Source: Corynebacterium faecale
GTDB taxonomy: Bacteria; Actinomycetota; Actinomycetes; Mycobacteriales; Mycobacteriaceae
Direction of reading: 5' to 3'
DNA: 64,000 nucleotides
Assembly (NCBI RefSeq): GCF_030408735.1
Contig: NZ_CP047204.1
Coordinates: forward strand, 2,046,001 to 2,110,000
The position numbers were made by a program, and so were the translations under genes. This document shows, piece by piece, positions 1 to 64,000 of the stretch (positions within the stretch are counted from its first letter, which is position 1; every line of letters begins with the position of its first letter). Under the pieces are notes generated by a model. That model saw nothing but the letters and a program-made list of their open reading frames with translations. It made no database searches and was not told the DNA's origin.

Positions 1-33
1 TAGATCTGGACAGCAGCCCCGGGCGTGGTCCAC

Positions 34-549
34 TTATCCCCCACGTTGGACCCGGTTCTTCGGGTCGAGGGGCAAGGCCTGCATACAGACCTTGAATTTA
101 GCCAGATTGTGGCGGGCATCAACCAGGGCGTCGTGGTTGCCATTCGGGAGATCCGGCAGTGGTGGGCATCCTGCCATCTCCCAATACTGTTTCAGCTCCC
201 GGGTATAGCGGGGGATATCACGGGGCAGGCCGGTCATGTCGCCCCACAGCTGAGCGAGGAGCACATGATCATAGGCACCCACCCAGGCCCACAGTTCCGT
301 TTTTCCTGGACCTGAGGTGATGAACCTCAAAACATCCTCCCGGATGGTGTCACGTGATTTCCACACACCGGAGGAGGGATTGGGCAACTGGTTGAGCACA
401 TTGGCTTTCACCCAGGCATTGGCCTTACTGCCGTCGAAGTCCGTGGACACCGCGTAGTATTCCCGGCCGTCCTCGGCGATGATCCCGATGGACACCAGCT
501 CAATCGTGCGTCCATCCTCGATGAACTCAGTGTCATAAAAATAGCGCAC
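34..549 (-). CDS. RNase AS-type 3'-5' exoribonuclease (DEDDh fold)
   Basis: The 171-residue product resembles the actinobacterial 3'-exoribonuclease family of M. tuberculosis Rv2179c, which trims adenylate-containing RNA 3' ends and is cytosolic. Visible DEDDh-type acidic residues are D6 and E8 in the N-terminal YDTEF motif, a middle Asp near 94 in GAYDH, and the C-terminal H139/D144 pair in NHDALVD. The length matches the family and the ATG start gives the conserved MRYFYDTEF N-terminus. It is divergent from the mannosyltransferase gene that follows. The assignment rests on motif recognition only, so the RNA substrate is inferred from the family. Confidence 0.85.
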   Translation of the reverse strand: MRYFYDTEFIEDGRTIELVSIGIIAEDGREYYAVSTDFDGSKANAWVKANVLNQLPNPSSGVWKSRDTIREDVLRFITSGPGKTELWAWVGAYDHVLLAQLWGDMTGLPRDIPRYTRELKQYWEMAGCPPLPDLPNGNHDALVDARHNLAKFKVCMQALPLDPKNRVQRGG

Positions 550-762
550 GGTATCGGTGATCCCTCACTGGTCGGTGTTGTCGTCTCAGTCCCTAATACT
601 AACGGGGTCCGCAGAGCTGTCCGGCATCCAGCCCGCCGTTTCCCCCTCGCGCTGCGTCAGCTCCTGGTTGCCGCTGGGGTTCCCGCCTTGGATCCCGCTG
701 GGGTTCCCGGTGCCACCCCGGGGCTTAGGGCCCCCGCACCCCACCGACTAGGATCTCTAGGA

Positions 763-3186
763 ATGCAAGGCGATCAGGATTCCAGCGGCGTGAAGGCCGG
801 TACCAGTACAGTTTCAGTTCCCTCGGGGCGGGATGCGTCCCTGATCAGAAATTCGCGTCTGCGGATGGCTCTGATTTGGGCTTCCGCCATCGCCACCGCA
901 GCGGCCCTGTGGCCGGTGGTGTTCAACGTGCGCGCCATTGAGTCCTTCATTTTCTTCTATCACATCGATTCTGATGTCTACCGGGCCGGGGCGCAGGCCT
1001 TTCTCGATGGACTGAACCTCTATGCGCAGGACTATGTGGTCGGAGGCATCCAACTTCCCTTCACATATCCACCGATCGCCACCGTGGTGTTCACTCCCCT
1101 GCTGCTCGTCCCGAGCAGCACCATGGGTGTTCTGCTCACACTGATGTCCGCGGCGCTGATGTGGTGGTGCATCGCCATCGTGATCCGCCGTGTGTTCAAG
1201 AAGATCTCCATTGCGGATTCCCGGATGTTCGCACTGTTCGTCCTGCCGGTTGCCCTCTTCACTGAACCGGTGAACCAAACCCTGCAGTTCGGCCAGATCA
1301 ATATCATCCTGATGACGCTGGTCCTCATGGACACCTTCACCAAGAAGCCGTGGCTGCCGCGTGGTTTCTGGATCGGCCTGGCTGCGGCCATCAAGCTCAC
1401 TCCGGCCGTGTTCGGGTTGTATTTCCTGGTCAAGAAGGACTGGAAGGGTGCCATCACGTCGATTGCGTCAGGGTTGGGCTTCACCCTCCTGGCGTTCATT
1501 CTCCTGCCGTCCAGTTCCAAGGTGTACTGGACAGAGACGCTGAGTGACCCCAGCCGTATCGGCAATCTCTCCTACATCACCAACCAGTCCGTCCGGGGCA
1601 TGATCAGCCGTCTGATGCACGATCATCAGGATGTTGTCGAGTGGATCTGGATGGGAAGTGTCGTCCTCACCCTCATCGGTGTCGCCGTGGCCATGTTCCG
1701 GGTCCTCAAAGCCGGTTCCCCACATGGCGCGGTCCTGTTGAACTCTCTGATCGCCCTGCTGTGTTCCCCTGTGTCCTGGTCCCACCACTGGGTGTGGTTG
1801 ATTCCAGTCGCTCTCGGTTTCGCCGCCGGTGCGTGGTCCCAGCGGCACTCCGCGCCCGCTACCGCCGCAACCTCTATGGTGATGGCGCTGATCACCACCA
1901 TTCCGATGCTGGTGCCCACATTCTGGAACATGCCCTATGATTCCGAGGCCGCCCCTGCATGGCCACTGCTTCTCCACCCCTCCGGCAGTTCCTACGTGGT
2001 CATCGCCATCGCCATTGTCATCGTGGCCCTGATTAATCCGCGGGTATTCGGAACCACGGAGCAGCCCTCCAACCAGTACACCTCCACCACCACCCGCATC
2101 AATCCGGCACTCACCGTGACGCTGGTGATCGTCGCCATCTATCTCGCTGTCAATGCCTGGTACAAGGGCGAGAACGGCAATGTCCTCAACATCCAGCACC
2201 CACGAGCGGTTCTCGACGGTGTTGATGTCACCGGTTTCGGATATCTGATCACCGAGCCTCTCCGGGGCAATGACACAGCCGCCCTGTGGGTGATCGGTGT
2301 GCTGAACGTGCTGGCGTTGGTCTGGTGCGCGGTGTTGATCCTGCGCCACCTGGTCGACCGCACACCGACCGCCTTCACGGTGGCGCTTGCGGTGGTCATC
2401 GCGCTGGTCGCCTACCCCGTCCAGTCAGCACTGCAAATGGGTTCACTGACCCTGGTCGCGCTAGCCCTGGTGCTGGTCGATCTACTCAGCCCGCGGGCCA
2501 TCGGCCGCCGTGGTCTGCTCACCGGCATCGCCGCCGGCATCACCGGCTGGCCCGCGTTCATCATCATCGCGCTGTTCCTACAGCGTCGCCTGACCACCGC
2601 GGTGACGGCGACCGTGACCGCGGTGGTGCTGTGGGTGGTCGGCTGGCTGTTCGCCGCTTCCGGGCGCGTCACGCTTATCGACGCCCAGACCACTGTCCAT
2701 GATGGCGCCGACAATTCCTCTGTCGCAGGTGTCCTCGCCCGGTGGATCAGTGACTCCCCCGTCACCTCCATTGTCTGGTTCGCCCTCGCAGTAGCACTGG
2801 GAATCTGGGCTGTTCACCGCACGCACAGTTCCGGAAACACCACACTGTCCACGGCTCTGGCCATCGCCTGGCCCGCCATCGCGCTGCCCACCGTGTATCC
2901 GTACCTGTGGGTGTTACTGATCCCGGTGATCATCATCCTGATCCGCTCGGGCCGGGTGTTCGCGGTGTTCCTGGCGCTGTTCATCTCCCTGGTCAACTGG
3001 GTGCCCATACAGGTGTCCTATGATGCATTCTTCCCTCTGAACAACCGGGAGATGTTCGACCACGTGGGTCTGGCAGGAAGTTATGCCCTGGTCGAACCGC
3101 TGGCGGCCGCACCTGCCTTGATCGGGGTGCTGTTGCTGGTGACTGCAGCCCGCCTGCCACAGACCACGACCTCACCTGCGCAGTAG
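763..3186 (+). CDS. GT87 (DUF2029) polyprenol-dependent alpha-1,2-mannosyltransferase, double-length
   Basis: This multi-span GT-C membrane protein is probably an alpha-1,2-mannosyltransferase that uses polyprenyl-phosphomannose to build lipomannan/lipoarabinomannan on the outer face of the membrane. I start at the ATG at 763, which has AGGATCTCTAGGA in front; an in-frame ATG at 688 would add 25 low-complexity residues. The product has 807 residues. The first half carries the family pattern: an early loop with Asp (HIDSDVYRAG) and QFGQINIILM followed by AAIKLTPA. The second half repeats this in weaker form (QMGSLTLVALALVLVD, then AAGITGWPA), so it looks like a degenerate duplicate fused in tandem. 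Acceptor specificity is not visible. Confidence 0.75.
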   Translation: MQGDQDSSGVKAGTSTVSVPSGRDASLIRNSRLRMALIWASAIATAAALWPVVFNVRAIESFIFFYHIDSDVYRAGAQAFLDGLNLYAQDYVVGGIQLPFTYPPIATVVFTPLLLVPSSTMGVLLTLMSAALMWWCIAIVIRRVFKKISIADSRMFALFVLPVALFTEPVNQTLQFGQINIILMTLVLMDTFTKKPWLPRGFWIGLAAAIKLTPAVFGLYFLVKKDWKGAITSIASGLGFTLLAFILLPSSSKVYWTETLSDPSRIGNLSYITNQSVRGMISRLMHDHQDVVEWIWMGSVVLTLIGVAVAMFRVLKAGSPHGAVLLNSLIALLCSPVSWSHHWVWLIPVALGFAAGAWSQRHSAPATAATSMVMALITTIPMLVPTFWNMPYDSEAAPAWPLLLHPSGSSYVVIAIAIVIVALINPRVFGTTEQPSNQYTSTTTRINPALTVTLVIVAIYLAVNAWYKGENGNVLNIQHPRAVLDGVDVTGFGYLITEPLRGNDTAALWVIGVLNVLALVWCAVLILRHLVDRTPTAFTVALAVVIALVAYPVQSALQMGSLTLVALALVLVDLLSPRAIGRRGLLTGIAAGITGWPAFIIIALFLQRRLTTAVTATVTAVVLWVVGWLFAASGRVTLIDAQTTVHDGADNSSVAGVLARWISDSPVTSIVWFALAVALGIWAVHRTHSSGNTTLSTALAIAWPAIALPTVYPYLWVLLIPVIIILIRSGRVFAVFLALFISLVNWVPIQVSYDAFFPLNNREMFDHVGLAGSYALVEPLAAAPALIGVLLLVTAARLPQTTTSPAQ

Positions 3187-3199
3187 GCCGCGCACCTGC

Positions 3200-3370
3200 C
3201 TATCGCTTACGATCGCCCTTCCTGCCCATCGGCACAAAAAGGATCAGGGCAATCGCGATGACGATGATCGGGGCGATCAGCTCTGGTGAAATCTCCAGGG
3301 CTGCGACAACCACGTAGGCCAGGATCAGCAGAGCTGTCAGACCTAAGCGGATCAGCAGAGTCCTATCCAT
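3200..3370 (-). CDS. Small membrane protein, 56 residues
   Basis: This is a short ATG-to-TAG frame on the minus strand that ends 14 bases after the mannosyltransferase gene on the other strand. The predicted product starts MDRTLLIRLGLTALLI and has two hydrophobic spans separated by EISPE, followed by a basic tail (GRKGDRKR). That is a typical two-helix corynebacterial small membrane protein. It lies downstream of the acyltransferase gene on the same strand, 75 bases away, so the two may be cotranscribed. No function can be assigned. Support comes from composition and the positive-inside tail, not from a recognised family. Confidence 0.55.
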   Translation of the reverse strand: MDRTLLIRLGLTALLILAYVVVAALEISPELIAPIIVIAIALILFVPMGRKGDRKR

Positions 3371-3444
3371 GTCACATCACTCTTTCTTGCAGTAAAACCT
3401 CAATGGAACATCAACTCCGCGACAGTCTACGCCTGTGGTCGATG

Positions 3445-4668
3445 CTAGTTTCTGATGCGGAGCACACTGGGCTGCTCGACCGGCGGTGTCACGGCCTTGA
3501 CCGGGGCAACGCCGGACTCGGGAAGCTTGGGCGGCGTGAGCGTTCTGCCCAGCACCGGGAGCCTGGAGATGAGATACGTCAGGTAGGAGCCCACCATGGC
3601 CAGGGTGAAGGCAATGGCCATCCAGGTGAAGGACCAGTTCATTGGATTAGTGGAAGAATTGTTGATCTCCATGACGTTCCACCGGAGGGTGTAGTTGAAC
3701 AGCACCGTCAGTCCGACAGCATGTCCGATGTAGATCACCAGGGTGTGGCGTCCGAAGAACTTCAGCACCCGCGCAACCGGTGGCGCCTTGGCCAGCCAGA
3801 CAGACAACACCACGCCGGCGGGAAGAGACAGCAGCCGGATCAGGGTTCCGGATAGCTGACCCATGGCGAACGGTTCGAGTTCCCCGCCGAGTAGCGCTGC
3901 GATCTCATCCTTCCAGGTGATGAACCACATCTGGGTCGGCCCCGGTTCACGGCTGGTGAGAATATCATCCGCCGCCGCAATGCCCATGCCTGCCACGTAG
4001 AAGGCCATGGCCACCACCACTGCCTTCGGACGTGCAGCTGCATCGGCGAACCTGATGATCAACGGTCGGAAATACGCACCAATGAAGAATGCCGGCAGGT
4101 AGATCAGTGTTTTCCGTAGAAAATCGTGCTCACTGAACATGGGCATGAACAGCCACGGACCAACCGCCACCACTGTGACAATCGCCCAGGCCGGCAGTTT
4201 CCGGGTGGCCCACAACAACAGGTTGAACCACACCAGGAAGTACAGGAACCAGTACATGTTGGTGCCATCGACGATCTTCTGGGCGTAGTACGTCCATTCC
4301 GGCATCGCACGGTCAAAGTAGATCAGCCCCTGGAGGCGGTTGGTGGACAGCTCGATCGGAGTCCACACCAGGTAAGGAACGAGGAAGAACCACAATCTGC
4401 GCTTGAACAGTTGCTCAAACGTCAGTCTGAGAACCTTCACCGAGAAGAAGCCCGAGACAAGGAAGAACAGCGGCATCCGGAGGGGATCCAGGAAGTGGTT
4501 CAACTCAGCGAGGAAAGAATTCTCTGCTTCCGGGATGGCGAGAGTGACGTGGAGAAGCACCACACCCAGGATCGACAGACCCCTGGCCACATCAGGCCAA
4601 TCCATGCGGGTCTTCTCTGACTGCTGTGTCATCTGTGTCACAGCGCTTGTGCTGTTCCCTGTCTGCAT
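3445..4668 (-). CDS. Acyltransferase family 3 membrane protein
   Basis: The 407-residue polytopic protein has the acyltransferase-3 pattern. DWPDVARGLSILGVVLLHV near the N-terminus contains the conserved R and H, followed by FFLVSGFF and about ten hydrophobic segments. Members O-acylate (often acetylate or succinylate) sugars of exported glycans or envelope lipids. The neighbours (GT87 mannosyltransferase, plsC, pimB) suggest an envelope glycan or glycolipid acceptor, which is inference. The start at 4668 has GAGGAG about 13 bases upstream; internal Met codons are alternatives. The C-terminal tail is hydrophilic. Confidence 0.75.
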   Translation of the reverse strand: MQTGNSTSAVTQMTQQSEKTRMDWPDVARGLSILGVVLLHVTLAIPEAENSFLAELNHFLDPLRMPLFFLVSGFFSVKVLRLTFEQLFKRRLWFFLVPYLVWTPIELSTNRLQGLIYFDRAMPEWTYYAQKIVDGTNMYWFLYFLVWFNLLLWATRKLPAWAIVTVVAVGPWLFMPMFSEHDFLRKTLIYLPAFFIGAYFRPLIIRFADAAARPKAVVVAMAFYVAGMGIAAADDILTSREPGPTQMWFITWKDEIAALLGGELEPFAMGQLSGTLIRLLSLPAGVVLSVWLAKAPPVARVLKFFGRHTLVIYIGHAVGLTVLFNYTLRWNVMEINNSSTNPMNWSFTWMAIAFTLAMVGSYLTYLISRLPVLGRTLTPPKLPESGVAPVKAVTPPVEQPSVLRIRN

Positions 4669-4762
4669 AAACTACAATGCTCTCCTCGGTGGCAATGGCT
4701 AGGGCCGTACCGAGGGAAGGGCTGCATATGAAACTCTACTGCGGTGCGGTGGCGGTGCCACA

Positions 4763-4790
4763 TAAAAAAGGTGGCCCATGAAGGCCACAC
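4763..4790 (-). terminator. Terminator of the plsC transcription unit
   Basis: Read on the minus strand, GTGGCC-TTCATG-GGCCAC is followed directly by CTTTTTTAT. It lies about 80 bases past the plsC stop and before the acyltransferase start. Confidence 0.7.
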
Positions 4791-4866
4791 AACTACACAA
4801 AGGTTACCCCAACCGTCCCGGACAGTAAACAAAACTTAAACCGGGACATAATTTTAAGGGGTGACC

Positions 4867-5598
4867 TCAGGGCTCAGCGCCCTTCGGGTATCCCTTGCCG
4901 GCGGCGAGGGATTCCTTGACTTCCTTGGCATAGACATCCACATAAGGCTGTCCGGTGAGTTCTGACAAGGTGTGCATCACGTGGTCCGTGAGCGCACGGG
5001 CGGTCTCCCGGCTCTCTGGATCCAGGCCACGTTCGGCGGCGAAGGCGATCGGGTCGATGGGCTCGCCCACCTGCATCCTGACTTTCTTCGGGCGCGGGAA
5101 GGTGGTGCCGATCGGATTCGCATCGCGGCTACCGATCATAGCCACGGGAATAACTGGGACACCGGTTTCAAGGGCCACCACGGCCATGCCCACCTTGCCC
5201 TTGTAGATCCGTCCGTCCGGGGATCTGGTGCCCTCCGGGTAGATACTGAGCAGAGTGCCTTCATCAAGGACCTGTTTTGCGGTGGAGCGCAATGAGTCCA
5301 GTGCATTTCCGGCATCCCGGTCAAGCGGGATCTGACGGAGGGCCTTGAAGAACCACCTTTTGAAATCCCCTTTCAATCCTGGCGCTGTGAAGTATTCCGC
5401 CTTGGCGGGGAATACCATCTGCCGTGGACACTTCAGTGGGAAGTAGAAGGAATCCATGACGGCCTGGTGGTTGGATGCCATGATTGCCGGACCCGTCGCG
5501 GGGATATTATCCAGGCCGGTGATCTCAGGGCGGTTGTACACGTGGAGGAATGGGCCAACGATGACATGTTTGAAAACCCAGTACCACTTGTTATTCAT
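4867..5598 (-). CDS. plsC: 1-acyl-sn-glycerol-3-phosphate acyltransferase (PlsC family)
   Basis: It transfers an acyl chain to lysophosphatidic acid or a related acceptor at the inner face of the membrane. The HX4D catalytic motif is visible as NHQAVMD, and the acceptor-binding motif as PEGTRS about 75 residues later. I use the ATG at 5598 (MNNKWYWVF), which has GGAAAGG 13 bases upstream; a GTG at 5631 would add 11 residues without similarity to the family. The product has 243 residues. It is the last gene of a minus-strand run (NlpC/P60, pimB, glk, plsC). Because pimB is nearby, an acyltransferase acting in phosphatidylinositol mannoside synthesis cannot be excluded. Confidence 0.85.
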   Translation of the reverse strand: MNNKWYWVFKHVIVGPFLHVYNRPEITGLDNIPATGPAIMASNHQAVMDSFYFPLKCPRQMVFPAKAEYFTAPGLKGDFKRWFFKALRQIPLDRDAGNALDSLRSTAKQVLDEGTLLSIYPEGTRSPDGRIYKGKVGMAVVALETGVPVIPVAMIGSRDANPIGTTFPRPKKVRMQVGEPIDPIAFAAERGLDPESRETARALTDHVMHTLSELTGQPYVDVYAKEVKESLAAGKGYPKGAEP

Positions 5599-5752
5599 GG
5601 TGTCCGATGTACCTTTCCGCGCAATTATCACTGGGGATCAACTCCCTCAGCCAACGAGCTTTCAGACTACTGCACCAATCACTTTATGCTGTGGAAGTGA
5701 GTCCGCGCGTCTTGACCCCCGATGGTGGGGTGGGCGTCGATAAGCGTCAGGC

Positions 5753-6721
5753 TCAGCGCGCGGCAACCGCGCGTCGGGCGAGGTCCGCTACCCCGATCAT
5801 GCCTGCCTCCCCGCCCAGTCGGGCGGGGATGACGTCGGCGAGGGGCCTGTAACCTGCGCCGACGATGCGTGTGGAGAAATGCGCGACGGCGGTTTCGAGG
5901 TAGATGTCAGTGTCACGGGACACTCCGCCACCGATGACGATCAGTTCCGGGTCCAGGGTGTCTGCCACCATGGACAGGCATTCACCCAACCACAGGCTGA
6001 AATCCTCCATCACCGCGACACCGAGCGGATCCCGGTCACGGGCGGCACTGGTGATCACATCACCGCGCAGTGCGTGGGGGTTGATGCGGATCTCATCCAG
6101 CAGGCTGCTGTTGCGGAAACTACCGGAGGCCGCCATCTCCCGGGCGGTATCCACCAGCGCTGTTCCCGAACAATAACGCTCCAGGCAACCGGATTTTCCG
6201 CATGGGCACGGCCGACCATCCGGAACCACACGCAGGTGACCAAACTCCGGAGCGGTCCCATGTGCGCCGCGGTAAATCTCACCATCGGCGATCAGGGCCG
6301 CACCGATGCCGGTGCCGATCGCCAACAGCACCCAGTTATCCACACCCTGCGCGGCACCAAACCGGTGCTCGCCCCAGGCGGCTGAATTGGCATCATGCTC
6401 AAGACGGATCGGGAGTTCCAGGCGGTCACTGAGGCGGTCGCGCACAGGGGCATCACGCCACGGCAGATGTGGGGCGAAACGAACCGTTTCGCAGGCAGGA
6501 TCCAGGAAACCAGCCACGGCGAGGCCGACAGCATCGATGGTGTGGGTGGTACCCAGTCGCGCAACGAGGTCCGCAATTCCCGATTCCAGTTCTTCAGCGG
6601 TTCCGGGCGTGGGTGCGGACAGCTGCCGCACGATCTCGCCGGTGTCGGAGATCAGACCGGCACGCATATTGGTTCCGCCGATGTCGAAGCCGACCGTGAA
6701 CCGGCCCGGGTCTTGTGGCAT
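5753..6721 (-). CDS. glk: Glucokinase, ROK family
   Basis: It phosphorylates glucose with ATP in the cytoplasm. The N-terminus carries the phosphate-binding motif GFDIGGTNMRAG. The middle shows EHDANSAAWGE with the catalytic Asp, then EFGHLRV and the ROK zinc signature CPCGKSGCLE. I start at the ATG at 6721, with GAGG nine bases upstream; a GTG at 6736 is in frame. That gives 322 residues, close to the 323 I recall for C. glutamicum Glk. It lies between pimB and plsC on the same strand. No DNA-binding domain is present, so it is a kinase rather than a ROK repressor. Confidence 0.9.
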   Translation of the reverse strand: MPQDPGRFTVGFDIGGTNMRAGLISDTGEIVRQLSAPTPGTAEELESGIADLVARLGTTHTIDAVGLAVAGFLDPACETVRFAPHLPWRDAPVRDRLSDRLELPIRLEHDANSAAWGEHRFGAAQGVDNWVLLAIGTGIGAALIADGEIYRGAHGTAPEFGHLRVVPDGRPCPCGKSGCLERYCSGTALVDTAREMAASGSFRNSSLLDEIRINPHALRGDVITSAARDRDPLGVAVMEDFSLWLGECLSMVADTLDPELIVIGGGVSRDTDIYLETAVAHFSTRIVGAGYRPLADVIPARLGGEAGMIGVADLARRAVAAR

Positions 6722-6816
6722 CTGCTTACGCCTCACGATCTAGAAAACTGGAAATAACCCCCAAAGTATAGCCAGCCACCTGCACCGGGCCATCATTGTG
6801 CAGGCCTAACGGTTTC

Positions 6817-7956
6817 TCAGTTGAGCATTTCCGTCAACCGCGCACCCATCGTGGCCCAGGACCATGCATCCTCCGCATGACGGCGCCCCGCCGCCCCCAT
6901 TCGCTCACGTCTATCCGCGTCCGCCAGCAGGCTGGTTATTGCATCAGTGAGCTTATCGACGCCCCGGCCATCCACCACCACACCGGTGCGTGGTGTTACG
7001 GTCTCCGGCGCACCGCCGGACGCCCCGGCTATCACCGGCACCCCGCATGCCTGTGCTTCGAGATAGACAATGCCGAGCCCCTCCACATCCAGTCCCCCAC
7101 CGCGGGTGCGTGCCGGCATGGCAAAAATATCGGACGCCGCCAGGACATCAATCATGTCTGTGTGCTCGAGTCTGCCCAGGAAACGGACTGATTCACCCAG
7201 AGGCGCGGCGCTTCTTTTCAGTTGCTGTTCGATCCTGCCGGATCCCACGATCAGCAAGGTGGCATCGGGGTGTTCACGGAGCACCCCGGGCATGGCCTCT
7301 ATCAGCATGTCCTGCCCTTTGCGGGGAACAAGACGGGAAATGCAGGAGACCACCGGAGCTCCGGGGCTCAGGCTGAAGCGTTGACGCGTTGCGTGACGCT
7401 GCTCCTGGGTTGCCGGTTGGAAGAGCTCAGTGTCCACACCAGATGGGAGATGGGCGAACGTGGGCTGGGGCCCGAATGCCGCGCTGAAGCGCCCCAGCGT
7501 GTAGTCGGAGATGTAGGTGACGGTATCCACCTCATTACCGATCCGGCGCAGCACCTGGCGTGCTCCCGGCACCATCGACCACCCCACCTCGTGCCCGTGG
7601 GTGGAGGCGATGATCCGGGTTGCGCCGGCTTTGCGGGCGTGAGGAGCCATCAGTGCCAAGGGCGCCGCCGCCCCAAACCAGACATTGTCAATGTCTCGCG
7701 CCCTGATGATCTCTGTCATGGCATCAACCGTTGCCGGGGTGGGCAGCATCACGGTCCGGGGCCACCTGATCACTTCATAGTCCAGGGTGGCATCATAAGA
7801 TTTCGCCGCAGCGGTGTTCTGGGTGGAGGCAAACACCACGATTGATTCCGGATCCTGTGTGGCAAGAAAATCACGGACATAAGACTGGATTCCACCCACC
7901 GTTGGAGGAAAGTCATTGGTGACAACGAGTGTTCTGCGTCTGCGACCGGTACCCAC
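6817..7956 (-). CDS. pimB: GDP-mannose-dependent alpha-1,6-PIM mannosyltransferase PimB'
   Basis: This GT4 family, GT-B fold glycosyltransferase adds the second mannose to phosphatidylinositol monomannoside (Ac1PIM1 to Ac1PIM2) at the inner membrane face. It shows the N-terminal glycine-rich acceptor loop (NDFPPTVGGIQSY), SRLVPRKGQD and the C-terminal EX7E signature in EGLGIVYLEAQACG. The 379-residue length matches the corynebacterial enzyme. The gene begins 30 bases after the NlpC/P60 gene on the same strand and is probably cotranscribed with it. The assignment is supported by the conserved position next to the two NlpC/P60 genes and qcrB. Confidence 0.9.
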   Translation of the reverse strand: MGTGRRRRTLVVTNDFPPTVGGIQSYVRDFLATQDPESIVVFASTQNTAAAKSYDATLDYEVIRWPRTVMLPTPATVDAMTEIIRARDIDNVWFGAAAPLALMAPHARKAGATRIIASTHGHEVGWSMVPGARQVLRRIGNEVDTVTYISDYTLGRFSAAFGPQPTFAHLPSGVDTELFQPATQEQRHATRQRFSLSPGAPVVSCISRLVPRKGQDMLIEAMPGVLREHPDATLLIVGSGRIEQQLKRSAAPLGESVRFLGRLEHTDMIDVLAASDIFAMPARTRGGGLDVEGLGIVYLEAQACGVPVIAGASGGAPETVTPRTGVVVDGRGVDKLTDAITSLLADADRRERMGAAGRRHAEDAWSWATMGARLTEMLN

Positions 7957-7986
7957 GGCAGGACCTCCTGTGATCAGTCTGATGAA

Positions 7987-9006
7987 TTAATAGCGGCGTG
8001 CCCCGAAGAAAGGGGCCGAATCAACAGATACCACCTGAACCGGGATTCCGTAATCTGAGGCGTGCACAATCATCCCATCGCCGATATACAACCCCACATG
8101 GGTTGCCCCTGGGTAGTAACCAATGACATCGCCGGGCTGTAATTGATCACGACTGACCGTTGTTCCACCCGCCATCTGTGCCTGGGAGGTGCGGGGCAGC
8201 GTTTTCCCCTGCTGCTGGAATGCCCAGTAGATGAGCCCGGAACAGTCGAAGGCCGACGGGCCGACCGCACCCCAGCCATAAGGCGAACCGATCTTGCCTA
8301 GTGCTGCCTGAACGGCACCGGCCGCTTCACCGGATGCTCCGAGGAAACTCGCGATATCAATATCCAGCGGGCCGTTCTTCTCCACCCAGAGCTGGCGCTG
8401 TTCTGGTGACAGGTTGTCCACCCGACGCCTGATCTCTTCCTGCCGGCGCTCCAAGTCCTCCTGCACCCCGAGCTGCTCACCGAGGTGAACACGCAGCTGC
8501 CCGAGCTGGAACTCGGCTTCAGCCTTCATCCGGTTGGCTTCATCGAGACTTTCCGCGGCTTGATCAGTGGCCGTGCGCAGTCCTGCAACCACCTCACCGG
8601 TGGATTTAGTCAGCGAGGTGATATAGCTGACGCGATCAATCACATGCTGAGGATTCTCCCCGGAGATTGCTGCGGTCAGCGGATCAACCGCGGTGCCACG
8701 ATACCGGGCCTGCGCGATCTGATTGATTTCACCCCGATGGGCATCCGCGGTCATCTTCGCCTGGTCGGCCAGCTGGCGGTGATGAGCCTGTTGATCACGA
8801 ATGTGGTCAATGGCGGATTCACGTTCGAGGATATCCAGTTCGGTGGCTTTGACGTCTTCGGTCTGTGCGGAAACTTCACGGGACACCTGCTCGATCTCAG
8901 CGATCAGGCCGTCGATGTCCTGCCCCGTGGCGACAGCCGGGGTGCCGAGAATAGACACCCCCAGGATCACTGATGCCACTTTGGCGCAGCAACGTCGAAG
9001 AACCAT
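7987..9006 (-). CDS. Secreted NlpC/P60 peptidoglycan hydrolase with coiled-coil N-terminus
   Basis: The product has a signal peptide (MVLRRCCAKVASVILGVSILG, ending near ATG), a Glu/Gln-rich coiled-coil region of about 180 residues and a C-terminal NlpC/P60 domain. The catalytic Cys is in FDCSGLIYW and the His in THVGLYIGDG. This is the RipA/RipC-like layout of D,L-endopeptidases that split daughter cells. I use the ATG at 9006 with AGGAGAGG upstream, giving 339 residues. It heads the operon with pimB and is a paralogue of the NlpC/P60 gene at 9279. Confidence 0.88.
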   Translation of the reverse strand: MVLRRCCAKVASVILGVSILGTPAVATGQDIDGLIAEIEQVSREVSAQTEDVKATELDILERESAIDHIRDQQAHHRQLADQAKMTADAHRGEINQIAQARYRGTAVDPLTAAISGENPQHVIDRVSYITSLTKSTGEVVAGLRTATDQAAESLDEANRMKAEAEFQLGQLRVHLGEQLGVQEDLERRQEEIRRRVDNLSPEQRQLWVEKNGPLDIDIASFLGASGEAAGAVQAALGKIGSPYGWGAVGPSAFDCSGLIYWAFQQQGKTLPRTSQAQMAGGTTVSRDQLQPGDVIGYYPGATHVGLYIGDGMIVHASDYGIPVQVVSVDSAPFFGARRY

Positions 9007-9064
9007 CGCACCTCTCCTCTTCACCCGGACGCACTACCTCCAGGAACAACCTCACGAAATGATA

Positions 9065-9095
9065 ACTTTACCGTCCCGAACAGCATCATTGTCAA
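9065..9095 (-). promoter_or_regulatory. Probable promoter of the NlpC/P60-pimB-glk-plsC unit
   Basis: On the minus strand, TTGACA (9090-9095) and TAAAGT (9065-9070) are separated by 19 bases and lie about 60 bases upstream of the ATG at 9006. Confidence 0.5.
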
Positions 9096-9212
9096 TCATG
9101 TCGGGGTTCGTTCTGGTCCGTCGTTTCCCTTGGCACACGTCCCTGCTGGAGATTGTGACCGGAGGGAAATGCGCGAGGACTGTCGAGGCGGAGGTCGGCG
9201 AGACCCAGAATC

Positions 9213-9241
9213 ACAAAAGTCCCCAGCATATTGCTGGGGAC
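9213..9241 (-). terminator. Terminator of the riboswitch-controlled NlpC/P60 gene
   Basis: A perfect 10-bp stem GTCCCCAGCA/TGCTGGGGAC with a 3-base loop, followed on the minus strand by TTTTGTGA, 38 bases past the stop codon. Confidence 0.8.
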
Positions 9242-9278
9242 CTCGTGGTGTGATGCGTCAGAAACTAGAACCTGGAAA

Positions 9279-9911
9279 CTAGAAACGCACCGCGGAGTGG
9301 AACGGCATGTAATCGAGGGAATGCTCGGACAGCGGGGTGGAGCTGTTCAGAGCGTGGATGACAGTGCCGTGACCGGAGTAGATGCCAACGTGGGTGGCGC
9401 CGGAGTAGAACGCAACGATGTCACCAGCCTGCAGGTTGGAGTAGGCAACAGGAGTTCCCTGGGAAGCCTGTGCCTGCGAGGTGCGTGGGATGGACTTGCC
9501 GACCTGGCTGTATGCCCAGGAAGTCAGACCGGAGCAGTCAAAGGCGTTAGGGCCGACAGCACCCCAGCCATATGGAGCACCGATCTTGGAACGCGCGGCG
9601 TCCACGATGGCCTGTCCGCCGCTCTGAACAGGAGCTGCCTCAACAGCTGGTGGTGCCTCAACGACGGCAGCGTAGGCCGCAGGAGCTGCCTGGCTGGACA
9701 GAGCCGGGATCCACTGGTCAATGCCGGGGATGTTGTTCAGGCCCGGGGTGTTCTCAATTCCGGCGATCTCAACAGAGATGTCGGTGTTCGGGATGAAGAC
9801 CTCTGCAGCTTGTGCCGGGTTGGTGAGGACGGCGGTGGCGCCGAGTGCGGCTGCGGAAACTGCAGCTGCATTGCGGGTAACGCGGGTGTTGCTGCGACGG
9901 TGCTTGCCCAT
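9279..9911 (-). CDS. nlpC: Secreted NlpC/P60 cell-wall endopeptidase
   Basis: The 210-residue exported protein has a basic n-region and hydrophobic core (MGKHRRSNTRVTRNAAAVSA), a cleavage region near AQAAE, an Ala/Pro-rich linker and a C-terminal NlpC/P60 domain. The catalytic Cys is in FDCSGLTSW, with His residues in THVGIYSGHG and VIHAL. It should cut stem peptides in peptidoglycan during growth or division. The ATG at 9911 has GGAG nine bases upstream. The 5' leader is a c-di-AMP riboswitch (separate entry), so expression responds to that second messenger. It lacks the long coiled coil of the paralogue at 7987. Confidence 0.9.
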   Translation of the reverse strand: MGKHRRSNTRVTRNAAAVSAAALGATAVLTNPAQAAEVFIPNTDISVEIAGIENTPGLNNIPGIDQWIPALSSQAAPAAYAAVVEAPPAVEAAPVQSGGQAIVDAARSKIGAPYGWGAVGPNAFDCSGLTSWAYSQVGKSIPRTSQAQASQGTPVAYSNLQAGDIVAFYSGATHVGIYSGHGTVIHALNSSTPLSEHSLDYMPFHSAVRF

Positions 9912-9938
9912 GTGATGAAACTCCAAATCTTCCTGTTG

Positions 9939-10126
9939 GCCTACCGGGTTAGCTGTCGGATTCGGAGCGGAAGGCCCCTATCCCCACTCCCTTCCGATCA
10001 ATTCGTTGAACTGTTCGGACCCTTGTGGAGAATTCACCCCAGGAACTCTGTGGTTCCCCGGTTCGCGAAGCTTCTCGTGTTTAATCCTTGGGAGGGACTT
10101 TGTTCGAGAAGCTGCTTCGCGATTAA
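9939..10126 (-). ncRNA. ydaO/yuaA-class c-di-AMP riboswitch
   Basis: The minus strand carries the class signatures in order: a 5' arm with TCGCGAAGC (10105-10122), the paired arm at 10062-10077, GGGGAACCA, GGGGTGAAT, TCCGCTCCGAATCCGACAG and the terminal CAGCTAACCCGGTAGGC. These match the ydaO/yuaA aptamer. It ends only 28 bases before the nlpC start codon, with no hairpin and U-run between, so control by Shine-Dalgarno access or a terminator formed within the aptamer is more likely than a separate downstream terminator. This class often precedes wall-hydrolase genes in Actinobacteria. Confidence 0.93.
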
Positions 10127-10255
10127 GCATTTTCTATTGGTTTCTTTGCAGTGGATCGAGGCGATCATTCTGGAAATGTTCTCCCCGACCCCGCAAGGTC
10201 TCAATAAGGTTACGAAACTGCATCATTGAATGTCTAGTCGGCAAGAACGGGCACG

Positions 10256-10273
10256 CCGTTATTAAACCGTTAT
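10256..10273 (-). promoter_or_regulatory. Tandem 7-bp repeat upstream of nlpC, possible response-regulator site
   Basis: CCGTTAT occurs at 10256-10262 and 10267-10273, 11 bp apart (one helical turn), about 130 bp before the riboswitch. OmpR-family regulators bind such direct repeats. MtrA, which controls wall-hydrolase genes in C. glutamicum, is a candidate. This is inference from spacing only. Confidence 0.3.
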
Positions 10274-10391
10274 CGGCAGGTATCACTACTGCAATCAAAT
10301 GAGGCATCCGCGGAAAGACCCCCGGGCGACCTTCGGAATGATTGCTTAAAAAGCCCTTATCACCACAGGTTTTAAGATTAACCTTTAGCCA

Positions 10392-10420
10392 TTGATAGGT
10401 TAAAAGTTCCGGCGTGAAAT
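10392..10420 (+). promoter_or_regulatory. Candidate promoter for the structured RNA
   Basis: TTGATA (10392-10397) and TGAAAT (10415-10420) with a 17-base spacer point into the region of nested stems. It is the best plus-strand promoter I see there, but the -10 is imperfect. Confidence 0.35.
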
Positions 10421-10426
10421 CCGTCG

Positions 10427-11150
10427 ACGCTTCAGCGCGGGACCACGGTTATGACGTTGCTCACATTCACTTCAACACCGGCGAATTCTTCATCTAGCGA
10501 TAGCGTTTTCCCGAATTTGGAGGGTTCCATCACCGCGTCTCAACACGCAGGCGGGAACCGAGACTCCACAGAGTGCGATACCCACGATTACCTAGACCTC
10601 ACCGTGGAAATACTCCTGTTTATTCTCCAACACCCCGGAAAGGCGCATCCTCAGAAGCCACAAGGCTTGATACCTGCCCTTCTGGATCCGCTGATCGGGT
10701 TGTGCCCCTTCGACTCCGGAGGGAACAGGCTCAGAGCTTTAACCACAGTCAAGGAGGGCGGACAAGCATACCTGCCGGGCGCTTAGACCATGAGGGAACA
10801 CTTAAGGGATCACCTCGTCCGCGGTAGCGTCCCCCTCGGGCTGAGAGGACAAGCAATCTCACGCGCTGTGGTTAAAGGCCCGCGCAGCGCAGCATAGCCG
10901 ACTGGCGGAGGATTGGGGATGCTTCTGATGCCTATCGCGGGCGGGAGGGAGACATCGCACTCTATGCATTAGGCGCCGTGATTTCGGGCCGTGGAGCCAT
11001 CGTGCACGCATAACCATGAAGATGGATACCAAACCTGGCGGTTGGGCGCATGGTCTCATCTCCGTCGAAGCACCCTTGGAGGGGCGCTGTAGATAAGGAC
11101 CGGTTACACCGCTCCCCTGCTGTGGGTGTTGCCCAGCGTCTGGGTTTCCC
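10427..11150 (+). ncRNA. Candidate large structured noncoding RNA
   Basis: About 0.7 kb contains no convincing reading frame but has three properly nested long-range complementary pairs: 10570-10579 with 10954-10963 (10 bp), 10651-10658 with 10921-10928 (8 bp plus GCA/TGC) and 10737-10748 with 10866-10877 (12 bp). A U-G pair would extend the last one only on the plus strand. Local hairpins fill the arms, for example CCAT-GAAG-ATGG, CGGT-TAC-ACCG and CCTC/GAGG. GGACAAGCA recurs in two hairpin loops (about 10760 and 10848). CCCAG-CGT-CTGGG-TTT near 11135-11150 could be the 3' end. RNase P and tmRNA signatures are absent. Strand and ends are inferred. Confidence 0.45.
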
Positions 11151-11185
11151 TCGCTGTACACAGATCAGTCCACTCAAAAAGAGGA

Positions 11186-11215
11186 CACAAAAAGCCTTCC
11201 GCAGATGCGGAAGGC
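11186..11215 (-). terminator. Terminator of the ctaE-qcrCAB unit
   Basis: A perfect 9-bp stem GCCTTCCGC/GCGGAAGGC with loop AGAT, followed on the minus strand by TTTTTGTG, 27 bases past the qcrB stop. Confidence 0.88.
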
Positions 11216-11241
11216 TGGTTGTGAAAGCTCAGGGAAAAACT

Positions 11242-12867
11242 CTAGATCTTGCCCTGTCCTTCATCGCGCTTGATGTTCTCATCCTGAAGAGCAGCCAGTG
11301 TGGCGATCTCCTCAGCATGGTTATCGTGAGCGATCTGCTTAGCCTTTGCAGAAATGTGATCCGGGTCTGGACCGAAGAATCCACCACGGGCCTCAACTTC
11401 AGCGAAACCAAGCTCATTCATCTGCTTAGGAACTGCAGCACCACCGTATGGCAGTGGAATCGGGTGACCGTGGTCGTCCACTGGGCCGAGTGGCTGGTGA
11501 ACCTCAATGAAGGCGCCGTTTGGCATCTGCTTGATCACGCCGGTCTCGATACCATGTTCCAGAACTTCACGATCGGAACGCTGGAGGCCGAGGCACAGAC
11601 GGTACGTCACGAAGTAGGCGATCGCTGGGAGCACGATCAGGCCGATACGTCCAACCCACGTCATAGCGTTCAGGGAGACATCGAACTGGTAAGCCCAGAT
11701 ATCGTTACCACCAGAAACCGTCAGCAGGATGTAGAACACTACCGCCATGACACCGAGAGAGGTGCGCACTGGAACGTCGCGAGGACGCTGCAGGAGGTTG
11801 TGGTGTGCCTTATCTCCAGACAGTTTCGCTTCGATGAACGGATATGCGAACAGTAGGACAACCAGAACGCCGAGCATGATGGCTACCCAGAATACCGCCG
11901 GGACTGTGTAGTTACCGAAGTACAGCTCCCACGCCGGCATGACACGGGCTGCACCGTCTGTCCACAGCATGTAGATATCCGGCTGGGAACCAGCGGAGAC
12001 CTGCGACGGGTTATAAGGACCAATGTTCCAGATCGCGTTAATGGTGGTGACACCGGCAAGCAGGGACAGGAAGCCCAGGGTGATCGCACCGAATGCAACG
12101 GACTTCACAGCGAAGACCGGCATGATTCGGATACCGACGACGTTGTTCTCAGTTCGGCCTGCGCCCGGGAACTGGGTGTGCTTCTGGTACCAGACCAGAG
12201 CGAGGTGAGCCGCAACCAGGCCGAGGATGATGCCCGGCAGAATCAGTACGTGTGCGATGTAGAAACGATCCAGCATGATCTCGGATGGGAAGTCGCCACC
12301 GAAGACCATCCAGTGCATCCAGGTTCCGATAATCGGGAGACCAACGATGATCGCGGACATGATTCGCAGACCCACACCGGAGAGCAGGTCGTCTGGGAGG
12401 GAGTAACCCATGAAGCCTTCGGCGATGCCGAGGATAAGAAGGACACAGCCGATGATCCAGTTCGCCTCACGTGGGCGGCGGAAAGCACCCGTGAAGAAGA
12501 TACGCATCATGTGGACCATCATGGAAACCATGAACATCAGTGCGGCCCAGTGGTGCATCTGGCGAACGAAGAGTCCACCACGAACTTCGAAGGAAATATC
12601 CAGGGCGGTCACGTAGGCACGGGACATCTCCACACCATTGAGTGGCAGATAGGCGCCGTCGTAGATCACCTTGGTGATTGAAGGATCGAAGAACAGGGTC
12701 AGGTAGACACCGGTCAGGATCAGGACGATGAAGCTGTAGAGAGCGATTTCACCGAGAAGGAATGACCAGTGGGTAGGGAAAACCTTATTGATCTGGCGGC
12801 GGATACCGCCGGCCATGGTGTAGCGGGAATCGAGATTATTTCCGATTGTTGCTGCTTTATTACTCAT
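11242..12867 (-). CDS. qcrB: Cytochrome bc1 complex cytochrome b subunit
   Basis: This membrane subunit of the menaquinol:cytochrome c reductase binds two b hemes and forms the quinol sites. The 541-residue product has the large actinobacterial form with a C-terminal extension beyond the usual eight helices. [22 protein letters not shown] contains the paired His ligands. Its ATG overlaps the qcrA stop (ATGA), so translation is coupled. It is last in the ctaE-qcrC-qcrA-qcrB unit, before a strong terminator. In corynebacteria bc1 and aa3 oxidase form a supercomplex, which explains the clustering with cta genes. Confidence 0.97.
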
Positions 12868-14090
12868 GACTTACGCTCCCAGAATGCCGGGCCGAGTGGC
12901 TCGATGAAGTTGCCGTCGGCGACGAGGTAACCCTCTTCGTCAACAGTGATCGGCAGCTGTGGCAGAGCACGTGCGGCAGGTCCGAAGACTGGCTTACCGT
13001 AGTGCAGTGCATCGAACTGCGACTGGTGGCACGGGCACAGGATTCGGTTGGTCTGAGCTTCGTACAGTGAAGTCGGGCAACCAATGTGCGTGCAGATCTT
13101 GGAGTATGCGTAGTAATCGCCGTAGTGGAAGGACTCCTGGCCTTCACGTTCGATGACCTTCTCTGCGTCAGAAGTACGCAGACGGATCAGCATAACTGCG
13201 TTACGCGGGCCGTGCACAGAGTGCATGTGGTTCGTGTAGACATCGCGCTGTGGATCGTAGAGATCACCATCGTTGACGTCTTCAGCAGGCAGTGGGAATA
13301 CGGTTTCCATGGACGCTGCAGCCAGGTCCTCTGGACGCATACGGACCAGACGGGACACACCAGTGGTGATCCAGTGCTGACCGGATTCGCCAACGTGGGA
13401 CTCAGCGATCGCACCGGTGTCGCGCCCCAGGTAGAGCTTGATACCGCTCTCCTGAAGGGTCCAGCCGGAGGTCCACAGGGTGCCGTCACCCATGACGCTC
13501 ATTGGGCCTTCGTTAGGCTTCCAAGGGTTCTTGATCATGCCACCGAGAGGAGCGACGATCGTCAGACCTGCAAGCACGGCGCCTCCGCCGAGCAGCCCCT
13601 GCAGCACCTTGCGGCGGCCGAGGGTGGAGGTCTGCCAGGAATCATTCAGCAGGGCGACGATGGTACGACGATCAACTTCCTCAGAAGGACCGTCGTGACG
13701 ACGCTGGACTGCGATCTCTTCCGGGATGAACTTCTTGACATAGAGAACGCCGGCGATTCCCAGAGCGAGAATGCACAGACCTGAGGTGATGCCGAGCATC
13801 GGGGTGTACAGGGTGTACCAGATCAGGCCGTCGTCACCGTGACCCTGGTATTCCCAAGGCCAGAACAGGTAGGTGGCGAGGAAACCGATGCCACCGATAA
13901 TGCCGAGCGCTGCCCAGATTCCAACTGCACGAACCGCACGCTTCTCAGCTGGGTCGTTCTCAATTGGGAAACGTTCCTTGCGGTAGGCAATGGTAACGTC
14001 ATCAAGTTCAGTACCCAGACGAGCGAGGTCATCATTGCTCATCGAGTTGAGTTCCTGGGCGGTGTACTGCTTATTCGTATTGTTACTCAT
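12864..14090 (-). CDS. qcrA: Cytochrome bc1 complex Rieske iron-sulfur subunit
   Basis: This Rieske protein passes electrons from menaquinol to the diheme cytochrome QcrC. The product has 408 residues from the ATG at 14090, which overlaps the qcrC stop. Three hydrophobic segments in the N-terminal half (the actinobacterial form) precede the periplasmic domain. The [2Fe-2S] ligands are in CTHIGCP and [13 protein letters not shown] further upstream would extend into qcrC and is rejected. It overlaps qcrB by 4 bases. Confidence 0.97.
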
Positions 14091-14974
14091 GAACGCGATC
14101 CAATCCACATAGCAGCAGCGATCAGAACCAGGATGCCGATACCCCACATGAAGAGACCTTCAGAAACTGGGCCGAGGCCGCCGAGGGAGTAACCACCGGG
14201 GCTCGGAGTTTCTTTGGATGCCTTGACGAAGGCGATGATGTCCTTCTTCTCGTCAGCGGAGAGCTGACGATCGGAGAACTTAGGCATGTTCTGCGGACCG
14301 GTGAGCATTGCCTGGTAGATCTCCTGCTCGTTGGCAGGATCCAGGACAGGTGCGTACTTGCCGGACGACAGGGCGCCACCACGACCGGTGAAGTTGTGGC
14401 AGGAAGCGCAGTTCAGGCGGAAGAGGTCACCACCGCGTGAGACGTCGAGCGGGTCAATCTGGCCATCGAAGTTGGCGCCACGGAGTTCTTCCATGGCGAG
14501 GGTGCCGTCCTCGTTGTAAACGAGGCCTGGTCCACCGCCGTTGGCGGCAACATAGGCGGAGATTGCAAGAGTCTGTGCCTCGGTGTAGCGAGGGGTCTTG
14601 CGAGAAGCCTGTGCCTCGTTACGGAGCATTGGCATACGACCGGAGTGAACCTGGAAGTAAACTGCACCTTCGCCAACACCGATGAGTGAAGGACCGCGGT
14701 CCTGGACACCCTGGAGGTTGACTCCGTGGCAGGTGATGCAGGCAACGTCATAGAGGTCCTTGCCCTCTGAGATGAGAGCCTGGTCATCACGCTGAGCTGT
14801 AGCGATCTGTGCATCTGGAGTGATCGCGGTAGCGAGGATTCCAGCACCGCTCAAGCCGATGGTGAGAGCCATCGCGCCAGCGACAGTGCGCCGTACTTTG
14901 CGGCGATTCTTGACCTTCTTAGCCGAAGCTTGAGCCTTGCCGGCTGCCTCGGAGGTCTGCGGATTGGTTTCCAT
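14087..14974 (-). CDS. qcrC: Diheme cytochrome c subunit of the bc1 complex
   Basis: This is the membrane-anchored cytochrome cc of actinobacterial bc1, which replaces a soluble cytochrome c and feeds the aa3 oxidase directly. Two CXXCH heme motifs are visible (CITCHG and CASCHN), with an N-terminal and a C-terminal hydrophobic anchor. I take the second of two adjacent ATGs (14974) because AAAGGG lies 5 bases before it. That gives 295 residues, the size I recall for C. glutamicum QcrC. It overlaps qcrA by 4 bases and follows ctaE by about 90 bases. Confidence 0.96.
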
Positions 14975-15063
14975 CATTTCCCTTTGAATCTCGACTATGG
15001 AAGTGAAGGGCTTTGGATTGTCCGTGTGCAGATGATTTCTCACCTACCGGGCAATCCCGAGGC

Positions 15064-15681
15064 CTACTGAATGAAATAGATCGTGATGAAGAGGCCGATC
15101 CAGACAACGTCAACGAAGTGCCAGTAGTAGGACACCACCATTGCTGCTGTTGCCTGCGCCGGCGTAAACTTCGCCTTCTGGATCCTCATGAGAACAACCA
15201 CGAATGCAATCACACCCGCGATAACGTGAGCGGCGTGGAAGCCGGTCGTGATGTAGAAAGCTGAGCCATAGACACTGCTCTGAATGGACAGTCCATGTCC
15301 AACCAGGGTGATGTACTCATATGCCTGACCAATCACGAAGATTGAGCCAAGGATAGTCGTGATCAAGAACCACTTGCGGAGACCGTATACGTCACCCCTT
15401 TCAGCCGCAAAAACTCCGAACTGGCAGGTAACGGAGGATGAGACCAGAATGATCGTGATTGCCAGTGCATAAGGCACATTGAGGTAATCCGTCTGTTCAG
15501 CCCAAGATCCGTTAGCCAGTCCGTTCGCCCGGGACACGAAGTACATCGCGAAAAGTCCGGCGAAGAACATTAATTCCTGAGACAGGAACACAATGGTGCC
15601 GACACTGACCATATTCGGACGGTTCAGTGCCGCAACACGTTGTGGTGCTGCCATACCTGTATTTCCAACTGCGCTCGTCAC
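15064..15681 (-). CDS. ctaE: Cytochrome c oxidase subunit III
   Basis: Subunit III of the aa3 oxidase has 205 residues and five or more membrane segments ([65 protein letters not shown]). I start at the GTG at 15681, which gives the expected 205 residues; earlier in-frame GTGs would add 12. CATACT sits exactly 7 bases before this GTG, so the mRNA may be leaderless. It is the first gene of the ctaE-qcrCAB unit. Confidence 0.93.
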
Positions 15682-16348
15682 GCTCTCTAGTATGGCCGGT
15701 CGAAATGGCAAAGTCACTTCATGCCCCCCGTTTCAATTGAAAGTTTGAACCCCGTCTTTTTAGGGGTTTCAGCTGCCACATTTCACTTATTTGTTGAATT
15801 TTCCGGGAACTTAAACCGCGTCGCATCCGACTAGTACATAATCGCAGGTCATTAGGCTCCCAGCTGGCCCACATTTTCACCTTTTCACGGCTTTTCACAG
15901 GATTCAACGTCGCGAGATCAAAGATTCTTCATTTCGCAGCAAAACCTGTGAGAGACAAGTCACAGCTTGGTTGAGTCCCTTTCCTGACTGACTACAACTT
16001 TCGTTTGACCCCCGTTATCCTGCGTCTTTGCAGCTTAACGGCATGGTGTCAGACCCAAATTGAAACCGCGCTCCCCCAGTTTCCATACTTCTTCGAAGTG
16101 CCGGGAACTTTTCGGCACATCCACCGACATCACCGGATGAGACAGTCCCAGTCGCCTATGGCGCGGACATCACTGCCCCTCGAGTCATCACAGGATATCC
16201 ACAGCCCACCCTTAACCGAGCCCGCAGAGTCCCCCGGACCGCGCTCCCCCAGGGTGGCCGCGTGAAGTGTCACAGTGATCTTTAGGCCCCCGAGTCCCTG
16301 ACCACCTGTCCGGAAGCGGCAGCTCCCCCACTAAGTCATGTGCGGCTG
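15682..16348. other. Intergenic region between ctaE and the ctaF terminator
   Basis: About 670 bases with no convincing gene; the plus-strand frame at 16005-16265 has no start signal or recognisable family. It must hold the ctaE-qcrCAB promoter. A small inverted repeat AACCCC/GGGGTT (about 15749-15768) lies upstream of ctaE, with a U-tract in its loop rather than after the stem. Confidence 0.5.
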
Positions 16349-16402
16349 GAGAACAAGAAAAGCCGTGGGGCCGGGATGATGAACATCCCGGCCCCACGGC
16401 TT
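16349..16402 (-). terminator. Terminator of the ctaC-ctaF unit
   Basis: A perfect 19-bp inverted repeat (16360-16378 and 16384-16402) with a 5-base loop, followed on the minus strand by TTTTCTTGTT, just past the ctaF stop. Confidence 0.9.
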
Positions 16403-16428
16403 AATCAGGCAGCACTATCTAGTAGTGG

Positions 16429-16860
16429 CTAGTGCTTTTCGCGTGGAATACCGTACTGGAAGTTGAGCTTTGCCACGGTGTAAATGAGGAGCAGAGCGCC
16501 AACAGCAATCATCCAGTAATGGAAGAAGATGAGACCGAATGCGAGGAATCCGACTGCACCGGACATAGCGGCCGGCCAGATGGAACCTGGGGAGAAGAAA
16601 CCCAGGGTTCCTGCCTTATCTGCAACCTCTGCCTCTTCCCAATCCTCTGGGAGAACATCGGTGCGTCGTTCGGTGAACTGAAGATAGACACCGAGCATCA
16701 GGGTGAGGCCGCCGGAAAGGACCAATGCGGTTGCACCTGCCCACTCGAGTCCCGGGACGGAGCCCCTGTCATCCACGTGCATGGTGGCGACGATGTAGAT
16801 GACTGCCATTGCCACCAGGAAGACGGTCAGGCTGTACATGACCTTTGATGAAGACTTCAT
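16429..16860 (-). CDS. ctaF: Cytochrome c oxidase subunit IV (actinobacterial)
   Basis: This small integral subunit of the aa3 oxidase, particular to Actinobacteria, has 143 residues, the expected length, with four hydrophobic segments ([68 protein letters not shown]). It starts 18 bases after ctaC on the same strand and ends at a strong terminator, so ctaC-ctaF form one unit separate from ctaE-qcrCAB. Confidence 0.95.
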
Positions 16861-16878
16861 TTTTCGCTCTTCCTATTC

Positions 16879-17958
16879 TTATGCCGGAGTCTGGAAGTTC
16901 TCGCCGTCGCGGGTTCCGGTGCGATCGGAGACGAACGGGCTGGTGGAGGTAGCATATGGAGCTTCACCGATGTGCTCAAGAGCCTGGGCGTTGGTTGCCT
17001 CAGGGTTGGCGTCACGGAAGTCGAGGTACTCAGCGAAAGAGTCACGGTCAACCGCGCGGATCTCGAAGTTCATCATTGCGTGGTAGGTACCGCACATTTC
17101 AGCACAGCGTCCGACGAAGGCGCCTTCTTCGAAGATTTCTTCAATCTGGAACACACGCTGAGACTTGTTCGCTTCAGGGTGAGCAAATGCATCACGCTTG
17201 AACAGGAACTCTGGAACCCAGAAGGAGTGCGCAACGTCAGCAGATGCCAGGTTGAACTCGATTGGGGTGTTGGTTGGGAGAACCAGGACTGGCACCTCGT
17301 CGGTGGTACCGAGGGTTTCAATCTGGTTGAAGTGGAGGTAGGAAACGTCCGACTTGGAGTTGCCGTGAATCGGGTTGTTGCCAGCCGGGTCTTCCTTGGA
17401 CGCTTCAGCATTCGCCTGACGAGCCTCATCAACACCGACGTATTCCTGACCGCCGGGAGAAAGGTCTGCCGCAACAGTGGAGTAACCGAACTTCCAGTTC
17501 CACTGATACGCAGTCACGTCAACGGTGACCTCAGGGTTCTTGTCCAGGGCAGTAACCTTGTCCTGGGTCTGAATGGTGAAGAAGAACAGAATCATGACGA
17601 TGAAGATCGGCACGATGGTCAGGACTAGTTCGAGAGGAACGTTGTACTGGAGCTGCTTCGGGAATTCCCCGTCTCCACGCTTCTCGGCCTTCTTCGCATT
17701 CCAAGCGAAGATTGCGGTGAGCATGAGTGCCCACATGATGATACCGATGATCCAGGCAGCAACCCAGACCCATGACCAGAAGTTGCCCATGGAGACCGCC
17801 TCGGGCGTGATGCCGTCTGGCCAACCCATGCGGAGAAAATAGCCGAAAGTGCCACCTGGGGCGGCAACATCACAGCCTGCCATGGCGAGGCCACCTAAGC
17901 CCAAGACGCCGCCGAGCAGGGCCTTGCGCTTTAAACCACGCTTATTTTGCTGTTCCAC
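16879..17958 (-). CDS. ctaC: Cytochrome c oxidase subunit II, lipoprotein
   Basis: The CuA-containing subunit accepts electrons from the bc1 cytochrome cc. The GTG at 17958 with AGGAAGG upstream gives 359 residues, the size of the C. glutamicum protein. It has a lipoprotein signal (LGGLAMAGC), two membrane helices and a periplasmic cupredoxin domain. The CuA ligands appear in GRCAEMCGTYHAMM (Cys, Cys, His, Met) with another His in VAHSFWVPEF. The WVPEFLFK region is the usual electron-entry segment. It is cotranscribed with ctaF and divergent from ltsA. Confidence 0.96.
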   Translation of the reverse strand: MEQQNKRGLKRKALLGGVLGLGGLAMAGCDVAAPGGTFGYFLRMGWPDGITPEAVSMGNFWSWVWVAAWIIGIIMWALMLTAIFAWNAKKAEKRGDGEFPKQLQYNVPLELVLTIVPIFIVMILFFFTIQTQDKVTALDKNPEVTVDVTAYQWNWKFGYSTVAADLSPGGQEYVGVDEARQANAEASKEDPAGNNPIHGNSKSDVSYLHFNQIETLGTTDEVPVLVLPTNTPIEFNLASADVAHSFWVPEFLFKRDAFAHPEANKSQRVFQIEEIFEEGAFVGRCAEMCGTYHAMMNFEIRAVDRDSFAEYLDFRDANPEATNAQALEHIGEAPYATSTSPFVSDRTGTRDGENFQTPA

Positions 17959-18587
17959 GTGTGTTCTGCCTTCCTGTCCACACAAAAACTAGAGACCTTA
18001 CGGTCATTTCTATCTACGCAGAATAGCCTATTTGCCTGCCGTTTCCATATCTTCCATTTCCCGGAAGCCTACTGATGAAAAGCTTCACGAAAGGGTCTCA
18101 AAGGACGTTCAACTGCAGGGACACCTGGGATTCTTCTAGCATTTGCCTCAAAGCCACCTTCCCACCTGTTGCCCACGTCACACACCATCAATCTTTTGGT
18201 TGCCCTTGAAATCCGCCTGCCATTACCCCCACTTTCATCATGAGTTTCGAGAATGAGCTGCATATTCAGTGTCCATTACCCATCCGGAACTGCTTCCCAG
18301 CCCCCACCTGGGGTCTCTTTACCCACCCGTGCGGGCTCTGTTCCGGCCCTCAGCCAGCCCCTCCACCGTGCCAGCTGCGGCGCCCCGAGTTCTTCCTGAG
18401 GTCAATGTTCGGGGTTCTTCCCCGTTTCCATTTCGCAGAAACTTCCGGCGAGCCGGTTTCGCAGGACCTCGCTCACGCCAGTATCGTTGCAGAGGTTGAT
18501 CACCATGCACCCTCGGCCCCTGTTTCGCAGTCGCGGACACGCCCTATTAAATACGGTGCGTTATCTCTCCCAGGAGGACATTTACAC
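17959..18587. other. Divergent promoter region between ctaC and ltsA
   Basis: About 630 bases carrying the outward promoters of both genes. TATTAAAT at about 18545-18552 is a plausible -10 for ltsA and is followed by AGGAGG ahead of its ATG. An in-frame extension of ltsA upstream to 18240 is not similar to the family and is rejected. Confidence 0.5.
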
Positions 18588-20510
18588 ATGTGCGGCCTTT
18601 TAGGCATTCTGACTGCTAACGGGAACGCAGCTGACTTCGTCCCCGCACTCGAACGTGCACTTCCGTGCATGCGTCATCGCGGGCCTGACGATGCGGGCAC
18701 CTGGCACGATGCCGATGCCGCATTTGGTTTCAATCGGCTGTCCATCATCGATATCGCGCATTCACATCAGCCCCTTCGCTGGGGTCCAGTTGATGAGCCT
18801 GATCGATATGCGATGACATTCAACGGTGAGATCTACAACTACATTGAGCTGCGTGAGACCCTGACGGAGCTGGGATATACGTTCAACACGGAAGGTGACG
18901 GAGAGCCAATCGTGGTTGGTTTCCACCACTGGGGACCAGATGTTGTTGAACATCTCCGTGGCATGTTCGGTATCGCCATCTGGGACACCAAGGAACGTTC
19001 GCTCTTCCTTGCGCGCGATCAGTTTGGCATCAAGCCCTTGTTTTATGCCACAACGGATGCCGGCACCGTCTTCGCCTCCGAAAAAAAGTCCATCCTCGAG
19101 ATGGCTGAAGAGCTGAGTCTGGATCTGAGCCTTGACCGTCGGGCCATCGAGCATTATGTGGATCTGCAGTATGTGCCTGAACCTGAAAGCCTCCACACTG
19201 GAATCCGCCGGCTGGAGTCGGGATGTACAGCCACCATCACTCCGGGTGGGCAACTCGTCGAAAAGCGCTATTTCAAGCCCAGGTTCCCAGTGAAAGCTGT
19301 CCCCAAGGGCAAGGAGCAGGATCTCTTCGACCGGATCGCGCGTGTGCTTGAAGATTCTGTAGAAAAGCACATGCGTGCAGATGTCACCGTGGGTTCCTTC
19401 CTGTCAGGCGGTATTGATTCCACAGCCATCGCCGCCCTGGCCAAACGGCACAACCCGAACCTCCTCACCTTCACCACAGGCTTCGAACGCGAGGGTTATT
19501 CGGAAGTTGATGTGGCCGCTGAGTCCGCCGAGGCCATCGGCGCAGAGCACATCGTGAAGATTGTCTCGCCCGAGGAATACGCGGACGCAATCCCGAAGAT
19601 CATGTGGTATCTGGATGATCCGGTAGCTGACCCTTCACTAGTCCCGCTGTATTTCGTGGCAGCAGAAGCGCGCAAGCACGTCAAGGTCGTGTTGTCCGGT
19701 GAAGGCGCAGATGAACTCTTCGGTGGTTACACCATCTACAAGGAACCGCTCTCCCTCGCGCCTTTCGAGAAGATCCCCACTCCGTTGCGTCGCGGCCTGG
19801 GTCGCCTCTCACGTGTTCTTCCTGATGGGATGAAGGGCAAATCACTGTTGGAGCGCGGATCCATGACCATGGAGGAGCGCTATTACGGCAATGCCCGTTC
19901 CTTCAACTTCGAGCAGCTGCAGCGGGTCATTCCGTGGGCGCGCAGGGAGTGGGATCACCGTGAGGTGACTGCGCCGATCTACGCCCAGTCGAAGGACATG
20001 GATCCTGTCGCCCGCATGCAGCATCTGGATCTGTTCACCTGGATGCGCGGTGACATCCTGGTCAAGGCTGACAAGATCAACATGGCCAACTCCCTGGAGT
20101 TGCGTGTTCCCTTCCTGGACAAGGAAGTGTTCCAGGTGGCCGAAACCATCCCGCATGATCTGAAGATCGCCAACGGAACCACCAAGTACGCTCTCCGTCG
20201 GGCGCTTGAGCAGATCGTCCCTCCACATGTTCTGCACCGTAAGAAGCTCGGTTTCCCTGTGCCGATGCGTCACTGGCTCGCCGGTGATGAACTCTTCGGT
20301 TGGGCGCAGGACACCATCAATGAATCGCAGACCGATGACATCTTCAATAAGAAGGCTGTCCTGGAGATGCTCAACGAACACCGTGCTGGCGTCTCCGACC
20401 ATTCCCGCCGCCTGTGGACCGTCCTGGCGTTCATGGTCTGGCATGGAATCTTCGTGGAAAACCGTATCGATCCCCAGATCGAGGAACGCGATTACCCCGT
20501 CGAGCTGTAG
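18588..20510 (+). CDS. ltsA: Glutamine-dependent amidotransferase LtsA (asparagine-synthase-like)
   Basis: LtsA is a cytosolic glutamine-hydrolysing amidotransferase needed in C. glutamicum for lysozyme and heat tolerance; as I recall it amidates diaminopimelate in peptidoglycan precursors. The ATG at 18588 follows AGGAGGA and puts the catalytic Cys at position 2 (MCGLLGILT), as class II glutaminase domains require after Met removal. RHRGPDD and NGEIYN belong to the glutaminase half. SGGIDSTA is the ATP-pyrophosphatase loop of the synthetase half. The length is 640 residues, as in C. glutamicum. A hairpin with a U-run follows. Confidence 0.95.
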   Translation: MCGLLGILTANGNAADFVPALERALPCMRHRGPDDAGTWHDADAAFGFNRLSIIDIAHSHQPLRWGPVDEPDRYAMTFNGEIYNYIELRETLTELGYTFNTEGDGEPIVVGFHHWGPDVVEHLRGMFGIAIWDTKERSLFLARDQFGIKPLFYATTDAGTVFASEKKSILEMAEELSLDLSLDRRAIEHYVDLQYVPEPESLHTGIRRLESGCTATITPGGQLVEKRYFKPRFPVKAVPKGKEQDLFDRIARVLEDSVEKHMRADVTVGSFLSGGIDSTAIAALAKRHNPNLLTFTTGFEREGYSEVDVAAESAEAIGAEHIVKIVSPEEYADAIPKIMWYLDDPVADPSLVPLYFVAAEARKHVKVVLSGEGADELFGGYTIYKEPLSLAPFEKIPTPLRRGLGRLSRVLPDGMKGKSLLERGSMTMEERYYGNARSFNFEQLQRVIPWARREWDHREVTAPIYAQSKDMDPVARMQHLDLFTWMRGDILVKADKINMANSLELRVPFLDKEVFQVAETIPHDLKIANGTTKYALRRALEQIVPPHVLHRKKLGFPVPMRHWLAGDELFGWAQDTINESQTDDIFNKKAVLEMLNEHRAGVSDHSRRLWTVLAFMVWHGIFVENRIDPQIEERDYPVEL

Positions 20511-20573
20511 CGCGCAGCCCCACGCCTGAGGTGGTGCGCGAATCCCGCGGCCCGCTGGGACCGCGCGGGGGCG

Positions 20574-20628
20574 ACCCCAGCGCACCAACCCCAGCGCACC
20601 AACCCCAGCGCACCAACCCCAGCACACC
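20574..20628. repeat. Short tandem repeat, 14-bp unit, about four copies
   Basis: The unit ACCCCAGCGCACCA occurs three times in perfect register and a fourth time with one change and truncation, between the ltsA stop and its terminator. Confidence 0.9.
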
Positions 20629-20677
20629 TCGGGCAGACGCTGCACCAATGACACTGCGCTAATGCCCCTGTACCAAT

Positions 20678-20733
20678 GACACTGCTCCCCCACCCATAGT
20701 CGAGAAAACTGGGTGGAGGAGCAGTGTCTTTTC
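20678..20733 (+). terminator. ltsA terminator
   Basis: GACACTGCTCC(C)CCACCC pairs with GGGTGG-AGGAGCAGTGTC (20711-20728), followed by TTTTC on the plus strand. Confidence 0.85.
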
Positions 20734-20783
20734 ATTCCCGGCAGGCGGCGAAGGCAGCCACCTGAACCTGGGAGGCTTCTTAA

Positions 20784-21128
20784 TTAGTGGAAGGAGTCAC
20801 CGCAGGCACATGAGGAACCGGCGTTCGGGTTGTCAATGGTGAACCCCTGTGCTTCGATCGTGTCGGAGAAATCGATCTGGGCACCGAGCAGGTACGGGGT
20901 GCTCATCTTGTCTACGACCAGGCGGACACCACCGACCTCATCTTCCTTGTCTCCATCAAGGGCACGGTCATCGAAGTAGAGCTGGTAACGCAGACCGGAG
21001 CAGCCACCTGGCTGAACGGCGATGCGTAGAGCCAGATCATCGCGACCCTCCTGGTCGATGAGAGCCTTCGCCTTGGAAGCGGCAGCATCGGTCATAATAA
21101 CGCCGGTATTGGTAGATGGAGCGGTCAT
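20784..21128 (-). CDS. A-type iron-sulfur carrier (HesB/IscA/ErpA family)
   Basis: It delivers Fe-S clusters to client proteins in the cytoplasm. The 114-residue product has the three conserved cysteines: one in GGCSGL and two in the C-terminal CACG. It also shows the family pattern LALRIAVQPGG and SPYLLG-like STPYLLGAQIDF. It is a single gene divergent from the DUF3043 gene. Likely clients in this window are the Rieske protein and lipoyl synthase, which is inference. Confidence 0.92.
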   Translation of the reverse strand: MTAPSTNTGVIMTDAAASKAKALIDQEGRDDLALRIAVQPGGCSGLRYQLYFDDRALDGDKEDEVGGVRLVVDKMSTPYLLGAQIDFSDTIEAQGFTIDNPNAGSSCACGDSFH

Positions 21129-21458
21129 CGCTGTAGTCTCCTTAAACTTTTTGACCCCTTCCGGGGCCTGAACATCTTTGTTGGCATGCAGTCTACTCCC
21201 CCGGCCTGGGTATCATCGCCGCCCACCGTTTCGGTGGGCGAGGTTGACTGCTGAGAACATGCAGACCAGGCCATTGAAGTTGTGATGACTCCCAGACTAC
21301 CCACCACACAGGGCAGAGTAAATGAGAGTTTCTCCGCATTTAATTATTACTGCGATAGGTGTCGGGGATAATGTCCTCGATCGGCGCATCCCTTGATCCT
21401 TGTCTCCTTCCAACAGCGTTTATGACACCCCTATTCCCGGATTCACCACATTTCCTTG
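21129..21458. other. Divergent intergenic region, Fe-S carrier / DUF3043
   Basis: About 330 bases with promoters for both flanking genes and no credible reading frame. CGCCCACCG-TTTC-GGTGGGCG at 21221-21240 is a compact hairpin of unknown role. Confidence 0.4.
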
Positions 21459-21464
21459 TAGCCT
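21459..21464 (+). promoter_or_regulatory. -10 element placing a leaderless start at 21472
   Basis: TAGCCT lies exactly 7 bases before the GTG at 21472, the same spacing seen at six other genes here. Confidence 0.4.
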
Positions 21465-21471
21465 GATGTGT

Positions 21472-22212
21472 GTGAAACTTCCGTGGGATAAAAACAAGCA
21501 GTCATCAGGCACGAAGGGCGATGCCTCCGCCGCTTCTTCAGCCGACCAGGTCGATGCAGCCACCGGTCCTGGCACCGATCCGGGCGCCGGAGAGCAGAAG
21601 CTACCCAAGGGCTACACCCCGCCCAAGGGACGTCCCACTCCGAGGCGTAGAGATGTGGAGTTGGAACGCGGCATCATCGGTGGTCAGTCGCTGGCCCCCG
21701 CAGAGAGTTACGGACAGGCGCGTCAGAAGCGCAAGGAGTTCAAGGCCTCCATGTCCAAGGACGAATACAAGGCCTATAAGCAGCAGGAAAAGGACGCTCG
21801 GATCAAGCGTCAGCGTGAGCACCAGGCGGCCATGGACCGCGGTGAAGATGCCTACCTCATGGCCCGCGATAAGGGCGAGGTACGTCGCTTCGCCCGTGAC
21901 TGGGTGGATGCGCGTCGTTTCGTCGCCAACTTCGTGATGCCGGTGGCGCTGGCCCTGCTGGTGATCATGCTCGTTGGAAACTTCTTCCCAGAATTCGCCG
22001 CCACGGCGTCCATGTTCGCGATGCTGCTGATGCTGGTATTCCTCATCGAGGGCATCAACATCGGCCGTCGTGTGAATAAGGCGGTGCGTGCGAAGTTCCC
22101 GGACACCACGGAAACCGGGTTCGGCCTGGGTTACTACTCCTATTCCCGCGCGGTGCAGCCACGCAAGTGGCGCACCCCGCGCCCGCGTGTTGAGCTGGGC
22201 GCTGACGTCTAG
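21472..22212 (+). CDS. DUF3043 membrane protein
   Basis: A conserved actinobacterial protein of unknown function. From the GTG at 21472 it has 246 residues and begins VKLPWDKNK. It has a long charged N-terminal region rich in Lys, Arg and Glu (GYTPPKGRPTPRRRDVELERG, then KAYKQQEKDARIKRQREHQ), two adjacent membrane helices (VMPVALALLVIMLVGNFF, FAMLLMLVFLIEGINI) and a basic C-terminal tail with GYYSYSRAVQPRK. An ATG at 21466 is an alternative start. The cobUTS genes follow with 3 bases between stop and start, so it heads that operon. Confidence 0.85.
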   Translation: MKLPWDKNKQSSGTKGDASAASSADQVDAATGPGTDPGAGEQKLPKGYTPPKGRPTPRRRDVELERGIIGGQSLAPAESYGQARQKRKEFKASMSKDEYKAYKQQEKDARIKRQREHQAAMDRGEDAYLMARDKGEVRRFARDWVDARRFVANFVMPVALALLVIMLVGNFFPEFAATASMFAMLLMLVFLIEGINIGRRVNKAVRAKFPDTTETGFGLGYYSYSRAVQPRKWRTPRPRVELGADV

Positions 22213-22215
22213 ATA

Positions 22216-22746
22216 ATGCGCACACTGGTGCTCGGTGGGGCCAGGTCCGGAAAATCCGTCTTCGCGGAAGACATCGCCGGGCCCGGCCCCGTCGTTTATG
22301 TGGCCACAGCCCGACCGTGGCCGGGGGATGCGGACTTCGCGGCACGCATCGCCCTGCACGCCGCCCGCCGTCCGGCGAGCTGGATCACCGAAGACCGGCG
22401 CGACCTGGTCACGCTTCTGGGCGTTCCCACGCCCACAACCATGCTTGTCGACGACCTGGGCACGTGGCTGACCCACACCACGGATGACTGTGGCTCTGCA
22501 GCCTGGGAGCAGGACTCCGCGGAGCTTGATGCCCGAATAGACGCTCTGGTGGACCGGGTTACCACCTACTCCGGCGGGGACCTCGTGATCGTCAGTCCCG
22601 AGGTCGGACTGGCGGTGATCCCGGAACACCGGTCGGGGCGGGTGTTCCGTGATCGGATCGGCACCCTGAATCAGCGGTTGGCGGCCGTATGCGAGAGGGT
22701 GGTGCTCGTGGTAGCGGGCCTGCCACTAGAGTTGAAAACGGTTTAA
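22216..22746 (+). CDS. cobU: Adenosylcobinamide kinase / guanylyltransferase CobU
   Basis: It phosphorylates adenosylcobinamide and transfers GMP to give adenosylcobinamide-GDP for the cobalamin nucleotide loop. The P-loop is at the N-terminus (LGGARSGKS), and the middle has VDDLGTWL for the Walker B-like region. At 176 residues it has the normal length. It starts 3 bases after the DUF3043 stop and is followed within 30 bases by cobT. With only cobUTS here, the locus serves assembly or salvage of the lower loop, not corrin ring synthesis. Confidence 0.93.
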   Translation: MRTLVLGGARSGKSVFAEDIAGPGPVVYVATARPWPGDADFAARIALHAARRPASWITEDRRDLVTLLGVPTPTTMLVDDLGTWLTHTTDDCGSAAWEQDSAELDARIDALVDRVTTYSGGDLVIVSPEVGLAVIPEHRSGRVFRDRIGTLNQRLAAVCERVVLVVAGLPLELKTV

Positions 22747-22774
22747 TATCTTGCCCGATGTGGAGGAGTTAGTG

Positions 22775-23902
22775 ATGGTTCCGGCAGAACTTTTTGCGCG
22801 TGTGGAGTTCCCTGATCGGCAGGTTCTTGCTGAGGCCCAGCAGTATCAGAACACACTGGTCAAACCGGTGGGTTCCCTGTCGCGGCTGGAGGAGATCGGT
22901 TGTTTCATCGCGGCGTGTCAGGGGCAGGTCCCACCGAAGAGAATCGAACGGGCACGCATCGTGGTGTTCGCCGGTGATCATGGTGTGGCCAGCAGGGGTG
23001 TGTCCGCCTTTCCGTCCTCTGTGAGTCTGCAGATGGCGGACAGCATGCACAACGGGGGCGCCGCGATCAACGTCCTTGCCCGGGCGGCGGGTGCCTCGGT
23101 GCGTGTTGTAGACATTTCACTCGATCATGAGGCCTTCGGGGATGAACGGGTCTCCCGCTCCTGCGGTTCCATCGACGTCGAGGACGCGATGACAGAAGAA
23201 CAGGTCATCCATGCGTTGGAGATCGGCAAGCGCATCGCGGACCAGGAGATTGATTCCGGAGCTGATCTTCTCATTCCCGGTGATCTCGGCATCGGCAACA
23301 CCACCCCGGCCGCAGCATTGATCGGTACCTTCACCCTCGCTGAGCCGGTGGTGGTGGTTGGTCGAGGCACCGGTATCGACGATGAGGGATGGAAGCGGAA
23401 GGTCAGCGCGATCCGTGATGCCATGTTCCGTGCCCGCCACCTGCGTCAGGATCCGATTGCTGTCGCCCGGACGATCTCCTCCCCCGACCTGGCCGCCATG
23501 GCTGCCTTCATCGCGCAGGCAGCTGTCCGCCGGACCCCTGTCATCCTCGACGGCGCGGTGGTCACCTCTGCGGCACTGCTGGCCAACAAGTTGGCCCCCG
23601 GAGCACGCCGCTGGTTCATCGCCGGCCACCGTTCCCCTGAGCCTTCGCATAGCGTGGCACTGGACGCTCTCGGACTGACCCCCCTGCTGGAGTTCGGCAT
23701 GCGCCTCGGTGAGGGGTCAGGGGCTGCGGCCTCCCTGCCGTTGGTGAAGGCAGCTGTTGATCTGATGATCGATATGAGCACGATGGAATCCGCCAACGTC
23801 GACGACCGCACTGATGCCGGAGATGACACCGGGGAGACGGCGGCCATCGGAGAGGCCGGGGCGTCGACAAGCATCACTGCCACGGGAACACCGATCGCCT
23901 AG
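22775..23902 (+). CDS. cobT: Nicotinate-nucleotide:dimethylbenzimidazole phosphoribosyltransferase CobT
   Basis: It activates the lower-ligand base to alpha-ribazole phosphate. I use the ATG at 22775, with GGAGGAG 6 bases upstream. The product has 375 residues. Visible family motifs are VFAGDHGV, GDLGIGNTTPAAAL and the catalytic Glu region MRLGEGSGAA. The last 40 residues are an Asp/Thr/Ala-rich extension without family similarity. The stop codon abuts the cobS start directly, so the two are translationally coupled. Confidence 0.94.
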   Translation: MVPAELFARVEFPDRQVLAEAQQYQNTLVKPVGSLSRLEEIGCFIAACQGQVPPKRIERARIVVFAGDHGVASRGVSAFPSSVSLQMADSMHNGGAAINVLARAAGASVRVVDISLDHEAFGDERVSRSCGSIDVEDAMTEEQVIHALEIGKRIADQEIDSGADLLIPGDLGIGNTTPAAALIGTFTLAEPVVVVGRGTGIDDEGWKRKVSAIRDAMFRARHLRQDPIAVARTISSPDLAAMAAFIAQAAVRRTPVILDGAVVTSAALLANKLAPGARRWFIAGHRSPEPSHSVALDALGLTPLLEFGMRLGEGSGAAASLPLVKAAVDLMIDMSTMESANVDDRTDAGDDTGETAAIGEAGASTSITATGTPIA

Positions 23903-24736
23903 ATGTCGGGTAAGGCCTCCTTTGAGGAGGGTGAACACGGCCCGGCCGTGATCGAAGGGGTGACTACCGCCCTGAGTTGGCTGAGCGTGTTGCCGTTTCG
24001 CGGAGCCACCGCTTTCGACAGGGTGACCGGGGCGAGGATGATGGCCGCGTCCCCCATCGTGGGGGTGGTATTCGGGCTCTGCGCCGTGGCGTTGTTATCG
24101 CTCCTGGGGCTGTTGGGTGTGGCGCCGCTGTTATCTGCGGTGCTGGTGGTCATCATGTGGGAGTTGCTCAGCCGTCTGATGCACCTGGATGGTTTAGCAG
24201 ACGTGGCGGATGCGCTTGGCTCCTACGCGGCCCCCGAGCGGGCACGGGAGATTCTGGCCGATCCACACACAGGGCTATTCGGCTTTTCCGCCGCGGCATT
24301 CTCTCTTCTGCTCCAGATTGCGGCCGTGATGTCCCTGATCGACAACGGTGTGTCCTGGCTGGTGTTCTTCCTCCCGCCCCTGGGCCGGGTGGCGGGCCAG
24401 GTGGTGGCACGCTCAGGAAGAATTCCACTGTCCCCCACCGGTTTCGGGGCCCTGGTCGTGGGCACGGTCAAACCAAGGTGGATCATCGCGTGGTGGCTGA
24501 TTTTCACCGTGTTGGCCGTGGTGGCTGCCGTGGCGGGAGGCGCTGCCTCGTTGGCCTGGGTGGTCGGGATGACAGGACTGGTGGCATGTCTGATCACCGA
24601 GGTTGGTGCGCGACACCTCTCCCGTAGATTCCAGGGCATCAACGGTGACTGCATCGGGGCGGGCATTCACCTCGGCACCGCCGTCAGCGCTGTGCTCTTT
24701 GCCGTTGCGGTCTCAGGCTGGTTGGCGCTCACCTGA
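23903..24736 (+). CDS. cobS: Adenosylcobinamide-GDP ribazoletransferase CobS
   Basis: This is the integral membrane cobalamin-5'-phosphate synthase, which joins adenosylcobinamide-GDP and alpha-ribazole. The product has 277 residues and about six to seven hydrophobic segments. Family motifs are LPF near the start, the Asp-rich HLDGLADVADALG and DPHTGLFG. The ATG directly follows the cobT stop codon. It ends 8 bases before the convergent SDR gene. Confidence 0.93.
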   Translation: MSGKASFEEGEHGPAVIEGVTTALSWLSVLPFRGATAFDRVTGARMMAASPIVGVVFGLCAVALLSLLGLLGVAPLLSAVLVVIMWELLSRLMHLDGLADVADALGSYAAPERAREILADPHTGLFGFSAAAFSLLLQIAAVMSLIDNGVSWLVFFLPPLGRVAGQVVARSGRIPLSPTGFGALVVGTVKPRWIIAWWLIFTVLAVVAAVAGGAASLAWVVGMTGLVACLITEVGARHLSRRFQGINGDCIGAGIHLGTAVSAVLFAVAVSGWLALT

Positions 24737-24744
24737 TCGGCGCG

Positions 24745-25485
24745 CTACACCTGATCGCGCGGCACCACCCTCATCGTGTCGATATTCATGTGTGCGGGCA
24801 GGCTGGCAACCCATCGGACGGTTTCGGCGATATCCTCCGCAGTGAGGTTGAGGACATCCTGGTACACAGCCCGGGCGCGCTGTTCATCTCCGCCGAAACG
24901 GACAAGTGAGAACTCCTCGGTGTCCACACGTCCCGGATCGATCTCCGTGACACGCAGACGCTGGGTGTGGGTTTCCAGACGCAGAACCCTGGTCATGGCG
25001 GCCACACCGTGTTTGGCCGCGTTATAACCAGCACCGCCCACGTACGGGGTGTGGCCTGCGATTGATCCGATGTTGATGATCAGACCATCCCGCTCTGCGA
25101 GGGAATCCATAAAAGCCCGTGTCACGCGCAAAGTACCCAGCACATTGGTGTCATACATCCACTGCCAGTCCTCCAGCGTGGCATCTCTGATGCTGTCCAG
25201 GCCCTTTGCCCCGCCAGCATTGTTGACCAGCAGATCCAGAGTTCCGACTGCTTGTGCGAGGTCAGAAACCGACTCATCTGATGTCACGTCCAGCGCGTGG
25301 GCGGTCCCTCCGATCTCCGCGGCCAACTCCTCCAGGCGGTCCATGCGGCGGGCAGCCACGATCACGTTCCATCCATCGGCGGCCAGGGCCCGGGCGGCCG
25401 CTGCACCGATGCCACTTGATGCACCGGTAACCAGTGCGGTCTTGGGAGCAGAGTCGTCTACAGAGTTGCTTTCATTTTCAGTCAT
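24745..25485 (-). CDS. Short-chain dehydrogenase/reductase
   Basis: A classical SDR, NAD(P)H dependent and probably cytosolic. It shows the cofactor motif TGASSGIGAA, the structural NNAGG and the catalytic YNAAK with an upstream Ser in NIGSIAG. It resembles the YdfG/serine 3-dehydrogenase-like subgroup that acts on 3-hydroxy acids or similar, but substrate cannot be read from the sequence. I start at the ATG at 25485 (246 residues). A GTG at 25515 with TAAAAT nine bases upstream is a possible alternative. It is convergent with cobS. Confidence 0.82.
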   Translation of the reverse strand: MTENESNSVDDSAPKTALVTGASSGIGAAAARALAADGWNVIVAARRMDRLEELAAEIGGTAHALDVTSDESVSDLAQAVGTLDLLVNNAGGAKGLDSIRDATLEDWQWMYDTNVLGTLRVTRAFMDSLAERDGLIINIGSIAGHTPYVGGAGYNAAKHGVAAMTRVLRLETHTQRLRVTEIDPGRVDTEEFSLVRFGGDEQRARAVYQDVLNLTAEDIAETVRWVASLPAHMNIDTMRVVPRDQV

Positions 25486-25604
25486 GCTGACCACAATGCC
25501 ATGAGGGGTGGACACAGCTGACAGATTTTAACCGCATCGGTCCTGTTCACAGGACTGACAAGGGGGCCTCGAAACCACAAAACACCAGTTCACAGGGTTA
25601 AAGA

Positions 25605-25646
25605 AACCCCACCCGGGAGTTTCCAAGAAACCCCCTGGGTGGGGTT
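25605..25646 (-). terminator. ilvE terminator
   Basis: AACCCCACCC (25605-25614) pairs with GGGTGGGGTT (25637-25646); on the minus strand TTTCTTTAA follows. Confidence 0.8.
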
Positions 25647-25706
25647 ATTCAGGCCCACCAATGCAGGCCCACCGATGCAGGCAACCGGTGAAGGTTTCAG
25701 CCAAAC

Positions 25707-26810
25707 CTACTTAACCAGGGTGTACAACCAGCCGTGCTGATCCTCGACCTTGCCCTGCTGGATACCGGTGAGGGTTTCACGCAGCGTCAGGGTGGCGTCG
25801 CCAGCCTCGTTATTGTTCACGGTGAAATCACCGTGATTGGACTTCACGGTACCCACCGGGGTGATCACAGCTGCCGTGCCGCAGGCGAATGCTTCAATCA
25901 TGGCACCGGAGGTGGCGTCTTCCTCCCACTCCTTGGTGCTGATGCGACGCTCCTCCACCTCGTATCCGAGGTCGCGGGCAACCTGGAGCAGGGAGTCACG
26001 GGTGATACCTGGAAGAAGAGATCCGGACAGCTCCGGGGTCACCAGCTTGGTCTTATCGCCGTCGCGGTAGATGAACCCGAGGTTCATGCCACCCATTTCC
26101 TCGATGTAGCGGTGTTCGATCGCATCGAGCCAGACCACCTGGTCACAGCCCTTCTCCTGGGCCTGGGCCTGCGCGAGAAGGGAGGCTGCGTAGTTGCCAG
26201 CGAACTTAGCTGCACCGGTGCCACCGGGAGCTGCGCGCACATAATCCTCGCTCAGCCAGACGGAGACTGGCTTGATGCCACCTGAGAAATACGCGGCGAC
26301 CGGGGAGGCGATGACGATGAACTTGTAGGCATTCGACGGGCTGACACCCAGTGACACCTCCGTGGAGATCATGAAGGGCCGCAGGTAGAGGGATGCCTCT
26401 CCGCCGGCAGCGGGGACCCAGTCCTGATCAATATCCACCAGGAGTTCCAGGGATTTGATGAACGTGTCAACCGGGAGTTCAGGCATGGCCATCCGAGCTG
26501 CGGAACGCTGCATGCGCAGCGCATTCTCCTCCGGACGGAATGTCTTGATGGAGCCATCCTCATGGCGGTAGGCCTTGATGCCTTCGAAGATCGCCTGACC
26601 GTAGTGGAAAACCGTGGTGGCGGGATCCATCGGGAGCGGAGCATAAGGCACTACCTCGGCATCATGCCAGCCCTTTCCCTCAGTCCAGTCGATGGTCACC
26701 ATGTGGTCGGTGAAGAACTTGCCAAACGTCGGTGCGGCAAGAATTTCCTTCAGGCGATCGGGTGACGTCGGATTTTCGGTACGGGTCACAGTGAACTCAA
26801 TAGACGTCAT
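25707..26810 (-). CDS. ilvE: Branched-chain amino acid aminotransferase
   Basis: A PLP-dependent class IV aminotransferase for the last step of valine, leucine and isoleucine synthesis. The 367-residue product carries the PLP lysine in GAAKFAGNYAAS, the fold signature EEMGGMNLGFIY and the C-terminal EAFACGTAAVITPVG loop that binds the cofactor phosphate. It is monocistronic, divergent from pepA, with its own terminator. The length matches C. glutamicum IlvE. Confidence 0.95.
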   Translation of the reverse strand: MTSIEFTVTRTENPTSPDRLKEILAAPTFGKFFTDHMVTIDWTEGKGWHDAEVVPYAPLPMDPATTVFHYGQAIFEGIKAYRHEDGSIKTFRPEENALRMQRSAARMAMPELPVDTFIKSLELLVDIDQDWVPAAGGEASLYLRPFMISTEVSLGVSPSNAYKFIVIASPVAAYFSGGIKPVSVWLSEDYVRAAPGGTGAAKFAGNYAASLLAQAQAQEKGCDQVVWLDAIEHRYIEEMGGMNLGFIYRDGDKTKLVTPELSGSLLPGITRDSLLQVARDLGYEVEERRISTKEWEEDATSGAMIEAFACGTAAVITPVGTVKSNHGDFTVNNNEAGDATLTLRETLTGIQQGKVEDQHGWLYTLVK

Positions 26811-26993
26811 GGTCTTTAAGTTACACCGCCGTCTGAAGAGCTTCAGCAGATGGTCTCTAAATCCTTGCCCATTCCCTGGTTCCTCCCCTGCCCTGCCGTC
26901 TCAACAGTTGGGATTATGGCTAGGCTGGGAGAATAGAATCAGTGGCCGCCACCCACGCGGCTCTCCGCTTTATCTGAGAGGATTTACACTTTT

Positions 26994-28547
26994 ATGGCAA
27001 AGAACGCCGTTAGCACCGCAGCACCTGCCAAGGTTTCCAAGGATGCCACCATTCCGGTCCGTGGTCGTGTCGCCGACCTCAAACTGACCAAGAAACTCCC
27101 CAAGAACACCGATGCCGTCATCGTTGCTGTGTTCGCCGGTGAAGGTGGTTCCCTCGAACTCGCAGGGGGTGCCGCGCTTGACTCCATCTTCAACACCAAG
27201 CAGCAGTCCGCCATCCTCAAGCAGCTGGAGTCGATCGGCGCCAAAGGCAAAGCCAACGAGGTCACCCGCATTCCCGGTGCCGAGGACAGTGCGCCGGTTG
27301 TTGCAATCGGCCTCGGCAAGGCCGAGGAGCTTGACGACGAAAAGCTCCGTCGTGCCACAGGAACTTCAGCCCGTGCACTGAATGGTTTCGAGAACGTCGC
27401 CACCACTGTCGGTGACCTGGGCCTGGAGGCTGCTGTCACCGGTTTCGCCCTCGGCTCCTATTCCTACAAGGGCCTCCGCAAGGCTAAGGATGAGGAGAAC
27501 GGCGACGACAACGCAGATAAGCCACTGGCCATCCATTTCATGGGCGGTGACAAGGATCAGTTCGTCGCAGCCCAGGTGATCGCTGAGTCCGTGGTTCTGG
27601 CCCGCGATCTGGTCAACTCCCCTTCCTCCCACCTCTACCCAGAGTCTTACGCGGTCATCGCTGCCAATGAGGCTGCCGCTTACGGCCTGGAGACTGAGAT
27701 CCTCGATGAGAAGCAACTTCTTGCCCAGGGCTTCGGCGGCATCCTCGCGGTGGGCAACGGATCCTCCCGTAAACCACGACTACTGCGCCTGACCTGGAAG
27801 CACCGCAAGGCATCCAAGCATGTCGCCCTGGTGGGCAAGGGTGTCACCTTTGACACCGGTGGTATCTCCCTCAAGCCGGGTGCCAACATGGACAACATGA
27901 TCTCCGACATGGGTGGTTCGGCCGCAGTCATCGCCACCATCATCGCCGCTGCCCGGTTGAACCTGAAGGTCAATGTCACCGCCACCGTCCCCATGGCGGA
28001 GAACATGCCATCCGGTGATGCATTCCGACCAGGTGACGTGATCACCCACTACGGTGGCATCACCTCTGAGATCCTCAACACCGATGCTGAGGGCCGTCTG
28101 ATCCTGGCTGATGCCATGGCCCTGGCGTCGGAGGACAACCCGGATTACCTCATCGACGCCGCTACCCTCACAGGTGCACAGCTGGTTGCACTCGGAGGGC
28201 GCACCTCCGGTGTCATGGGTACAGAAGAATTCCGTGATTCGGTGGCCGCCACCGGTCGTGCCGTCGGCGAACAGGCCTGGGCCATGCCGCTGCCGGAGGA
28301 GCTTGATGAAGAGGTCAAGTCACCCGTTGCAGACCTGCGAAACGTGACCAACTCCCGCTTCGCGGGCATGTCCGCGGCAGGCCGCTACCTTCAGGAGTTC
28401 GTCGGCGAGGGCATCGAGTGGGCCCACGTCGATATTGCAGGTCCAGCATTCAACACCGCTGCCCCCTATGGCTACACCCCCAAGAGGGCAACCGGACAAC
28501 CAGTCCGCACCTTTGTTCAGGTTCTCAGCGATATCGCGGAGAACTAA
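26994..28547 (+). CDS. pepA: Leucyl aminopeptidase, M17 family
   Basis: This cytosolic two-metal aminopeptidase releases N-terminal residues from peptides. The product has 517 residues. The metal and active-site motifs are GKGVTFDTGG, ISDMGGSA and the M17 signature NTDAEGRL. The N-terminal third is a less conserved macro-like domain. GAGAGGA lies 12 bases before the ATG. It is divergent from ilvE and convergent with the hypothetical gene at 28554. Confidence 0.94.
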   Translation: MAKNAVSTAAPAKVSKDATIPVRGRVADLKLTKKLPKNTDAVIVAVFAGEGGSLELAGGAALDSIFNTKQQSAILKQLESIGAKGKANEVTRIPGAEDSAPVVAIGLGKAEELDDEKLRRATGTSARALNGFENVATTVGDLGLEAAVTGFALGSYSYKGLRKAKDEENGDDNADKPLAIHFMGGDKDQFVAAQVIAESVVLARDLVNSPSSHLYPESYAVIAANEAAAYGLETEILDEKQLLAQGFGGILAVGNGSSRKPRLLRLTWKHRKASKHVALVGKGVTFDTGGISLKPGANMDNMISDMGGSAAVIATIIAAARLNLKVNVTATVPMAENMPSGDAFRPGDVITHYGGITSEILNTDAEGRLILADAMALASEDNPDYLIDAATLTGAQLVALGGRTSGVMGTEEFRDSVAATGRAVGEQAWAMPLPEELDEEVKSPVADLRNVTNSRFAGMSAAGRYLQEFVGEGIEWAHVDIAGPAFNTAAPYGYTPKRATGQPVRTFVQVLSDIAEN

Positions 28548-28553
28548 ACTCCC

Positions 28554-28949
28554 TTAGAAGCCCGGATGCTCGCCGCGATCAAACTTCTCGCGGCGGGCTT
28601 TCTGCTCTTCACGTTTGCGGAGGATGCGCTCATACTCAATTCTTTCACGCATCCGTTGGGGGTAACCTGTCTCTTCGACGTCGTACACCGGAATGCCGAG
28701 TTTCTTGATGATCACATCGATACCCTTCGGTCCACCGATGCGGCGACGAACAAAGTTTCCTGTTTCATCAACCAAAACTACCGACATTTCATTGACCAGC
28801 GTCTCTGGCTCAACGAAGGCTTCCACAAACGGCCTGCCCCGGAGCCATTCCTGGAGGAACGCAAGGTCCTCAGGGCGGACAGTGTCCCCGGGACCGCGGG
28901 CGGGGCGAAGATTGGAACGAGGCTTTTTCCGGCCGAATAAGTTGAACAC
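28554..28949 (-). CDS. Conserved corynebacterial protein of unknown function
   Basis: From the GTG at 28949 the product has 131 residues: a basic N-terminus (VFNLFGRKKPRSNLRPARG), a middle alpha/beta segment (PETLVNEMSVVLVDETGNFVRRRIGGPKG) and a highly charged C-terminal helix rich in Arg, Glu and Lys. The start choice is set by TACAAT exactly 7 bases before the GTG, with TTGAGG 16 bases further up; this predicts a leaderless mRNA. A longer frame from 29054 would run through that promoter. It is divergent from the E2 gene. I do not recognise a family. Confidence 0.75.
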   Translation of the reverse strand: MFNLFGRKKPRSNLRPARGPGDTVRPEDLAFLQEWLRGRPFVEAFVEPETLVNEMSVVLVDETGNFVRRRIGGPKGIDVIIKKLGIPVYDVEETGYPQRMRERIEYERILRKREEQKARREKFDRGEHPGF

Positions 28950-28956
28950 GTATCCA

Positions 28957-28984
28957 ATTGTAGGGGGCAACTTCGTGGCCTCAA
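28957..28984 (-). promoter_or_regulatory. Promoter giving a leaderless mRNA at 28949
   Basis: -35 TTGAGG (28979-28984), 16-base spacer, -10 TACAAT (28957-28962), then 7 bases to GTG. Confidence 0.6.
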
Positions 28985-29076
28985 ATGACCCAAAGTCCAC
29001 ACTGGACAAACCAAGTCGGTATTCTTTGGGTATTAGTTTCCGATTTAACGACATGACTTGCGAGGAGTCTTAAATA

Positions 29077-31104
29077 ATGGCGTTCTCCGTAGAGATGCCC
29101 GAGCTGGGCGAATCAGTAACCGAAGGCACTATCACCCAGTGGCTGAAGGCTGTTGGCGACACCGTCGAGGTCGACGAGCCACTGCTCGAGGTCTCCACCG
29201 ACAAGGTCGACACCGAGATCCCTTCCCCGGTTGCTGGCGTGATCCTTGAGATCAAGGCAGAAGAGGACGACACCGTTGACGTCGGTGGCATCATCGCGAT
29301 TATCGGCGAAGAGGGCGAAGATGCCCCAGCCGCAGAGGAAGAGGAAGAGGAAGCTCCAGCAGAGGAAGCACCTGCTGAAGAGCAGGAGCCCGAGGAGGAA
29401 GAGGCTGACGCACCGGCCGCTTCCGGCGACGCCACCGACGTGGAAATGCCAGAACTTGGCGAGTCCGTTACCGAAGGCACCATCACCCAGTGGCTGAAGG
29501 CTGTTGGCGACACCGTCGAGGTCGACGAGCCACTGCTCGAGGTCTCCACCGACAAGGTCGACACCGAGATCCCTTCCCCAGTAGCAGGCACCATCGTGGA
29601 GATCCTCGCTGACGAGGACGACACCGTGGACGTCGGCGCCGTCATCGCCCGCATCGGCGATGCCAACGCAGCACCAGCTGCCAAGGAAGAAGCACCGAAG
29701 GAAGAGCCCAAGAAGGAAGAAGCCCCCAAGGCCGAAACCCCTGAGCCTAAGGAGGAAGAGGCTGACGCACCGGCCGCTTCCGGCGACGCCACCGACGTGG
29801 AAATGCCAGAACTTGGCGAGTCCGTTACCGAAGGCACCATCACCCAGTGGCTGAAGGCTGTTGGCGACACCGTCGAGGTCGACGAGCCACTGCTCGAGGT
29901 CTCCACCGACAAGGTCGACACCGAGATCCCTTCCCCAGTAGCAGGCACCATCGTGGAGATCCTCGCTGACGAGGACGACACCGTGGACGTCGGCGCCGTC
30001 ATCGCCCGCATCGGCGATGCCAACGCAGCACCAGCTGCCAAGGAAGAAGCACCGAAGGAAGAGCCCAAGAAGGAAGAAGCCCCCAAGGCCGAAACCCCTG
30101 ACGTGACCCGTGATGAGGCCAAGAAGGTCGAGGAGCCGAAGAAGGAAACTCCGAAGGCTGCTCCTTCCGCATCCGGCGACAATGTCCCGTATGTGACTCC
30201 TCTGGTTCGCAAGCTGGCTGAGAAGCACAGCGTGGATCTCAACACTGTCGAGGGCACCGGCATCGGTGGCCGTATCCGTAAGCAGGACGTCATGGCTGCC
30301 GCCTCCGGCGAGTCCGCACCTGCCAAGGACGCCGCACCGAAGTCCGCTGCATCCACCAAGTCTGTGGATCCGGAGAAGGCCAAGCTGCGTGGCACCACCC
30401 AGAAGGTCAACCGCATCCGCGAGATCACCGCGAAGAAGACCGTCGAGGCTCTGCAGATCTCCGCACAGCTGACCCAGCTGCATGAGGTTGATATGACCCG
30501 TGTGGCCGAGCTGCGCAAGAAGAGCAAGCCAGCTTTCCAGGAGAAGCACGGTCTGAACCTGACCTACCTGCCGTTCTTCGTCAAGGCAGTTGTTGAGGCC
30601 CTGGTTGCCCACCCGAACGTCAACGCGTCCTACAACGCCAAGACCAAGGAGATGACCTACCATGCCTCCGTGAACATGGCCATCGCCGTGGACACCCCTG
30701 CCGGCCTGCTTACCCCGGTCATCCACAACGCCCAGGACCTCTCCCTCCCGGAGATCGCCCAGGCCATCGTGGATCTGGCTGACCGTTCCCGCAACAACAA
30801 GCTGAAGCCGAACGATCTGTCCGGTGGCACCTTCACCATCACCAACATCGGTTCTGAGGGCGCGCTTTCTGATACCCCGATCCTGGTTCCGCCACAGGCT
30901 GGAATCCTGGGTACCGGTGCGATCGTGAAGCGTCCGGTTGTCATCACCGAGGACGGCATCGATTCCATCGCCATCCGCCAGATGGTCAACCTCCCGCTGA
31001 CCTACGACCACCAGGTTGTGGACGGCGCCGATGCCGGTCGTTTCCTGACCACCATCAAGGACCGCCTGGAGACCGCCAACTTCGAGGGCGATCTGGAGCT
31101 CTAG
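29077..31104 (+). CDS. aceF: Dihydrolipoamide acyltransferase (E2), three lipoyl domains
   Basis: This is the E2 core of pyruvate dehydrogenase, annotated sucB in C. glutamicum, where one E2 serves the mixed PDH/ODH complex. Three N-terminal lipoyl domains each carry the modified Lys in [12 protein letters not shown] (about residues 1-80, 120-200 and 239-315), joined by Ala/Glu/Pro/Lys-rich linkers. A peripheral subunit-binding domain ([16 protein letters not shown], near 370-405) and the catalytic acyltransferase domain with [11 protein letters not shown] follow. The length is 675 residues. Lipoyl domains two and three are identical at the DNA level over about 350 bp. lipB and lipA downstream make and attach its cofactor. 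Confidence 0.96.
29392..30099. repeat. Two tandem 357-bp repeats inside the E2 gene
   Basis: Lipoyl domain 2 with its linker and lipoyl domain 3 with its linker appear identical base for base over about 350 bp at a period of 357 bp (119 codons). Lipoyl domain 1 differs at many silent and some coding positions. Confidence 0.92.
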
Positions 31105-31133
31105 TCTCCCACCAGCACGTCACACGCTGATTC

Positions 31134-31169
31134 AAAAGAACCGCTGGCCTGATGGCCAGCGGTTCTTTT
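31134..31169 (+). terminator. Terminator of the E2 gene
   Basis: A perfect 16-bp inverted repeat AAAAGAACCGCTGGCC/GGCCAGCGGTTCTTTT with loop TGAT. The flanking A and T runs would allow it to work in both directions. Confidence 0.92.
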
Positions 31170-31208
31170 GATGTCTGATCACCTTCACCGGGTAGTGTGG
31201 AATCCATC

Positions 31209-31964
31209 ATGACTGCACCACGTGACCCTTTCTTCCCTGCTGATCGGTCCATCAGGGCCTCCGATTCCCCCATCGAGATTCAGCACCTCGGAACCATCGA
31301 TTATCAGAAGGCCTGGGACATCCAGGCACAGCTCGCCGGGAAGCGGGCCCGCGATGAGATCAATGATCAGATCCTGGTTCTGGAACACCCCTCCGTTTAC
31401 ACCGCTGGAAAGCGAACCCAGCCGGAGGATCGGCCAACCAACGGACTCCCCGTCATTGATGTGGACCGTGGCGGGAGGATCACGTGGCACGGACCCGGTC
31501 AGTTAGTCATGTACCCCATCATCAAGCTGGCTGAGCCCATCGATGTGGTGGATTATGTCCGACGGCTGGAGGAGGCGCTCATCCAGGTGGTCCGTCAGTT
31601 CGGCATCCCCGATGCCGGACGGGTGGATGGACGTTCCGGTGTGTGGGTTCCCGCCCATGATGGTTCGGACGATTCCAAGATCGCCGCCTTGGGAATCCGC
31701 GTCACGCGCGGGGTGACCATGCATGGTCTGGCGTTGAACTGCGACAACACCCTGGAGTTCTATGAGCACATCGTGGCCTGTGGGATCGAGGATGCAGGTC
31801 TGACCACACTCTCGCGGGAACTCGACCGGGAGGTCACCACTGCGGAACCCATCCAACCGCTGATTGATGCCCTGGATGATGCCCTGGCGGGTCGTCTGAT
31901 CGTGGCGGATCACAGCTTCGCCACCGCCCCCGACCCCACCAGGGTGCAGCCTAAACGGGGGTAG
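31209..31964 (+). CDS. lipB: Octanoyl-ACP:protein octanoyltransferase LipB
   Basis: It transfers octanoate from acyl carrier protein to lipoyl-domain lysines, giving the substrate for LipA. From the ATG at 31209 the product has 251 residues. Active-site regions are [17 protein letters not shown], the Lys in [10 protein letters not shown] and the catalytic Cys in [17 protein letters not shown] at 31197 is an upstream alternative. It follows the E2 terminator and precedes lipA, so it may have its own promoter (TAGTGT lies about 10 bases before the ATG). Confidence 0.95.
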
Positions 31965-32080
31965 CCGGGGGAATTCCCGGGCATCGTCCCAACGTTGAAC
32001 CTATTTAAACCCCATGGTGACCGTGGTGCCTACCAGTGCCAGCGCCACCATCCTGAATTATTAACCGATATTGAAAGATG

Positions 32081-32086
32081 TAAGGT
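32081..32086 (+). promoter_or_regulatory. -10 element for leaderless lipA mRNA
   Basis: TGTAAGGT matches the extended -10 pattern and sits 7 bases before the GTG start. Confidence 0.45.
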
Positions 32087-32093
32087 TGCTTCT

Positions 32094-33140
32094 GTGACTA
32101 TCGCACCTGAAGGACGTCGACTGCTCCGCGTCGAGGCCAGGAACTCGGAAACCCCGATTGAGACCAAGCCCCGTTGGATCAGGAACCAGGTCAAGAACGG
32201 CCCTGAGTACCAAGACATGAAGGAGCGGGTCGCCAGCTCCTCACTTCACACGGTGTGTCAGGAAGCCGGTTGCCCCAATATCCATGAGTGCTGGGAGTCG
32301 CGTGAGGCCACCTTCCTCATCGGTGGTGCCAACTGCTCCCGTCGTTGCGATTTCTGCATGATCAACTCCGCCCGTCCGGAGCCGCTGGACCGTGGTGAGC
32401 CGCTGCGCGTGGCTGAGTCTGTCCGTGAAATGCGTCTGAACTACTCCACCATCACCGGTGTCACCCGCGATGACCTGCCTGATGAGGGAGCCTGGCTCTA
32501 CTCCGAGGTTGTCCGCAAGATCCACGAGCTGAACCCGAACACGGGTGTGGAGAACCTGGTCCCGGACTTTTCCGGCAAGAAGGATCTTCTGCAGGAGGTC
32601 TTCGAATCCCGTCCTGAGGTGTTTGCCCACAACCTGGAGACCGTGCCCCGCATCTTCAAGCGCATCCGCCCGGCGTTCCGCTACGATCGCTCACTCGATG
32701 TCATCCGTCAGGCACGGGACTTCGGTCTGGTCACCAAGTCCAACCTGATCCTGGGCATGGGCGAGACCCGCGAGGAGATTTCCGAGGCGCTGCGTGATCT
32801 GCACTCTGCCGGAACCGACATCATCACCATCACCCAGTACCTGCGCCCGGGTCCCCTGTTCCATCCCATTGAGCGTTGGGTCAAGCCTGAGGAGTTCGTC
32901 GAGCTGTCTGAGGAGGCCTATGATCTTGGTTTCGCCGCAGTCATGTCTGGGCCACTGGTCCGCTCGTCCTACCGCGCCGGCAAGCTCTACGCCCAGGCCC
33001 TGAAGTTCCGTGGTGAGGTCCTCCCGGAGAATCTCTCCCACCTTGCTGAAACGACGGAAGGCCCCACCACCCAGGAAGCGTCCTCCCTGCTGGAGCGTTA
33101 CGGCGCCTCCACGGACGTTCCGGTGGTCTCACGCAACTAA
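32094..33140 (+). CDS. lipA: Lipoyl synthase LipA
   Basis: This radical-SAM enzyme inserts two sulfurs into protein-bound octanoyl groups. It has the auxiliary-cluster cysteines in [12 protein letters not shown] and the radical-SAM CX3CX2C in CSRRCDFC. The C-terminal [10 protein letters not shown] matches the conserved RSSY motif. The GTG at 32094 gives 348 residues and the conserved [17 protein letters not shown] start. TAAGGT, part of TGTAAGGTTG, lies exactly 7 bases before the GTG, so a leaderless mRNA is likely and the longer frame from 31995 is rejected. Confidence 0.96.
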
Positions 33141-33274
33141 TTCTCTGGTTGTTCGGCGCTCCCCTCTCCCCACAACGGAGAAGGGAGCGTTTCCCATTCC
33201 GGGGTTATCGCTCCCAGCCACACCTCCCAGGTGGGTTGGCGTGTCCCTGTTTTCGCAAGCCCGATTCCATCACC

Positions 33275-33280
33275 TATTGT
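33275..33280 (+). promoter_or_regulatory. -10 element for leaderless DUF4191 mRNA
   Basis: TATTGT, then 7 bases, then ATG. The AAGG in between is too close to the start to act as a Shine-Dalgarno. Confidence 0.45.
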
Positions 33281-33287
33281 TAAGGGC

Positions 33288-34070
33288 ATGGCAGACGCGA
33301 AGAAGCAGGCGGCCAAGGCCGCCAAAAAAGAAGTATCAGCAGCAAAGAGGGCCCGTCGTAAGGAAACCCGCTCACAGATGTGGCAGGTCTTCAACATGCA
33401 GCGCAAGCAGGATAAGGCTCTTATCCCGCTGATGCTGCTGGCGATCCTGGGTATCCCTCTGATCCTCTTCCTCCTCGGCATGATCTGGGGTGGCCAGTGG
33501 TGGATGCTCCCGGTGGGCATTGTCGCCGGTATCGTCGCAGCGATGTTCATCTTCACCCGCCGGGTGGAACGGGATGTGTACAAGCGCGCTGAGGATCAGG
33601 CCGGTGCCGCAGGCTGGGCTGTGGAGAACCTCCGTTCGGGTGTTGGCATGACCTGGCGTACCAAGACAGCTGTTGCGGTCACCACCCAGATGGATGCTGT
33701 ACACCGCGTCATCGGTCTGGCCGGTGTGGTCCTGGTCGGTGAGGGTGCGTCCCACCGTCTGAAGCCGTTGATGGCGCAGCAGCGCAAACGTCTCAACCGT
33801 GTCGCACCGGGTGTGCCGGTCTATGAGATCATCACAGGTACCGGTGAGGGGGAAACTCCGATCGCGAAGCTGCAGCGGGAACTGGTGAAGCTGCCCCGCA
33901 ACTACAAGAAGAACGAAGTGGCATCCCTGGCGGCACGCATCGAAGCCATGGATAACCTCGGTAACACCCCGGGTGCTGCCCTGCCGAAGGGGCCGCTACC
34001 CAAGGGTGCCAGCATGTCCGGTATGAACCGTCGCGCACGTCGTCAGGCTGAGCGCAAGGGCGAGCAGTAG
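33288..34070 (+). CDS. DUF4191 membrane protein
   Basis: A conserved actinobacterial protein that usually follows lipA; function unknown. From the ATG at 33288 it has 260 residues: a Lys/Ala-rich cytoplasmic N-terminus (MADAKKQAAKAAKKEVSAAKRARRKE), two membrane helices (LIPLMLLAILGIPLILFLLGMI, WWMLPVGIVAGIVAAMFIF) and a soluble C-terminal domain ending in a basic tail. TATTGT lies exactly 7 bases before the ATG, suggesting a leaderless mRNA. The longer frame from 33231 is rejected. Confidence 0.85.
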   Translation: MADAKKQAAKAAKKEVSAAKRARRKETRSQMWQVFNMQRKQDKALIPLMLLAILGIPLILFLLGMIWGGQWWMLPVGIVAGIVAAMFIFTRRVERDVYKRAEDQAGAAGWAVENLRSGVGMTWRTKTAVAVTTQMDAVHRVIGLAGVVLVGEGASHRLKPLMAQQRKRLNRVAPGVPVYEIITGTGEGETPIAKLQRELVKLPRNYKKNEVASLAARIEAMDNLGNTPGAALPKGPLPKGASMSGMNRRARRQAERKGEQ

Positions 34071-34200
34071 GGCTACCACCCTCCGCGTCATCGCCTGGTT
34101 TCATGGGGCGCACCCTCCATCGTGGGGGGTGCGTCCCATGTTGTTTTATCAGACCTGCGATCGGGCGAAATAATGCCGCTGACATGCGATCATTGATGCC

Positions 34201-35829
34201 GTGAGCTTATTTGTAGAAAACCAACTATTGGCTTTGGTCGCAATCATGGGCATCGGACTCCTGCTCGGCAGAATCAAAATTTTCGGGTTTCGCCTCGGGG
34301 TGGCTGCGGTGCTGTTCGTCGGTCTGGCCTTTTCCACGATTGAACCGGACATCACTGTTCCGCCGTTGATCTATGTGGTCGGGTTGGCGTTGTTCGTGTA
34401 CACAATCGGCCTGGAGTCCGGTTCAGAATTCTTCAAGTCGCTGAGGTCCACGGGGCTGCGCAATAACGGCCTGGCGCTCGGGGCGATCGTGGCCACCACG
34501 ACGTTGGCATGGCTGCTCATCAAACTCTTCGACTTCGAAGCGGCAACGGGCGCCGGCATGCTCACCGGTGCATTGACCAACACTCCGGCCATGGCCGCGG
34601 TGGTCGATGCCCTACCGGCGCTTATCCACGCCGATACAGGCGAAACCTCTCGTATCCTCGAACTTCCTGTTGTCGCCTATTCCCTGACCTATCCCCTGGG
34701 CGTACTGGTGGTCATCCTCGCCATCGCCATCGTCGGCGGCATCTTCAAGGTCAATCATCAAAAGGAAGCAGAGGATGCGGGTGTGGCTGTTCAGGAGCTC
34801 TATGGACGACGCATCCGGGTGACCCGTGATGATCTCCCCGCCATCAACAACATCCCGGAGCTGCTCCGCCTGGAGGTGATCGTCTCACGTGTGGAACGGG
34901 ACGGCGAGGATGAGCAGTTCATCCCTGAGGAGGGTGACCGCACCCGCCGGGGCGATATCCTGACGGTTGTGGGCACCGCCCAGGAACTGGATCGGGCGAT
35001 ATCCCACATCGGCGAGTTTGCCAACGGTGACCCCTATAGTGATGTGGATCTGGATTATCGGCGTATCTTCGTATCCGATGAATCCATGGTGGGGGTGCCG
35101 CTGGATAAGCTTCGTCACCGGATGCGCGGCATGTTGGTCACCCGCATCAGGCGTGGTGATGCCGACCTGGTTGCCCATCCTGAGATGACCCTGCAGCTGG
35201 GCGACCGGGTACGCGTGGTAGCTCCCACCGGGAGGATTGATGAAGCCACCCATATCTTCGGTGATTCCTACCGGCGCCTGGCTGATTTCAATCTCATCCC
35301 GCTGGTGGTGGGTCTGGCGCTCGGTGTGCTGGTGGGAATGGTCGAGTTCCCGCTTCCCGGTGGCAGTGCATTGTCCCTGGGCAACGCAGGTGGCCCCCTC
35401 CTGGTGGCGTTGCTGCTGGGAGCACTCAGTCGCACCGGAAAGGTGGTGTGGCAAATCCCCTACAGTGCGAACCTGGCTCTGCGACAGCTGGGGATCACCC
35501 TGTTCCTGGCTGCAATCGGTACCACCGCCGGAGCGGGTTTCCGCTCCGCACTCGGCGATCCGGAATCCCTGCTCATCATCGGGGCGGGTGCACTGCTCAC
35601 ACTGTTCATGTCAGTGGTGGTGCTGTTGGTCGGCTACAAAATCATGCGCATCCCCTTCGGGGAGACCGCGGGTATCCTCGCGGGAACCCAGACGCACCCG
35701 GCTGTGTTGAGTTATGTTTCGGAAACTACCCGGAATGAACTTCCCGCCATGGGTTATACATCGGTATATCCACTGGCCATGGTGGCCAAGATCATCGCAG
35801 CCCAGGTACTGCTGTTTCTTCTCGTATAG
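34201..35829 (+). CDS. sucE: AAEx-family transporter SucE, succinate exporter type
   Basis: A member of the aspartate:alanine exchanger family with two membrane blocks (each about five helices) flanking two TrkA-C-like soluble domains (about residues 195-275 and 280-350). GTTAGAGFRSALG and GILAGTQTHPAVLSY lie in the second block and are the family's re-entrant-type motifs. The C. glutamicum protein at this position was described as a succinate exporter active under oxygen limitation. The product has 542 residues. The GTG start has no obvious Shine-Dalgarno. Confidence 0.88.
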   Translation: MSLFVENQLLALVAIMGIGLLLGRIKIFGFRLGVAAVLFVGLAFSTIEPDITVPPLIYVVGLALFVYTIGLESGSEFFKSLRSTGLRNNGLALGAIVATTTLAWLLIKLFDFEAATGAGMLTGALTNTPAMAAVVDALPALIHADTGETSRILELPVVAYSLTYPLGVLVVILAIAIVGGIFKVNHQKEAEDAGVAVQELYGRRIRVTRDDLPAINNIPELLRLEVIVSRVERDGEDEQFIPEEGDRTRRGDILTVVGTAQELDRAISHIGEFANGDPYSDVDLDYRRIFVSDESMVGVPLDKLRHRMRGMLVTRIRRGDADLVAHPEMTLQLGDRVRVVAPTGRIDEATHIFGDSYRRLADFNLIPLVVGLALGVLVGMVEFPLPGGSALSLGNAGGPLLVALLLGALSRTGKVVWQIPYSANLALRQLGITLFLAAIGTTAGAGFRSALGDPESLLIIGAGALLTLFMSVVVLLVGYKIMRIPFGETAGILAGTQTHPAVLSYVSETTRNELPAMGYTSVYPLAMVAKIIAAQVLLFLLV

Positions 35830-35875
35830 ATCTGCCTGCCACGGGGGGGTGTGGTTAGGCGTCGATAAGCGGTTT

Positions 35876-36349
35876 TTAACCGCGGATGATCGCGGTGCCC
35901 GTGGCCTTATCGTGGAGGCCGCGTCCGTCCGTATCCACCATGGCTGCGGGCAGGATGAAGATGGTGAGCACCGAACGCGCCAGGGCACGCCACCAGCCCA
36001 CGCGGTCCACGGCATCCACGCGGGCGATACCCATGCCGAGCATCGCGTGGCCGGGGGTGCGGGCGAAGAACCAGCCGCTCAGCCAACCCATCACCACGAA
36101 GATGATGAGGGTGGAGGTGGCTACATCACCGAGGAAATCGGTGAAGTTGGTGAGCACGATGGCAAGGATCCAGGAGACACCCCAGTCGATGCACACACCA
36201 CCGATTCTGCGCGCGACAGAGACCAGGGATCCTTTCCCCTTTTCGGGGAGGCCGAGTTTTTCACCGGGCCACCGTCCGGGTGCATCGGGATCATCATAAT
36301 CCGCCGGAATCTCGGGACCATCGAGCCAGCTTCTTCTCGGTTTCGCCAT
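35876..36349 (-). CDS. RDD-family membrane protein
   Basis: This 157-residue protein starts at the ATG at 36349 (MAKPRRSWLDGPEIPADYDDPDAP). It has a Pro/Asp-rich N-terminus, then the RDD pattern with Arg and Asp in RRIGGVCIDWG, a middle helix (LIIFVVMGWLSGWFF) and RTPGHAMLGMGIARVD before a third hydrophobic segment. RDD proteins are small membrane proteins; some act in ion transport, most are uncharacterised. TAGATT lies exactly 7 bases before the ATG, predicting a leaderless mRNA. It is divergent from glnA. Confidence 0.85.
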   Translation of the reverse strand: MAKPRRSWLDGPEIPADYDDPDAPGRWPGEKLGLPEKGKGSLVSVARRIGGVCIDWGVSWILAIVLTNFTDFLGDVATSTLIIFVVMGWLSGWFFARTPGHAMLGMGIARVDAVDRVGWWRALARSVLTIFILPAAMVDTDGRGLHDKATGTAIIRG

Positions 36350-36356
36350 GCTATTC

Positions 36357-36362
36357 AATCTA
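36357..36362 (-). promoter_or_regulatory. -10 element for leaderless RDD-protein mRNA
   Basis: TAGATT fits the TANANT consensus and lies 7 bases before the ATG at 36349. Confidence 0.5.
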
Positions 36363-36520
36363 TCCAACGGAACGACAAACAGGAAACGCATCGTGGGGGA
36401 AACGGGATAATGCGACGCATCCCACCACTGACTGGAGGTAGGGGGAAGGGATGGTTCTCTCGATGCCGGCTCGCTCAGATTGAGCTTGTATACGATGGTC
36501 AGCGAAGGTTCTCAAAAAAG

Positions 36521-36552
36521 TTTTGATAGATCGACAGATAATGCCCTATACT
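36521..36552 (+). promoter_or_regulatory. glnA promoter with AmtR-like operator
   Basis: TTGATA (36523-36528), 18 bases, TATACT (36547-36552). The -35 lies within TTTTGATAGATCGACAGATA, close to the AmtR consensus TTTCTAT-N6-ATAG-AA. AmtR, the nitrogen repressor of corynebacteria, would block polymerase here when nitrogen is plentiful. The match has two or three deviations in the half-sites. Confidence 0.6.
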
Positions 36553-36665
36553 GGTTTCTGTCACAAGGACGACGTTTGCAGTTGAGTCTACTAAGCCAGA
36601 CCAGATGCACGTCAGCTTGCCCGGCGCGCAGATATCCAGACCGCCCATGTCAATGAGGAGTTACC

Positions 36666-38099
36666 GTGGCGTTTAACACCCCGGAAGAAGTAACCAAGTT
36701 CATCAAGGATGAAAACGTTGAGTTCGTGGACGTTCGATTCACCGACCTTCCCGGTACCGAGCAGCACTTCAGCATCCCGGCCTCTGCATTCGACGAGGAT
36801 GCGATGGAGGAGGGCCTGGCCTTCGACGGTTCCTCCATCCGTGGCTTCACCACCATCGATGAATCCGACATGAACTTGCTGCCCGATCTGGCCACCGCCA
36901 AGATTGATCCGTTCCGCAAGGCCAAGACACTGAACATCAAGTTCTTTGTCCACGACCCCTTCACGCGCGAAGCATTCTCCCGCGATCCACGGAATGTGGC
37001 GCGCAAGGCCGAGCAGTACCTGGCATCCACCGGCATTGCGGATACCTGCAACTTCGGCGCCGAGGCAGAGTTCTACCTCTTCGATTCCGTCCGTTACTCC
37101 ACCGATGTCAACGCCGCGTTCTACCAGGTGGATACCAACGAGGGCTGGTGGAACCGTGGACGTGAGACCAACCTGGACGGCACCCCGAACACCGGTTCAA
37201 AAAACCGCATGAAGGGTGGCTACTTCCCCGTCGCACCTTATGACCAGACCGTGGACATCCGCGATGAGATGGTGGGCAACCTGCGCAATGCCGGTTTCCA
37301 CCTCGAGCGTTTCCACCACGAGGTCGGCGGTGGCCAGCAGGAGATCAACTACCGCTTCAACACCCTGCTGCATGCGGCTGATGATATCCAGACCTTTAAG
37401 TACATCATCAAGAACACTGCCGCTCTGCACGGCAAGGCCGCCACCTTCATGCCGAAGCCACTGGCTGGTGACAACGGTTCCGGTATGCACGCCCACCAGT
37501 CCCTGTGGAAGGACGGCAAGCCACTCTTCCACGATGAGTCCGGATATGCGGGTCTCTCCGATATCGCCCGCTATTACATCGGCGGCATCCTGCACCACGC
37601 CGGCGCCGTCCTGGCCTTCACCAACCCGACGCTGAACTCTTATCACCGCCTGGTTCCCGGCTTCGAGGCTCCGATCAACCTCGTGTACTCACAGCGCAAC
37701 CGTTCCGCTGCCGTGCGTATCCCAATCACCGGTTCCAACCCGAAGGCCAAGCGCATTGAGTTCCGTGCTCCGGACCCATCAGGCAACCCATACCTGGGCT
37801 TCGCCGCCATGATGATGGCCGGCCTGGACGGTGTGAAGAACCGCATCGAGCCCCATGCACCGGTGGACAAGGATCTCTATGAGCTCCCGCCGGAGGAGGC
37901 TGCCTCCATTCCGCAGGCCCCGACCTCACTCGAGGCGTCACTGAAGGCCCTTCAGGAGGATTCCGACTTCCTCACCGAGTCCGATGTGTTCACCGAGGAC
38001 CTCATCGAGGCCTACATCCAGTACAAGTATGACAACGAGATCACCCCGGTCCGCCTGCGCCCGACCCCGCAGGAATTCGAGATGTATTTCGACTGCTAG
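36666..38099 (+). CDS. glnA: Glutamine synthetase I (adenylylatable)
   Basis: It makes glutamine from glutamate and ammonia, as a cytosolic dodecamer. The product has 477 residues from the GTG with AGGAG in front. Landmarks are [15 protein letters not shown] with metal-binding Glu, [34 protein letters not shown] and the adenylylation site Tyr in [10 protein letters not shown]. GlnE is present at 57985, so post-translational control is expected. The leader is about 105 bases long and the promoter overlaps an AmtR-like box. A paralogue with the same features lies at 48501. Confidence 0.97.
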
Positions 38100-38119
38100 A
38101 CATCCCGCCTCACGGCGCG

Positions 38120-38180
38120 CATGCCCCTCTCCGATAACGCGCCCTTCCCACAGGGCCGGAGTGGGGCATGTCGCCGTTTT
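38120..38180 (+). terminator. glnA terminator
   Basis: CATGCCCC-T-CTCCG (38120-38133) pairs with CGGAG-T-GGGGCATG (38157-38170), then TCGCCGTTTT. Confidence 0.75.
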
Positions 38181-38511
38181 CAGGCCCCGCGCCACACCGC
38201 AGACCACACCGAGCGCACCAGCCATCTCTTGCAATGTGACCACGAACACTCCCAGTTGAGCAATTTTATTCACTGTTGGAAGACGCGCCACCACCGCCGC
38301 CCCACCCCGTGCCATGACCCAGGGTTCAACATGTCCGGCGGGCAGAAAAGAAGTCTCACCACTGATGTTCTCCACCTCCGGTAGAAGCAGATCCACCCGC
38401 TTATTAACGGGGTGACAACAGCTCCATTGCTGGATGCAGGAATGCCAGGGGAAAGGTCGGCACCAATCTGTTTATGGTGGGGTTATCCATCCCCCACAGC
38501 AAAGGAAACTC
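38181..38511. other. Intergenic region downstream of glnA
   Basis: About 330 bases. A minus-strand frame of 152 residues overlaps the glnA 3' end but lacks a start signal and family similarity. The promoter of the first PRC-barrel gene should be near 38470; AAAGGAAAC precedes its ATG. Confidence 0.4.
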
Positions 38512-39057
38512 ATGTCAGAGCACACCGACAAGTATGAGATTGTTTCTCTTCTTCAGGCCAACGCCTATGACAACTCCGGAAGCAAACTGGGAGCCGTTGA
38601 AGGCGTATTCCTCAACGACGACACAGGTTTACCCACGTTTGTGGAAGTCAGCCACGGACTGTTTGGGCGCAATTCCAGCATCGTCCCACTCAGGGGTGCC
38701 CGACTGGAAGCCAGCAAACTGAACCTGGGGTTCGCCAAGGACACCATCCAGGATGCCCCGGACATTAACCCTGACAATGGCTTGAGCACCATCGAGCAGG
38801 ATGATGTCTTCGCGCATTACGGCGTGACCGATGCCGAGGATGCCTCCTATTTCCACCCGGAGATCCCCGAGCAGCCAGACGCCACGGATGTGGGCATCTT
38901 GGATCAGTCCACCGGCACCGCCCTGCCAGGCGATACCTTCGCAGCCCAGGGACAAGCCGCCGAGGCACCAGAAGATGGCAAGACTGCTCAGCGCGATGCC
39001 GCCGACGACGTAGCGGAGTCGGAGAGAATCCGTCTCCGCAGGTTCTCCGGCCGCTAG
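38512..39057 (+). CDS. PRC-barrel domain protein, paralogue 1
   Basis: A soluble 181-residue protein starting at the ATG at 38512 (AAAGGAAACTC upstream). The N-terminal half is a PRC-barrel-like beta domain: GSKLGAVEGVFLNDDTGLPTFVEV, HGLFGRNSSIVPLRGARL, then GFAKDTIQDAPDI. The C-terminal half is acidic and low in complexity, ending in a conserved tail with DAADDVAESERIRLRRF. PRC-barrel proteins of this type are often stress or envelope associated, but no role can be given. It is one of three paralogues within 3.3 kb. Confidence 0.82.
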   Translation: MSEHTDKYEIVSLLQANAYDNSGSKLGAVEGVFLNDDTGLPTFVEVSHGLFGRNSSIVPLRGARLEASKLNLGFAKDTIQDAPDINPDNGLSTIEQDDVFAHYGVTDAEDASYFHPEIPEQPDATDVGILDQSTGTALPGDTFAAQGQAAEAPEDGKTAQRDAADDVAESERIRLRRFSGR

Positions 39058-39106
39058 ACGCTGCTAGACGTTGCTAGACAGAACTGAGCGCCGCTAGCTA
39101 CTTCTC

Positions 39107-39144
39107 ATCCTCCCATGTGATTCTCGTGTGATCCATGGGAGGAT
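39107..39144 (+). terminator. Terminator between PRC-barrel 1 and the SGNH gene
   Basis: An 11-bp inverted repeat ATCCTCCCATG/CATGGGAGGAT with a 16-base loop, between convergent genes. GCTAGACG-type repeats precede it. Confidence 0.6.
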
Positions 39145-39169
39145 TCTCGTTGCCGGAGCGGTTTTTTCG

Positions 39170-40012
39170 TCAGTTGTCCAGGACCGCCCGCACTGCTTCA
39201 GCCATCGCCTCGTGCCCGGTGGAGGTCAGATGAAGAGGATAGGCATCTGTCTCCGCACCCCGGATATCCGCCCACCGCTGTTCGGGAGCGGCGCAGGCGG
39301 TGTGATCCTCTGCAGAGTCGGGTAACACAAAGTCCGCGCCGTGCCGGTGCGCAGCTTCCTCCACCACCCGGTTGATCTCCGCGGTCAGGGAAACGGCCCA
39401 GTTCTGATCAGCTTCAGACACCCCTGCCAACTCCGGACAGTCGCCGGCGGCCACCAGAGGCAGATAACCGGTGACCACCACCTGAGCATGTCCAGCACGT
39501 TCGTTGATCTGTTCATGCACCCGGTCCAGCTTGTCCGGAATTGCCTCCATCCGCTGGTTTATCACAGCTTCCCACTGCTCCACGCACGGTGTCGGTCCGG
39601 TCTGGCGCATCTGGCTGCTGATACATCCAGCTACGTCCCCGAACCCCAGATCATTTCCGCCGATGGAAAGGGTCACCAGCGTGGTGGTTACATCCAGCGC
39701 TTCCAGCTGTGCTGGCAGCTGTCCATCAGGGGTTGCTCGGGGACGAAGAAGATCATCGGTCACCGCCCCCTGACACGACATGTCAGTGACATCTGCATGG
39801 ACGAGCTCCGGATAATTACCCGCCGAGCGAAGGCAGAATGGTTCGCCCCGCAGCGGTTGATCACGTCCACCCATGGCGGCAAAGGAATCCCCCAAGGCCG
39901 CATAGCTTAACGACGCCTCCCCCGCCACCCCGTTCCCGGCCTCGCCGGAGGGTTCACCGCTGCAGGCCACGAGAACGGGGACGACAAGAGCCAATGCCAA
40001 GAGACGCTTCAC
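39170..40012 (-). CDS. SGNH/GDSL-family lipase or esterase, lipoprotein
   Basis: A secreted lipoprotein of 280 residues with signal VKRLLALALVVPVLVAC (lipobox LVAC) and an SGNH hydrolase fold. Block I is ALGDSFAAMGG with the nucleophile Ser. Block III is GGND in TLSIGGNDLGFGD. Block V is DxxH-like in LHLTSTGHEAMA. Members hydrolyse acyl or acetyl esters on lipids or glycans. I choose the GTG at 40012, which has TAGACA 7 bases upstream (possibly leaderless); a GTG at 40042 would add ten residues. It sits between PRC-barrel paralogues 1 and 2 on the opposite strand. Confidence 0.85.
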   Translation of the reverse strand: MKRLLALALVVPVLVACSGEPSGEAGNGVAGEASLSYAALGDSFAAMGGRDQPLRGEPFCLRSAGNYPELVHADVTDMSCQGAVTDDLLRPRATPDGQLPAQLEALDVTTTLVTLSIGGNDLGFGDVAGCISSQMRQTGPTPCVEQWEAVINQRMEAIPDKLDRVHEQINERAGHAQVVVTGYLPLVAAGDCPELAGVSEADQNWAVSLTAEINRVVEEAAHRHGADFVLPDSAEDHTACAAPEQRWADIRGAETDAYPLHLTSTGHEAMAEAVRAVLDN

Positions 40013-40297
40013 GCCTCCCTGTCTACCCGACCGTCGAACCACACGGCGATGATGAGGTTTCTACGGGGGTTCCTCTTCCCTGATCGCACTGACGCCGTGG
40101 CTGTCGGCGGTCGTTTTCCAGCCTGCCCCGGGAGATGCCACACCACCCAACCATGATTCAGGTCACAATTTGATTTTATTCAGATCGTATTTCTGCGGTA
40201 TCCAGTCATGCAGACACTAAATGGGCATAACGGATTAATAACAGTTGCTTTTGAGCCTACGGTGGCGTTAACGGATACCCGCGAACAAAGGAAGATC

Positions 40298-40849
40298 ATG
40301 TCTGAACATACAACCAAGTATGAGATTGTCGCCCTCCTGGATGCCATCGCTCATGATAAGGATGGACACAAGCTGGGAGCGGTCAACGGCATCTTCACCG
40401 ACGATTCGACCGGGCTGCCAGTCCTCGTGGAAGTAAACCACGGGCTCTTCGGCAGACACACTGGAATCGTGCCACTGCGCGGATCCCGGCTGAAGGGCCA
40501 CACCCTGACCCTCGGGTTCTCCAAGGATGCCATCAAGGATGCTCCCGATATCGATCCGAACTTCGGATTGAGCAGTGAAGAACGCGAGACGATTCTTGCT
40601 CATTACGGTCTGAGCAAGGAGGCTGCAGCCGATTATTTCCACCCTGTCATGCCTGAACTCCCTGATGGCGACGAAGTGGGTCTGAAGGCCCCAGTCGCTG
40701 ATAGCGCCGGCCCCGGCGATTCAGGTGATCCCTATGCGGACAAGGTCAACCGTGCAGAGGCTCCCCATGATGCGACCACAGCGGCGCGTGACGCAGCCGA
40801 TGACCGGGCAGAGGCTGAGAGAATCCGTCTCAGCAAATTCAGGCGCTAA
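40298..40849 (+). CDS. PRC-barrel domain protein, paralogue 2
   Basis: A 183-residue paralogue of the protein at 38512, with the same opening (MSEHTTKYEIVALLDAIAHD), HGLFGRHTGIVPLRGSRL and GFSKDAIKDAPDIDPN, followed by an acidic linker and the conserved tail DAADDRAEAERIRLSKF. The ATG at 40298 has AAAGGAAGATC in front. It lies 72 bases before paralogue 3, so the two are probably cotranscribed. Function unknown. Confidence 0.82.
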   Translation: MSEHTTKYEIVALLDAIAHDKDGHKLGAVNGIFTDDSTGLPVLVEVNHGLFGRHTGIVPLRGSRLKGHTLTLGFSKDAIKDAPDIDPNFGLSSEERETILAHYGLSKEAAADYFHPVMPELPDGDEVGLKAPVADSAGPGDSGDPYADKVNRAEAPHDATTAARDAADDRAEAERIRLSKFRR

Positions 40850-40921
40850 AGAACACACCGGAAACTTCTAATAACCATCACGATTCCCAGCGTGGTAACC
40901 CCCTTCGAGAAAGGAAAGAAC

Positions 40922-41752
40922 ATGACAGACGCAATGCCCAACAAGAACGAGATCCGCGAACTTTTTGATGCCACAGCCTATGACAGATCAGGCGATAAGC
41001 TCGGTTCGGTCAATGAGGTATTTCTGGACGACAGGAGTGGTCAGCCGAAATTCGTGGAGGTCAACCACGGTCTCTTCGGCCTGTCCTCCAGCCTGGTTCC
41101 ACTCAGGGGCTCCTCCCTCAGTGCAGGGTCACTCAATCTCGGTTTCAGCAAGGACGCCGTCAAGGACGCGCCCGACATCGACGCAGACAATGGACTGACC
41201 GCCCATGAGGAAGACAGGGTCTACGCACACTACGGCCTGTCCGAGGCCCAGGATGCCGACTACTTCCACCTGGACGGCACCCATGCAGATGCCCCTCTCA
41301 CCCAGACTGATCCCACCAGTCGCAGGGACGCGGACCTCGCTGCCGATGCGCAGGATCCACCCCGCGACCAGGCACCCGGTCATGCCCACAAGGAAGCGGA
41401 TTTCAACATCGTGTCTGAAACATCACCGAGCAACGCCGCCAACTCCGGGGTGGGCGGAGGCGCTCCGGGAGGAGCCGTACGGTCCGATGCGGACACCACC
41501 GTCGCATCAGAACCTGCCGTGGCGGACGACAATGAGCGCTATCCCGCCGATGGCCCGGGCGATCACACACGTGGCGATGTCGTTGAGGGCAAGACCCCCG
41601 GCGACTTCGAGAGGGCTGACTCTGCGGGTAAGCACGCCCGTGGCGACGTGGTTGAGGGCAAGGCCCCCGGCGACTTCGACACCCCGGACAATAAACTGCA
41701 CAGGTTCCCGCTGCGCAAATTCTCTGATCGCCAGACCGGCACGGTGAAGTAA
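40922..41752 (+). CDS. PRC-barrel domain protein, paralogue 3, with C-terminal repeats
   Basis: A 276-residue paralogue. The PRC-barrel half is conserved (GDKLGSVNEVFLDD, HGLFGLSSSLVPLRGSSL, GFSKDAVKDAPDIDAD). It differs by a long disordered, Asp/Ala/Pro-rich C-terminal half with two copies of a repeat (HTRGDVVEGKTPGDFE and HARGDVVEGKAPGDFD) before the tail HRFPLRKFSD. AAAGGAAAGAAC precedes the ATG, and a strong terminator follows 25 bases after the stop. It may be a two-gene unit with paralogue 2. Confidence 0.82.
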   Translation: MTDAMPNKNEIRELFDATAYDRSGDKLGSVNEVFLDDRSGQPKFVEVNHGLFGLSSSLVPLRGSSLSAGSLNLGFSKDAVKDAPDIDADNGLTAHEEDRVYAHYGLSEAQDADYFHLDGTHADAPLTQTDPTSRRDADLAADAQDPPRDQAPGHAHKEADFNIVSETSPSNAANSGVGGGAPGGAVRSDADTTVASEPAVADDNERYPADGPGDHTRGDVVEGKTPGDFERADSAGKHARGDVVEGKAPGDFDTPDNKLHRFPLRKFSDRQTGTVK

Positions 41753-41777
41753 CACCACCTTCCCCACCTGTTAACCA

Positions 41778-41810
41778 ATCCCCGCCAGGGCTTCCTGGCG
41801 GGGATTTTCC
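41778..41810 (+). terminator. Terminator after PRC-barrel paralogue 3
   Basis: A perfect 12-bp stem ATCCCCGCCAGG/CCTGGCGGGGAT with loop GCTT, followed by TTTTCC. Confidence 0.92.
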
Positions 41811-42474
41811 CATCCCGTTCATCGTGTGTCAGATTCACGCACTGCATGGGATTGAGCTCACCCTCCATCACCACACCGCTGCTATATACCCCCGATACCT
41901 TGGATCACCCCATCCACCTCCCCCATGTGGGATCATGCCCGAATTGGGCGGGGGTGCACATCTCGAAAATGGACCATCACAGCGCTTTTAGGAACCCAAA
42001 TACAGGCGAAGACCAAAAAGGAGTGGATTCCACATCAACCCACACCGCGGGGTACATACCCTGACCCCCTAACCAAGTATGGGGACCCCCCTGGGGCCGA
42101 ACCCACTGAATATCACCGAAAGTCGCTGGTAAAGCACCGAAACGGCTCAAACCCACCATTTCCATACCCAATGATAATCCCAAACCCAACGGCAGCAGTT
42201 CTTAACACCAGGACAGTCAAAGAACCCCCGATAGGGGTGATTTTGGCCGCCGACCACTCTCCACAATGCAGAATGCCTGAAAATCGGAATGTGAATCTGG
42301 CTAATAAAGTCTTGTTAATACACTCACATTAGGTCAATCTTTAGATGCATGACCGGGATCGCTATTTGTTTGTAATGTTCATCACTCATACCGTCCTAGG
42401 TGATGCACAGCGCCCCACACCATGCATTGGTGAGGGAACGTTCCACCCTCTGGATTACTTAGGACTGATCAAAT
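41811..42474. other. Long intergenic region upstream of the P450 gene
   Basis: About 660 bases without a convincing gene, more A+T-rich toward the P450. The P450 promoter should lie here; AGGA at 42460-42463 is a distant Shine-Dalgarno. The leader element seen at 45.6 and 48.2 kb is not present. Confidence 0.5.
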
Positions 42475-44817
42475 ATGACTGATACTTTGGCCAACCCCTC
42501 AGCAGACGCGTCCGCCTGCCCATACCTCAACGGTGAGATGGTTGATCTCGAGGCCCTGAGTAATCGCAAGAGCCTCTCCGATGAGAAGTTCGATGCCCTG
42601 GGTGCTGAATTCGTCAACGATCCCTGGGGACATACCGAGTGGTCCTTCCATAACGAGCCGGTCTTCTATTCCCACAAGCTGGGCTACTGGGTGGTCACCC
42701 GCTATGAAGACATCATGAAGATCTTCAAGGACACCGAGAATTACTCGGCCACCAACGCCCTCCAGAAGGCGGTGCCACTGTCAGATGAAGCCAAGGATGT
42801 TCTTGATGAATACGGATACGATTTCCGCGACACCATCGTCAACACCGATGAACCTATCCACACTCCCCGCCGTCGCGCACTGGAAGAGCCCTTTAAGGTT
42901 GAGCAGCTCCGCAAACTGGAAGGGGTTGCCCGCAAGACAGTCGACAGCTACATCGACCAGTTCATCGCCGATGGTGAAGTTGACCTTTATAAGGACCTCC
43001 TGCACATCTCCCCACTGACTGTGGCCCTGCAGTTCATGGGCATCCCTGCGGAGGATATGGCGAAGATCCATGAGTACTCAATGGCCCACGCCACCAGTAC
43101 CTGGGGCAAACCTGCACCCGGCGAGGACATCAAGGTCGCAGAAACCAACGGTAAGTTCTGGCAGCACTCCCAAAAGGTGCTGGCCAAGCTCATGGCCGAT
43201 GAGAACGCAGAGGGCTGGGTGCCCCATTCCATCCGCGCACACCGCGAAGACCCGGATGCTGTTCCGATGTACTACCTGCGGTCCAAGACGATGTCCGCCG
43301 TCACCGCCGCGCATGACACCACCTCCAACTCCGCGTCCAACCTGTTTATCTTCCTGCAGACCGAACGCCCTGACCTGTGGAAGCTGCTCCTGCAGAAGCC
43401 TGAGCTGATTCCCAACGCGGTGGAGGAATCCCTGCGACTCAACGGTGGTTCACATGCCTGGCGTCGCAAGACCGTCAATGAGGTCGAGGTTCGCGGAGTC
43501 ACCATCCCCGCCGGCGAGGATGTTCTCCTGGTGACATCAGTGGCCAACCGTGACCCTGAGGTCTTCCCCGATCCGCATACTTTCGACCTGTACCGCGATA
43601 ACGTGACCAAGCACATGACCTTCGGATATGGCATCCACCAGTGCATGGGCCGCAACCTGGCACGCATGCAGATGCAGATTCTTTTCCAGCAGATCCTCAA
43701 GCGTCTCCCCCACATCAACATCGTTCAAGATCAGGACTTCGGACGCCTGCCCTCGATCTCCTTCCGTGGGCCACAGTCCATCAAGGCAACCTGGGATGCC
43801 TCCATCAACCCGGAGAACTTCGGCCCGGTTTCGGAGCAGAACCCGACCATCGTCTACAACGGCCCGGGGCGTGAACTGCGCACCCGCACCATGGTGGTTT
43901 CCGCCACCCAGGACTCAACTGATCGCATCCGTCGGATCACTCTGACCAACATGGATGGCACCGATCTTCCCAAGGCCTTCTCCGGTGCCCACATTGAGAT
44001 CAACGCCGGCGGTCTCAACCGCCAGTATTCACTGGTGAACGAAACACCAAATGAGTGGGAAATTGCTGTTCAGTTGGAGGAGGACAGCCGTGGCGGTTCC
44101 AGGTGGATCCATGAAAACCTCAAGCCTGGTTCCCTGGTGGAGGTCCGCGGACCACGTCATAATTTCCGCTTCAATAAAAACGCCCACAAGCTGGTCCTCG
44201 TCGGCGCGGGAATTGGCATCACACCGATGCTCGCCATGGCAGATGAAGCGAAGCGGGAAGGCATTGATTATGAACTGCACTACTCAGGCAGTTCGAAGCA
44301 GAGCATGGCCTATATGGAGCGCATCGTCCGTGATCACGGTGGCACCGCGGAGTTCTACATCTCCGACGAGGGAACCCGCATGGATGTCTCCCAGTTCGCC
44401 GGACGTTATGAAAAAGGAGTCCAGCTTCTGACCTGTGGCCCGGATCGTTTCACCAACGCTGTTATTGAAGCCACCACCGGCTGGCCGGAGGATACCGTCC
44501 GTCGGGAATCCTTCACCGCCACCACCCTGGTCGATGCATCCAAGAACAAGGCCTTCACCGTGGTCAAGAACTCCACGGGCGAGGAATTCGAGGTTCCCGC
44601 AAACATGACGCTGCTTGAAACACTCGAGGCAGCCGGAGAAGATCTCTATGCGGAGTGCCGTGAAGGTATCTGTGGCACCTGTGAGGTGGGAATCATCTCC
44701 GGCGAGGCGGAGCACCATGATGTCATTCTCTCCGAGAAGGAAAAGCGTGAGAATAACGCACTCATGACCTGCGTTTCCCGTGGCCGTTGCGGTGACAAGT
44801 TAGTCCTGGATATCTAG
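42475..44817 (+). CDS. Self-sufficient cytochrome P450 (P450-reductase-ferredoxin fusion)
   Basis: A 780-residue fusion in the order of class VII (CYP116B-like) enzymes. The P450 domain (about residues 1-445) has the I-helix motif TAAHDTTS, ExxR in EESLR and the heme loop FGYGIHQCMG. It is followed by a phthalate-dioxygenase-reductase-like part with a flavin-binding RQYSL and the nicotinamide motif VGAGIGITPM, and a C-terminal plant-type [2Fe-2S] domain with CREGICGTC and a later Cys in LMTCVS. It should oxidise a small substrate with NAD(P)H and O2 without separate partners. Neighbours (ornithine-cyclodeaminase and glutamine synthetase homologues) hint at an amine or N-heterocycle substrate, which is inference. 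Confidence 0.92.
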   Translation: MTDTLANPSADASACPYLNGEMVDLEALSNRKSLSDEKFDALGAEFVNDPWGHTEWSFHNEPVFYSHKLGYWVVTRYEDIMKIFKDTENYSATNALQKAVPLSDEAKDVLDEYGYDFRDTIVNTDEPIHTPRRRALEEPFKVEQLRKLEGVARKTVDSYIDQFIADGEVDLYKDLLHISPLTVALQFMGIPAEDMAKIHEYSMAHATSTWGKPAPGEDIKVAETNGKFWQHSQKVLAKLMADENAEGWVPHSIRAHREDPDAVPMYYLRSKTMSAVTAAHDTTSNSASNLFIFLQTERPDLWKLLLQKPELIPNAVEESLRLNGGSHAWRRKTVNEVEVRGVTIPAGEDVLLVTSVANRDPEVFPDPHTFDLYRDNVTKHMTFGYGIHQCMGRNLARMQMQILFQQILKRLPHINIVQDQDFGRLPSISFRGPQSIKATWDASINPENFGPVSEQNPTIVYNGPGRELRTRTMVVSATQDSTDRIRRITLTNMDGTDLPKAFSGAHIEINAGGLNRQYSLVNETPNEWEIAVQLEEDSRGGSRWIHENLKPGSLVEVRGPRHNFRFNKNAHKLVLVGAGIGITPMLAMADEAKREGIDYELHYSGSSKQSMAYMERIVRDHGGTAEFYISDEGTRMDVSQFAGRYEKGVQLLTCGPDRFTNAVIEATTGWPEDTVRRESFTATTLVDASKNKAFTVVKNSTGEEFEVPANMTLLETLEAAGEDLYAECREGICGTCEVGIISGEAEHHDVILSEKEKRENNALMTCVSRGRCGDKLVLDI

Positions 44818-44904
44818 TCCCGATGCCCTCATTCCCCGGGGAGTACCACCCCGGGTGGCTTTCCCCGTCCATCACAGAACCCCGTTTCACGAAAGAGTAG
44901 AACC

Positions 44905-45141
44905 ATGGCACACATTGATATGTGGGATATTTTCCGCGACGTTCCTCAGGAAGCTCTGGCCGGGCACTTCCGCCGCTACCTGGAAAATCACCCTGAGCAG
45001 GAACTCCTCGGGGGCAAGTCTGACTCGGAATTGGCTGAGCTGTTGGTCGTGGCTTCCACTGGAGCTGCAGATGACCGGGCTGTCACCCAGATCTTTGACT
45101 ACGCGATGAAGTTCCTTCGTTTCGAAGAAGCCCACCAGTAG
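44905..45141 (+). CDS. Small protein linked to the P450, function unknown
   Basis: A 78-residue acidic, helical, soluble protein (MAHIDMWDIFRDVPQEALAGHFRRYLENHPEQELLGG and so on) with a GAAAGAG Shine-Dalgarno. It starts 87 bases after the P450 stop, with no terminator between, and is followed by one, so the two form an operon. No Cys is present, so it is not a ferredoxin. It could be a regulatory or coupling partner of the monooxygenase. I do not recognise a family. Confidence 0.8.
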   Translation: MAHIDMWDIFRDVPQEALAGHFRRYLENHPEQELLGGKSDSELAELLVVASTGAADDRAVTQIFDYAMKFLRFEEAHQ

Positions 45142-45182
45142 TACTGAGCGACTCTCCCCGGGCTACCGGGGAACACACCATA

Positions 45183-45238
45183 AGCTGCCCCCGTGTTTCA
45201 CAGGTATTTTTCCTGAGAGACAGGGGCAGCTGTCTTAT
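45183..45238 (+). terminator. Terminator of the P450 operon
   Basis: AGCTGCCCC (45183-45191) pairs with GGGGCAGCT (45223-45231); T-rich loop and TGTCTTAT after the stem. Confidence 0.6.
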
Positions 45239-45494
45239 CTACCGGTCTGCTGGAACTACACCCCCGGTGATCCGACCACCAGAGACTTCTGCATACAACC
45301 TGCAGGCGGTGTACTGCTCTCATCATCATGGTGAGATATACAGATTCGCCTTGAGGCCGGCACCCCTACCCCGGCGAGCGGTTCGTGGGGAAGGTTTAAG
45401 AATAGTCCTGTGTGAGCCTTCAGCTGCAGGAATGTTCCTCGATGTGGTGGCAGCCACATATCTGGGAGGAACCCATCCAAGTCCCCTCGAAAAC

Positions 45495-45770
45495 CCCATT
45501 CGGGGGTGAGGTGATGAGTGGCTGCTACGGCACCGGGTTTATCCCGCCTCACCTTGTCTTATCCCCACGTCCACCAATGCTTATCAGTTAAAACCAATGA
45601 ATTTTCTCAGACCAGCAGGTTTTATTTATGTAGTCTCAGGGTTTGAAGACATCACCGCGCGAGATGCAGTTTCGGGTTACAAGGCGGTCCCCGTCTTCAG
45701 GGCGCGGCCGTTGAAGCGTGCCTGGGAGCGTCACTTGAACCCCGCCTAGAAAGGTATATGTGAGCTCCCC
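45495..45770. repeat. Diverged upstream-region duplicate, copy A
   Basis: From CCCCATTCGGGGGTGA through CGGGTTT, GCCTCACCT, CCAGCAGGTTTT and TTATGTA to GTGAGCTC, this stretch aligns with about 48050-48305 (copy B). Identity is about 65-75% in the outer part and about 90% in the leader core, by hand alignment. Confidence 0.75.
45639..45759 (+). ncRNA. Candidate cis-regulatory leader RNA, copy A
   Basis: The predicted transcript starts just after TATGTA (45627-45632). P1 is TGAAGAC/GTCTTCA (45644-45650 with 45693-45699) and P2 is ACCGC/GCGGT (45654-45658 with 45684-45688). They enclose CGA-GATGCAGTT-TCG and a GGGTTAC strand. GGGTT (45674-45678) can also pair with AACCC (45738-45742), six bases before the Shine-Dalgarno GAAAGG (45749-45754) of the following gene, which would give a pseudoknot-like switch. 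The core is about 90% identical to copy B at 48198. I do not know this motif. Confidence 0.55.
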
Positions 45771-46920
45771 TAACGCAAACAACACCCGTATTGATTTCCT
45801 CTATCTCAATGAAGAGGACATGGTTGCAGCAGGTGTGACCGACTCCGCCCGCTGTGTGGAGACGATGGAAGAGACCCTCATCCTCCTGGCTGATGGTGAC
45901 TACCGCATGGCAGGCGCGTCTGCGAACTCCCACGGCGCACAGATCAACTTTCCGGAAAACCCGGAGCACGACGGCATGCCCGCCGACGGTCCTGACCGTC
46001 GTTTCATGGCCATGCCCGCCTACCTCGGTGGTCGTTTCCGCTCCACTGGTGTGAAGTGGTACGGCTCCAACACCGAGAACCGCAAGCGTGGCCTTCCCCG
46101 TTCCATCCACGTTTTTGTGCTTAACGACGCCGACACCGGTGCGCCCCAGGCCATCATGTCGGCCAACCTCTTGTCCGCCTACCGCACCGGTGCCGTTCCT
46201 GGTGTGGGTGTCAAGCACCTGGCCATCAAGGATGCCGAAACTGTCGGCATCATCGGCCCCGGCGTGATGAGTCGCACCATCTTCGCCTCCGCCCTGTCCC
46301 AGCGCCCGGGCATCAAGCACCTGAAGATCAAGGGACGCTCCCCTGAATCCACCCAGCGTGTGGTCGAATGGTTCCGTGAGAACTACCCGCAGCTTGAATC
46401 AGTAGACGTCGTGGACACCGAACAGGCTGCGATCGAAGGCTCCGATATCCTCATCGCCGGAACATCCACCTCACCGGATGGTCCTTCGGGCTTCCCCTAC
46501 TTCAAACGCGAGTGGATCAAGCCGGGTGCCCTCATCCTGTGCCCTGCCGCTGCACGTTTCGACGATGATTTCATTACATCCGATGAAGCCAACCTCGTGG
46601 TTGATTACACCGGTCTGTACTCCGAGTGGTTCCACGAAAATGGTCCAGACGTCACCTACGAGCAGCTACTGGGTATCCCCGGTAACCGTTGGTGGGATAT
46701 GTCCGTCGAAGGCACCCTTGCCTCAGAGCGGCTGGTCAACATCGGTGACATCGCTTCGGGTAAGGCACCCGGACGGATCAATGATGAGCAGATCTTCTGC
46801 TACTCCATCGGCGGCATGCCCGTCGAAGATGTCGCCTGGGCCTACGATGTTTACCACAACGCTCTGGAAAAGGGCATCGGTACCTCTCTGAATCTGTGGG
46901 ATGTCCCAGTTCTGAAGTAA
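45760..46920 (+). CDS. Ornithine cyclodeaminase / mu-crystallin family protein
   Basis: A 386-residue NAD(P)-dependent member of the family that includes ornithine cyclodeaminase, alanine dehydrogenase and imine reductases. Features are KWYGSN, the conserved SAYRTGAVPGVG segment and the Rossmann loop GIIGPGVMSRT. Similar proteins carry the name 'tyramine oxidase subunit B', but no amine oxidase is adjacent. GAAAGG precedes the GTG start by 5 bases. The gene is headed by leader copy A. A role in reducing or deaminating a cyclic imine or amino acid is plausible; the substrate is unknown. Confidence 0.85.
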   Translation: MSSPNANNTRIDFLYLNEEDMVAAGVTDSARCVETMEETLILLADGDYRMAGASANSHGAQINFPENPEHDGMPADGPDRRFMAMPAYLGGRFRSTGVKWYGSNTENRKRGLPRSIHVFVLNDADTGAPQAIMSANLLSAYRTGAVPGVGVKHLAIKDAETVGIIGPGVMSRTIFASALSQRPGIKHLKIKGRSPESTQRVVEWFRENYPQLESVDVVDTEQAAIEGSDILIAGTSTSPDGPSGFPYFKREWIKPGALILCPAAARFDDDFITSDEANLVVDYTGLYSEWFHENGPDVTYEQLLGIPGNRWWDMSVEGTLASERLVNIGDIASGKAPGRINDEQIFCYSIGGMPVEDVAWAYDVYHNALEKGIGTSLNLWDVPVLK

Positions 46921-47214
46921 ATCGACGGGGATTCACACCCGCGGTTGGTGCACCAGTGAGTGCGGGCATTCCGGATACATCGACGAGTCCGTTAAGCAGG
47001 GTTTCGTGGATGGAAGATCCGCACCGCAATTCAGCCGTGTCCAGGGATGGTGGTCCCGCATTCGGTCGTCGAAAAGCTCTCTGCCCGCAGGCCGGCGAGC
47101 CCGGCCTGTCAGAGGGAATCAGCACAGCGCACCTGCACATAGTTTGATCGTGGTCGTTCGCAGACTGGTAGCTTTACCCTGGCAATGTGGTCTCCAGCAC
47201 GGTTGAATAGAGGG

Positions 47215-47985
47215 ATGAACAAGATAGCCGATCACCCTGCCTTGACCATGCTGGCCCGAGGCGGCTTCATCGTCCTCGGCATCGTGCACATTCTCATCGG
47301 TTGGATCGCTGTCCAGATCGCGACGGGATCCGGTGGCGGCGAGGCCTCCAACACCGGTGCCCTGGCGGCTGTAGCTGAAGCCCCCGGTGGGCAGATCCTG
47401 CTCTGGGCCGCGGTGTTCTGTCTCGCAGCGCTGGGATTGTGGCGGTTGAGCCAGGTGGTCACCGGCCGGGATCTCAAGGAAAAGGGCAAAGGCGCAGTCC
47501 TCGCGGTGGTCTACCTGTCCCTGGCTTTCACCACAGCCACCTTCGCCCGCGGGGAAAGCACCTCTGACAGCGAGACCGCCACGGATGTCACTGCCACGGT
47601 GCTGGCCCAACCCTGGGGCGATATCGCGGTCATGATAGCCGGGCTGGTGGTGGTGGGTGTGGGCCTGTACAACCTCAAAACTGGCGCCACCAAGGGTTTC
47701 CGGGAAGAGCTGGAAGCAGGAGCAGAAGCCGGCCAGGTCGGTTCAGCCATCGTCCTCGCAGGCATGGTCGGTTATATCGCCCGTGGTATCGCCTTCTCCG
47801 TCCTGGGCGGGCTCATTATCTGGGCCGGCTGGGCCAATGATCCGGAGCAGGCGGCTGGGCTCGACGCCGCCCTGCGCACCCTGGGGGAACAACCCGCAGG
47901 CAGTATCCTTCTCATCATCATCGGCGTGGGTCTGGCCCTCTATGGCCTGTATTCAATCGCCCGTGCCCGTTATGTTCGGATGTGA
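47215..47985 (+). CDS. DUF1206 membrane protein
   Basis: A 256-residue membrane protein with three repeats of a two-helix unit (LARGGFIVLGIVHILIGW..., DIAVMIAGLVVVGVGLYN..., LAGMVGYIARGIAFSVLGGL...), as in the DUF1206 family of Actinobacteria and Cyanobacteria, whose function is unknown. The loops are acidic and Gly-rich. I use the ATG at 47215; a GTG at 47185 is an alternative. It sits between the ornithine-cyclodeaminase-family gene and leader copy B, about 300 bases after the former. Confidence 0.85.
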   Translation: MNKIADHPALTMLARGGFIVLGIVHILIGWIAVQIATGSGGGEASNTGALAAVAEAPGGQILLWAAVFCLAALGLWRLSQVVTGRDLKEKGKGAVLAVVYLSLAFTTATFARGESTSDSETATDVTATVLAQPWGDIAVMIAGLVVVGVGLYNLKTGATKGFREELEAGAEAGQVGSAIVLAGMVGYIARGIAFSVLGGLIIWAGWANDPEQAAGLDAALRTLGEQPAGSILLIIIGVGLALYGLYSIARARYVRM

Positions 47986-48049
47986 AAACGCTCAGTCCCA
48001 GATACCGTGACAGCACAGGCTGCGGGATGCCCATTCACCGTTCCCTCCA

Positions 48050-48305
48050 GCCCCCTTCCGGGGGTGAACTGGGATGATGGATTTTTGATGTCGGGTTTTG
48101 CATGGCTCACCTCGCCTTATTCCCTGAATCATGGACCACTTATCGTGAAAAACCTGTGAATTCTCCCCTGCCAGCAGGTTTTCCTTATGTATCCTCGTGA
48201 GTTGAAGACATAACCGCTCGAGATGCAGTGTCGGGTTTCACGGCGGTCCCCGTCTTTTCAGGGAACGCCGCTTAAACCCCACGTGGAAAGGTCCAAGTGA
48301 GCTCG
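48050..48305. repeat. Diverged upstream-region duplicate, copy B
   Basis: Partner of 45495-45770. The similarity ends a few codons into the following frame: both copies read GTGAGCTC.CCCTA at their start. Confidence 0.75.
48198..48296 (+). ncRNA. Candidate cis-regulatory leader RNA, copy B
   Basis: The same architecture as copy A: TGAAGAC (48203-48209) pairs with GTCTT-TT-CA (48252-48260, two-base bulge), ACCGC (48213-48217) with GCGGT (48243-48247), with the CGA-GATGCAGTG-TCG hairpin between. GGGTTT (48233-48238) can pair with AAACCC (48274-48279) before the Shine-Dalgarno GGAAAGG (48285-48291). Where copy A has GGGTTA and GAACCC, copy B has GGGTTT and AAACCC, so the alternative pairing is kept and lengthened. 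Confidence 0.55.
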
Positions 48306-48446
48306 CCCTACCCCAGCACCCCCGATATCGGCGTCTTGACGCCTGCTCAGGGTCGCGGCTATCTGGCTGGTGCCTTTCTGAGAACACTGCGAAAAGGAGG
48401 GGCCGGAACCGAACTCTCAATCTGCGGGGCGCCCCTCCTGACATAG
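48297..48446 (+). CDS. Short leader ORF upstream of the glnA paralogue, 49 residues
   Basis: A GTG-to-TAG frame directly after leader copy B, with GGAAAGG 5 bases before its start. It opens with VSSP, like the ornithine-cyclodeaminase-family protein after copy A, then diverges (YPSTPDIGVLTPAQGRGYL and so on). It may be a functional leader peptide whose translation affects the glutamine synthetase 54 bases downstream, or a remnant of a truncated duplicate. Its last third overlaps a strong hairpin (separate entry). The product has no recognisable family. Confidence 0.45.
   Translation: MSSPYPSTPDIGVLTPAQGRGYLAGAFLRTLRKGGAGTELSICGAPLLT
48395..48440 (+). promoter_or_regulatory. Strong hairpin inside the short leader ORF, possible attenuator
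   Basis: GGAGGGGC and GCCCCTCC form a perfect 8-bp stem with an approximately 29-base loop, 60 bases before the glnA-paralogue start. No U-run follows, so it is not a simple terminator. Confidence 0.4.
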
Positions 48447-48500
48447 ACCGACAATCTCTTCCAACCCCAATCTCCCATTCTCTTGAAGGAATGATTTATC

Positions 48501-49946
48501 GTGGCCCCGAGCCCGACCACCAGCCCGGCTGACATCATGAAGTTCATCCGGGACAATGACATCAACTGGGTTGATGTTCAATTCACTGATGTCCCTGGAA
48601 CTGAACAGCACCTCTCCGTCCCCGCCGCAGCCTTCGACGAGGCCGCCATGGAAAATGGCCTGGCTTTCGACGGTTCATCGATCAGTGGTTACACCACCGT
48701 CGATGACTCAGACATGATGCTGCTGCCGGACCTGTCCACGGCCTTCATTGACCCGTTCCGGAGGTCCAAGACACTGAACATCAAGTTCTTCGTCCACGAC
48801 CCGTATACGCGTGAGCCTTTCTCCAGGGATCCCCGCAATATCGCCCGTAAAGCAGAGGAATACCTGGCCTCAACCGGCTTCGCCGACAGCTGCAACTTCG
48901 GCGCCGAAGCGGAGTTCTACATCTTCGATTCGGTGCGGTTCAGCTCCCAGACCAACGCGGCCTTCCATGAGGTGGATTCCGTTGAGGGTTGGTGGAACAG
49001 TGGTTCCCTGGAAAACCCGGACGGCAGTAGGAACCTGGGGCATAAGGTCCGGCAAAAGGGTGGATACTTCCCCGTGGCCCCTTATGACCACTTCCAGGAT
49101 CTGCGCGATACCATCGGCGAGACCCTGGCGGAGATCGGCTTCACCGTCGAACGTTCCCACCACGAGATGGGTAGTGGCGGTCAGCAGGAGATAAACTACC
49201 GCTTCAACACCCTCCTCCACGCTGCGGATGATCTACAAACCTTCAAGTACGTGGTGAAGAATACCGCCAAGGCTGTGGGGAAGTCCGCCACCTTCATGCC
49301 CAAGCCGCTGGCTGATGACGGCGGTTCCGGAATGCACATCCACCAGTCACTGTGGAAGAACGGTCTGCCGCTGTTCCATGATGAGGCGGGTTATGGAAAC
49401 CTGTCGGACATGGCCCGTTATTACGTCGGTGGTCTGCTCAAACATGCACCGTCGGTATTGGCCTTCACCAACCCCACGCTGAACTCATACAACCGCCTGG
49501 TGCCCGGTTTCGAGGCTCCGGTGAGCCTGGCCTACTCCCAGCAGAACCGGTCAGCTGCGATCCGCATTCCCGCCAGTGGCCCCAACCCCAAGGCGACCCG
49601 CATCGAGTTCCGCACTCCGGATCCTTCCGGAAACCCATATCTGGCATTCACCGCGTCGATGATGGCCGGCCTGGACGGTATCCGCAACCGCATCGAACCT
49701 GATGCGCCGCTGGATAAGGATCTGTACGAACTTCCCCCTGAGGAGGCCGCCCGGGTTGCCCAGGCACCAACCTCACTCGAACAGGCGTTGAAGGCTCTTG
49801 AGGAAGATCATGATTTCCTCACCGAGGGCAATGTGTTTACCGATGATCTGATCGAGGCCTACGTGGCCTATAAACATGACAATGAGATCACCCAGGAACG
49901 CCTGCGTCCCACTGCACTCGATTTCGAGTTGTACTACGACTGCTAG
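48501..49946 (+). CDS. Second GlnA-type glutamine synthetase (paralogue of glnA)
   Basis: The 481-residue product is closely similar along its whole length to the GlnA at 36666. It keeps the same landmarks: [36 protein letters not shown] and [12 protein letters not shown]. It also keeps the adenylylation-site Tyr in [10 protein letters not shown], so GlnE could modify it. The N-terminus has a Pro/Ser/Thr-rich start ([11 protein letters not shown]). It is preceded by leader copy B and a short ORF, not by an AmtR-like box. It may be a catabolic or conditional synthetase that recaptures ammonia, or a gamma-glutamyl ligase for another amine. The active-site residues I can see do not distinguish these. 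Confidence 0.9.
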
Positions 49947-49965
49947 TTTTCTTCCCTGAGCCAGA

Positions 49966-50013
49966 CACAGACTGAAGCCACCGACCTGATCAGGTCGGTG
50001 GCTTCAGTCTGTG
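49966..50013. terminator. 48-bp perfect palindrome between convergent genes
   Basis: A perfect loop-free inverted repeat, 24 bp per arm, centred on TGATCA, between the glnA paralogue and the small gene at 50025. Neither side has a U-run. It is probably a bidirectional transcript end or 3' stabiliser. Confidence 0.6.
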
Positions 50014-50024
50014 GTGAGAGGTGT

Positions 50025-50192
50025 TTAGATCCCGATGAGCTCGGAGGCGATCACATCGGACAAGCTGACTGATCCGTGTGGGTTGCCGCGGAAGAGAAGG
50101 AGGTGATCGGCGTTGATGATGCATTCGAGCTGTCGCTCGAGGGTGAAGGTTTCCCACACCTTCATTTCATTCGCCCGGATTTGCAGACCCAT
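50025..50192 (-). CDS. Small hypothetical protein, 55 residues
   Basis: On the minus strand the ATG at 50192 has GAGAGGAG seven bases upstream, a strong Shine-Dalgarno. The product (MGLQIRANEMKVWETFTLERQLECIINADHLLLF and so on) looks like a small alpha/beta soluble protein. A GTG at 50246 would add 18 residues but lacks a ribosome binding site. It is convergent with the glnA paralogue. Family unknown. Confidence 0.55.
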   Translation of the reverse strand: MGLQIRANEMKVWETFTLERQLECIINADHLLLFRGNPHGSVSLSDVIASELIGI

Positions 50193-50470
50193 GACCAGCT
50201 CCTCTCCTTCAAGAATGTCCAGCCCCCTAATTGTGGACTGGATCACTTTTGCACTTGTTTGCGTTATTAGTCATTCTAGGCACCGGGAACAAGAAAACGA
50301 AGTTGAAGAGCGAAAACCCTGGCCAAAATACCCCCAAACCACCCCCAAAATGGGAAAGGTGAGGGTTTGTTCATGTTTAGATTCGGGCATTTATGTGGCA
50401 AACCAGACAATGCGGGGGCACCCGTCCCACTGGGTGGACAGGTCATGGGAGTGCTGTCTCAGGAAAACAG
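50193..50470. other. Intergenic region
   Basis: About 280 bases that should hold the promoter of the small gene at 50025; I see no further gene. Confidence 0.4.
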
Positions 50471-50514
50471 TCAGGCCATCGTCGACAAGCACAAGCTTGT
50501 CGACGATGGCCTGA
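50460..50514 (-). terminator. Terminator of the Nudix gene
   Basis: A perfect 20-bp inverted repeat (50471-50490 and 50495-50514) with loop ACAA; on the minus strand CTGTTTTCC follows. Confidence 0.88.
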
Positions 50515-50526
50515 AAGGAACGCGTG

Positions 50527-51057
50527 CTACCTGGCTCGCTTTTCATACCCCATGCGCGGACGGAAACCCTGCGGGTGCTTGAGCTGCGCCACCGCATCAG
50601 CGATCACCATCCGGAACCGCTGATTGGTCACCGGCATCTTCGAGATCGGGAACCAGCCGACCTCCGTGTTCTCATTATCGCCGAGCACCGGCACATCAGA
50701 GCCCACCACGGTGCAGCGCATGGCGGTATCCATATAGCTGGACACATCACCATTGTCGTAGGTCACCGGCCCGACCGCGCCCACACCGAGCAGCGCATCA
50801 GCGGTGACCTCCAGCCCCGTCTCCTCCAGAACCTCACGGGCGGCGGTGACATGGGGCTGCTCATCCGGATCGCAGATACCCGTCGGCGGGGTCCACTCAC
50901 CGTTATCCGCCCGTTTGACCAACAGCACGTCCGGGGTCACGTGGAATGGGGATCCCGGCGGAACATCCCGGATCACCACGGCGGTCACAGCAGGTAACCA
51001 GAGCTGATCGTGGCCGATCCGCTCACGGATGTTGAGAATGAAGTCCGGAACTGGCAT
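50527..51057 (-). CDS. Nudix hydrolase
   Basis: A 176-residue cytosolic pyrophosphohydrolase of the Nudix superfamily. The Nudix box is nearly canonical: GICDPDEQPHVTAAREVLEETGLE (G-x5-E-x7-REVLEETG). An internal aromatic-rich stretch (ADNGEWTPPTG) precedes it. The substrate, a nucleoside diphosphate linked to X, cannot be told. The ATG at 51057 (MPVPDFILNIRERIG) is preceded by GAGGG; a longer frame from 51105 is less likely. It is divergent from the LLM oxidoreductase gene. Confidence 0.88.
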   Translation of the reverse strand: MPVPDFILNIRERIGHDQLWLPAVTAVVIRDVPPGSPFHVTPDVLLVKRADNGEWTPPTGICDPDEQPHVTAAREVLEETGLEVTADALLGVGAVGPVTYDNGDVSSYMDTAMRCTVVGSDVPVLGDNENTEVGWFPISKMPVTNQRFRMVIADAVAQLKHPQGFRPRMGYEKRAR

Positions 51058-51177
51058 GGACGGGATCCCTCGTTTCTTGTTCGGGCCGGTAGACAACTCT
51101 TGCACTCAGGCTACGTCACCCGGATCAGGTCAGCAGACACAGGTCAATCCCCGGCACTGATGTTTAAGGTGGGCACC

Positions 51178-52164
51178 ATGGAGCAACCAACGACACCAGT
51201 TTTCAACCGTGGTTTCACACACCTGCTCGGTGGTGACCCGGATGCCACAGGGAAAGCACGCAACATCACGCTGGGCCTGATGACCCCGATCGGACCGGAG
51301 ACTGCCCGTGGTGAGATGGTGCCCGTGGAACGTAGCATCACGCTGGCGCAACAAGCGGAACAGGCAGGTTTCCGTGGTCTGTGGGTACGTGATGTGCCCC
51401 TAGCCATCCCACAGGGGCTGTCCCCAGAGAACCAGCAGGCGGTGTTCCTGGACGATCCCTTCCTCATTCTCGGTGCCATGGCGCAGACGACCTCCACGAT
51501 CAGTATCGGCACCGCGGCCACCGTCCTGCCCCTGCGCCACCCGTTGCATGTGGCCAAATCCGCACTCACTCTGGACAGGATCAGCGGCGGGCGCTTCATC
51601 CTGGGCATCGGCTCCGGGGACAGACACGAGGAGTTCGAGATTTTCGGCAAGCACCTTGACGATCGTCGGGATGCCATCCGGCACGGGTGGACACTGTTGC
51701 GTGCTGCACTGTCCCCAGAGGGTCCTGAGCGCGACCCACTGGAGGAGTTCACCGGAGGCCATGCACCCACCACTCCCCCGCCGGCGACGATCCCACTGAT
51801 CGCCGTGGGATCTGCCCGACAGACGGTGCAGTGGATCGTCCGGAATGCCGACGGCTGGGCCACCTACTACCGCCCCGCCGAGCAGCAGGTCGGACGACTC
51901 GATCTGTGGAATCAGGCACGGGACACCATCAAGAATCCCTCAAACCCCACCCCGTTGCTCATTTCCTCCATGGGCCTGGAACTCACTGAGCGCTCCTCCA
52001 CGGATGGCGTGGAGCTGGGTATCCGAACCACCAGTAAGGGCCTGATCACACACCTGCACACCATGCGCGAGATGGGGATCAACCACGTCATCCTCAACCC
52101 CGTTGGCCGCCCCGCCGAAGAGATCATCGATCAGATCGGCTCTGAGGTACTGCCCCATCTCTAG
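51178..52164 (+). CDS. Luciferase-like (LLM class) flavin-dependent oxidoreductase
   Basis: The 328-residue product has the bacterial luciferase TIM-barrel pattern: ITLAQQAEQAGFRGLWVRDVPL, the strand-loop IGTAATVLPLRHPLHVAKSALTLDRISGGRFILGIGSGD, and a C-terminal barrel half. Members use FMN or F420 and oxidise small organic substrates. The start at 51178 follows AAGGTGGG. It is divergent from the Nudix gene and followed by a RidA gene 66 bases downstream. Cofactor and substrate remain unknown. Confidence 0.85.
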   Translation: MEQPTTPVFNRGFTHLLGGDPDATGKARNITLGLMTPIGPETARGEMVPVERSITLAQQAEQAGFRGLWVRDVPLAIPQGLSPENQQAVFLDDPFLILGAMAQTTSTISIGTAATVLPLRHPLHVAKSALTLDRISGGRFILGIGSGDRHEEFEIFGKHLDDRRDAIRHGWTLLRAALSPEGPERDPLEEFTGGHAPTTPPPATIPLIAVGSARQTVQWIVRNADGWATYYRPAEQQVGRLDLWNQARDTIKNPSNPTPLLISSMGLELTERSSTDGVELGIRTTSKGLITHLHTMREMGINHVILNPVGRPAEEIIDQIGSEVLPHL

Positions 52165-52230
52165 GCAACCCCCTCTGGGAACTGCGCGCAGATCCACAGC
52201 TGGCCTGGAGTTTTTAGCTAAGGTGGCATC

Positions 52231-52575
52231 ATGTCCACTGATCATCCATACTCCCCAGCCAAACGTGCTGGAAACCACATCTATGTTTCCGGTGCCCTCT
52301 CCGTTGACCGTGACTATCAACCGGTCTCCGGGCGGAAAGAAGCCGTTGACGCCGCGCTGGAACGCATGCGTGAACGGCTTGCCACCGAAGGCGGTGAGTT
52401 GAAAGATGTGGTGAAGTTAACCTACTTCGTCACCGACATCAGCCTCCGCGAAGAATGCAATGAGCAGTTCCGGGAGCATTTCATGGAGTCGCGTCCCGCC
52501 CGCAGTTTCGTCGGAGCCTCCGCGCTCCCCTATGGCGCCACCGTGGAGATCGACGCCATCGCGGTAGTCGATTAG
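52231..52575 (+). CDS. RidA/YjgF/UK114-family deaminase
   Basis: A small 114-residue trimeric enzyme family that hydrolyses reactive enamine/imine intermediates made by PLP enzymes. It shows VSGALSVD, KLTYFVTDI and the conserved Arg in SRPARSFVGASALPYGATVEIDAIA. It is close to thrC, a PLP enzyme, though threonine dehydratase is the usual source of its substrates. AAGGTGG precedes the ATG; TAAGGT six bases before it could also give a nearly leaderless mRNA. Confidence 0.87.
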   Translation: MSTDHPYSPAKRAGNHIYVSGALSVDRDYQPVSGRKEAVDAALERMRERLATEGGELKDVVKLTYFVTDISLREECNEQFREHFMESRPARSFVGASALPYGATVEIDAIAVVD

Positions 52576-52654
52576 ACAAGAAGACCTGACTTTCTGCACC
52601 CCTGATAACAGGAGAACAAAAGTCAGGTCTATTGGGTACTGCAGCCAGCGGGGC

Positions 52655-54100
52655 TTATTTCACGCTGGTGGTGGCGATGGAGTCCACGATGAATTGTTTG
52701 ACCACATCGGTGTCATTGGGCAGGTCGGTGACCTTGTGCTCGACATCCATGATGGCGGCGAAACGTTCCGGCATATCAGGATCCTGCCCGGTGGCCTCCC
52801 TGATGGTGTCAGCGAACTTCACCGGCAGCGCAGTTTCCAGACATACGATAGGCGTGGTAATCTCGTCGCGCCACTGACGTGCCACGAACACACCGTCTGC
52901 GGTGTGGGGATCGATAACCACATTGAGACGCTCAGCGATATCGCGGATGGTCTCCACACGGTCGGCGTGGGTGGATCGGCCGGAGGCGAAACCATACTTT
53001 GCCGTCGCATCCGGGAAGGCTGGATCCTCGGACAGGGTGAATCCACCCTGTTTGACCTGGGTACCGAAGAGATCATTCACCCGGGCGGCATCTCTGCCGA
53101 GCAGGTCGAAGATGAAGCGCTCGAAGTTGGAGGCACGGGAGATATCCATCGAGGGGCTGGATGTCTCGAAGGTATCCTCCGAGCTGCGGACCCGGTAGTC
53201 ACCGGTGCGGAAGAATTCATCCAGCACATCATTTTCGTTGGTGGCCACGATGAGTCGGTCGATCGGCAGACCCATCTGACGCGCGATGTGGCCTGCGCAG
53301 ATATCACCGAAGTTCCCGGTCGGGACAGAGAAGCTGACCTTCTGATCATTGGACTCGGTGACACGGATCCAGGAGGAGACGTAGTAGACGACCTGCGCCA
53401 TGAGGCGGGCCCAGTTGATGGAGTTCACTGCGCCGATGCGCTGTTCACGCTTGAAATCTGCATCGGCGGACACGGCCTTGACCACGTCCTGGCAGTCATC
53501 GAAGACACCGTCCAGGGCGATATTGAAGATATTCGGGTCATCCAGTCCGAACATCTGCGCCTGCTGGAAGGGGGTCATCCGTCCTGCGGGGGTGAGCATG
53601 AACACCCGGATGCCCTCGCGGCCACGCATGGCGTATTCCGCGGAGGAACCCGTATCACCGGACGTGGCACCCAGGATGTTGATAGTTTCATCACGGCGGC
53701 GCAGCTCGTATTCAAACAGCTCGCCCAGCAACTGCATGGCCATGTCCTTGAAGGCCGCGGTGGGCCCCTCGGAGAGGTGGCCGATCCAGAGTCCATCCTC
53801 AAGTTCGGTCACCGGGACGATCTCCTCAGAGGAGAACTTGGGATGGGTGTAGGCACGGGCGGTGATCGCCTTGATGTCCTCAACCGGAATGTCATTGACA
53901 AACAGGGAGATGACCTCTGCAGCCAGAGCTGCGTAACCATCGGTGGCGAGGAGTTCGCGCCACTTAGTCAGGGTGTCCTGGCTGATCTGCGGGTACTCGA
54001 CCGGCAGGTAGAGTCCACCGTCCGGGGCGAGGCCACCGAGCAGGATATCGCTGAAGCGGGCTGGGGTGCGGCTGGTATCACGCGTCGAAATGTAATCCAC
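52655..54100 (-). CDS. thrC: Threonine synthase
   Basis: It converts O-phosphohomoserine to threonine with PLP in the cytoplasm. The GTG at 54100 gives VDYISTRDTSRTPARFSD and 481 residues, matching the C. glutamicum enzyme. The PLP Lys is in GPTAAFKDMAMQ and the phosphate loop in ATSGDTGSSAE. TACGCT lies exactly 7 bases before the GTG, so a leaderless transcript is predicted; the longer frame from 54187 crosses that promoter. A long plus-strand frame lies antisense to it and is spurious. Confidence 0.96.
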   Translation of the reverse strand: MDYISTRDTSRTPARFSDILLGGLAPDGGLYLPVEYPQISQDTLTKWRELLATDGYAALAAEVISLFVNDIPVEDIKAITARAYTHPKFSSEEIVPVTELEDGLWIGHLSEGPTAAFKDMAMQLLGELFEYELRRRDETINILGATSGDTGSSAEYAMRGREGIRVFMLTPAGRMTPFQQAQMFGLDDPNIFNIALDGVFDDCQDVVKAVSADADFKREQRIGAVNSINWARLMAQVVYYVSSWIRVTESNDQKVSFSVPTGNFGDICAGHIARQMGLPIDRLIVATNENDVLDEFFRTGDYRVRSSEDTFETSSPSMDISRASNFERFIFDLLGRDAARVNDLFGTQVKQGGFTLSEDPAFPDATAKYGFASGRSTHADRVETIRDIAERLNVVIDPHTADGVFVARQWRDEITTPIVCLETALPVKFADTIREATGQDPDMPERFAAIMDVEHKVTDLPNDTDVVKQFIVDSIATTSVK

Positions 54101-54234
54101 GGAATACAGCGTAGCCCAAGGGGTGGGACAATACTCCCCCGGATGCCCCTCAAATTCGGGAAATCGTGACATTGAAGACACCACCATCTAGAGTGTTCCC
54201 AATCACTATTTTGCCTGCTTTGAGGATGCCCAAC

Positions 54235-54459
54235 ATGACCGCACCACACCAATCCACCACTGACACCCAGGCGGATCTGACCATGGATCGCGCTGCCGGC
54301 CTCCCAACCAGCGGTAGCCGTTCACTGCCGGAGCCTGCCCCCGTGTCCAAGCACAATCTCTATGTGCTCATCGGCTGCACGATTCTGGCTACACTCATGG
54401 TTATTTTCGGCCCGGAGATCTACACCTTGCTCTACGCCAACAATCCCTTCGGTTTCTAA
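54235..54459 (+). CDS. Small single-helix membrane protein, 74 residues
   Basis: The ATG at 54235 follows GAGG by 10 bases. The product has a hydrophilic Ser/Thr/Pro-rich N-terminus (MTAPHQSTTDTQADLTMD) and one C-terminal membrane helix (NLYVLIGCTILATLMVIFG) followed by PEIYTLLYANNPFGF. It is divergent from thrC. Function unknown. Confidence 0.65.
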   Translation: MTAPHQSTTDTQADLTMDRAAGLPTSGSRSLPEPAPVSKHNLYVLIGCTILATLMVIFGPEIYTLLYANNPFGF

Positions 54460-54602
54460 CCGAGCCCACCATGTTCCACTAGCCACACCACGGCAGTGAC
54501 GGGTTCGGCATTACAGCTCCCCGCACTGCTTGCTCACGTTTTTGCCCGCTTACACGCATCTAACCTGCCGATAATCCGGTAGGAGGCCTAGGGTTGTGGA
54601 TT

Positions 54603-55928
54603 GTGTCTAACAACTTTCAGGCAGCCTCGCCGAATCCGAGGGAGAAGGTCACCGGGCGTGCCCTGATCGTCTGGATCGCCGCGGTTCTGGTCTATATCGC
54701 CGCCATCACCAGCCGCACCTCCTTCGGTGTCGCCGGTGTGGATGCCATCGAACGCTTCCAGGTTGATGCCACCCGCATCGCGGTATTCACCTCGGTTCAG
54801 GTCGGCGTGTATGCACTGGCTCAGATCCCGATGGGCATGGCCATCGACAAGTTCGGCCCGCGCAAACTACTCGCGATAGGTGCCCTGGTGATGGGCACCG
54901 GCCAGATCGTTCTCGGCCTCACCGACGTCTATGGTGTTGCGATCTTCGCCCGTGTCCTCATCGGCGCCGGCGACGCCAGCGTGTTCCTCTCTGTGATGAG
55001 GCTGCTGCCTTTCTGGTTCCCACTGCGTAAAACACCTCTATTCGGGCAGCTCACCAGCGCACTCGGCCAGTTGGGACAGGTGCTGTCCGCAGTTCCCTTC
55101 ATGGCGATGCTCGGCGCACAGGGATGGACAACCTCCTTTGTCACTCTCGGCTCGGCCGTTGCCCTGATCGCCTTCGCCGCGCTCATCGCTGTGAGGGATG
55201 CCCCGGAGCAACGGGTGAAAAAGGGTGCCGCCATGCCCCCGGAAACATCCGCCACCCCGGTCCAACCATCACCGGGGACCAGTTTGAAACTAATCATCCA
55301 GAACCCCACCTGTTGGCAGGGGTTTTTCATCCACTACCTGCTCATGCTGTGGCAGAACGTTTTCACCATGATGTGGGGTGTCCCGCTGATGACGCTCGGC
55401 ATGGGGTTGAGTGTTACTGAGGTTGGGTTGATTCTCAGCATCAACACCCTGTTCGCCGTCATCGCAGGCCCCTTCGTCGGTGTCATCTCCGCCCGGACCG
55501 GCCACCGGCGAGATGTGGTGGCAATCCTCATGGCGTTCGTCCCCGCGATCGCGTGGTTCGTGTTCCTCTCCTCCGAGGAACCCCGTGGCCTGATCGCCAT
55601 CGTGATCATCAACATCATCCAGGGCCTGACCACCCCGATGTCCGGGTATGGTTTCGACACCATCCGCGAACGGCTGGACCGTTCCATCCTCGCGGCCGGC
55701 ACCGGCCTGGCCAACATGGGCGGTTTCCTCGCCTCCATGGCGGCCGCCCAGCTGGTCGGTGTGCTTCTCGACGTCGTGGATACCGACGGCGGTTATGACT
55801 GGGCTGATTTCCGCATCGCCTACGCCGCAGTCTTCCTCATCTGGGCCATCGGTGTCGCGGGCTTCTTCATCGCCCGGCTCAAAGGTGGTCCCGGCAGGCG
55901 CATGGTTGAACAACTCCGGAACCGTTGA
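54603..55928 (+). CDS. MFS transporter, tandem paralogue 1
   Basis: A 441-residue major facilitator with 12 predicted helices. The loop 2-3 motif is visible as AIDKFGPRKLLAIG. The start region VTGRALIVWIAAVLVYIAAITSRTSFGVAGVDA is shared with the next gene. I use the GTG at 54603 with TAGGG nine bases upstream; TTG at 54594 is an alternative. It resembles nitrate/nitrite-porter-like or uncharacterised permeases. The substrate is unknown. The paralogue begins 37 bases downstream. Confidence 0.85.
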   Translation: MSNNFQAASPNPREKVTGRALIVWIAAVLVYIAAITSRTSFGVAGVDAIERFQVDATRIAVFTSVQVGVYALAQIPMGMAIDKFGPRKLLAIGALVMGTGQIVLGLTDVYGVAIFARVLIGAGDASVFLSVMRLLPFWFPLRKTPLFGQLTSALGQLGQVLSAVPFMAMLGAQGWTTSFVTLGSAVALIAFAALIAVRDAPEQRVKKGAAMPPETSATPVQPSPGTSLKLIIQNPTCWQGFFIHYLLMLWQNVFTMMWGVPLMTLGMGLSVTEVGLILSINTLFAVIAGPFVGVISARTGHRRDVVAILMAFVPAIAWFVFLSSEEPRGLIAIVIINIIQGLTTPMSGYGFDTIRERLDRSILAAGTGLANMGGFLASMAAAQLVGVLLDVVDTDGGYDWADFRIAYAAVFLIWAIGVAGFFIARLKGGPGRRMVEQLRNR

Positions 55929-55965
55929 TCTCATCATCGTGAAGAAAGGTAACGGCCAAGACTAA

Positions 55966-57270
55966 GTGACAAATGGGAAGATTTCCCGAAGGGCCCTGCT
56001 GGTGTGGCTGGCAGCGGTCCTGGTTTATGTTGTGGCCATCACCGGGCGCACCTCCTTCGGCGTGGCGGGAATCGAGGCCGTGGAACGCTTTCAGGTGGAT
56101 GCTTCCCGGGTGGCGGTGTTCGCCTCAGTTCAGCTGGGTGTGTACGCGCTCGCCCAGATTCCAACGGGGTTGGTGGTGGACCGGTTCGGCGCCAGGAAAA
56201 CCCTCCTTGCCGGCGCGCTGCTCATGGCGGTGGGCCAGGTACTCCTGGGCCTGACCACCAGCTATCCGGTGGCCATCTTCGCCCGCGTGCTCATCGGCAT
56301 GGGCGATGCCACCGCGTTTCTCTCCGTGATGAGGTTGTTGCCCTACTGGTTCCCGATGCGGGTCACCCCGATCTTCTCCCAGATTTCAGGCGCCCTCGGG
56401 CAGGTCGGTCAGTTCATCTCCGCGGTGCCGTTTCTGTATCTGCTCAATGTCTCCGGTTGGACCACGGCGTTCATCACTCTCGGCTCCGCGGGCGCGATCA
56501 TCGCGCTTGCGGCGGCGGTGGTTGTCCGCGACGCACCACCTGCGGCAGATGGGGAAGCACACGCGGCACCGCCCAGCGGTGATGGTGGAACGTCGATAAG
56601 CATCCGGCGGGTGGGCCGCAACCTGAAAATCGTCCTGACCAACGCTTATGCATGGCAGGGATTGTTCACCCACTGGACCAACATGATGCCGGTGATGGTA
56701 TTCCTCATGCTGTGGGGCGTGCCGGCGATGCGTCTCGGTCTTGGGCTTGACGACGCTCAGGTCGGCGCCGTGTTGACGTTGTACACGGTGGCGACGGTGA
56801 TCGGTGCCCCGCTGTGCGGGCTGGTCTCAGCGCGCCTGGGCCTGCGACGCAACGTCGCCGGTCTGGGGGTGGCGGTGGTCCAAATCTGCCTATGGGCGGT
56901 GCTCTTCCTGCCACGGGAACCGCATGAGCACGCGTTTGTGGTGGTCTCGGTGATTCTGGTGTTATCGGCGCTGATCAGCCCGGTAGCCAATTATGGTTTT
57001 GACACGGTCCGCGAGCAACTGGATCGGTCCGTGATGGTCACCGGCACCGGCTTCGCCAACATGGGTGGATTCACAGCCTCCATGCTGGCCACTCAGCTGC
57101 TGGGTTTCCTTCTGGATGTCCATGCCGATGGCGGCGGTTACGACTGGAGTGATTTCCGCTTCGCCTGGACAGCGGTGGGCATCGTGTGGCTGCTGGGGGC
57201 CGTGGGCTATCTGGTATGTCTGAGAATCGTGCGACGGGGCGCCATGTCATCCGACCCGGAAAGGCGATGA
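55966..57270 (+). CDS. MFS transporter, tandem paralogue 2
   Basis: A 434-residue major facilitator, clearly paralogous over its whole length to the preceding gene (shared RTSFGVAG, VYALAQIP, PVAIFARVLIG, FLSVMRLLPYWFP, NYGFDTVREQLDRS). The loop 2-3 motif is VVDRFGARKTLLAG. The central loop is Ala/Gly/Asp-rich and differs from its partner. The tandem arrangement suggests a duplication, with the two proteins working together or on related substrates. A hairpin overlaps its stop codon. Confidence 0.85.
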   Translation: MTNGKISRRALLVWLAAVLVYVVAITGRTSFGVAGIEAVERFQVDASRVAVFASVQLGVYALAQIPTGLVVDRFGARKTLLAGALLMAVGQVLLGLTTSYPVAIFARVLIGMGDATAFLSVMRLLPYWFPMRVTPIFSQISGALGQVGQFISAVPFLYLLNVSGWTTAFITLGSAGAIIALAAAVVVRDAPPAADGEAHAAPPSGDGGTSISIRRVGRNLKIVLTNAYAWQGLFTHWTNMMPVMVFLMLWGVPAMRLGLGLDDAQVGAVLTLYTVATVIGAPLCGLVSARLGLRRNVAGLGVAVVQICLWAVLFLPREPHEHAFVVVSVILVLSALISPVANYGFDTVREQLDRSVMVTGTGFANMGGFTASMLATQLLGFLLDVHADGGGYDWSDFRFAWTAVGIVWLLGAVGYLVCLRIVRRGAMSSDPERR

Positions 57271-57300
57271 GAAAATCCCTCCGACGGGAGTTTCTCATCG
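57265..57300. terminator. Hairpin between convergent genes
   Basis: CGATGAGAAA...TCCC pairs with GGGA.GTTTCTCATCG across six bases. It overlaps the MFS stop codon and lies 12 bases from the end of the gene at 57313, so it may end both transcripts. Confidence 0.6.
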
Positions 57301-57312
57301 CCGGGTTACTGA

Positions 57313-57831
57313 CTAGAAACGGTTGCGGGGACCAAAAGGACCGAAGGGCCCGAATGGACCGGCAGGTCCTCCGAAGCCACCGAAATCACCGTAACCACGG
57401 CCGCGTCCACCGCGTCCGCCATGGCCATCCCTATCACCCATGAAACCCTGGACAAGCTTGTTCACTGCTTCTCCGATGTCATTGATCACATCGTCTGCAG
57501 GCGAGGAGTCCCGATGTGAGCGGCGACCACGGTACTCATCGCGCCCGGAGTGATCTCTTAAATCATCGGTATCAACAAAATCCTCCACGTACAGGGGGCC
57601 GTCGAGATCCTCTGGTGAATCGAACTGAATATCATCTTCATCCAAGCCCTCACCGAAGGCGGTGAAGAGATCATCATGCTGCAGATCGCCGTCAAATTCG
57701 ATGGTGAGGACACCACCGTCAAAGGTGAGCTTTTCATCCGGATCCGCACCCAGTTGATGTGCGTAACCGATAACAGCCGACAACTCGGCAAAGGTGGCTT
57801 CTGAGAGGTCAATGGTGATTTTGATGGCCAT
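57313..57831 (-). CDS. Acidic protein with RG/GF-rich C-terminal tail
   Basis: A 172-residue protein of unknown function in three parts. An N-terminal alpha/beta domain (MAIKITIDLSEATFAELSAVIGYAHQLG, about 1-60) is followed by a very acidic stretch (EGLDEDDIQFDSPEDLDGPLY), a short amphipathic helix (DDVINDIGEAVNKLVQGFMG) and a tail with GHGGRGGRGRGYGDFGGFGG and GPFGPFGPFGPRNRF. The tail looks like an RGG/FG low-complexity region of the kind that mediates weak multivalent binding. It lies downstream of glnE, 150 bases away. Confidence 0.75.
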   Translation of the reverse strand: MAIKITIDLSEATFAELSAVIGYAHQLGADPDEKLTFDGGVLTIEFDGDLQHDDLFTAFGEGLDEDDIQFDSPEDLDGPLYVEDFVDTDDLRDHSGRDEYRGRRSHRDSSPADDVINDIGEAVNKLVQGFMGDRDGHGGRGGRGRGYGDFGGFGGPAGPFGPFGPFGPRNRF

Positions 57832-57984
57832 GAGAGCAAGGTCCTGTCCGTCGAGGGGGTTTCACGCTGCTGTTTCTCTTCCGAGACTACGTCCGGTTGG
57901 GGAGTGTGTAAACCTCTTCAGGGCAAAGATCAGGGTACTCCCTGACACATCCCGGGTCCCCCTGGGAGTTGAGGGGTCAAAGAC

Positions 57985-60900
57985 CTACACTCCCCTCAAC
58001 GGATCGATGGAATCAAGACCCCAGAACACCTCCTCCACCACCTGCCTACTCTTACGGGTGATCTTGAGGTAGTTGTCCAGATATTCCTGGTATTCGGTGG
58101 GGTCCCACCCCGCTGCCCCGGCAACCTGCGCCAACTGAGGCCCCGGTGGGGGAAGCTGATCAGCGCGTTTACCCTTCACCAGCACCAGGGCATTGCGGGC
58201 GGCCGTCGCAGTCAGCCAGGCCTCCCTCAGGGTCTGCGCTTGTGTGGGATTGATGATCTTCTTATCCTCCACAACATCTAAGACCTCAAGAGTGGAGGTG
58301 TTGTGCAGTTCCGGATGCTCATGGGCATGGAGCATGGTGAGCAACTGGACGGTCCATTCAATATCGGTCAACGCACCACGCCCCAGTTTGGTGTGGGTGT
58401 TGCGGTCAGCTCCCCGGGGCAGCCGTTCGTCATCCACGCGGGCTTTCATACGACGCACCTCACGGATCTGCGTGTCGGAGGCGCCACGGGCCGGATACCG
58501 GAATTTATCAATTGCCTCCAGGAACCTGGTGCCCAGCTCCCTGTCCCCCGCCACCCACGCAGCCCGGAGCAACGCCTGGATCTCCCAGGTCTCGCCCCAC
58601 TTGGAGTAGTAGTTCTCATAGGATTCAACGGTGCGCACCACGGCACCGGAACGACCCTCCGGACGCAGCCCCAGATCCACCTCGAGTGGTGGATCACCTG
58701 AGGGTGTGGCCAGACGTGTCCGCATGGAATCACAGATGTTGATGGCCCAGGCGATGGCCTCATTCTCGTCCACCCCTGGTGCGGGCTCCGCCACGAACAT
58801 GACATCCGCATCAGATCCGTATCCCAATTCCGCACCTCCGAGGCGCCCCATCCCGATGACAGAGATCGTGGCCATGGGCTGATCTGGTTTGGCGGGGTCA
58901 GCCACGGCAGCACGGATTTCCGCTGACAGGGCCGCATCCAGCACCGCGTCCCATACCAGCGAGAGACTGTGGCACACCTCCTGCACACTCAGCAGATTGA
59001 GCAGGTCCGATGACGCGACCCGGGCCAGTTCCTGCCTGCGCAGTGACCTGGCTGCCTGGATGGCCCGGTCAGGATCGTCATGTCGGGCGGCGGTGGCCCG
59101 CAGCGCCTTGCCCACCCGCTCAGGTGCGGTCTCCAACAGTTTGGGTCCTGTCGCCCCATCCCCCAGCTGGGTGACAAAATCAGGGGTGGAGATGATCAGC
59201 GCCGAGGTATACGGTGAACTGCCCAGGATACGCATGAGGCGCTGCCCCACGATCCCCTCATCACGCAACATCCGCAGGAACCAGCTGCGGTCATATGCCG
59301 CGTCGGACAGCTTACGGTAGTTGAGCAGGCCGGCATCAGGGTCGGCAGTCTGGGAAAGCCATTCCATGAGTGTGGGCAGCAACATCGCCTGGATCTTGGC
59401 TTTGCGGCTGGTCCCCGACGCCAGCGCCGTGAGGTGTTCATAGGCACGCACGGGATGCTGATAACCCAGTGCTCCCAGCTGGAGTTTCGCAGCCTCCGGT
59501 GAGAGCTTCATAGCACCCACGCTGAGATTGACCACAGAATTGAGCAGTGGCCGGTAAAACAGCTGGCTGTGTAGCGATTGAATCTGGAGACGCACCCGTC
59601 TCAGATGTTCCTCCATCGCACGCGCAGAGCTTCGTTCTCCGGAGCCGGTGAACCCGGAGGCGCGCGCGAGCCACCGCATATTCATGCGGTCATCCCCGCG
59701 TGGCAGGGTGTGGGTACGTTTCACCCTTTCCAGTTGCAGCCGGTGTTCCAGGAGGCGGAGAAACTCATAGGACTCGATGAGGCTCTGGCCATCCTCGCGC
59801 CCGATATACCCCTGGTCCACCAGAACCTGGAGGGCCTCCACCGTGGACCGCACACGTAGCGTCTCGTCATAGCGTCCGTGGACCATCTGGAGGAGCTGCA
59901 CGGCAAACTCCACATCCCGCAGACCACCCCGGCCGAGCTTGAGTTCCCGGTCCCGGAGTTCCGCGGGAACATTGTCCAGCACCCGACGTCGCATCGCCTG
60001 GACGTCATCGACGAAGGATTCCCGCTGGCTTGCGGTCCAGATCAGTGGCCCGAGTTTCTCCACATAGGATTGCCCCAGTTCCATATCGCCCGTCATGGGT
60101 CGAGCTTTTAAAAGGGCCTGGAATTCCCAGGTTTCCGCCCACCGTTTGTAATAGGCGACGTGAGAATCAAGAGTCCTGACCAGAGCGCCGCTCTTGCCCT
60201 CCGGGCGCAGGGCTGCATCCACCTCGAAGAAGGAATTACACCCGATGCGGATGAACTCCGCAGCCAACCTGGTGGCCTTGGCGTGGGCGGGTTCGGCGAT
60301 GAAGATGACATCAACGTCGGAGATGTAGTTGAGTTCCTGCGCACCACACTTGCCCATGGCCATGACAGACAGGCGGGCATCCACTGGCTTCTCGCCGTAC
60401 ACACCGGCAACCGACACGGCGAGTGCAGCCGTCAGCGCCGCATCCGCCAGGTCGCTGAGGCTGCGGGTGACCGTGGTGAAACCCACCCGCGGCTGGGACC
60501 TCCGTCGGGCATCGTTGGGATAGGTTCCAGCCAGATCACGGGCGGCAAGGCGCATCATGAGGGTCCGGTAGGTCCATCGCAGGGCACGCTCGGCCTCCAC
60601 GCCGGTGATCGCCGCCCGGTAGGTCCCCGGTGTGGTGAGATCCTCCGTGGCGGTGTTGACCAGATCAGGCGCATCATCCACGGCGAACTCGGCGGGGACG
60701 GCACCGACTGATTCAAGCATGTCGGTGAACATGTCCTCCGCGGTGGGAGCCTCGTCACCGAGCAGCGTCCACAATTCAGTGTTGGCCACCAGGTGATCCC
60801 CCATGGCCGTGGATCCCCCGAGCAGCGCCACAAGGCGAATGCGGAAGGGTTCATCAGATCGGATCCGTTGATCAAACTCATCCCGGGCCTGCGGTGACCG

Positions 60901-61125
60901 CTCCTCCAGGGTCTGATACATCCGGACCAACTGGTTGAGGGCCACATCGGGGTCACCGGCACCAGACAGCGCCCACAGCAGCGGAATGGACTCCACATTG
61001 CGCCATCCCAACCATTCAAGGTCGGCCTTGGCATTGGCTGATTTCAATGAGAGTGCGCCGACGGTGGGCAACGGGTCACGGACAAACCCCATCACCTTGC
61101 GTCCATGGATCAACGGATCAGTCAC
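57985..61125 (-). CDS. glnE: Glutamine synthetase adenylyltransferase / deadenylylase GlnE
   Basis: A bifunctional enzyme that adenylylates and deadenylylates GlnA on a Tyr. The 1046-residue length matches C. glutamicum GlnE. Two nucleotidyltransferase domains are visible. The N-terminal one has MGKCGAQELNYISDVDVIF and the C-terminal one MGRLGGAELGYGSDADVMF, each with the paired Asp. GlnD-like PII-UTP lyase domains are absent, as expected. It lies 36 bases after glnA2 on the same strand, so glnA2-glnE are cotranscribed. Its likely targets are both GlnA proteins at 36666 and 48501. Confidence 0.96.
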   Translation of the reverse strand: MTDPLIHGRKVMGFVRDPLPTVGALSLKSANAKADLEWLGWRNVESIPLLWALSGAGDPDVALNQLVRMYQTLEERSPQARDEFDQRIRSDEPFRIRLVALLGGSTAMGDHLVANTELWTLLGDEAPTAEDMFTDMLESVGAVPAEFAVDDAPDLVNTATEDLTTPGTYRAAITGVEAERALRWTYRTLMMRLAARDLAGTYPNDARRRSQPRVGFTTVTRSLSDLADAALTAALAVSVAGVYGEKPVDARLSVMAMGKCGAQELNYISDVDVIFIAEPAHAKATRLAAEFIRIGCNSFFEVDAALRPEGKSGALVRTLDSHVAYYKRWAETWEFQALLKARPMTGDMELGQSYVEKLGPLIWTASQRESFVDDVQAMRRRVLDNVPAELRDRELKLGRGGLRDVEFAVQLLQMVHGRYDETLRVRSTVEALQVLVDQGYIGREDGQSLIESYEFLRLLEHRLQLERVKRTHTLPRGDDRMNMRWLARASGFTGSGERSSARAMEEHLRRVRLQIQSLHSQLFYRPLLNSVVNLSVGAMKLSPEAAKLQLGALGYQHPVRAYEHLTALASGTSRKAKIQAMLLPTLMEWLSQTADPDAGLLNYRKLSDAAYDRSWFLRMLRDEGIVGQRLMRILGSSPYTSALIISTPDFVTQLGDGATGPKLLETAPERVGKALRATAARHDDPDRAIQAARSLRRQELARVASSDLLNLLSVQEVCHSLSLVWDAVLDAALSAEIRAAVADPAKPDQPMATISVIGMGRLGGAELGYGSDADVMFVAEPAPGVDENEAIAWAINICDSMRTRLATPSGDPPLEVDLGLRPEGRSGAVVRTVESYENYYSKWGETWEIQALLRAAWVAGDRELGTRFLEAIDKFRYPARGASDTQIREVRRMKARVDDERLPRGADRNTHTKLGRGALTDIEWTVQLLTMLHAHEHPELHNTSTLEVLDVVEDKKIINPTQAQTLREAWLTATAARNALVLVKGKRADQLPPPGPQLAQVAGAAGWDPTEYQEYLDNYLKITRKSRQVVEEVFWGLDSIDPLRGV

Positions 61126-61161
61126 AGAGAACTCACCTTCCTTCGCGGGCTGGCTGCAGAT

Positions 61162-62502
61162 CTAATAATCGAGGTTGGTGCGGAGTTCCCAGGGTGTGAT
61201 CTGTGCCTGGTAGTCACGCCACTCACGCCATTTATTGCGCAGGAAGTACTCGAAGACATGCTCACCCAGGATATCTGCGACCAGATCGGACCGTTCCATC
61301 AGACGCAAAGCCTGGTCGAGGCTGCTGGGGAGATCGTTGTACCCCATGGCACGACGCTCACGGAGACTCAGGGATGAAATATCGTCCTCAGCAGGATCAT
61401 CCAGTTCATATCCCTCCTTGATGCCTTTCAACCCGGCGCCGAGGAGAACCGAGAAAGCCAGGTAGGGGTTGCAGGCTGAATCAGGAATTCTGATTTCCAC
61501 ACGACGGGAACCTGCCTTGTTCAGACGATAGGTGGGGACTCGGACCAGAGCAGAGCGGTTAGACATTCCCCAGGTAGCGGCGGTGGGTGCTTCATTCCCG
61601 TAGACGATTCGTTTATAGGAGTTCACCCACTGGTTGGTCACTGCACAAAATTCCGGCGCATGACGCAGAATACCTGCGATGAACTGCCTGGCTGTACGGG
61701 AGAGCCTGAACTCATCATCTGGATCATGGAAAGCGTTGGATCCTCCCTCAAACAGGGACATGTGGGTGTGGATGGCGGAACCTGCATGGTCAGCGAAGGG
61801 TTTCGGCATGAAGGTGGCTGCCACACCCTGATCGCGGGCCACCTGTTTCATCAGATAACGGAAGGTCATCACATTATCCGCCATGGTCAGGGCATCGGCG
61901 TGACGAAGATCGATCTCCTGCTGTCCCGGCGCGGTCTCATGGTGGGAGAATTCCACGGGGATGCCCATCTCTTCAAGAGCGAGCATGGCATGGCGACGGA
62001 AATTCGGTGCCTCGTTGAAAGTGGCCTGGTCAAAATAACCGCCATTATCCGTGGGTACCGGCGGTTGACCATTAGTGCGCAAACTCTGTACCAGGAAGAA
62101 CTCGATCTCAGGCGAGACCATGCAGATGAAACCATCATCTGCTGCCAGTTGGACCTGCCTCCGGAGTACCTGGCGGGGATCAGAGAAACTCGGTTGGCCA
62201 TCAGGCATGGTGACATCACAGAACATGCGGGCAGCTTGGAGCCGTGAGGTTTCCGCTTCCAGTGGGAGGATCTGGAAGGTGGAGGGATCCGGCCGGGCAA
62301 TGGTGTCCGCTTCGGAGATCCGGGCATATCCTTCGATTGCTGATCCATCGAATCCGATGCCCTCTTCAAAGGCGGACTCCAACTCTGCGGGGGCGACCAC
62401 CACCGATTTCAACTGGCCGACGATGTCAGTGAACCAGAGTCGGACGAATTTGATGTCCCGTTCATCGATGGTGCTGAGCACAAATTCCTGTTGGCTGTTC
62501 AT
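61162..62502 (-). CDS. glnA2: Glutamine synthetase-like protein GlnA2
   Basis: A 446-residue member of the GS I-alpha-type branch. It keeps the fold motifs (RLWFTDIVG, EIEFFLV, GSAIHTHMSLFEG, NRSALVRVP, RRVEIRIPDSACNPYLAF) but lacks the Tyr adenylylation loop found in the two GlnA proteins, so GlnE should not modify it. In C. glutamicum GlnA2 is not essential for glutamine supply. TAAATT lies exactly 7 bases before the ATG at 62502, predicting a leaderless mRNA. It is cotranscribed with glnE. Confidence 0.95.
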   Translation of the reverse strand: MNSQQEFVLSTIDERDIKFVRLWFTDIVGQLKSVVVAPAELESAFEEGIGFDGSAIEGYARISEADTIARPDPSTFQILPLEAETSRLQAARMFCDVTMPDGQPSFSDPRQVLRRQVQLAADDGFICMVSPEIEFFLVQSLRTNGQPPVPTDNGGYFDQATFNEAPNFRRHAMLALEEMGIPVEFSHHETAPGQQEIDLRHADALTMADNVMTFRYLMKQVARDQGVAATFMPKPFADHAGSAIHTHMSLFEGGSNAFHDPDDEFRLSRTARQFIAGILRHAPEFCAVTNQWVNSYKRIVYGNEAPTAATWGMSNRSALVRVPTYRLNKAGSRRVEIRIPDSACNPYLAFSVLLGAGLKGIKEGYELDDPAEDDISSLSLRERRAMGYNDLPSSLDQALRLMERSDLVADILGEHVFEYFLRNKWREWRDYQAQITPWELRTNLDY

Positions 62503-62509
62503 GTCCACC

Positions 62510-62515
62510 AATTTA
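62510..62515 (-). promoter_or_regulatory. -10 element for leaderless glnA2-glnE mRNA
   Basis: TAAATT is a full TANANT match, 7 bases before the ATG. Confidence 0.55.
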
Positions 62516-62643
62516 CGCAGCGTCTGGACACGAACTGCGTTTTCCCCTACAGCAACGGTTTGCGGGGGTAAAGAAACGGAGACTAACCGCTGGTTAACTC
62601 CATATTGAGACTAATGGGGGTACAGGGTGTCCACTGCGACTGA

Positions 62644-62671
62644 TTGACTCATGACTGAAGGAATTTAGAAC
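62644..62671 (+). promoter_or_regulatory. Promoter of the DUF2786 gene
   Basis: TTGACT (62644-62649), 16 bases, TAGAAC (62666-62671), then AAGGAG ahead of the ATG at 62698. Confidence 0.55.
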
Positions 62672-62697
62672 ACAATTACTAATGCAAGGAGTTTGTC

Positions 62698-63852
62698 ATG
62701 ACTACCCACCACCACTCAGCTTCAGCCACCACGTCCGATGACACCCACCAGTGGAGTAGGCGCAAGGCGGCGGAAGACCACTACCACCGGACGCTGGTCG
62801 ATTCAGCTGTCCTGTGGATCACCGAATGCGCGATGAACGGGTGGACACCCGCGGATCTCCGCCACGAGTTCACCGCCCAGATCGATCCCCTGCTGTTCCA
62901 TGCACTGTCCGGTGTCACCCACAATGTGCCCGATGAACTCCTCGACCATTGGTTCAGCCAGACCAGGCCCTCACCGGTGTCCGCCCTCAGCGTGACTGCC
63001 CTGGAGAAGATCGTCAAACGCCTGCCTCTCCTGGGCTCGCTGCAGGATTGGACTGTGCTCATGGGTGAATCCACCGAGGAGCGGGAAGAGAGATACCGGG
63101 AGGGCCTGTCCCCCGAACAACGTAAAGCCCACGACCGCATCCAGGCCCTGTTGAAGAAGGCTGAATCAACCCCCTTCGAGAAGGAGGCAGAGGCGCTGGT
63201 CGAAAAGGCAGAATCACTGCGCCAGCAGTACCGGGTGGAGACACTCCTGGCAGATTCCTATGCAGAGAAGGGAACACAGAATCAGGTCGTGTCCTCCAGG
63301 GTTCATCTACATTCCCCGTGGGTGAGCTACCAGATGAAACTCCTGGGAACCGTGGCCCGAGCCAACTCCTGTGAATCACTCCTGTTGACCAGCTCTGGCA
63401 TCGCCACGGTATTCGGGACCCGCGATGACGTTGAACACGTCCTGGATCTCTTTCACAGCCTGAACCGGCAGCGAGCTCATTTCATGCGCACTTCGGCTGG
63501 AGCGAAAACCGCACAGGAGCAGGGTGAGACCTCGAGTTACCGGCGAAGTTTCATGATCGCCTATGCCACCCGGATCGGCGCCTTGCTCAAACGTGCGAGC
63601 GAGGAGGTGCTTAATGATCTCCAGGACACAGCCCCCTGCGCCTCCGACACTGTGCTGCCGATCCTGAAGGACCGGAGCAGGCAGGCACACCAGACCCTGC
63701 AGTCAATTTTTCCCCACACCCGGAACCTCAAGGTCAGTGCGAACAATCCTCTGGGTTACCAGGACGGGTACGCAGCGGCAGGTAATTCCCACCTCGGTGG
63801 GGACTCATCTGGGCTGGGAGGACAACGGTCACTTGAAACCTGGGACTGGTGA
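62698..63852 (+). CDS. DUF2786 domain protein
   Basis: A soluble 384-residue protein. The centre holds a DUF2786-type helical hairpin (RIQALLKKAESTPFEKEAEALVEKAESLRQQYRVE), followed by an alpha/beta region (VSYQMKLLGTVARANSC, VFGTRDDVEHVLDLFHSL) typical of phage- and actinobacteria-associated homologues. The C-terminal 50 residues are Gly/Ser-rich. The function is unknown; homologues are sometimes linked to mobile elements, but I see none here. AAGGAG precedes the ATG. It is divergent from glnA2. Confidence 0.82.
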   Translation: MTTHHHSASATTSDDTHQWSRRKAAEDHYHRTLVDSAVLWITECAMNGWTPADLRHEFTAQIDPLLFHALSGVTHNVPDELLDHWFSQTRPSPVSALSVTALEKIVKRLPLLGSLQDWTVLMGESTEEREERYREGLSPEQRKAHDRIQALLKKAESTPFEKEAEALVEKAESLRQQYRVETLLADSYAEKGTQNQVVSSRVHLHSPWVSYQMKLLGTVARANSCESLLLTSSGIATVFGTRDDVEHVLDLFHSLNRQRAHFMRTSAGAKTAQEQGETSSYRRSFMIAYATRIGALLKRASEEVLNDLQDTAPCASDTVLPILKDRSRQAHQTLQSIFPHTRNLKVSANNPLGYQDGYAAAGNSHLGGDSSGLGGQRSLETWDW

Positions 63853-63992
63853 GATGAGTAAGCCACGTAATATTGGAAGAAGGTAAAAAGGAAGTCAACC
63901 CAGCAGGTGGAAGGGCGAGGCACCGAGGGAGGGAATCTCTCCATCGGTGCCCGTTGAAACCCATTAAATTGGGTAGATAGAGGGGACAAACA

Positions 63993-64000
63993 ATGACTCA
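63993..64000 (+). CDS. Start of a further gene, cut by the window edge
   Basis: An ATG at 63993 follows AGAGGGGACAAACA, a good Shine-Dalgarno; only the first two codons are inside the window. Confidence 0.45.

Follow-up and report, generated by a model that had tools for sequence, protein, structure and literature searches.

The ornithine-cyclodeaminase (OCD)-family gene at 45760-46920 of the 64,000-nt Corynebacterium faecale stretch analysed here (the window) is preceded by a conserved leader RNA which, judging from its computed folds, probably acts in cis as a bistable element controlling the translation of that gene or operon. The copies of the leader are homologous and conserved, they share a consensus fold of three helices (P1, P2 and C), the pairing of this fold and of an alternative one is kept among them, and the two folds are mutually exclusive.

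Leader copies in the window

The first-pass annotation had placed two leader cores in the window. Both were found there on the forward strand, at 45645-45698 (leader 1) and 48204-48257 (leader 2), with an identity of 0.89 over the 54-nt core. The near-identity that it described is real, with an exact count of 7 rather than about 6 differences in 57 positions. Its figure of 65-75% for the flanks holds for the promoter block (0.75), but not for the upstream blocks (0.50 and 0.58) or the core-to-Shine-Dalgarno segment, which is low at 0.39 because leader 2 lacks the P4 hairpin. Across the C. faecale genome, the core pattern with up to three mismatches occurred at two places, and the same pattern reversed at none.

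Each of the proposed pairings, P1 (GAAGAC/GTCTTC), P2 (ACCGC/GCGGT) and GGGTT/AACCC, was present in both leaders, as was the common GATGCAGT loop. In leader 1, P1 comprises 45645-45650/45693-45698 and P2 comprises 45654-45658/45684-45688, with an apical region between; the P4 hairpin follows at 45700-45723 (45700-45706 with 45717-45723). The corresponding strands in leader 2 are 48204-48209/48252-48257 (P1) and 48213-48217/48243-48247 (P2). The change from GGGTTA/GAACCC to GGGTTT/AAACCC, which had been read as a pairing kept despite substitutions, amounts to one pair gained or lost at the helix end and is not compensatory.

A -10-like hexamer, TATGTA, was read from the sequence at 45627-45632 for leader 1 and at 48186-48191 for leader 2. 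It places the predicted transcription start of leader 1 at about 45638, in agreement with the earlier view that the leader begins about where transcription should. TTATGTA was at the same position in all seven known copies of the leader and in three relatives with a short leader, and an upstream GGTTT was shared by 7/7 copies and two of these three relatives. A sigma-70 consensus scan of 45150-48550 gave no match. There were no Rho-independent terminator-like sites on the forward strand of this region (reverse strand, three against 2.3 expected), and transcription attenuation was rejected on this ground.

The OCD-family gene (386 aa) matches NCBIfam NF004848, 'tyramine oxidase subunit B', and Pfam PF02423, and has a GAAAGG Shine-Dalgarno sequence at 45749-45754. 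Between the two leader units lies a DUF1206 gene (47185-47985 as listed, the true start possibly being further in), with 85-86% identity to the C. lemuris/C. hylobatis homologue. Downstream of leader 2 is a glutamine-synthetase paralogue of 481 aa, assigned by family match (48501-49946; 73% identity to another glutamine synthetase in the C. faecale genome), and at the loci examined such a paralogue adjoins the leader-bearing OCD gene.

Leader 2 had been described as standing directly before this glnA paralogue, but a remnant of 49 codons intervenes (48297-48446), with homology to OCD genes at its start and end. The first 48 nt gave 27-32 matches of 48 to leader-linked OCD starts, and the region 48373-48519 was 79% identical over 149 columns to positions 758-902 of locus L053, which hold the 3' end of a relative's native OCD gene and the OCD-glnA spacer. 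By this homology, 48297-48446 is an internally deleted second OCD gene and leader 2 is that gene's own leader. With leader 2 thus assigned to an OCD gene, all seven copies count as belonging to one gene family.

Distribution and database searches

Of 242 Corynebacterium genomes, 6 carry the leader, C. hylobatis and C. lemuris being among the carrier species. Together they hold seven copies, five of them beyond the two in the window. All seven stand upstream of OCD starts, one such start being that of the remnant. OCD-family matches (E up to 1e-60) were present in 72 of the 242 genomes, and three close relatives have kept the promoter and the gene with a short leader that lacks the element. The two copies in its own genome and the position of 7/7 copies before OCD starts led us to reject a mobile or dispersed repeat, and with it chance similarity, as the origin of the likeness; the plasmid and phage records searched contained no leader match.

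The genus searches covered all 242 genomes under stricter filters, and the wider searches used samples from which other carriers may have been left out. In a sample of 401 genomes of the family, profile R1 matched four, namely the own genome and three weak matches (E 0.0065-0.05). When these three loci were rescored with profile R2 (E up to 10), only L039 was listed, with 12.6 bits, and the three are taken as chance. Profile R3 found one carrier, the own genome, in a sample of 397 genomes of the order (E up to 0.05). No carrier outside Corynebacterium was seen in the family and order samples. Weak R2 matches in G066, G110, G348, G500 and G038 (E 0.01-0.47) did not lie at OCD matches and were absent with R3 (E up to 0.2). 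A further weak R2 match was seen in G543 (E 0.19), and a blastn piece in G060:C25 apparently lies inside an unrelated coding stretch.

No Rfam 15 covariance model matched either window leader at the gathering threshold, which fits the earlier remark that the RNA is not of a familiar class. At E up to 5, the region 45500-48550 gave three matches, all of them on the reverse strand with scores well under gathering. Six leader-bearing loci gave none at E up to 1, and 20 loci around other OCD genes likewise gave none. A known Rfam RNA was thus rejected for the leaders of the window and of the six loci. The ACCGCG of the leader resembles the T-box sequence; the Rfam scans of the leaders returned no T-box match, and this candidate was dropped. 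No description of the leader was found in the main-text portions of the open-licence PMC literature searched.

Alternative folds and access to the start codon

Folding with the coding sequence included revealed helix C (45724-45769 in leader 1), which is absent from the first-pass annotation. Here GGGAGCgUCAC pairs with GUGAGCUCCC and buries the GUG start codon (GGGAGC 45724-45729 with GCUCCC 45764-45769; UCAC 45731-45734 with GUGA 45760-45763). An alternative helix, B, joins GGGUU, GGCG and UCCC to GGGA, CGYC and AACCC. In leader 1 it spans 45674-45742 (GGGTT 45674-45678/AACCC 45738-45742; GGCG 45683-45686/CGTC 45729-45732; TCCC 45688-45691/GGGA 45724-45727), and in leader 2 it spans 48233-48279 (GGGTT 48233-48237/AACCC 48275-48279; GGCG 48242-48245/CGCC 48266-48269; TCCC 48247-48250/GGGA 48261-48264). 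Helix B uses the same strands as P1/P2 and as helix C, and excludes both.

In the model that we propose, the 5' domain of fold A would close on itself through P1 and P2, with P4 formed, and the freed GGGAGCgUCAC would pair with the GUG start and codons 2-4, turning translation off; the ACC within the AACCC strand could also pair with the Shine-Dalgarno sequence. Fold B would engage the 3' strand of P2, along with the CCC that comes after it, in pairs with GGGA and CGYC, and GGGUU in pairs with AACCC, so that helix C could not form and translation would be on. Expression would then be set by whatever stabilises or melts P1/P2, be it a ligand, a protein, an ion or temperature. We infer from the folds that regulation occurs, that a switching signal exists and that A is the off and B the on state.

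In each of the six OCD leaders, the unconstrained minimum-energy fold, computed from the predicted start to +30, included P1 and P2 in full. The helix-C pairs in register numbered 10, 10, 9, 8, 4 and 4 of ten; in L041 and L042, GGGAG pairs with CUCCC one register off. With the folds enforced on the six OCD leaders before transcription of the start codon, the energy of A minus B ranged from -0.9 to +10.4 kcal/mol. When 12 nt of coding sequence were added, all six shifted toward A, by 3.8 to 9.6 kcal/mol, and reached 0 or below. The computed folds thus couple the P1/P2 domain to ribosome access, an architecture suited to the translational control that had been suggested, with a start site just slightly more open in fold B. 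The start codon was unpaired just 2-30% in enforced fold B of the six OCD leaders (1% in leader 2); as it is mostly paired even there, the 'on' state is not clearly predicted. Leader-to-start-region complementarity, taken one leader at a time, was not significant (p 0.05-0.33 in the six OCD leaders, 0.77 in leader 2).

Leader 2 lacks P4, retains 7 of 10 helix-C pairs (three lost), favours helix B in its unconstrained minimum-energy fold (predicted start to +30) and showed no shift toward A on addition of the 12 nt. It is probably decaying or regulating differently. Kept before a partner gene after the deletion of its own, it offers a natural experiment in the decay or reuse of a regulatory RNA.

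Conservation and consensus structure

Compared with leader 1, the C. lemuris locus had an identity of 0.93 in the core, 0.57 at fourfold-degenerate OCD sites and 0.49-0.54 in the upstream DNA. For L107, the figures at fourfold sites (n 111-115) are to be ignored: an indel near codon 200 throws part of that ungapped comparison out of codon register.

P1 and P2 consist of standard pairs in 7/7 copies (77 of 77 cells). Three changes were found in them over the seven copies, all one-sided with the pairing preserved, and there was no two-sided covariation. Homologues with compensatory changes were thus found in part: one both-sided pair each in P4 and in helix B, and none in P1/P2. The P4 pair is G.U, A-U or C-G according to species, A-U versus C-G being the both-sided change, and the same pair is broken in two other copies; outer or inner pairs of P4 are broken in L107, L102 and L105. 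Helix B keeps 11 of its 13 pairs in 7/7 copies, and its both-sided change is from U-A to C-G at one pair that is broken in one copy. All ten pairs of helix C are possible in four OCD leaders (G.U in three) and nine in two; the pair 101/133 is C.A in 3/7 copies.

Of the core columns paired in fold A or B, 26/31 were invariant versus 2/23 paired in neither (Fisher p 3e-8), a comparison in which helix B was defined after the sequences were seen, seven copies are represented and the apical regions of the clades cannot be aligned with certainty. The apical region differs wholly between the two clades. For its hairpin, CGA/UCG is a candidate in the two window leaders and, with a U.G, in L042, and UGAC/GUCA is a candidate in L102 and L105; L041 has an A.C mismatch.

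RNAalifold analysis of an unguided MAFFT alignment of the seven copies gave P1, P2 and C (z -3.0; 2 of 500 column shuffles as low). Omission of leader 2 gave P1, P2, P4 and C (z -4.0; 1/500), and a hand alignment gave z -4.66 (0/1000 shuffles). With the coding start included, z ranged from -3.0 to -4.9, and the consensus fold pairs the ACC of 45738-45742 with the GGU of the Shine-Dalgarno sequence. The core by itself surpassed its shuffles by a modest margin (z -2.3, 0.025). Five copies cut at the start codon gave helix B and a 5' hairpin, lacking P1/P2, with an unfavourable covariation term; fold A as a consensus therefore depends on the coding start being included. Taken singly, the sequences do not fold with unusual stability (z was -0.08 and -1.71 in the two window leaders and -1.20, -1.69 and -1.01 in three relatives), so the case for an RNA structure rests on comparison. 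Taken together, the conservation and the consensus fold support the conserved structured leader that had been proposed.

Alternative explanations

The first-pass annotation favoured a metabolite-sensing riboswitch, and the structured leader on which that reading was built stands. It is a special case of the bistable leader, in which P1/P2 would form an aptamer of a new class that recognises either a substrate or a product of the OCD/glutamine-synthetase pathway, be it an amine, an imino acid or an opine-like compound, and the A/B switch would be the expression platform. The predicted position at the 5' end, the exclusive folds and the metabolic gene all fit, and operons that encode COG2423 (OCD-family) enzymes also contain the published riboswitch candidate Gd4v (PMC9788692). 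We nevertheless regard it as rather unlikely, given the absence of two-sided covariation in P1/P2, the hardly conserved unpaired positions (2/23 in the core, from few sequences), the unlike apical regions of the two clades, and the restriction to one gene family and to one of the 397 genomes of the order (R3, E up to 0.05). The fuller proposal is unlikely: it sees a rare translational riboswitch of a new class, restricted to a few species of Corynebacterium, that would sense an OCD/glutamine-synthetase metabolite through two balanced folds; an imine, amine or opine-like compound would be a possible metabolite. Stems that are conserved beside loops that are not would suit a regulator or operon product that alters the A/B balance by binding either the stem of P1/P2 or the apical hairpin. 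The rarity of the leader accords with a comment in the literature that RNA motifs of narrow spread may not be riboswitches but uORFs or protein-bound elements (PMC10272879). The hairpin-loop sequence differs between clades, no candidate protein was identified, and such a protein-binding leader is judged unlikely.

A peptide-coding leader with uORF attenuation, resembling the Corynebacterium ilvB-II motif, appeared promising at first. A frame of leader 1 reads FEDITARDAVSGYKAVPVF..., the same frame runs through the core without a stop in leader 2 and L041, several differences between the window copies fall at its third positions, and four copies have an AUG with a frame of 16 to 25 codons. The FEDITARDAVSGYKAVPVF frame was then found to be stopped inside the core in 4/7 copies (L042, L107, L102 and L105). 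The other two frames are each stopped in two copies, core lengths vary by 1-2 nt, no shared start codon opens a comparable frame in all seven copies, and a forward-strand Rho-independent terminator-like site is lacking; coding by the leader was rejected as highly improbable. An operator in the DNA just downstream of the promoter, with the palindrome as the site of a repressor or activator, would explain why sequence is conserved as well as pairing next to one promoter, and the half-sites GAAGAC/GTCTTC are inverted repeats. Their spacing is 40-42 bp, however, helix C ends in coding sequence with changes that mostly keep pairing, and the consensus fold beats shuffles that preserve column conservation. 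A DNA-level element is therefore improbable.

If the two-fold model of a bistable leader is true, a genus of industrial relevance would gain a small, unlisted RNA for translation control, and the signal of this RNA would be a lead to what the OCD-family/glutamine-synthetase pair acts on. Should no ligand be found, it would be a modest genus-level cis-regulatory RNA.

Comparison with known systems

In translational riboswitches, a sequestor/anti-sequestor platform hides or frees the start site. The predicted alternative helices of the OCD leader similarly compete for the strand that hides the start; unlike those riboswitches, it shows no conserved binding pocket across its seven copies and has no assigned ligand. 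The Gd4v RNA, a guanidine-IV variant riboswitch candidate, shares the association with operons for COG2423 ornithine-cyclodeaminase-family enzymes. It is described, however, from 395 sequences in three phyla (PMC9788692), and the OCD leader, which has no Rfam match, is set apart from it by that description. The ilvB-II motif is likewise a genus-restricted, conserved Corynebacterium leader RNA that was initially thought to be a riboswitch, but in ilvB-II an in-frame start and stop are conserved and a terminator is present (PMC10272879), neither of which the OCD leader shows.

The purS motif (WRC-75-1) is described as confined to Corynebacterium, with six representatives, and associated with the FGAM synthase operon (PMC11109978). 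The gene is another one, and the two RNAs are set apart by description; the OCD leader also has two exclusive computed folds, and its main predicted partner is the start codon rather than the Shine-Dalgarno sequence alone. Both are nevertheless predicted structured 5' leaders with few members in Corynebacterium, the purS loop could form an anti-Shine-Dalgarno pairing (PMC11109978), and the purS motif precedes an operon for a glutamine-using enzyme, as the OCD leader lies near a glutamine-synthetase paralogue.

The two leader copies and their genes

The duplicated leader described in the first-pass annotation was confirmed, with cores at 45645-45698 (leader 1) and 48204-48257 (leader 2). Allowing up to three mismatches, the core pattern had exactly two matches in the 3.15 Mb genome, both of them the window cores, and the pattern read backwards had none. 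Leader 1 precedes an ornithine-cyclodeaminase-family (OCD) gene, as claimed. The 386 aa product belongs to Pfam PF02423 and to NCBIfam NF004848, "tyramine oxidase subunit B" (by name only); by sequence, the solved structures closest to it were that of a putative ornithine cyclodeaminase (entry 4m54) and that of a pyrroline-2-carboxylate reductase. Leader 2 was claimed to stand before a glnA paralogue. This glutamine-synthetase (GS) gene lies downstream but does not adjoin it, as a 49-codon remnant frame (48297-48446) intervenes. Three GS homologues were observed within 26 kb, at about 36678-38096 (+), 48501-49943 (+) and 61282-62481 (-); the second is 73% identical to the first.

The first 48 nt of the 49-codon frame match the starts of the six leader-linked OCD genes at 27-32 of 48 positions, and the C. 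gallinarum OCD gene at 20. The segment 48373-48519 matches the OCD 3' end and OCD-GS spacer of locus L053 (79% over 149 columns), with a similar match in L045 (C. gallinarum) and L099 (76% over 118). We conclude from these similarities that the frame is what is left of an OCD gene after loss of its middle, and that leader 2 once headed an OCD-GS operon. At the locus in both C. lemuris and C. hylobatis, the GS gene comes straight after the OCD gene.

The window GS is 96.9% identical to that of L053 and 94.6% to that of C. gallinarum, to which the P450 is 90% identical; the window OCD protein, by contrast, shares 92% identity with that of C. lemuris, and DUF1206 85%. In the OCD tree, the window protein clusters with its C. 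lemuris and C. hylobatis counterparts (98/93), separate from the C. gallinarum/L053 group (99/100). On these figures the locus is a mosaic, and a single-crossover integration followed by a deletion would yield the observed gene order. At 42475-44817 (+), a 780-aa cytochrome P450 fusion with reductase-like and 2Fe-2S ferredoxin domains was noted, followed by a 78-aa frame; this order recurs before OCD-GS in C. gallinarum.

A conserved predicted fold that encloses the start codon

Stems P1 (six pairs) and P2 (five pairs), which both leaders had been predicted to form, retain standard pairing in both, and in all seven copies (leaders 1 and 2, L041, L042, L107, L102 and L105). Three changes within them are all one-sided and pairing-preserving: outer G-C to G.U in leader 2, A-U to G.U in L107 and C-G to U.G in L102. 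Folding of the leader with the coding start identified helix C, in which GGGAGC-g-UCAC pairs with GUGA-GCUCCC, with the start codon inside. Ten of ten pairs are present in four of the six OCD leaders (the copies other than leader 2), including G.U pairs in three, nine in L102 and L105, and seven in leader 2. A further stem, P4, has been lost by deletion from leader 2; elsewhere one of its pairs alternates between G.U, A-U and C-G, but that pair or another is broken in L107, L102 and L105.

RNAalifold on an unguided MAFFT alignment returned P1, P2 and C (z -3.0; 2 of 500 shuffles, which preserve column conservation and not ancestry, were equally low) and, minus leader 2, P1, P2, P4 and C (z -4.0; 1 of 500). 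The consensus fold scored z -4.66 (0 of 1000 shuffles) on a hand alignment that leans towards the structure, -4.86 for the four diverged copies alone and -2.34 (0.025) for the core alone. However, five leaders ending at the start codon gave a consensus of an alternative helix, B, with a 5' hairpin, and not P1/P2. When each transcript was folded singly and without constraint, from its predicted start to +30, both P1 and P2 were complete in every one of the six OCD leaders, and 10, 10, 9, 8, 4 and 4 of the ten helix C pairs formed in register; leader 2 folded into helix B. Complementarity between leader and start region was not significant for any single leader (p 0.05-0.33 in OCD leaders, 0.77 in leader 2; 0.07-0.96 in 15 OCD leaders lacking the element). 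The best partner was the same site in all six OCD leaders, which we count as the strength of this test.

The alternative helix

The GGGTT-AACCC pairing noted at first pass was borne out as part of helix B, in which GGGUU, GGCG and UCCC pair with AACCC, CGYC and GGGA. Eleven of its 13 pairs are kept in all seven copies. The other two are 34/97, which is U-A in five copies, changes to C-G in L105 and is broken in L102, and 47/83, broken in both L102 and L105. Helix B occupies the P2 3' strand, the CCC beside P1 and the helix C 5' strand, and therefore excludes P1/P2 and helix C.

With folds enforced before the start codon is made, the modelled energy of fold A (P1/P2, P4 where present, and C) minus fold B was -0.9 to +10.4 kcal/mol in the six OCD leaders. 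Adding 12 nt of coding sequence shifted all six towards A by 3.8 to 9.6 kcal/mol; leader 2 remained in B throughout (+5.9 to +7.2 kcal/mol). In the model, fold A left the start codon of the six OCD leaders 0-2% unpaired, against 2-30% for fold B, which is therefore the more open of the two without being clearly open; in leader 2 the value was 1% in both.

Constraint on the core

Conservation of the core exceeded that of OCD fourfold-degenerate sites for the window against L041 (0.93 vs 0.57), L042 (0.91 vs 0.56), L102 (0.69 vs 0.45) and L105 (0.65 vs 0.45), and in all ten pairs compared, the smallest margin being 0.03 (L041 against L105, 0.63 vs 0.60). Five L107 pairs were omitted because the codon comparison was partly out of register. 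When all third codon positions were used instead, they were better conserved than the core in four of these pairs (L041 or L042 against L102 or L105). Across the seven copies, 28 of 54 core columns do not vary. They comprise 19 of the 22 columns that pair in A, 7 of the 9 further columns that pair in B, and 2 of the 23 that pair in neither (Fisher p 3e-8, with helix B defined after the sequences were seen).

Distribution

An OCD protein search of genome contigs gave 35 loci, 13 from Corynebacterium. In the Firmicutes loci L055 and L058, the OCD-family gene was seen (by eye, first 40 residues) with RidA-like and FAD/2Fe-2S oxidoreductase-like frames, which suggests imine or opine catabolism there.

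Covariance models built from the cores, the check proposed at first pass, recovered carriers in six of 242 Corynebacterium genomes. The four-core model detected a diverged copy in L047 (34.6 bits). The five-copy model listed 11 of the 242 at E up to 0.5: the source genome (G000, two copies), C. hylobatis (G018), C. lemuris (G060), the metagenome-assembled genome holding L047 (G139), G545 and G019, and five weaker matches (E 0.01-0.47). The seven-copy model returned the same six plus one at E 0.19, and over 397 genomes of the order matched the source genome alone. OCD-family genes (E up to 1e-60) occur in 72 of the 242 genomes, so the majority are without the element.

The close relatives L043, L044 and L046 keep the TATGTA promoter, the GGTGG start seen in L047 and L105, and the Shine-Dalgarno sequence, and the element is missing; at its place in L046, the seven-copy model gave a sub-threshold 15.8 bits (E 0.22). 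Carriers on the OCD tree require two state changes, and a single change was found in 0 of 200 bootstrap trees, whereas the starred branches force at most one. The element may therefore have arisen once and then been lost in a lineage, or have been gained twice.

Thirteen other Corynebacterium OCD loci (L050, L120, L051, L109, L121, L052, L111, L112, L116, L118, L045, L097 and L099) appear by eye to carry long upstream stretches that are unrelated in sequence, some of them resembling each other across species; an Rfam scan of seven gave no match. Different lineages may put different leaders on the OCD gene. Upstream of the TATGTA promoter, at about 45548-45563, a CTCACCT...TTATC or TTGATC-like box was seen by eye, and again at the corresponding position before leader 2 and in L041, L042, L043, L044, L046, L047 and L089. 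It occurs both where the element is present and where it is absent, and is perhaps an activator site.

Interpretation and comparison with known systems

Based on the modelled folds, we read the element as a bistable translational leader: formation of P1/P2 would bury the start codon, and helix B, by opening P1/P2, would make it releasable. Of the metabolite-sensing translational RNA first suggested, the conserved fold and translational architecture stood. That a small molecule tips the balance between A and B, as in a riboswitch, is the bolder reading and a possible one, although conserved unpaired residues, its usual sign, are absent (the 2 of 23 columns) and two clades have wholly different apical regions. 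A protein is an almost equally plausible candidate for this role. Both a coding leader and a terminator are disfavoured.

The leader matched no Rfam family. Elsewhere in the window, a c-di-AMP riboswitch (RF00379, 60.9 bits) was noted at 9924-10082 (-), upstream of a frame at 9279-9926 (-) that contains a YGWGAVGPNAFDCSG stretch and that we take to be NlpC/P60-like; this arrangement is ordinary for actinobacteria. No description of the leader was found in the literature searched, and we score it with structured translational leaders, an already known kind. In the portions of the sources consulted, the ilvB-II motif of Corynebacterium proved to be a uORF (PMC10272879), and Gd4v riboswitch candidates were found in operons with OCD-family genes (PMC9788692). 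The nearest published kind found there is the purS motif, with six Corynebacterium representatives and a possible anti-Shine-Dalgarno; the comparison is one of kind (PMC11109978).
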